A stretch of 13,014 nucleotides of DNA from a bacterium (lineage in GTDB: Bacteria > SZUA-182 > DTGQ01), in the NCBI GenBank assembly GCA_023512255.1, contig JAILZY010000091.1, positions 1-13,014 of the forward strand. The letters run 5' to 3'. A program made the position numbers and the translations under genes. The notes beneath the pieces were generated by a model. It did not search any database. It had not been told where the DNA came from and saw only the letters and a list, made by a program, of their open reading frames with translations. The stretch's first letter is position 1, and the number at the start of each line of letters is the position of its first letter. Shown here piece by piece: positions 1 to 13,014 of this stretch.

Positions 1-454
1 CTATTGTCTTTTACCTCAATACCCTTACCCTGCGGCTTATCTCCTCCTCCTAATTTAAACATGGGGAACATCTGCCCTTGCCAGTTCCTCGGATGTTTTT
101 CCAGTATTCGTAGTGTACTCCCTTGAGTGATTCAGATAGGCCTCTCGATTGTAGATAAGCGGTAGCCGGTCGGTTTGGATCTTCCTTACAAGGCGGGTTC
201 TCTTTTTCAATATTTTGGATGATCTCAGGGAAAAGGCTTAAGGTTTTGGTTCTGGCTCCGCATTCATTCAAGCGGTTACAGTTTATTGCCCAAGGTTTAT
301 TCGCATAAGCCCATGCTTCCCTACTGCCACACTCTGGGCATACTAAAGGGAAAATGCTTGTTCCTTTCTCTTTGGTTTTTTGGGTCCAATACTCACTTTG
401 CCTCAATCGTTCTTTGATACTGGCTATAATATCATTTTGACTTTTTGTTGCCAT
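1..454 (-). pseudogene. Primase-like zinc-ribbon protein, N-terminal part, frameshifted and cut by the window edge
   Basis: The reading frame starts at ATG 454, behind GGAAGGGCAGGTCT, 29 bases after the small HTH gene. Residues 39-65 hold four cysteines (C39, C42, C59, C65) in a CPEC...NCNRLNECGAR ribbon. This resembles the N-terminal zinc domain of phage and plasmid primase/Toprim proteins. A YLQSRGLSE stretch near residues 100-108 is also typical of that group. The open frame ends at 50 with RCSPCLN, which looks out of frame. A -1 shift at the G run (plus-strand 75-77) gives GQMFPMFKLGGGDK and stays open to base 1, so the true protein very likely runs off the left edge. The shift could be a real mutation, a sequencing error in the G run, or recoding; no classic slippery heptamer is seen. 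The expected role is primer synthesis for an element, inferred from the zinc domain and neighbours only. Confidence 0.6.
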
Positions 455-483
455 AGACCTGCCCTTCCGCTGTTATTTTGCCG

Positions 484-693
484 TTATTTTGTGGCTCCTG
501 GCTGCTCAAGTTCCGCCAGGATACGGCGGATATCCTGCTCAATCTTAGGCGGCATTGGAAGAATGCCATTGAGCATCCGGCAGATCATCGACTCGCTTGA
601 TCTGCCAAGTAGGCGCACTAATTGCCAATATTTTAGGTTTGCGTCCTGAATTTGTTTTTTTAACGGATGCGGAGTAAGAGTAGGAATTTGCAT
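484..693 (-). CDS. Small Cro-like HTH protein (69 aa)
   Basis: A 69-residue protein starting at ATG 693 behind GAAAGGGAAAAATA. Residues about 18-60 (LKYWQLVRLLGRSSESMICRM then a loop and PPKIEQDIRRIL) have the helix, turn, recognition helix and Nx-(G) pattern of short phage-type Cro/XRE DNA-binding proteins. There is no other domain. It lies 29 bases upstream of the primase-like gene, just as another Cro-like gene at 9865-10077 lies immediately upstream of the primase-helicase. I infer a repressor or accessory regulator of the downstream replication gene. The fold assignment is by eye; the target site is unknown. A plus-strand promoter and small RNA lie just upstream of its start, so the two are divergently arranged. 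Confidence 0.65.
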   Translation of the reverse strand: MQIPTLTPHPLKKQIQDANLKYWQLVRLLGRSSESMICRMLNGILPMPPKIEQDIRRILAELEQPGATK

Positions 694-733
694 TATTTTT
701 CCCTTTCTTGAATAAGATTATTTTGATTAAGGA

Positions 734-762
734 TTTACACCTGGCGGGAAATTTGATATGAT
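734..762 (+). promoter_or_regulatory. Sigma-70 type promoter for a plus-strand small RNA
   Basis: The -35 element TTTACA (734-739) and -10 element TATGAT (757-762) are separated by exactly 17 bases. Each differs from consensus at one position. No coding sequence follows; a strong terminator ends about 70 bases downstream. CTGGCGG in the spacer (741-747) is repeated inverted as CCGCCAG at 789-795, inside the transcript, which may be an operator or may pair in DNA only. Confidence 0.65.
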
Positions 763-767
763 TTCAG

Positions 768-838
768 GAAGTTAAAATTAATTTTTTACCGCCAGACTCC
801 GTAAGATCGTTTTGGGGACGATCTTACGGAGTTTTTTT
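768..838 (+). ncRNA. Predicted small RNA, about 70 nt, unclassified
   Basis: The transcript would start about 6-8 bases after the -10 element and end in the terminator at 796-838. It has an A/U-rich 5' part (about 770-788) followed by a 15-bp hairpin. No open reading frame of useful length fits. It lies between two minus-strand genes and is divergent from the small HTH plus primase-like pair, so it could control them like the counter-transcribed RNAs of plasmids. It does not overlap the start of either gene, however, so any such role would act in trans or through promoter interference. No known RNA family was recognised. Confidence 0.55.
796..838 (+). terminator. Strong rho-independent terminator, plus strand
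   Basis: A perfect 15-bp stem (796-810 with 818-832), loop TTTGGGG, is followed directly by a run of seven T on the plus strand. The minus strand has no T run after the stem. It ends the predicted small RNA. Confidence 0.85.
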
Positions 839-847
839 ATTGCCAAA

Positions 848-875
848 ATAATATCATGCTCGAGATAATATCATG
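848..875. repeat. Pair of direct 11-bp repeats ATAATATCATG
   Basis: ATAATATCATG occurs at 848-858 and again, identically, at 865-875, 17 bases apart. This is operator-like spacing in an otherwise gene-free 290-base gap (694-983). The binding protein is unknown. Confidence 0.4.
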
Positions 876-924
876 ATTTGGTAGATTTATGCAAGCAAAA
901 AAAATAATTTATTTAATAGTTTAC

Positions 925-949
925 TGTATAAAAGCGCCGCTTCTATACA
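925..949. repeat. 25-bp near-perfect palindrome after an operon end
   Basis: TGTATA (925-930) and TATACA (944-949) enclose AAGCG and CGCTT (932-936, 938-942) around a single central C; only one pair mismatches. It sits 35 bases downstream of the stop of the 984-1769 gene. It could be a weak terminator, as a run of T appears about 25 bases later on the minus strand, or an operator with the TGTATA/TATACA half sites also seen at 4987-5002 and 10162-10183. Confidence 0.4.
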
Positions 950-983
950 CTTTCAACCTAGGAAGTGGATAGTAGCGACGTTT

Positions 984-1769
984 CTATCTGGTTTGAATTT
1001 TCTGAAAGAAAATTTTCTGAAAGAAAAGGAAACGATATCTTTTAACCGTTACTCGGTTTTTTGTTCCGATTATTTCCCCTACGAGCTTGTTTATCTCCCG
1101 TAATTCTTTCGGAGTCTCGCGGTAGGATTTAATCATCTGCTCAAGTTGTGGGTATCGATCATGCTTTTTACAATCTTCAATTTTAGCAGGGGTTCGAGTG
1201 GAAGCGTTTCGTCTGTTTCTTTTCCGTTGTCTTTCCTGATCTTCTAAAGTGTGAAGCATATCGTTTTTTATATTCCATATGTTAAAGAATATTTCTACTA
1301 AACGGGGAATAATTAAGAGGGGAGGGTTCTCATCTTGAGAAAGCAGGTGAAAAATTTTTTTGAAAGTAAGAGCGTAAAATCTGGCATCCGCCAATCTCAC
1401 TTCTTCCCCGCATTTTATTCCCCCTGGGGATATAATTTTTAAAAAGTATGGCCTGACATCGGCATTGCTGAAATAGTACTTTTCCCCAGAAAGCAGCATA
1501 AATTCCCCAGGGTAGAAAAACATATCACCCGGATAGTTCTCTTTGTTGGCTTCAAAGTCGTGTTCCCATTTTTTACGAAGTGCTTTGGTGGAAATCGCTC
1601 TGCTTTTGCACTCCCTCTCTGTCTCTCTGTATCGAGAGAAGTAATCAATCATGGATAATGTTATATTGCATTGATCCGCCAATAAGGAAAGGTTTTCAAA
1701 ACTCCCCTTCCAGTCTATAGGTATTTTTTGAGCCTCATGAATATCTTGCCTTAATTGCTCATCTGTCAT
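984..1769 (-). CDS. Hypothetical protein, 261 aa, no family recognised
   Basis: The start at 1769 has a good ribosome site (GAGGAGTAAATC before ATG) and overlaps the stop of the HTH/coiled-coil gene by ATGA, so the two genes are translationally coupled. The protein is charged and helix-rich, with no signal peptide, membrane segment, cysteine cluster or nucleotide-binding motif that I can see. Residues about 180-200 are very basic (RQRKRNRRNASTRTPAK), as is the C-terminus (KRYRFLFFQKIFFQK), which suggests contact with nucleic acid. The C-terminus contains a short internal duplication (FFQKI twice), encoded by a near-repeat at about 1007-1030. Its function is unknown; coupling to a DNA-binding protein suggests a replication or maintenance accessory. 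It may be last in its operon. Confidence 0.6.
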   Translation of the reverse strand: MTDEQLRQDIHEAQKIPIDWKGSFENLSLLADQCNITLSMIDYFSRYRETERECKSRAISTKALRKKWEHDFEANKENYPGDMFFYPGEFMLLSGEKYYFSNADVRPYFLKIISPGGIKCGEEVRLADARFYALTFKKIFHLLSQDENPPLLIIPRLVEIFFNIWNIKNDMLHTLEDQERQRKRNRRNASTRTPAKIEDCKKHDRYPQLEQMIKSYRETPKELREINKLVGEIIGTKNRVTVKRYRFLFFQKIFFQKIQTR

Positions 1770-2236
1770 GATTTACTCCTCTTCCAGAGCCTCTTATACC
1801 AGGGTAGGCGTAGTCTCTCCAGTTCGGCCCGCAAGTCTGCAAGTTCCTTTTCTTTGGCTTCAATCGTGGCTCTTTGGTCGGCAATAGTCCTATCCCTTGC
1901 CTCTATGCTTCCCTTATACTCGAATAAGAGTTCCTGCTTTGCTTCCAGTTGTCCTAACCTGGTTAGGAGACCCTCGTAGTGGTCTCGTGCAATAACCAGA
2001 TAGTTATTACCTGGGTTATAACCTGGTGTATGGTCATCGTCAAAACCTATAACCTTTCTTTTTGAGGTAATAACTTTGTTCTGACGTAAGGCCCTGATCT
2101 CGTCCATGAGTATATAGGTTCGGTTTCCCTCTTTAACCCGCGTCAATGTTCCAACCTTGAGCCATTGGTGAATGGTTTTAGAGGTTACACCGAGAGCTTT
2201 AGCCGCAATCTGAACAGTAACCTTTTCATTCTGCAT
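1766..2236 (-). CDS. MerR-type HTH plus coiled-coil DNA-binding protein with basic aromatic tail (156 aa)
   Basis: Residues 6-50 (VTVQIAAKALGVTSKTIHQW and a wing ending at RAL) form a MerR/excisionase-type HTH. Residues about 51-85 are a linker, 86-142 a strongly heptad-like coiled coil rich in E, R, K and L, and 144-153 (LPWYKRLWKR) a short amphipathic basic-aromatic tail. This layout resembles KfrA- or RacA-like proteins of plasmids and chromosomes, which bind DNA at one end and oligomerise or touch the membrane at the other. The similarity is architectural only. The start at 2236 has a weak ribosome site that coincides with the palindrome GTTATAAC (2237-2244), and 9-bp GGTAACA repeats lie just upstream, so autoregulation is plausible. 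The stop overlaps the start of the next gene by ATGA. Confidence 0.7.
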   Translation of the reverse strand: MQNEKVTVQIAAKALGVTSKTIHQWLKVGTLTRVKEGNRTYILMDEIRALRQNKVITSKRKVIGFDDDHTPGYNPGNNYLVIARDHYEGLLTRLGQLEAKQELLFEYKGSIEARDRTIADQRATIEAKEKELADLRAELERLRLPWYKRLWKRSKS

Positions 2237-2245
2237 GTTATAACC
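2014..2245. promoter_or_regulatory. GTTATAAC palindromes in and before the HTH/coiled-coil gene
   Basis: GGTTATAACC (2014-2023, inside the gene) and TGTTATAACC (2236-2245, over the start codon and ribosome-site position) share an 8-bp palindromic core. Related CTATAACC and GGTAATAAC words lie at about 2047-2070. They may be binding sites for the protein encoded here, allowing self-repression. Confidence 0.3.
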
Positions 2246-2262
2246 TTGGAGTAATTACCTGC

Positions 2263-2289
2263 TGTAACCTTGGTAACACAGGTAACACA
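2263..2289. repeat. Three 9-bp GTAAC-type units before the HTH/coiled-coil gene
   Basis: TGTAACCTT, GGTAACACA and GGTAACACA follow each other with an exact 9-bp period. The same unit and period make up the arrays at 7769-8113 beside the primase-helicase. They lie 27-53 bases upstream of the start at 2236, the usual place for an operator. Confidence 0.6.
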
Positions 2290-2321
2290 AAAGCCCGGCA
2301 GGGAGAAAAATCCCTACCGGG
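2289..2321 (-). terminator. Rho-independent terminator, minus strand
   Basis: An 11-bp stem (2294-2304 with 2311-2321), loop of six, precedes TTTT on the minus strand. The only non-Watson-Crick position (C2299/A2316) becomes a G-U pair in the minus-strand RNA, which supports that direction. It ends the transcript of the 2348-2680 gene, so the next gene down needs its own promoter. Confidence 0.7.
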
Positions 2322-2347
2322 GCCAATTCACGACCTATTTTCTCTTT

Positions 2348-2680
2348 TTACTCAGCATGGCCCGCCCTCCGCTGCTTTGCCTGCTGAATAATTTTGGCTT
2401 TGATTCCTTCCACGATCCTGGCCTGGTGGTAGATTGCCTGGCGGAGGCTCTCTACGTTTACTAGCTCCGCTGATTCATCCTCGGTGAGATAGTCAAAAAC
2501 GTCGAAATCTGGCCTTTTTTGCCTAGGATCACCAGGTCCCCCTATGGTTCCTATAGCCCTGTCATCGAACAAGGGTTCCTGAGCCTCTGAGAGTGATTCC
2601 CTGAGTTTGCAAGAGACGTTTAGGATGTGCGAAATTGCCTGGAAAAGATGATTGTTAAGACGGGAAATGTTTAGATGCAT
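2348..2680 (-). CDS. Short helical protein, paralogue of the 10325-10585 product (110 aa)
   Basis: Start at ATG 2680 with AAAGGGGAAGCAAT in front. No named family was recognised. It aligns with the 86-residue product of 10325-10585: MHLNISRLNNHLFQAISHIL matches MQHYRCTIRLYQAVSLIL, and LTEDESAELVNVESLRQAI matches LTTDKLGELANLHECRRAL, with an acidic, variable middle. Here the C-terminus is longer and basic (KAKIIQQAKQRRAGHAE). There is no signal peptide, membrane segment or metal site. The ribosome site lies inside a 7-bp hairpin (2687-2707), so translation may be controlled by structure. It is followed by its own terminator, making it a single-gene unit. Both paralogues lie between HTH/coiled-coil genes and a small HTH plus primase pair, so a role in element maintenance is inferred. 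Confidence 0.6.
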   Translation of the reverse strand: MHLNISRLNNHLFQAISHILNVSCKLRESLSEAQEPLFDDRAIGTIGGPGDPRQKRPDFDVFDYLTEDESAELVNVESLRQAIYHQARIVEGIKAKIIQQAKQRRAGHAE

Positions 2681-2686
2681 ATTGCT

Positions 2687-2803
2687 TCCCCTTTACCTTC
2701 AAGGGGAGTCCTTTGGTATACTATGCGTAACCGGCATGGGTAGGACTCGCATTAGACCATGCTGGCCAGGTCTCGGTAAGGTGTTACCCCACCTTCCGGG
2801 ACC
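2687..2803. ncRNA. Three-hairpin structured leader or RNA, unclassified
   Basis: Hairpin 1 is TCCCCTT/AAGGGGA (2687-2693, 2701-2707). Hairpin 2 is CCGGCATGG/CCATGCTGG (2731-2739, 2757-2765). Hairpin 3 is a 14-bp stem with one bulged T (2769-2783 with 2790-2803). GAGTCCT (2706-2712) is complementary to AGGACTC in the loop of hairpin 2 (2742-2748), so a pseudoknot or switch with hairpin 1 is possible. On the minus strand the region is the 5' leader of the 2348-2680 gene and hairpin 1 hides its ribosome site. The two imperfect pairs (G2733/T2763, T2773/G2799) are wobble pairs only if the plus strand is transcribed, so the strand is left open. No tRNA T-loop or known riboswitch motif was found. 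Confidence 0.5.
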
Positions 2804-2845
2804 GACTACTTAAGAAATGCCACAACAAGGGTAACGGTCAAATGC

Positions 2846-3043
2846 TCACCGTGTAGCCGTCTTTGGTTCATTTTTTTGAGATTTGATCCATTGGTCAATC
2901 TGTTTTTTTTCAAAGAATCTTCTTCTTCCAAGTTTAAAAGAAGGGATTTCCCCGGTATTCATTCGTCGCCTTACCCACATCTCAGAAACGTGGAGTAATT
3001 GAGCTACTTCTTTGATTGTATAGAATTTACTTTCTATTGCCAT
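2846..3043 (-). CDS. Excisionase-family HTH protein (65 aa), stand-alone
   Basis: Start at ATG 3043 behind GGAGAGGAAATAAATAA. Residues 6-54 (FYTIKEVAQLLHVSEMWVRR then GEIPSFKLGRRRFFEKKQIDQWI) follow the classic excisionase/MerR-like pattern: two helices, a GxIPxxKxGRxxxF wing and a terminal helix. It closely resembles the 4767-4958 product (IPSYKIGGKRLFKRDEINQWIESQKD). Unlike the other HTH genes here, no membrane or coiled-coil partner follows; the next gene is 165 bases away behind a structured region. It probably binds DNA as a regulator or recombination directionality factor. The palindrome GTTACC-ataa-GGTAAC (3079-3094), 36 bases upstream, is a candidate operator. Confidence 0.75.
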   Translation of the reverse strand: MAIESKFYTIKEVAQLLHVSEMWVRRRMNTGEIPSFKLGRRRFFEKKQIDQWIKSQKNEPKTATR

Positions 3044-3070
3044 TTATTTATTTCCTCTCCGTTATCGTTT

Positions 3071-3097
3071 TAACATGAGTTACCATAAGGTAACATG
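3071..3097. promoter_or_regulatory. GTTACC/GGTAAC inverted repeat (operator-like)
   Basis: GTTACC (3079-3084) and GGTAAC (3089-3094) are perfect inverted repeats with a 4-base spacer. TAACATG occurs on both sides (3071-3077 and 3091-3097). The half site equals the core of the iterons at 7769-8113. It lies upstream of the HTH gene at 2846-3043. Confidence 0.45.
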
Positions 3098-3221
3098 TTT
3101 ATTATCTGCCGGTCAAGCAAATAATTCACTATTTGACATTATCCTGGACAATTTTTCAATATCTATGCTTACAATATAAAAGTATTGAGTTGAAACTGAA
3201 CAAGAATATGAGGGTAATAAA

Positions 3222-3926
3222 ATGATAAAAAAAGCATGGATTATTGTATTGTTGATAAATTTGGGTTGTGCTCCTTATGTTGTAAGTGTTAATTCAATAG
3301 CTGGCCCAAAAGATAATACTGCTCATCGTTATGTTTTAAGATCAGGAATTGAAGGGATAGCTGAAACCGACTTACAATTCCAAGAATTTTGCAGGTATAT
3401 AGAGAGGGCATTGACAGAAAAAGGATATGTGAAGAGCGATAATCCAGAAGATGCAGATATGGTTATTTTCCTGCGGTATGGAATTGGTGATAAAGAAGTC
3501 TTGCCTTATATATACTCTACCCCTGTATATGGAAAGATAAGTGGTGGTATGGCTAATTTTGATGCTTCGACAAGGGATTCTTTCGGGAACTATTCTCATA
3601 CTACTGGTACAATCTCTTCACCCGATCAATACGGAGTAGTAGGCTCTAAAATTCACACAGAGTATCACACAACTTATTTACGTTACTTAAGATTGGATGC
3701 TATAGACTATATCGAATATAAGAAGAATCAAAAAATAAATGTCCTTTGGCAAACAGAAGCCGTAAGTAGAGGGGCAAGCGATGATTTACAAGAGGTGTTT
3801 CCGTACTTAGTTATTGCTGCAATGCCTTATTTTGGAAAAAATACAGAGAAGCAGCTCAGGGTTAGCCTTATGAAGACTGATGAGCAAGTCAAAAAGCTGA
3901 AACTCGGCGCCTTATCTCAAAAGTAG
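3222..3926 (+). CDS. Predicted lipoprotein (234 aa), DUF4136-like by appearance
   Basis: This is the only convincing plus-strand protein gene. ATG 3222 follows GAGGG at a good distance. Residues 1-15 form a short signal peptide (KK, then a hydrophobic run) ending in LGC, with C16 as the likely lipid-attachment cysteine; the -3 residue N13 is not ideal. The mature part is of mixed composition: residues about 75-90 (NPEDADMVIFLRYGIGD) resemble the 'DADV.V.Y' segment of small lipoproteins such as DUF4136, followed by a Ser/Thr/Gly/Tyr-rich stretch (100-150). The +2 residue is Ala, not Asp. It should be exported and membrane-anchored; its function is unknown. TTGACA at 3134-3139 may be a -35 element, but the -10 is unclear. 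It is flanked by minus-strand element genes and may be cargo. Confidence 0.75.
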   Translation: MIKKAWIIVLLINLGCAPYVVSVNSIAGPKDNTAHRYVLRSGIEGIAETDLQFQEFCRYIERALTEKGYVKSDNPEDADMVIFLRYGIGDKEVLPYIYSTPVYGKISGGMANFDASTRDSFGNYSHTTGTISSPDQYGVVGSKIHTEYHTTYLRYLRLDAIDYIEYKKNQKINVLWQTEAVSRGASDDLQEVFPYLVIAAMPYFGKNTEKQLRVSLMKTDEQVKKLKLGALSQK

Positions 3927-3946
3927 CGCTAGTCTTAAAGGACTTG

Positions 3947-4021
3947 TTAATTGTCTAAGTTCTTGTTTAAATACTCTTCTAGCTCTGCTTTCTTGAATCG
4001 GTGTAAGCACTTCCGACTACC
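3947..4021 (-). pseudogene. Remnant of an excisionase-type HTH gene (C-terminal part)
   Basis: Read on the minus strand from about 4021 to the stop TAA at 3947-3949, this encodes RFKKAELEEYLNKNLDN. It matches RFKKAELEEDLRVNTG at the end of the intact HTH protein at 6653-6844, and the DNA is also alike (plus-strand CTCTTCTAGCTCTGC at both loci). The N-terminal half with the recognition helix is missing and no start codon is present. Confidence 0.6.
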
Positions 4022-4081
4022 TTTTTTGTTTTGCTATTTCAGCCAACTGTTGATTTATAGTTTGGTAGCAAACCCTTTCAT
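4017..4081 (-). pseudogene. Collapsed remnant of a MKGLATK-type coiled-coil gene
   Basis: ATG 4081 overlaps the stop of the upstream gene (ATGA) and opens with MKGFATKL, the conserved N-terminus of the intact coiled-coil proteins (MKGLATKI). After a frame change it reads TINQQLAEIAKQKR then TAG, which resembles their C-terminus (TIMQMLVELSKQKN). The whole repeat region between is gone. It looks like an internally deleted copy. Confidence 0.5.
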
Positions 4082-4416
4082 TTCACAACCGCCTTGCCAA
4101 CAAAAGAAATGACAGTTTGTATCCAAGATGTTTGAAGCTGTGCGAAGCCAAAGAATATAGCTATCGACGCGGCAATGAAACCTACAAAAAAGGTAATCGC
4201 ACTTCCCAAAATCCAATGACGAGTAGACTTGCTGTCTTCTTTAACTTCTTTCTGAAGGGCTGAGAATTGGTTCTTTAAATCTGTAAATTGGTTCTTTAAA
4301 TCTGTAAATTGGCTCTTCAGATCACTCACGGAATTACTGATACTCTGCATGGAAGTATTAATCTGAGTGAATTGAGCCTCAAGATATTTATCAAAGTAAT
4401 TTGCCTGATCTGGCAT
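4078..4416 (-). CDS. Coiled-coil protein with a C-terminal membrane segment (112 aa)
   Basis: Start at ATG 4416 with AGAGGCGGGAAACTAC in front. Residues about 10-62 are a heptad-type coiled coil including the near-repeats SQFTDLKNQFTDLKNQFSALQ. Residues 68-92 (HWILGSAITFFVGFIAASIA and following) are a single hydrophobic membrane helix; a short amphipathic tail follows. The 21-bp repeat AATTGGTTCTTTAAATCTGTA is exactly duplicated at 4265-4285 and 4286-4306 and half-conserved in a third copy, a recent one-heptad expansion. It is third in the operon HTH, DUF1640-like protein, this gene, 51 bases after the DUF1640-like gene across a small hairpin. The general layout is like DUF1640 or tail-anchored coiled-coil proteins; function unknown. 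Confidence 0.65.
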   Translation of the reverse strand: MPDQANYFDKYLEAQFTQINTSMQSISNSVSDLKSQFTDLKNQFTDLKNQFSALQKEVKEDSKSTRHWILGSAITFFVGFIAASIAIFFGFAQLQTSWIQTVISFVGKAVVK

Positions 4417-4443
4417 GTAGTTTCCCGCCTCTTTTATCTTGTA

Positions 4444-4463
4444 GCCGTTTTATTGAAAACGGC
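4444..4463. repeat. Intercistronic 8-bp hairpin
   Basis: GCCGTTTT (4444-4451) and AAAACGGC (4456-4463) pair perfectly around a 4-base loop between the DUF1640-like gene and the next gene of the operon. There is no T run, so it is more likely an mRNA-processing or stability element than a terminator. Confidence 0.45.
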
Positions 4464-4467
4464 CCGC

Positions 4468-4770
4468 CTACTTAATAAGAAGTGTCAATAAGGTAACTGT
4501 TATACTTATTTGAGCGATCGTAAGACCGACTACCCATTTAATCAAACTTGACCTTACCTGCTCAATTTCTTTGGTTAATTTAAGTTCTACTTCCCGAATT
4601 TCTTTGGTCAGCTTAAGCTCTGTTTCCCGCAGGTCTCCTTTTGTCGCCAATTCTTTATTTTTGGCATCAACGATCTCTTCAATATCCTTCACAATGGTTT
4701 GAGCTTCTTCTTTCGTGTAAGTCTTGGAGAAGATATTGAATAATTCCATTACCTGTGTACTTGTGCTCAT
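4468..4770 (-). CDS. DUF1640-like coiled-coil membrane protein (100 aa)
   Basis: I place the start at ATG 4770, not the upstream in-frame ATG at 4812. MSTSTQVMELFNIF lines up with MSTISQGIELFNIF of the paralogue at 6390-6656, and ATG 4770 overlaps the HTH stop by ATGA. The order of parts is an amphipathic N-terminal helix with a KEEAQTIVKDIEEI segment, ATKGDL, a coiled coil (about 45-75), and a C-terminal membrane helix (WVVGLTIAQISITVTLLTLL, about 78-99). This is the DUF1640 (CCDC90/MCUR1-like) pattern of small bacterial proteins. An 11-residue unit (ELKLTKEIRE/ELKLTKEIEQ) is duplicated; its DNA is a 33-bp tandem repeat at 4564-4629. It is expected in the inner membrane, oligomeric, and co-translated with the HTH protein. 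The exact function of this family in bacteria is not known to me. Confidence 0.7.
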   Translation of the reverse strand: MSTSTQVMELFNIFSKTYTKEEAQTIVKDIEEIVDAKNKELATKGDLRETELKLTKEIREVELKLTKEIEQVRSSLIKWVVGLTIAQISITVTLLTLLIK

Positions 4771-4958
4771 TTTATGGCCGCCTTTGCTGAATCTTTCTGA
4801 GATTCGATCCATTGATTGATCTCATCTCTTTTGAATAACCTTTTCCCTCCTATTTTGTAAGAAGGAATGGCCTTGTTATGAATAAGTTTCCTTATCCATA
4901 TCTCGCTTGAATTCAATAAGTTAGCGACTTCTTTTACGGTTAAAAAATTTTTGTTCAT
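4767..4958 (-). CDS. Excisionase-family HTH protein (63 aa)
   Basis: ATG 4958 is preferred over ATG 5003 because ACGGAGAAACC lies in front and the HTH begins right after it; the longer form would only add MYIYIQTVLNIYGET. Residues 4-52 (FLTVKEVANLLNSSEIWIRK, then AIPSYKIGGKRLFKRDEINQWI) show the excisionase/MerR-like fold. It is very close to the stand-alone HTH at 2846-3043. Its stop overlaps the DUF1640-like gene by ATGA, so the DNA-binding and membrane proteins are made together. The palindrome at 4987-5002 upstream is a likely operator or promoter site. Confidence 0.75.
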   Translation of the reverse strand: MNKNFLTVKEVANLLNSSEIWIRKLIHNKAIPSYKIGGKRLFKRDEINQWIESQKDSAKAAIK

Positions 4959-4986
4959 GGTTTCTCCGTATATGTTCAAAACTGTT

Positions 4987-5002
4987 TGTATATAAATATA
5001 CA
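4987..5002. promoter_or_regulatory. Perfect palindrome TGTATATAAATATACA (operator-like)
   Basis: TGTATAT and ATATACA are perfect arms around AA. It lies 29 bases upstream of the chosen HTH start, in the promoter position, and its TGTATA/TATACA halves recur at 925-949 and 10162-10183. Confidence 0.5.
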
Positions 5003-5201
5003 TAAGCAGAATTTATGAAGTCAAGCGAAAAATTTGCCATTTCTTATCTTACTACACTTTTGCAGAAATTTCTTATCGTCTTGAAATCCTTGAAAGTTAT
5101 ATCTAATAGCAAATCCAGTAAAATCAAGGCCTTGGAGAAAAAGTGCAAAAGCATAGATCTTATTAACCTGCAAATTTTTCTATCTGGTCGAATTATGTAA
5201 T

Positions 5202-5224
5202 GCCCTAAAAAGGGCTATTTTTTT
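5202..5224 (+). terminator. Rho-independent terminator, plus strand
   Basis: GCCCT-aaaa-AGGGC (5202-5215) is followed by TA and seven T. The stem is only 5 bp but G/C-rich and the T run is on the plus strand only. It implies a plus-strand transcript ending here although no solid gene precedes it. Confidence 0.6.
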
Positions 5225-5231
5225 GGTCATA

Positions 5232-5538
5232 AGTGGGAGAAAAAAATGCTTCTAGTCTGGTGGGAGAATTTAAAACAATCTGCCAGACTGCATAAATAGT
5301 GAAACGTCCAATAATAATCATTATGTAAACTTTGAGAACAAAAAAATAGGTAATTTGCTCTCTTTATTGAGATTATCACGTTGACGGAGAGGTAATTTTG
5401 ATTTCCCCATTAGTCAGGAGCAATGAATTTTCTCCCACTGACAGCCTGTTTTTGAGGTTTTTACACCACTTATCAGTGGTAAAAATGACCAATTTTAGGG
5501 ACGGTATCTCAGCAGAGAGAAAAAATTCTCCCACCAGA
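5232..5538. repeat. Interleaved inverted repeats with GTGGGAGAA cores
   Basis: Two pairs alternate. AGTGGGAGAAAA (5232-5243) is inverted exactly at 5428-5439, and TCTGGTGGGAGAATTT (5256-5271) is inverted exactly at 5523-5538 (16 bp). All four share the core GTGGGAGAA. In addition TTGGTCAT (5223-5230) is inverted at 5485-5492. The order A, B, A', B' is that of a pseudoknot or of a four-site protein-binding region. Confidence 0.65.
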
Positions 5539-5570
5539 GCTGGTTCTCTGCTTGTTTTTGGTAGATAAAC

Positions 5571-5740
5571 TAAGTGCTGAGTAAGTGCTGAGTAGGTTAG
5601 TCAGCACTTTAACTTATTGAAAATATTATTTTATATAAGCTCACAAGTGTGTAAGTGCTGAACGACTATACAGCACTTTATCTTTTTGATTTTATTAATC
5701 AAAATCAGCAAAAAATGTCTAAGTGCTGAGAGAGTGCTCA
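5571..5740. repeat. Iteron-like array of TAAGTGCTGA
   Basis: TAAGTGCTGAG is tandemly duplicated (5571-5581, 5582-5592; 11-bp period, one helical turn). TAAGTGCTGA recurs at 5652-5661 and 5720-5729, with inverted copies TCAGCACTT at 5601-5609 and CAGCACTT at 5671-5678. The direct and inverted copies pair as 9-bp and 8-bp hairpins with loops of about ten. A T/A-rich stretch follows. This is the form of a replication or partition site. Confidence 0.55.
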
Positions 5741-5864
5741 TTTATTATTATTAATTTTTCACAAAACAGCGGACCTTAGCCTTAAAATGCCTCAAATTTT
5801 TCATTAAAAGCCCAAGGATAGAGTTTTATCCTTGGGTTAATAGAAAAAATTGGCCGGCCCGACG

Positions 5865-6365
5865 TTAATTCTTTTGTTTGCTCAATTCTACAAGCATTTG
5901 CATAATAGTATCAAGTCTTTGGTTTACTTGTCCTATCTGAGTGTCAATCTTCTGGTCAAGCTTGTCAATTCGCTGGTTTACTTGCCCTATTTGAGTATTA
6001 ATTTTCTGCTCAAGAGCATCTACTTTTTGATCTACCCTATCAATCTTTTGGTTTACTTGCCCTATCTGAGTGTCAATCTTCTGGTCAAGCTTGTCAATTC
6101 GCTGGTTTAGCTGCCCTATCTGAGTGTCAATCTTTCGATTTATTTGTCCTATCTGAGTATCAATCTTTTGCTCAAGAGCATCTACTTTTTGATCTATTCT
6201 TTGATTTACCTGGTCTATTCGCTGATTCAAATATCGAAAGTCAGCCTCTTGCTTGTTTTGAAGTTCTGCTATATCCCTTTTAATCTCTGCCGTTCGCTCC
6301 TCTATGGCTTCATAGATCACTTCCAGCGATACCTTCTTGATTATCTTGGTAGCCAAACCTTTCAT
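5865..6365 (-). CDS. Variable-repeat coiled-coil protein, copy C (166 aa)
   Basis: Start at ATG 6365 behind AAAGGATAATCGCAAG. The N-terminal 50 residues (MKGLATKIIKKVSLEVIYEA to the RYLNQRID segment) and the last 21 (QVNQRLDTIMQMLVELSKQK then N) are nearly the same as in the copies at 10701-11135 and 12566-13014. The middle is built from 11-residue units like IDTQIGQVNQR and 7-residue units like IDKLDQK and VDALEQK in varying order, predicting one long coiled coil. There is no membrane segment. At the DNA level a 60-bp block (5921-5980) recurs at 6050-6109 with one difference. It follows the DUF1640-like gene by 24 bases in an operon led by an HTH gene. Probably an oligomer or filament that partners the membrane protein; function unknown. 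Confidence 0.7.
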   Translation of the reverse strand: MKGLATKIIKKVSLEVIYEAIEERTAEIKRDIAELQNKQEADFRYLNQRIDQVNQRIDQKVDALEQKIDTQIGQINRKIDTQIGQLNQRIDKLDQKIDTQIGQVNQKIDRVDQKVDALEQKINTQIGQVNQRIDKLDQKIDTQIGQVNQRLDTIMQMLVELSKQKN

Positions 6366-6389
6366 CTTGCGATTATCCTTTTGGCCAGA

Positions 6390-6656
6390 TTACTTAAATA
6401 AAGCAAACATGGTAAGAATTGCCCCTGTTTGAGCTATCAAAAGACCGACCATCCAACCGACTACCCATTTAATCGTACTGGATTTTGCTTGTTCAATCTT
6501 CAACTCGATTTCCTTAATATCGCTTTTAGTCGCTAAATCTTGCTTACGAGCATCAATTATTTCCTCTATATCTTTTATTGCAATTTGAGCTTTTTCTTTT
6601 CCCCATGTCTCAGCAAAGATATTGAATAATTCTATTCCTTGACTAATTGTACTCAT
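6390..6656 (-). CDS. DUF1640-like coiled-coil membrane protein (88 aa)
   Basis: The start ATG 6656 overlaps the stop of the HTH gene (ATGA). The order is MSTISQGIELFNIFAETWGK, KDIEEIIDARKQDLATKSD, a short coiled coil (about 45-60), and a membrane helix (about 62-86, WVVGWMVGLLIAQTGAILTM and following). It is a clear paralogue of the 4468-4770 product, but lacks the duplicated 11-residue unit, so it is shorter. The signature is DUF1640-like. It should be a single-pass membrane protein, produced with the HTH protein upstream and the coiled-coil protein downstream. Confidence 0.7.
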   Translation of the reverse strand: MSTISQGIELFNIFAETWGKEKAQIAIKDIEEIIDARKQDLATKSDIKEIELKIEQAKSSTIKWVVGWMVGLLIAQTGAILTMFALFK

Positions 6657-6844
6657 CTTGTAGCCATCCTTCGCTCTCCAGTATTTACCCTTAAATCCTC
6701 TTCTAGCTCTGCCTTTTTAAAGCGGTAGGCATTACCGACTTTTAAAGCTCTGAGCTTCCCATTTTTTATCAGCCTGAACAGCGTTCTCCGACTAATCTGC
6801 AAATATTCGGTAGCTTGCTCTGCTGTTAGTAATTGTTCTGTCAT
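6653..6844 (-). CDS. Excisionase-family HTH protein (63 aa)
   Basis: ATG 6844 follows AGAGGTGAGACA. Residues 4-52 (LLTAEQATEYLQISRRTLFR then GKLRALKVGNAYRFKKAELEEDL) give a textbook excisionase-type HTH with wing. Its C-terminal half has a degraded relative at 3947-4021. It is the first gene of a three-gene operon and is coupled to the membrane protein by ATGA. Transcription probably starts from the minus-strand promoter at 6888-6917. Confidence 0.8.
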   Translation of the reverse strand: MTEQLLTAEQATEYLQISRRTLFRLIKNGKLRALKVGNAYRFKKAELEEDLRVNTGERRMATR

Positions 6845-6887
6845 TGTCTCACCTCTTTTTTGTCTCGATTAACATTATCTGTCATAG

Positions 6888-6917
6888 ATATTATCAAATT
6901 TATCATTGACAAGTCAA
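6888..6917 (-). promoter_or_regulatory. Promoter of the 6844-5865 operon
   Basis: On the minus strand TTGACT (6917-6912) and TAATAT (6893-6888) are 18 bases apart, with the start codon about 44 bases further. The -35 touches the plus-strand -35 at 6906-6911, giving back-to-back promoters in the palindrome TTGACAAGTCAA (6906-6917). Confidence 0.55.
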
Positions 6918-6934
6918 ACAAATTTCACCATACT
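6906..6934 (+). promoter_or_regulatory. Divergent plus-strand promoter
   Basis: A perfect TTGACA (6906-6911), 17 bases, then CATACT (6929-6934). No protein gene follows on the plus strand, only the structured stretch to about 7060. Confidence 0.45.
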
Positions 6935-6939
6935 TTTCG

Positions 6940-7060
6940 CGCAATACGGATTCCGCGACTCTAGGTAGGATTAGGTACTTCCAGGCAGGAGTGCCGGTCG
7001 AGGTTTCGGCCAAAGGCTCGATGAGTCTAAACTGTTGAATTTCAAATTTTATTGGTTTAG
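6940..7060 (+). ncRNA. Possible plus-strand structured RNA, unclassified
   Basis: This G/C-richer stretch in A/T-rich surroundings follows a plausible promoter. Possible pairings are GACTC/GAGTC (6957-6961, 7023-7027), TCGAG/CTCGA (6998-7002, 7017-7021), with alternatives GCCG/CGGC (6993-6996, 7007-7010) and GCC-aaa-GGC (7009-7017). No clear terminator is seen; a weak AGGT/ACCT hairpin lies near 7078-7091. The rest of the 6845-7148 gap holds nothing recognisable. Confidence 0.3.
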
Positions 7061-7148
7061 TTACTTAAGCAATCTTTAGGTTTTTACCTATTATGTTAAA
7101 ATAATTTAAAAGCCTAGCCAATCCGCTAACCTTCCATGTCTGGACGGC

Positions 7149-7718
7149 TTAGCCCTCTACTTTAATCCACTCCTTGACCAGCCTCTCCGCTGCTGGTGGA
7201 TGACATACCCCGCATACCCTAACACCGTAGATACTTATCCACCACTTGCGCTCTCCACAGGCATAGCAGGGCTCAATCTGCTCAGGCATTAAATCAGAAG
7301 CAGATTCCGCGCTGGTAGGCTCCGTGTCGACAGACTCCGCGCTGGCAGGCTCGATGATCACTATAGGCTCCAGCTCAAACCACCGTTCCCACCGAATTCG
7401 GCCCTCTGTATCTCGTGCATACCTGTACTCCTTACCCCCTTCAATCCGTCTCCACATCGTCCAGCCAGTCAAAGCCTCATCAATGCCATTTAGATATTGC
7501 AGATGACGAGCAATAAGCTCGTCATCATTGTTAGCCTCATTAGGATTTGTTAATAAGCGTAGGGTTTCTATTTTATGCTCTTTTAGAATTTCAATTAATT
7601 TCTGAAACTCTGCCTGATCAACCGGCCCATCAACAATCTGTCGATATCTAACCTTTCCATCCTCTGCCCACAAAACAAAACCCATAGTCTGCAATCGAGT
7701 AATTGTCTCTACTACCAC
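7149..7718 (-). CDS. TubC-like N-terminal plus C-terminal zinc-ribbon protein (189 aa)
   Basis: The start is GTG 7718 with AAAAAGGAGTAATAA in front. Residues about 3-56 (ITRLQTMGFVLWAEDGKVRY, then a helix ending LRLL) resemble the TubC N-terminal docking fold, which also occurs in phage and plasmid proteins. A Glu/Ser/Ala-rich linker (about 118-145) contains a duplicated ExTSAES/ExASAES unit whose DNA repeats as a 22-bp word at 7301-7322 and 7331-7352. C151, C154, C169 and C172 form a zinc ribbon (CYACG...CGVCHPP). Such ribbon proteins often accompany replication genes on elements. It lies downstream of the primase-helicase beyond the repeat arrays. I infer a replication accessory protein. 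Domain calls are by eye. Confidence 0.6.
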   Translation of the reverse strand: MVVETITRLQTMGFVLWAEDGKVRYRQIVDGPVDQAEFQKLIEILKEHKIETLRLLTNPNEANNDDELIARHLQYLNGIDEALTGWTMWRRIEGGKEYRYARDTEGRIRWERWFELEPIVIIEPASAESVDTEPTSAESASDLMPEQIEPCYACGERKWWISIYGVRVCGVCHPPAAERLVKEWIKVEG

Positions 7719-7768
7719 TTATTACTCCTTTTTATACAGGTAATATATGAGTAATAAATAATCACACT

Positions 7769-7849
7769 AGTAACATTAGTAACAGCGGTAACACCGGTAA
7801 CAGCGGTAACACCGGTAACAGCAGTAACAGCGGTAACACCGGTAATATG
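7769..7849. repeat. Nine tandem 9-bp iterons (RGTAACANN)
   Basis: Nine consecutive 9-bp units run without gaps: AGTAACATT, AGTAACAGC, GGTAACACC, GGTAACAGC, GGTAACACC, GGTAACAGC, AGTAACAGC, GGTAACACC and GGTAATATG. They alternate between ACC and AGC endings. They start 51 bases upstream of the GTG at 7718 and are followed by an A/T-rich stretch (about 7850-7905). Confidence 0.85.
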
Positions 7850-8115
7850 GAATATCTATTCTATAATAGATTGATTTTTAATATGTTTTTTGCTGTTCAC
7901 GGAAGGGATGAGTATCAGAAAAGTATCAGAAAACTGTTACCGCTGATCTGTTACCGGTAACAGGTAACAGAGTAACAGGACAGGCAAAAGCTGTTACCGC
8001 TGTTACCCCCTGTTACCGCGTACCGGTAACAGTTTTTAGCGCATTAACATATTGAAAATTAAGGGATATACAAAAACTGTTACCGCTGTTACCGGTGTTA
8101 CCGCTGTTACTCAAT
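7850..8115. other. Probable origin: A/T-rich core and opposing iterons
   Basis: After the A/T-rich core (7850-7905) comes a set of mixed-orientation units: CTGTTACCG (7934-7942), a perfect 16-bp palindrome CTGTTACCGGTAACAG (7948-7963), further GTAACAG words to 7978, CTGTTACC units at 7991-8017 and TACCGGTA at 8021. A final array of four 9-bp CTGTTACCG-type units (8078-8113) faces the 7769 array. It ends three bases before the primase-helicase stop. Opposed iterons around an A/T-rich segment beside a replication gene is the usual form of an iteron-controlled origin; no initiator protein has been identified. Confidence 0.6.
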
Positions 8116-9849
8116 TTATATCCATCCCTCAACTTTTTGAGGTAAAGAATATTCCCCCTGAGAATTTACCCATACCTGGCCTGACCTAACCATTTCATAT
8201 AGCAGCTTCCTAATCGCTCCGCGAGAGCGATTAAGGGATTGAGATATCATAGCTGGTTTTAAATTAGGTGTTAGTTTTAATAACTCAATAATTTCCTGCC
8301 TTTCTTTGCTCAACTGGTACTCCTCTGCTGAACCTATCACCTGCCATAATCCGGCATCAAACTGTAGTGCAAGCTTAATTTCTTCAACATCTCTGCCAGT
8401 GATATTTAACATCGCGTCCTGTTCACCGCGGCCCCGTTCTAGAATGGCTACAGTATCAGCGACACCAGTTAGACCTGTGCTACCACTTACCTGATCCATC
8501 CAATCGTCTGAGCCTGTTTTTCTCAAGTGGTGAACAACAATAATGGCAATATCTCGTTTCTCCGCTAGCTCCTGTAGGCCAATCAAAGCCTCACTATCGC
8601 TCTGATAGACGTTATGCCCTGCTTCTATTGTTCTAACTCTTTGCAAGGTGTCTATAATCACGAGCTTGATATATTTGTTTGCCGTCAAAAACTGATCTAT
8701 ACACGTAATAGCCTCAATCCCCCTGCCTACTCCATCAGTGGCATAGTAGAACTCACCTAACGATTTATTATCTTCTGGTAAAAGCTTTTTTATCCTGTCT
8801 CTCAACCTGCGCTCGTTGTCCTCTAGTGCCAAATAAAGAACCCCTTTAGGCTCACATTTATATTTCCCTAGTGCAATCCCACCTGTTGATATCGCTAGTG
8901 CTATATCTAATACCAGCCAGGATTTCCCGATTTTCGGTTTCCTCGCAAGAATCATTAACCCTTGTGGTAAAAAACCTGGGATTAGCCACTTAATTTCAGG
9001 CATTTCCTGCTTCATTAGAGAATCCCCGCACTTAATGACTGCCTTAACAGCCGTCGGCTTCCAGACAGGCGCTTCTTCAACCAGTTTTAGAAGCTCCTCT
9101 TTGGTATACCTAATACCATCGGATTTTTGAGGATTGCCATCTAACCAGTCAAGGACGTCGCCTTTCTCCTTTAATCCCGGCAAATCTAGGATCTTGATCT
9201 CCTGAGCTATTCCATGTATACTCTCAGCTACGCTCTTCGCGTGTGCCTGTCCTGGCTGATCATTATCAGGCAGAATACACACGCGACGGTCCTTGAGACA
9301 CTGGTTGTACTCAGACAACCACTTTCCGACCCCGCCGGCATTGCATGTAGCCGTTAGCCCTAGTGAGCAGAGCCGGTCTACGTGTTTTTCTCCTTCAGGG
9401 ATGAATATCCACTTATCAGGATCGGCTTTGAGCAGATCAGGAAGACGATACAAAACTCTTTTAACATCTTTTGTCTTCCATATATAGCCACCCTGGCCGT
9501 CGGGCTTTCTTTGCAAAAACCGCTTGCCAGGAAAACGGCAAACCTCATAAAGCAGTTTGCCGTCCTCATCGCAATATAGAAAGATAGCCTCTGGTCGCTG
9601 CTGATCATCAAAGGATAATATCCCCATCTCGCGGCAAAACGTTTTGTAATTCCCTTTAGCTCCACAGGCATGGCAATAATACATGCCTGTTTCAACATTG
9701 ACAGAAAAACTCGGATGAGTATCAACTCCATCTGAGTGATTCTGCCCAAACGGACAATGCCCCTGATATTCAGTATTACTAATTCTTTTTAGCCCTTCTA
9801 CGTAAGGGCTAAAGAATTCGAAATAATCAATACTGCTTGTTATACTCAT
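8116..9849 (-). CDS. Primase-helicase: CHC2-type zinc finger, Toprim and RepA/RadA-like ATPase (577 aa)
   Basis: The start ATG 9849 follows AAGAAGGAGTGGCTAA. A zinc finger comes first (C32, H38, C59, C62). The Toprim region is about 145-215, with E152 in PEGEKHVD and D195/D197 in PDNDQPG as likely metal-binding acids. A RecA-like ATPase follows from about 285: Walker A RKPKIGKS (303-310), Walker B LVIID with D400, and VVHHLRK (438-444). A small winged-helix-like C-terminus (about 515-570) ends in SLP. The order is that of element-encoded primase-helicases (RepA/AAA_25 helicase type), which unwind DNA and lay primers at the fork. All key residues appear intact. It follows the broken Cro-like gene by 15 bases and precedes the iteron region, so it most likely replicates this element. 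Confidence 0.85.
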   Translation of the reverse strand: MSITSSIDYFEFFSPYVEGLKRISNTEYQGHCPFGQNHSDGVDTHPSFSVNVETGMYYCHACGAKGNYKTFCREMGILSFDDQQRPEAIFLYCDEDGKLLYEVCRFPGKRFLQRKPDGQGGYIWKTKDVKRVLYRLPDLLKADPDKWIFIPEGEKHVDRLCSLGLTATCNAGGVGKWLSEYNQCLKDRRVCILPDNDQPGQAHAKSVAESIHGIAQEIKILDLPGLKEKGDVLDWLDGNPQKSDGIRYTKEELLKLVEEAPVWKPTAVKAVIKCGDSLMKQEMPEIKWLIPGFLPQGLMILARKPKIGKSWLVLDIALAISTGGIALGKYKCEPKGVLYLALEDNERRLRDRIKKLLPEDNKSLGEFYYATDGVGRGIEAITCIDQFLTANKYIKLVIIDTLQRVRTIEAGHNVYQSDSEALIGLQELAEKRDIAIIVVHHLRKTGSDDWMDQVSGSTGLTGVADTVAILERGRGEQDAMLNITGRDVEEIKLALQFDAGLWQVIGSAEEYQLSKERQEIIELLKLTPNLKPAMISQSLNRSRGAIRKLLYEMVRSGQVWVNSQGEYSLPQKVEGWI

Positions 9850-9864
9850 TTAGCCACTCCTTCT

Positions 9865-10077
9865 TTAACACTCCTTCTCTCTCTGCCCTGCCTGATCAAT
9901 ATCCACCACCGAACACCCTAATACACTGGCTAACCTATCCTTTTCCTCATTCGTGAGTCTCTCTCGACCGCAAATAAAATTGCTCAACCTTGTCTCTGAT
10001 ATTCTTGCTTGTAGTGCACAAGCTCTTTATGATCCGATACGTTTTAGGATTAAAAGCTTTAAATCAAAGTTTTTCAT
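9865..10077 (-). pseudogene. Cro-like HTH gene interrupted by an in-frame TAA
   Basis: From ATG 10077 (GAAAGGTATAAAT in front) the frame reads MKNFDLKLLILKRIGS, then TAA (10027-10029), then continues in the same frame with RACALQARISETRLSNFICG, RERLTNEEKDRLASVLGC and an acidic end to the stop at 9865. The part after the stop is a typical short phage Cro/XRE HTH, and relatives usually have a Gln after the GS, so a single CAA to TAA change explains it. The full protein would be 70 residues. It could be a nonsense mutation, a sequencing error, or a read-through site. It is the first gene before the primase-helicase (gap 15 bases). Two palindromes at 10162-10183 upstream are candidate operators. 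Confidence 0.7.
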
Positions 10078-10161
10078 ATTTATACCTTTCTTGCCATCTT
10101 GCTGTCTTGCCGTCTTTTTTTTCTTGTATTTTTTATAAAAACTGCTTAAAATAAAAAAGCT

Positions 10162-10183
10162 TCTGTATACAGTCTGTATACAG
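10162..10183. promoter_or_regulatory. Tandem 11-bp palindromic repeat TCTGTATACAG x2
   Basis: TCTGTATACAG is exactly repeated at 10162-10172 and 10173-10183; each holds the perfect palindrome CTGTATACAG. The 11-bp period puts both sites on one face of the helix. It lies about 85 bases upstream of the Cro-like gene, so it is a good candidate operator for the 10077-8116 unit. Confidence 0.55.
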
Positions 10184-10194
10184 ATAGATAGAGG

Positions 10195-10268
10195 GATTGC
10201 GCAATCTTATTGGAAGCAATGGATTACGCAGTCTCTCTTTCCCCTTTGTAATTAACCCATTACTTCCA
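10195..10268. repeat. Palindrome and long imperfect hairpin in a gene-free gap
   Basis: GATTGCGCAATC (10195-10206) is a perfect 12-bp palindrome, and a near copy GATTACGCAGTC (10/12) lies at 10222-10233. TGGAAGCAATGG (10211-10222) pairs with CCATTACTTCCA (10257-10268) with one exception that would be a G-U pair in minus-strand RNA; ATTAC/GTAAT extend it. It may end or process the 10325-10585 transcript. The remainder of 10078-10324 shows nothing else. Confidence 0.4.
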
Positions 10269-10324
10269 TAAGATCAGTCTATTATACCTAATATTAACTT
10301 TCCTATACAATACCATTTCTTCAT

Positions 10325-10585
10325 TTATCTTAGTAATTTTCTTGAAAAAATAACCAAGATCGGACATGAGTCTACGAGTGCTCGTCGGCACTCATGTAGA
10401 TTGGCTAGCTCTCCTAGCTTGTCAGTGGTTAGCCTAGCGGTTATATCATCGGGTAGGACGGTATAGGCATCAATGCTATTTGGCGGGATTGGCTCATCTG
10501 ATGATTGTGGCAGCATGGTTTCTGCCGCGGAGAGGATGAGACTAACAGCCTGGTAAAGCCTAATAGTGCATCTGTAGTGCTGCAT
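10325..10585 (-). CDS. Short protein, paralogue of the 2348-2680 product (86 aa)
   Basis: I choose ATG 10585 (MQHYRCTIRLYQ) because AGAAGGAG lies at the right distance and because it lines up with the start of the paralogue; an in-frame ATG at 10633 would add 16 residues without a ribosome site. Shared points with the 110-residue relative are the N-terminal helix (AVSLIL/AISHIL), an acidic loop with two prolines in the middle, and LTTDKLGELANLHECRRAL near the end. The C-terminus here is shorter and more hydrophobic (PILVIFSRKLL). No family was recognised and no catalytic motif is visible. The ribosome site is displayed in the loop of a 6-bp hairpin (10587-10607). It sits between the recombinase operon and the Cro-like HTH/primase genes, the same relative place as its paralogue. 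Confidence 0.55.
   Translation of the reverse strand: MQHYRCTIRLYQAVSLILSAAETMLPQSSDEPIPPNSIDAYTVLPDDITARLTTDKLGELANLHECRRALVDSCPILVIFSRKLLR
10370..10400. repeat. Hairpin inside the end of the short gene
   Basis: TCTAC-GAGTGC pairs with GCACTC-(AT)-GTAGA around a TCGTCG loop. The core resembles GAGTGTTAGCGGCACTC found at 10672-10688. It overlaps coding sequence, so it may be chance. Confidence 0.3.
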
Positions 10586-10586
10586 A

Positions 10587-10697
10587 GCGCAAAACTCCTT
10601 CTTGCGCGCTATAATAGTAATCAGCCGCGACACACTAGCGCGAGGAGTTGTGTCTCGGCTAGGACTGGTTTGAGTGTTAGCGGCACTCTGCCAGTCC
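10587..10697. ncRNA. Three-hairpin leader of the 10325-10585 gene
   Basis: On the minus strand three hairpins precede the start codon. First, GGACTGG/CCAGTCC enclosing GAGTG/CACTC (10662-10697). Second, an 11-bp stem with one mismatch (10623-10634 with 10649-10660). Third, GCGCAA/TTGCGC (10587-10592, 10602-10607) with the ribosome site in its 9-base loop. The arrangement mirrors 2687-2803 before the paralogous gene, without sequence identity. The outermost hairpin also starts three bases after the coiled-coil stop and may act as that gene's terminator, although no T run follows. Confidence 0.45.
10673..10688. repeat. 16-bp repeat AGTGTTAGCGGCACTC, first copy
   Basis: Exact copy of 12537-12552. 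Here it forms the inner part of a larger hairpin closed by GGACTGG (10662-10668) and CCAGTCC (10691-10697). Confidence 0.6.
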
Positions 10698-10700
10698 GCC

Positions 10701-11135
10701 TTAATTCTTTTGTTTGCTCAATTCTACGAGCATTTGCATAATGGTATCAAGTCTCTGGTTTACTTGTCCTATCTGAGTATTAATTTTCTGCTCAAAAGCA
10801 TCTATTTTTTGATCTACTCTTCCTATCTGAGTGTCGATCTTTTGGTTTACTAGTCCTATTTGAGTGTCAATCTTCTGGTCAAGTTTGTCAATCCGCTGGT
10901 TTACTTGCCCGATTTCCTGCCGTACCGACCCAATTTCGGTATCAATCCGGCCGCCGAGATCATCAATCCGTTTGCCTAGGTTATCAATTCGCTGGTTTAA
11001 ATATCGAAAGTCGGCTTCCTGCTTGTTTTGAAGCTCTGCTATATCCCTTTTAATCTCTGCCGTTCGATCCTCTATGGCTTCATAGATCACTTCCAGCGAT
11101 ACCTTCTTGATTATCTTGGTAGCCAAACCTTTCAT
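10701..11135 (-). CDS. Variable-repeat coiled-coil protein, copy D (144 aa)
   Basis: Start at ATG 11135, two bases after the stop of the HTH gene. The first 51 residues differ from copy C only at one position (EDRTAE for EERTAE), and the last 20 are identical. The middle is different: NLGKRIDDLGGRIDTEIGSV and RQEIGQVNQRIDKLDQK, then IDTQIG units. It is 22 residues shorter than copy C. It is a predicted continuous coiled coil without membrane segment or signal peptide. It shares the transcript with the recombinase and the HTH protein and, unlike copy C, has no DUF1640-like gene before it. The role is unknown; see findings for the constant-variable-constant pattern. Confidence 0.7.
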   Translation of the reverse strand: MKGLATKIIKKVSLEVIYEAIEDRTAEIKRDIAELQNKQEADFRYLNQRIDNLGKRIDDLGGRIDTEIGSVRQEIGQVNQRIDKLDQKIDTQIGLVNQKIDTQIGRVDQKIDAFEQKINTQIGQVNQRLDTIMQMLVELSKQKN

Positions 11136-11137
11136 TT

Positions 11138-11359
11138 CTATTCGCCTTTCAGATGCTCTTCCTGCCCGACTAAATCACCCCTACCCTCTCCGGCCGTTCG
11201 TCTCTCTTTGACGAACATTTCAAAGTCTTCCCGCGAGATCCTGTAGCGATTACCAAATTTGGCCGCGGGCAGCTTCCCCATCCGGATATACTCATATATC
11301 GTATTAATATCTATTCTAATAATCTGAGCAATCTCTTGCGGAGTATAAAACTCTTGCAT
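11138..11359 (-). CDS. Excisionase-family HTH protein (73 aa) next to the recombinase
   Basis: ATG 11359 follows AGGAGAGACGGTC, 11 bases after the recombinase stop. Residues 3-52 (FYTPQEIAQIIRIDINTIYE then GKLPAAKFGNRYRISREDFEMF) are an excisionase/MerR-type HTH; the tail (about 53-73, RRTAGEGRGDLVGQEEHLKG) is polar and flexible. Adjacency to the tyrosine recombinase makes it the best candidate here for a true directionality factor, which would bind near the attachment site. The same fold also leads two other coiled-coil operons in this window that have no recombinase. Confidence 0.8.
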   Translation of the reverse strand: MQEFYTPQEIAQIIRIDINTIYEYIRMGKLPAAKFGNRYRISREDFEMFVKERRTAGEGRGDLVGQEEHLKGE

Positions 11360-11370
11360 GACCGTCTCTC

Positions 11371-12327
11371 CTATAGATTGATTGGGATTGCCCGTGTGTA
11401 GCGAGCTTCCCGCTGGTGGATGATATGGGAATACCTGGCCGCGGTGGCAATATTGCTATGCCTCAGTGTCTCTTGTACTACCCGAACATCCCTGGTAGCC
11501 TGATAGAGCAGCGCTCCGCATGTATGCCGCAGAGCATGGCAGGAAAGCCTAAATCGTTTCAGATCCGCTTTTTCTAGGTAGAAGTCGACAACTGCCCGCA
11601 CTCCATCCCGCGTTATTCGCTTGCCGCCTGCTCGATTGCCTGTAGCCGTAAATAACGGTGTACCTTCCTCATCACTAACTACTGGCCCTCTGGCCTCAAG
11701 GTATGCCACAATGGCCCTGGTAGTATCCTCACGCGGGTAAATATAGCCATCACGGCCCTTGCCATGAATTAGCAGCCTTACCCCATCCCTATTTTCTATG
11801 TTTTCCACACTAGCGCGGGTAATTTCAACCACACGCAGGCCCTCAAGCATCATTAGGGCAATGATAGCCCTATCGCGCAAGTGTTTTATTTTGCCATCGC
11901 TTGGTATAGCTCTGAGCAAAAGTGCGGCCTCACCCGCGCTCAGATGCCTGATAGAATCGGTGGCTTCCCTCTCACGCGGAGCTCTGACTGCAGCCGCGGG
12001 ATTGTCTATAATTAGCCCGCGATCTACCGCTGCCTGGTAGAAGCGTCTGATAGTGGTGAGTTTTAGAGCTATAGTAGCGTGTTTTAGCCCTAAGCCCACC
12101 AGATACTGCCGGTAGGCTTTAACGTCTTGTTGTGTAGCTCCAGCAGGATCAATGCTCGTCTGTCGACACCAGTCAACCCACTGCTTGACGTGAGCTCTGT
12201 ATGTTCTCACAGTGTCTGGCCTAGCATCGCCATTGGCAATGTCAAGTCTTAAGAAATCTGCAAACACAGTTAGCAGATTTGCTGCTGCTATTGGATTGTT
12301 TTTTTCAGTCTTGGCTAGATAATTCAT
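11371..12327 (-). CDS. Tyrosine recombinase / integrase (318 aa)
   Basis: ATG 12327 follows GAGGGTAAAAGCC. An N-terminal SAM-like (core-binding) domain covers about 15-105 (TVRTYRAHVKQWVDWCRQ). The catalytic domain has all expected residues: R165 (EGLRVVEI), K190 (HGKGRDG), H264 and R267 (HALRH), H290 (LRHSN) and the nucleophile Y299 (ARYSHI). The length is that of XerC/D-like and phage-type integrases without a long arm-binding domain. It catalyses site-specific DNA strand exchange, by integration, excision or dimer resolution. It is first in the operon with the HTH protein and coiled coil D and is driven by a near-consensus promoter (12364-12392). Attachment sites were not located, so element ends remain undefined. 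Confidence 0.9.
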   Translation of the reverse strand: MNYLAKTEKNNPIAAANLLTVFADFLRLDIANGDARPDTVRTYRAHVKQWVDWCRQTSIDPAGATQQDVKAYRQYLVGLGLKHATIALKLTTIRRFYQAAVDRGLIIDNPAAAVRAPREREATDSIRHLSAGEAALLLRAIPSDGKIKHLRDRAIIALMMLEGLRVVEITRASVENIENRDGVRLLIHGKGRDGYIYPREDTTRAIVAYLEARGPVVSDEEGTPLFTATGNRAGGKRITRDGVRAVVDFYLEKADLKRFRLSCHALRHTCGALLYQATRDVRVVQETLRHSNIATAARYSHIIHQREARYTRAIPINL

Positions 12328-12363
12328 GGCTTTTACCCTCTTGTTTAACCTTAACTATGGGTA

Positions 12364-12392
12364 ATAATACCATTATTAGGTTAGCCTGTCAA
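12364..12392 (-). promoter_or_regulatory. Near-consensus promoter of the recombinase operon
   Basis: On the minus strand TTGACA (12392-12387), exactly 17 bases, then TATTAT (12369-12364). Transcription would start about 30 bases before ATG 12327. ATGGGTAATAATACCAT around 12357-12373 is partly palindromic over the -10, a possible operator. Confidence 0.75.
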
Positions 12393-12565
12393 TAATTATT
12401 TTAAATATTCTAATCCTGATAATTTATCTTATAGGGATTAGATTAGAGAAGGAGACATCTAGGTAGGGTAGGTATAATTGGATAGAAATAAGCCTGGTCA
12501 ATGGCCCATATCATTGATCTGGCTAGAGCTGACTTAAGTGTTAGCGGCACTCAAACCGGCCCGAT
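12393..12565. other. Non-coding gap upstream of the recombinase
   Basis: CTAATCC/GGATTAG (12410-12416, 12435-12441) is a 7-bp inverted repeat. TCTAGGTAGG at 12458-12467 is shared with 6960-6969. AGTGTTAGCGGCACTC (12537-12552) repeats exactly the word at 10673-10688. Recombination sites may lie here but cannot be defined. Confidence 0.35.
12537..12552. repeat. 16-bp repeat AGTGTTAGCGGCACTC, second copy
   Basis: Exact copy of 10673-10688. Both copies lie 12-13 bases beyond the stop codon of a coiled-coil gene, and together they bracket the coiled coil D, HTH and recombinase genes as direct repeats 1.86 kb apart. AGTG/CACT form a small stem. Confidence 0.6.
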
Positions 12566-13014
12566 CTAATTCTTTTGTTTGCTCAATTCTACAAGCATTT
12601 GCATAATGGTATCAAGTCTTTGGTTCACTTGTCCTATCTGAGTGTCAATCTTTTGGTTTACTTGCCCTATCTGAGTATTAATTTTCTGCTCAAGAGCATC
12701 TACTTTTTGATCTACCCTATCAAGTCTTTGGTTTACTTGTCCTATCTGAGTATCAATCTTTTGATTTACTAGTCCTATTTGAGTATTAATTTTCTGCTCA
12801 AGAGCATCTACTTTTTGATCTACCCTCTGGTTTATCTGATCTATTCTCTGATTTATCTGACTGATTTCTTGCCTGACTTGTCCAATTTGAGTATCAACCT
12901 GCCTGCCTAAGTCATTAATTCGCTGATTCAAATATCTAAAGTCGGCTTCCTGCTTGTTTTGAAGCTCTGCTATATCCCTTTTAATCTCTGCCGTTCGATC
13001 CTCTATGGCTTCAT
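12566..13014 (-). CDS. Variable-repeat coiled-coil protein, copy E (partial, start beyond the window)
   Basis: The frame stays open to the right edge and reads EAIEDRTAEIKRDIAELQNK then QEADFRYLNQRI, the conserved N-terminal part of copies C and D, so the true start lies roughly 55 bases outside the window rather than at the internal ATG 12931. The middle is again a different series of 7- and 11-residue units (NDLGRQVDTQIGQVRQEISQ; QKVDALEQKINTQIG occurs twice); the last 21 residues equal copy C. About 149 residues are visible. It is a predicted long coiled coil. It lies upstream of the recombinase operon; its own HTH or membrane partner, if any, is outside. Confidence 0.7.
   Translation of the reverse strand, partial: EAIEDRTAEIKRDIAELQNKQEADFRYLNQRINDLGRQVDTQIGQVRQEISQINQRIDQINQRVDQKVDALEQKINTQIGLVNQKIDTQIGQVNQRLDRVDQKVDALEQKINTQIGQVNQKIDTQIGQVNQRLDTIMQMLVELSKQKN

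Follow-up and report, generated by a model that had tools for sequence, protein, structure and literature searches.

The window, by which we mean the whole 13,014-nucleotide stretch of DNA analysed, contains three related genes on the minus strand, each comprised of a constant block at either end and a repetitive middle, termed here the rod. Copy A (5865..6365) is a complete ORF of 166 aa, with an N-terminal constant block at 6225-6365, a rod of 102 codons at 5919-6224, and a C-terminal constant block at 5865-5918. Copy B (10701..11135) is also a complete ORF, of 144 aa, with its N block at 10995-11135, a rod of 80 codons at 10755-10994, and its C block at 10701-10754. Copy C (12566..13012) is visible over 148 aa and is cut at its 5′ end inside the N constant block; it retains a partial N block (12926-13012), a rod of 102 codons (12620-12925), and the C block (12566-12619). 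The first 18 codons of this copy are missing, as the contig stops at 13014.

The DNA identity at the N end was 95.0% between A and B over 141 nt and, over the 87 nt present in copy C, 93.1% for A/C and 96.6% for B/C. At the C end, each pair was 96.3% identical over 54 nt. The near-identical ends claimed in the original prediction were therefore found, at 93-97% DNA identity; the extent given there, the first ~50 codons, held for A and B, while copy C was comparable over 87 nt only. The differences between the ends of A and B were mainly silent (6 silent and 1 replacement codon per 48). The remnant of a fourth copy is present on the minus strand at 4055..4081 and reads MKGFATKL followed by a stop; this stretch, together with the gene before it, has 81% identity to the C88 locus.

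The middles of A, B and C gave 66-150 gap columns per pairwise global alignment, and the aligned bases were 77-91% identical. The middles of A and C have a 70-nt block in common at differing offsets (A181/C202), and a second common block of 55 nt (A186/C99). Within the rod of copy A, a near-identical 62-nt block is found at 6048..6109 and again, 129 nt away, at 5919..5980; the rod of copy C contains a near-identical 53-nt block at 12774..12826 and, 108 nt away, at 12666..12718 (all on the minus strand). As had been proposed, the three middles differ both in how many 7- and 11-residue units they contain and in how these are arranged. The repetition of a 60-bp block at a distance of 129 bp, with a single mismatch, had been assigned to copy C; it exists, but in the copy at 5865-6365.

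Distribution and gene context

The host genome carries about 13 members of the rod family on 11 contigs. Several lie at contig ends, as expected of repeats, which break assemblies. The single congener has about 10 copies, and none were found in the seven other genomes of this small phylum (0/7). Among 84,980 species genomes scanned, clear relatives outside the phylum were confined to Aquificota, where 30 of 136 genomes carry the family with one to seven matches each, and the architecture is alike in the two phyla. The search of IMG/VR returned one distant contig with an almost rodless member, in which the C block follows nearly straight after the N block; judged from this member, a rod may not be required, or the gene may have decayed.

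The rod family has no curated match in Pfam or NCBIfam. The matches of the rods in Pfam, NCBIfam and PHROGs (among them torovirus spike, apolipoprotein, MtrG and baculovirus PEP) reflected coiled-coil character in general, scored under the curated cut-offs, and were not considered homology. Marginal exceptions above the cutoff, such as Baculo_PEP_C in copy A (38.1 vs 38) and MtrG and HSCB_C in copy C (both just above), were likewise not taken as homology. Profile searches of the PDB with the rods gave generic coiled-coil matches only.

An operon-like run ending in copy A is headed by an HTH_17/excisionase-type gene (6653..6844, minus strand). Between this gene and copy A lies a gene (6390..6656, minus strand) for an 88-aa CCDC90/DUF1640-like coiled-coil protein with a C-terminal membrane helix, which itself scores below the Pfam cutoff. 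Another HTH_17/excisionase-type gene (11138..11359, minus strand) is directly upstream of copy B, and a gene for a XerC/D-like tyrosine recombinase (11371..12327, minus strand) is located between copies C and B. An HTH_17 gene lies directly upstream of B, as also of C88 and L035; at A, one other gene intervenes. One rod-family member in the congener likewise follows an HTH_17 gene. No HTH pairing was seen by eye in the Aquificota loci, and the pairing is therefore not a property of the rod family.

These neighbours bear on whether the copies spread as cargo with an integrase/primase element and its HTH genes, with the rod protein serving the element. The window does hold the recombinase, a CHC2 primase/AAA helicase gene, and the HTH_17 genes in the positions described above. 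However, in both phyla the genes around most genomic copies are ordinary chromosomal ones, no matches were found in 50,697 phage records, the IMG/VR search gave the one distant contig alone, and the plasmid search gave only Borrelia Bdr repeats. Spread as mobile-element cargo is thus considered unlikely.

At its right end, the window stops partway through repeat copy C, and window positions 1-74 overlap the end of contig C122 (L117) at 100%, which probably represents an assembly-graph join. As the first 74 bases are the end of C122, the window need not be a free plasmid. A circular contig was rejected, since the sequence past 13014 must continue the N block and position 1 does not match. The break inside copy C, the overlap with C122, and the presence of several other copies at contig ends would also be seen if short-read assembly had produced chimeric repeat middles in A, B and C. 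This is very improbable, as copies A and B sit well within the contig, and two independent genomes have the same unit-sized changes at several loci, with the frames open.

Several further features of the window and the genus were noted. A nine-base GGTAACA-type iteron array (window 7757-7850 and 7930-8110, with copies in inverted orientation at a distance of about 270 bp) adjoins the CHC2 primase/AAA helicase gene (8116-9849) and looks like a mobile-element replication origin. The intergenic region at window 5562-5740 contains repeated AAGTGCTGA motifs at short spacing. The hairpin-like sequence AGTGCCGCTAACACT downstream of B and C was considered as a mark of a dispersed cassette and dropped, as only 3 genome sites were found (≤1 mismatch). 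The genus has a second expanded family, in which an HTH_17 gene is followed, with overlapping stop and start, by a gene for a CCDC90/DUF1640-like protein in which variable coiled-coil repeats of 11 residues lie between a constant N end and a constant C-terminal membrane helix. This family is present at window 4468-5003 and 6390-6844 and at the G001 loci L111, L116, L122, L128 and L129, with 28 matching stretches in G001 and 9 in G000, and carries the DUF1640 ATK-D motif (motif from PMC4786415).

Periodicity, predicted fold and cell location

Starting where the N block ends, the rods can be divided into heptads and hendecads whose core positions are hydrophobic. The tiling covered a mean of 89% of the rod length vs 43% in shuffled rods, and the unit pattern is therefore not due to chance. 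AlphaFold2 modelling of copy B (single chain, 18 family members) predicted one continuous helix across residues 2-143, with a mean pLDDT of 94; the pTM was low (0.45), as expected of a lone long helix. By their heptad/hendecad periodicity and predicted helical fold, the rods classify as coiled coils, for which periodicities of 7/2, 11/3 and 18/5 residues per turn have been described (PMC4786415).

Export and anchoring were judged by a hydropathy scan only. No membrane helix or signal peptide was evident in 35 members, with a maximum 19-residue hydropathy (KD19) of 0.83 vs 1.97-2.31 in membrane-anchored controls. The rod proteins are, on this measure, most likely soluble and cytosolic.

Orthologous loci and probable exchange between copies

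Three orthologous groups in Aquificota were defined by their flanking genes. In the alignments of five orthologous pairs, rod length changes by exactly 7, 11 or 18 residues: the eight rod gaps were of 7, 7, 11, 7, 7, 7, 18 and 7 codons, and the ends were without any codon gain or loss. Two genes at the ExeA-pilin locus have aligned rods that are 94% identical, plus two seven-residue gaps. At the DsrE-porin locus, the proteins of G013 and G011 are identical over a 47-residue N block and a 17-residue C block. The N block has no gaps and a pN of 0.000 vs a pS of 0.71, and the rods differ by one 21-bp loss and one 21-bp gain. At the same locus (L065, L070), one rod gene is present in G011 and G014, and a tandem pair in G013 and G009.

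The flanking genes of G071 and G072 are 96.9-98.9% identical, yet the rods differ in length at two loci. The proteins of 121 vs 146 aa are separated by gaps of 21 and 54 bp, and those of 107 vs 114 aa by one 21-bp gap, in each case in frame and in the rod only. A third pair (197 vs 186 aa), beside the same neighbouring gene, is 11 residues apart. In these two genomes (L134, L135, L136), rod genes alternate with convergently oriented genes, whose products are apparently secreted and have a common EVN.P.TFQPNT.AKASEVN.NFN motif.

Across the five pairs, pN in the rod was 0.00-0.09 vs a pS of 0.19-0.85, and pN was well below pS in the ends too. No excess of amino-acid change in the variable rod was found in these pairs. 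Judged from the substitutions, the ends, of about 47 residues N-terminally and 17-19 C-terminally, are under purifying selection. The constant ends and length-variable middle described for A, B and C were thus found again at orthologous loci of related genomes. An identical repeat order at each locus and divergence spread evenly over the gene were both checked between species, and neither result refuted this reading. The compared genomes are apparently mostly metagenome-assembled, and assemblers may collapse or misjoin near-identical repeats, so that some of the length differences, and the mosaic gene described below, could be artefacts.

The G072 gene for the 146-aa protein is a mosaic. Its N block is nearest to its ortholog (4 vs 11 mismatches), while the first 84 nt of its rod are identical to the neighbouring paralog (0 vs 5 mismatches; Fisher p 0.008, in a test made post hoc on one gene). 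The neighbouring paralog matches windows 0-63 and 147-210 without mismatch, the ortholog matches windows 42-126 with 0-1 mismatches, and a third locus matches windows 252-336 with 0-3 mismatches per 63 nt. The pattern fits gene conversion between linked copies, although an assembler chimera could look alike, and gene conversion is supported rather than proven. The rod-gene copies probably exchange sequence, and the recombination between copies that had been suggested from the near-identical ends gains support from this gene.

The rod protein had also been called surface-variable, which would place it in an antigen-like contingency family whose rod length and sequence vary to alter display outside the cell. 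Multiple copies, variable repeat number, and mosaic exchange between copies would be consistent with this, as would the position of several Aquificota loci, by eye, next to genes for porin, pilin-like and other apparently secreted proteins. However, neither a signal peptide nor a membrane anchor was evident in the 35 members scanned, and a rod pN far below pS gives no sign of diversifying selection. Furthermore, the hosts are not known to meet an immune system. The surface designation was therefore abandoned, and a role in display is regarded as highly improbable.

Comparison with known systems

The original prediction knew of no described system with this protein. This stands for the protein family, which is unnamed in the libraries searched, but not for its design, which is shared by RepMP1/DUF16 (PMC3472980) and Borrelia Bdr (PMC3303823). 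RepMP1/DUF16 genes of Mycoplasma pneumoniae occur in up to 20 copies per genome, and their proteins have a common proximal region and a distal DUF16 coiled coil of tandem heptads (PMC3472980). Their 21-nt repeats vary in number between strains, recombination among the copies is documented, and slipped-strand mispairing together with unequal crossover has been held responsible for the variation of DUF16 (PMC3472980). The rod family resembles this system in its many copies and its coiled coil of variable repeat number, which supports a similar way of working rather than membership. Homology to DUF16/RepMP1 (PF01519) was not found by Pfam (21.1 bits for copy A vs a cutoff of 40), and the rod family differs in that both ends are constant and that 11- and 18-residue units are used besides those of 7.

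The Borrelia bdr genes are also multi-copy, with coiled-coil repeats whose number differs between orthologs; the bdrT orthologs of two strains, otherwise 99.4% identical, have about nine and about six repeats, respectively (PMC3303823). The tblastn match between the rod family and Bdr spans the repeats. However, the Bdr proteins contain KID repeats and are encoded on plasmids, whereas the rod genes are mostly in a chromosomal context. The KID repeat (PF02524) was found in Bdr; for A, B and C, it did not appear among the best 25 families listed, which cover part of the matches. Bdr are inner-membrane proteins (PMC4370689) with a C-terminal membrane helix (KD19 of 2.18), which the rod family lacks (maximum 0.83). 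No significant homology of the Bdr N terminus to the constant N block was detected, the best local match being 18.5 bits with 31% identity over 39 aa of coiled coil.

A coiled-coil stalk is also common to the rod family and the CCDC90-like/DUF1640 proteins (PF07798), to which 8 of 18 rod-family members match at E≤0.001. The best Aquificota rod member scored 33.2 bits, just under the gathering cutoff of 33.5. The C-terminal membrane anchor of these proteins is absent from the rod family, which has no hydrophobic segment, and the DUF1640 beta-layer motif [aliphatic]-A-T-K-[polar]-[DE] (PMC4786415) is missing, by eye. The design is thus already known; what is new is the protein family, the presence of a constant block at either end, and the combination of 7-, 11- and 18-residue steps.

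Discussion

We consider it probable that these genes encode coiled-coil rods located in the cytosol, in which selection maintains the two ends while the spacer between them tolerates changes in length, slipping and recombining in steps compatible with a coiled coil. From the unit-sized changes and the mosaics, the length steps would arise by strand slippage and by unequal recombination or gene conversion between units of 21, 33 and 54 bp. Selection may then pass mainly whole-helical-turn steps (7/2, 11/3, 18/5), which would leave the hydrophobic core intact and the two ends in the same angular phase. The architecture suggests a protein that may act as an oligomeric spacer or cross-linker, with ends that would bind partners and a rod length that would be only loosely constrained.

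It is also possible, though we think it not likely, that the rods reflect neutral repeat dynamics only, in which a coding VNTR slips, its length is unselected, and there is no function beyond keeping the coiled coil. The step sizes equal the repeat units, and the low rod pN fits plain structural constraint. Slippage between 7- and 11-residue units alone would yield the observed step sizes without selection on phase (n = 8 gaps), and in M. pneumoniae DUF16 the variation has been attributed to slippage and unequal crossover (PMC3472980). However, neutral dynamics leave the many retained copies with conserved ends unexplained. The neutral account overlaps strongly with that of a length-tolerant spacer between selected ends, and the sole difference is whether length matters.

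The more far-reaching idea is that the rod genes act across the genome as molecular rulers that can stand in for one another: the same two docking ends are kept, and recombination redistributes rod lengths among loci in whole-helical-turn steps. We regard this idea as doubtful. If true, the cell would set spacing without altering the binding ends or the angular phase.

The rod proteins add an apparently unrelated family, present in two bacterial phyla, to the small group of multi-copy coiled coils with fixed ends and slipping rods. As orthologous loci already differ in rod length at 97-99% flank identity, they provide a clean natural series for testing whether the length of the rod has consequences and whether steps that keep the helix phase are the only ones retained.
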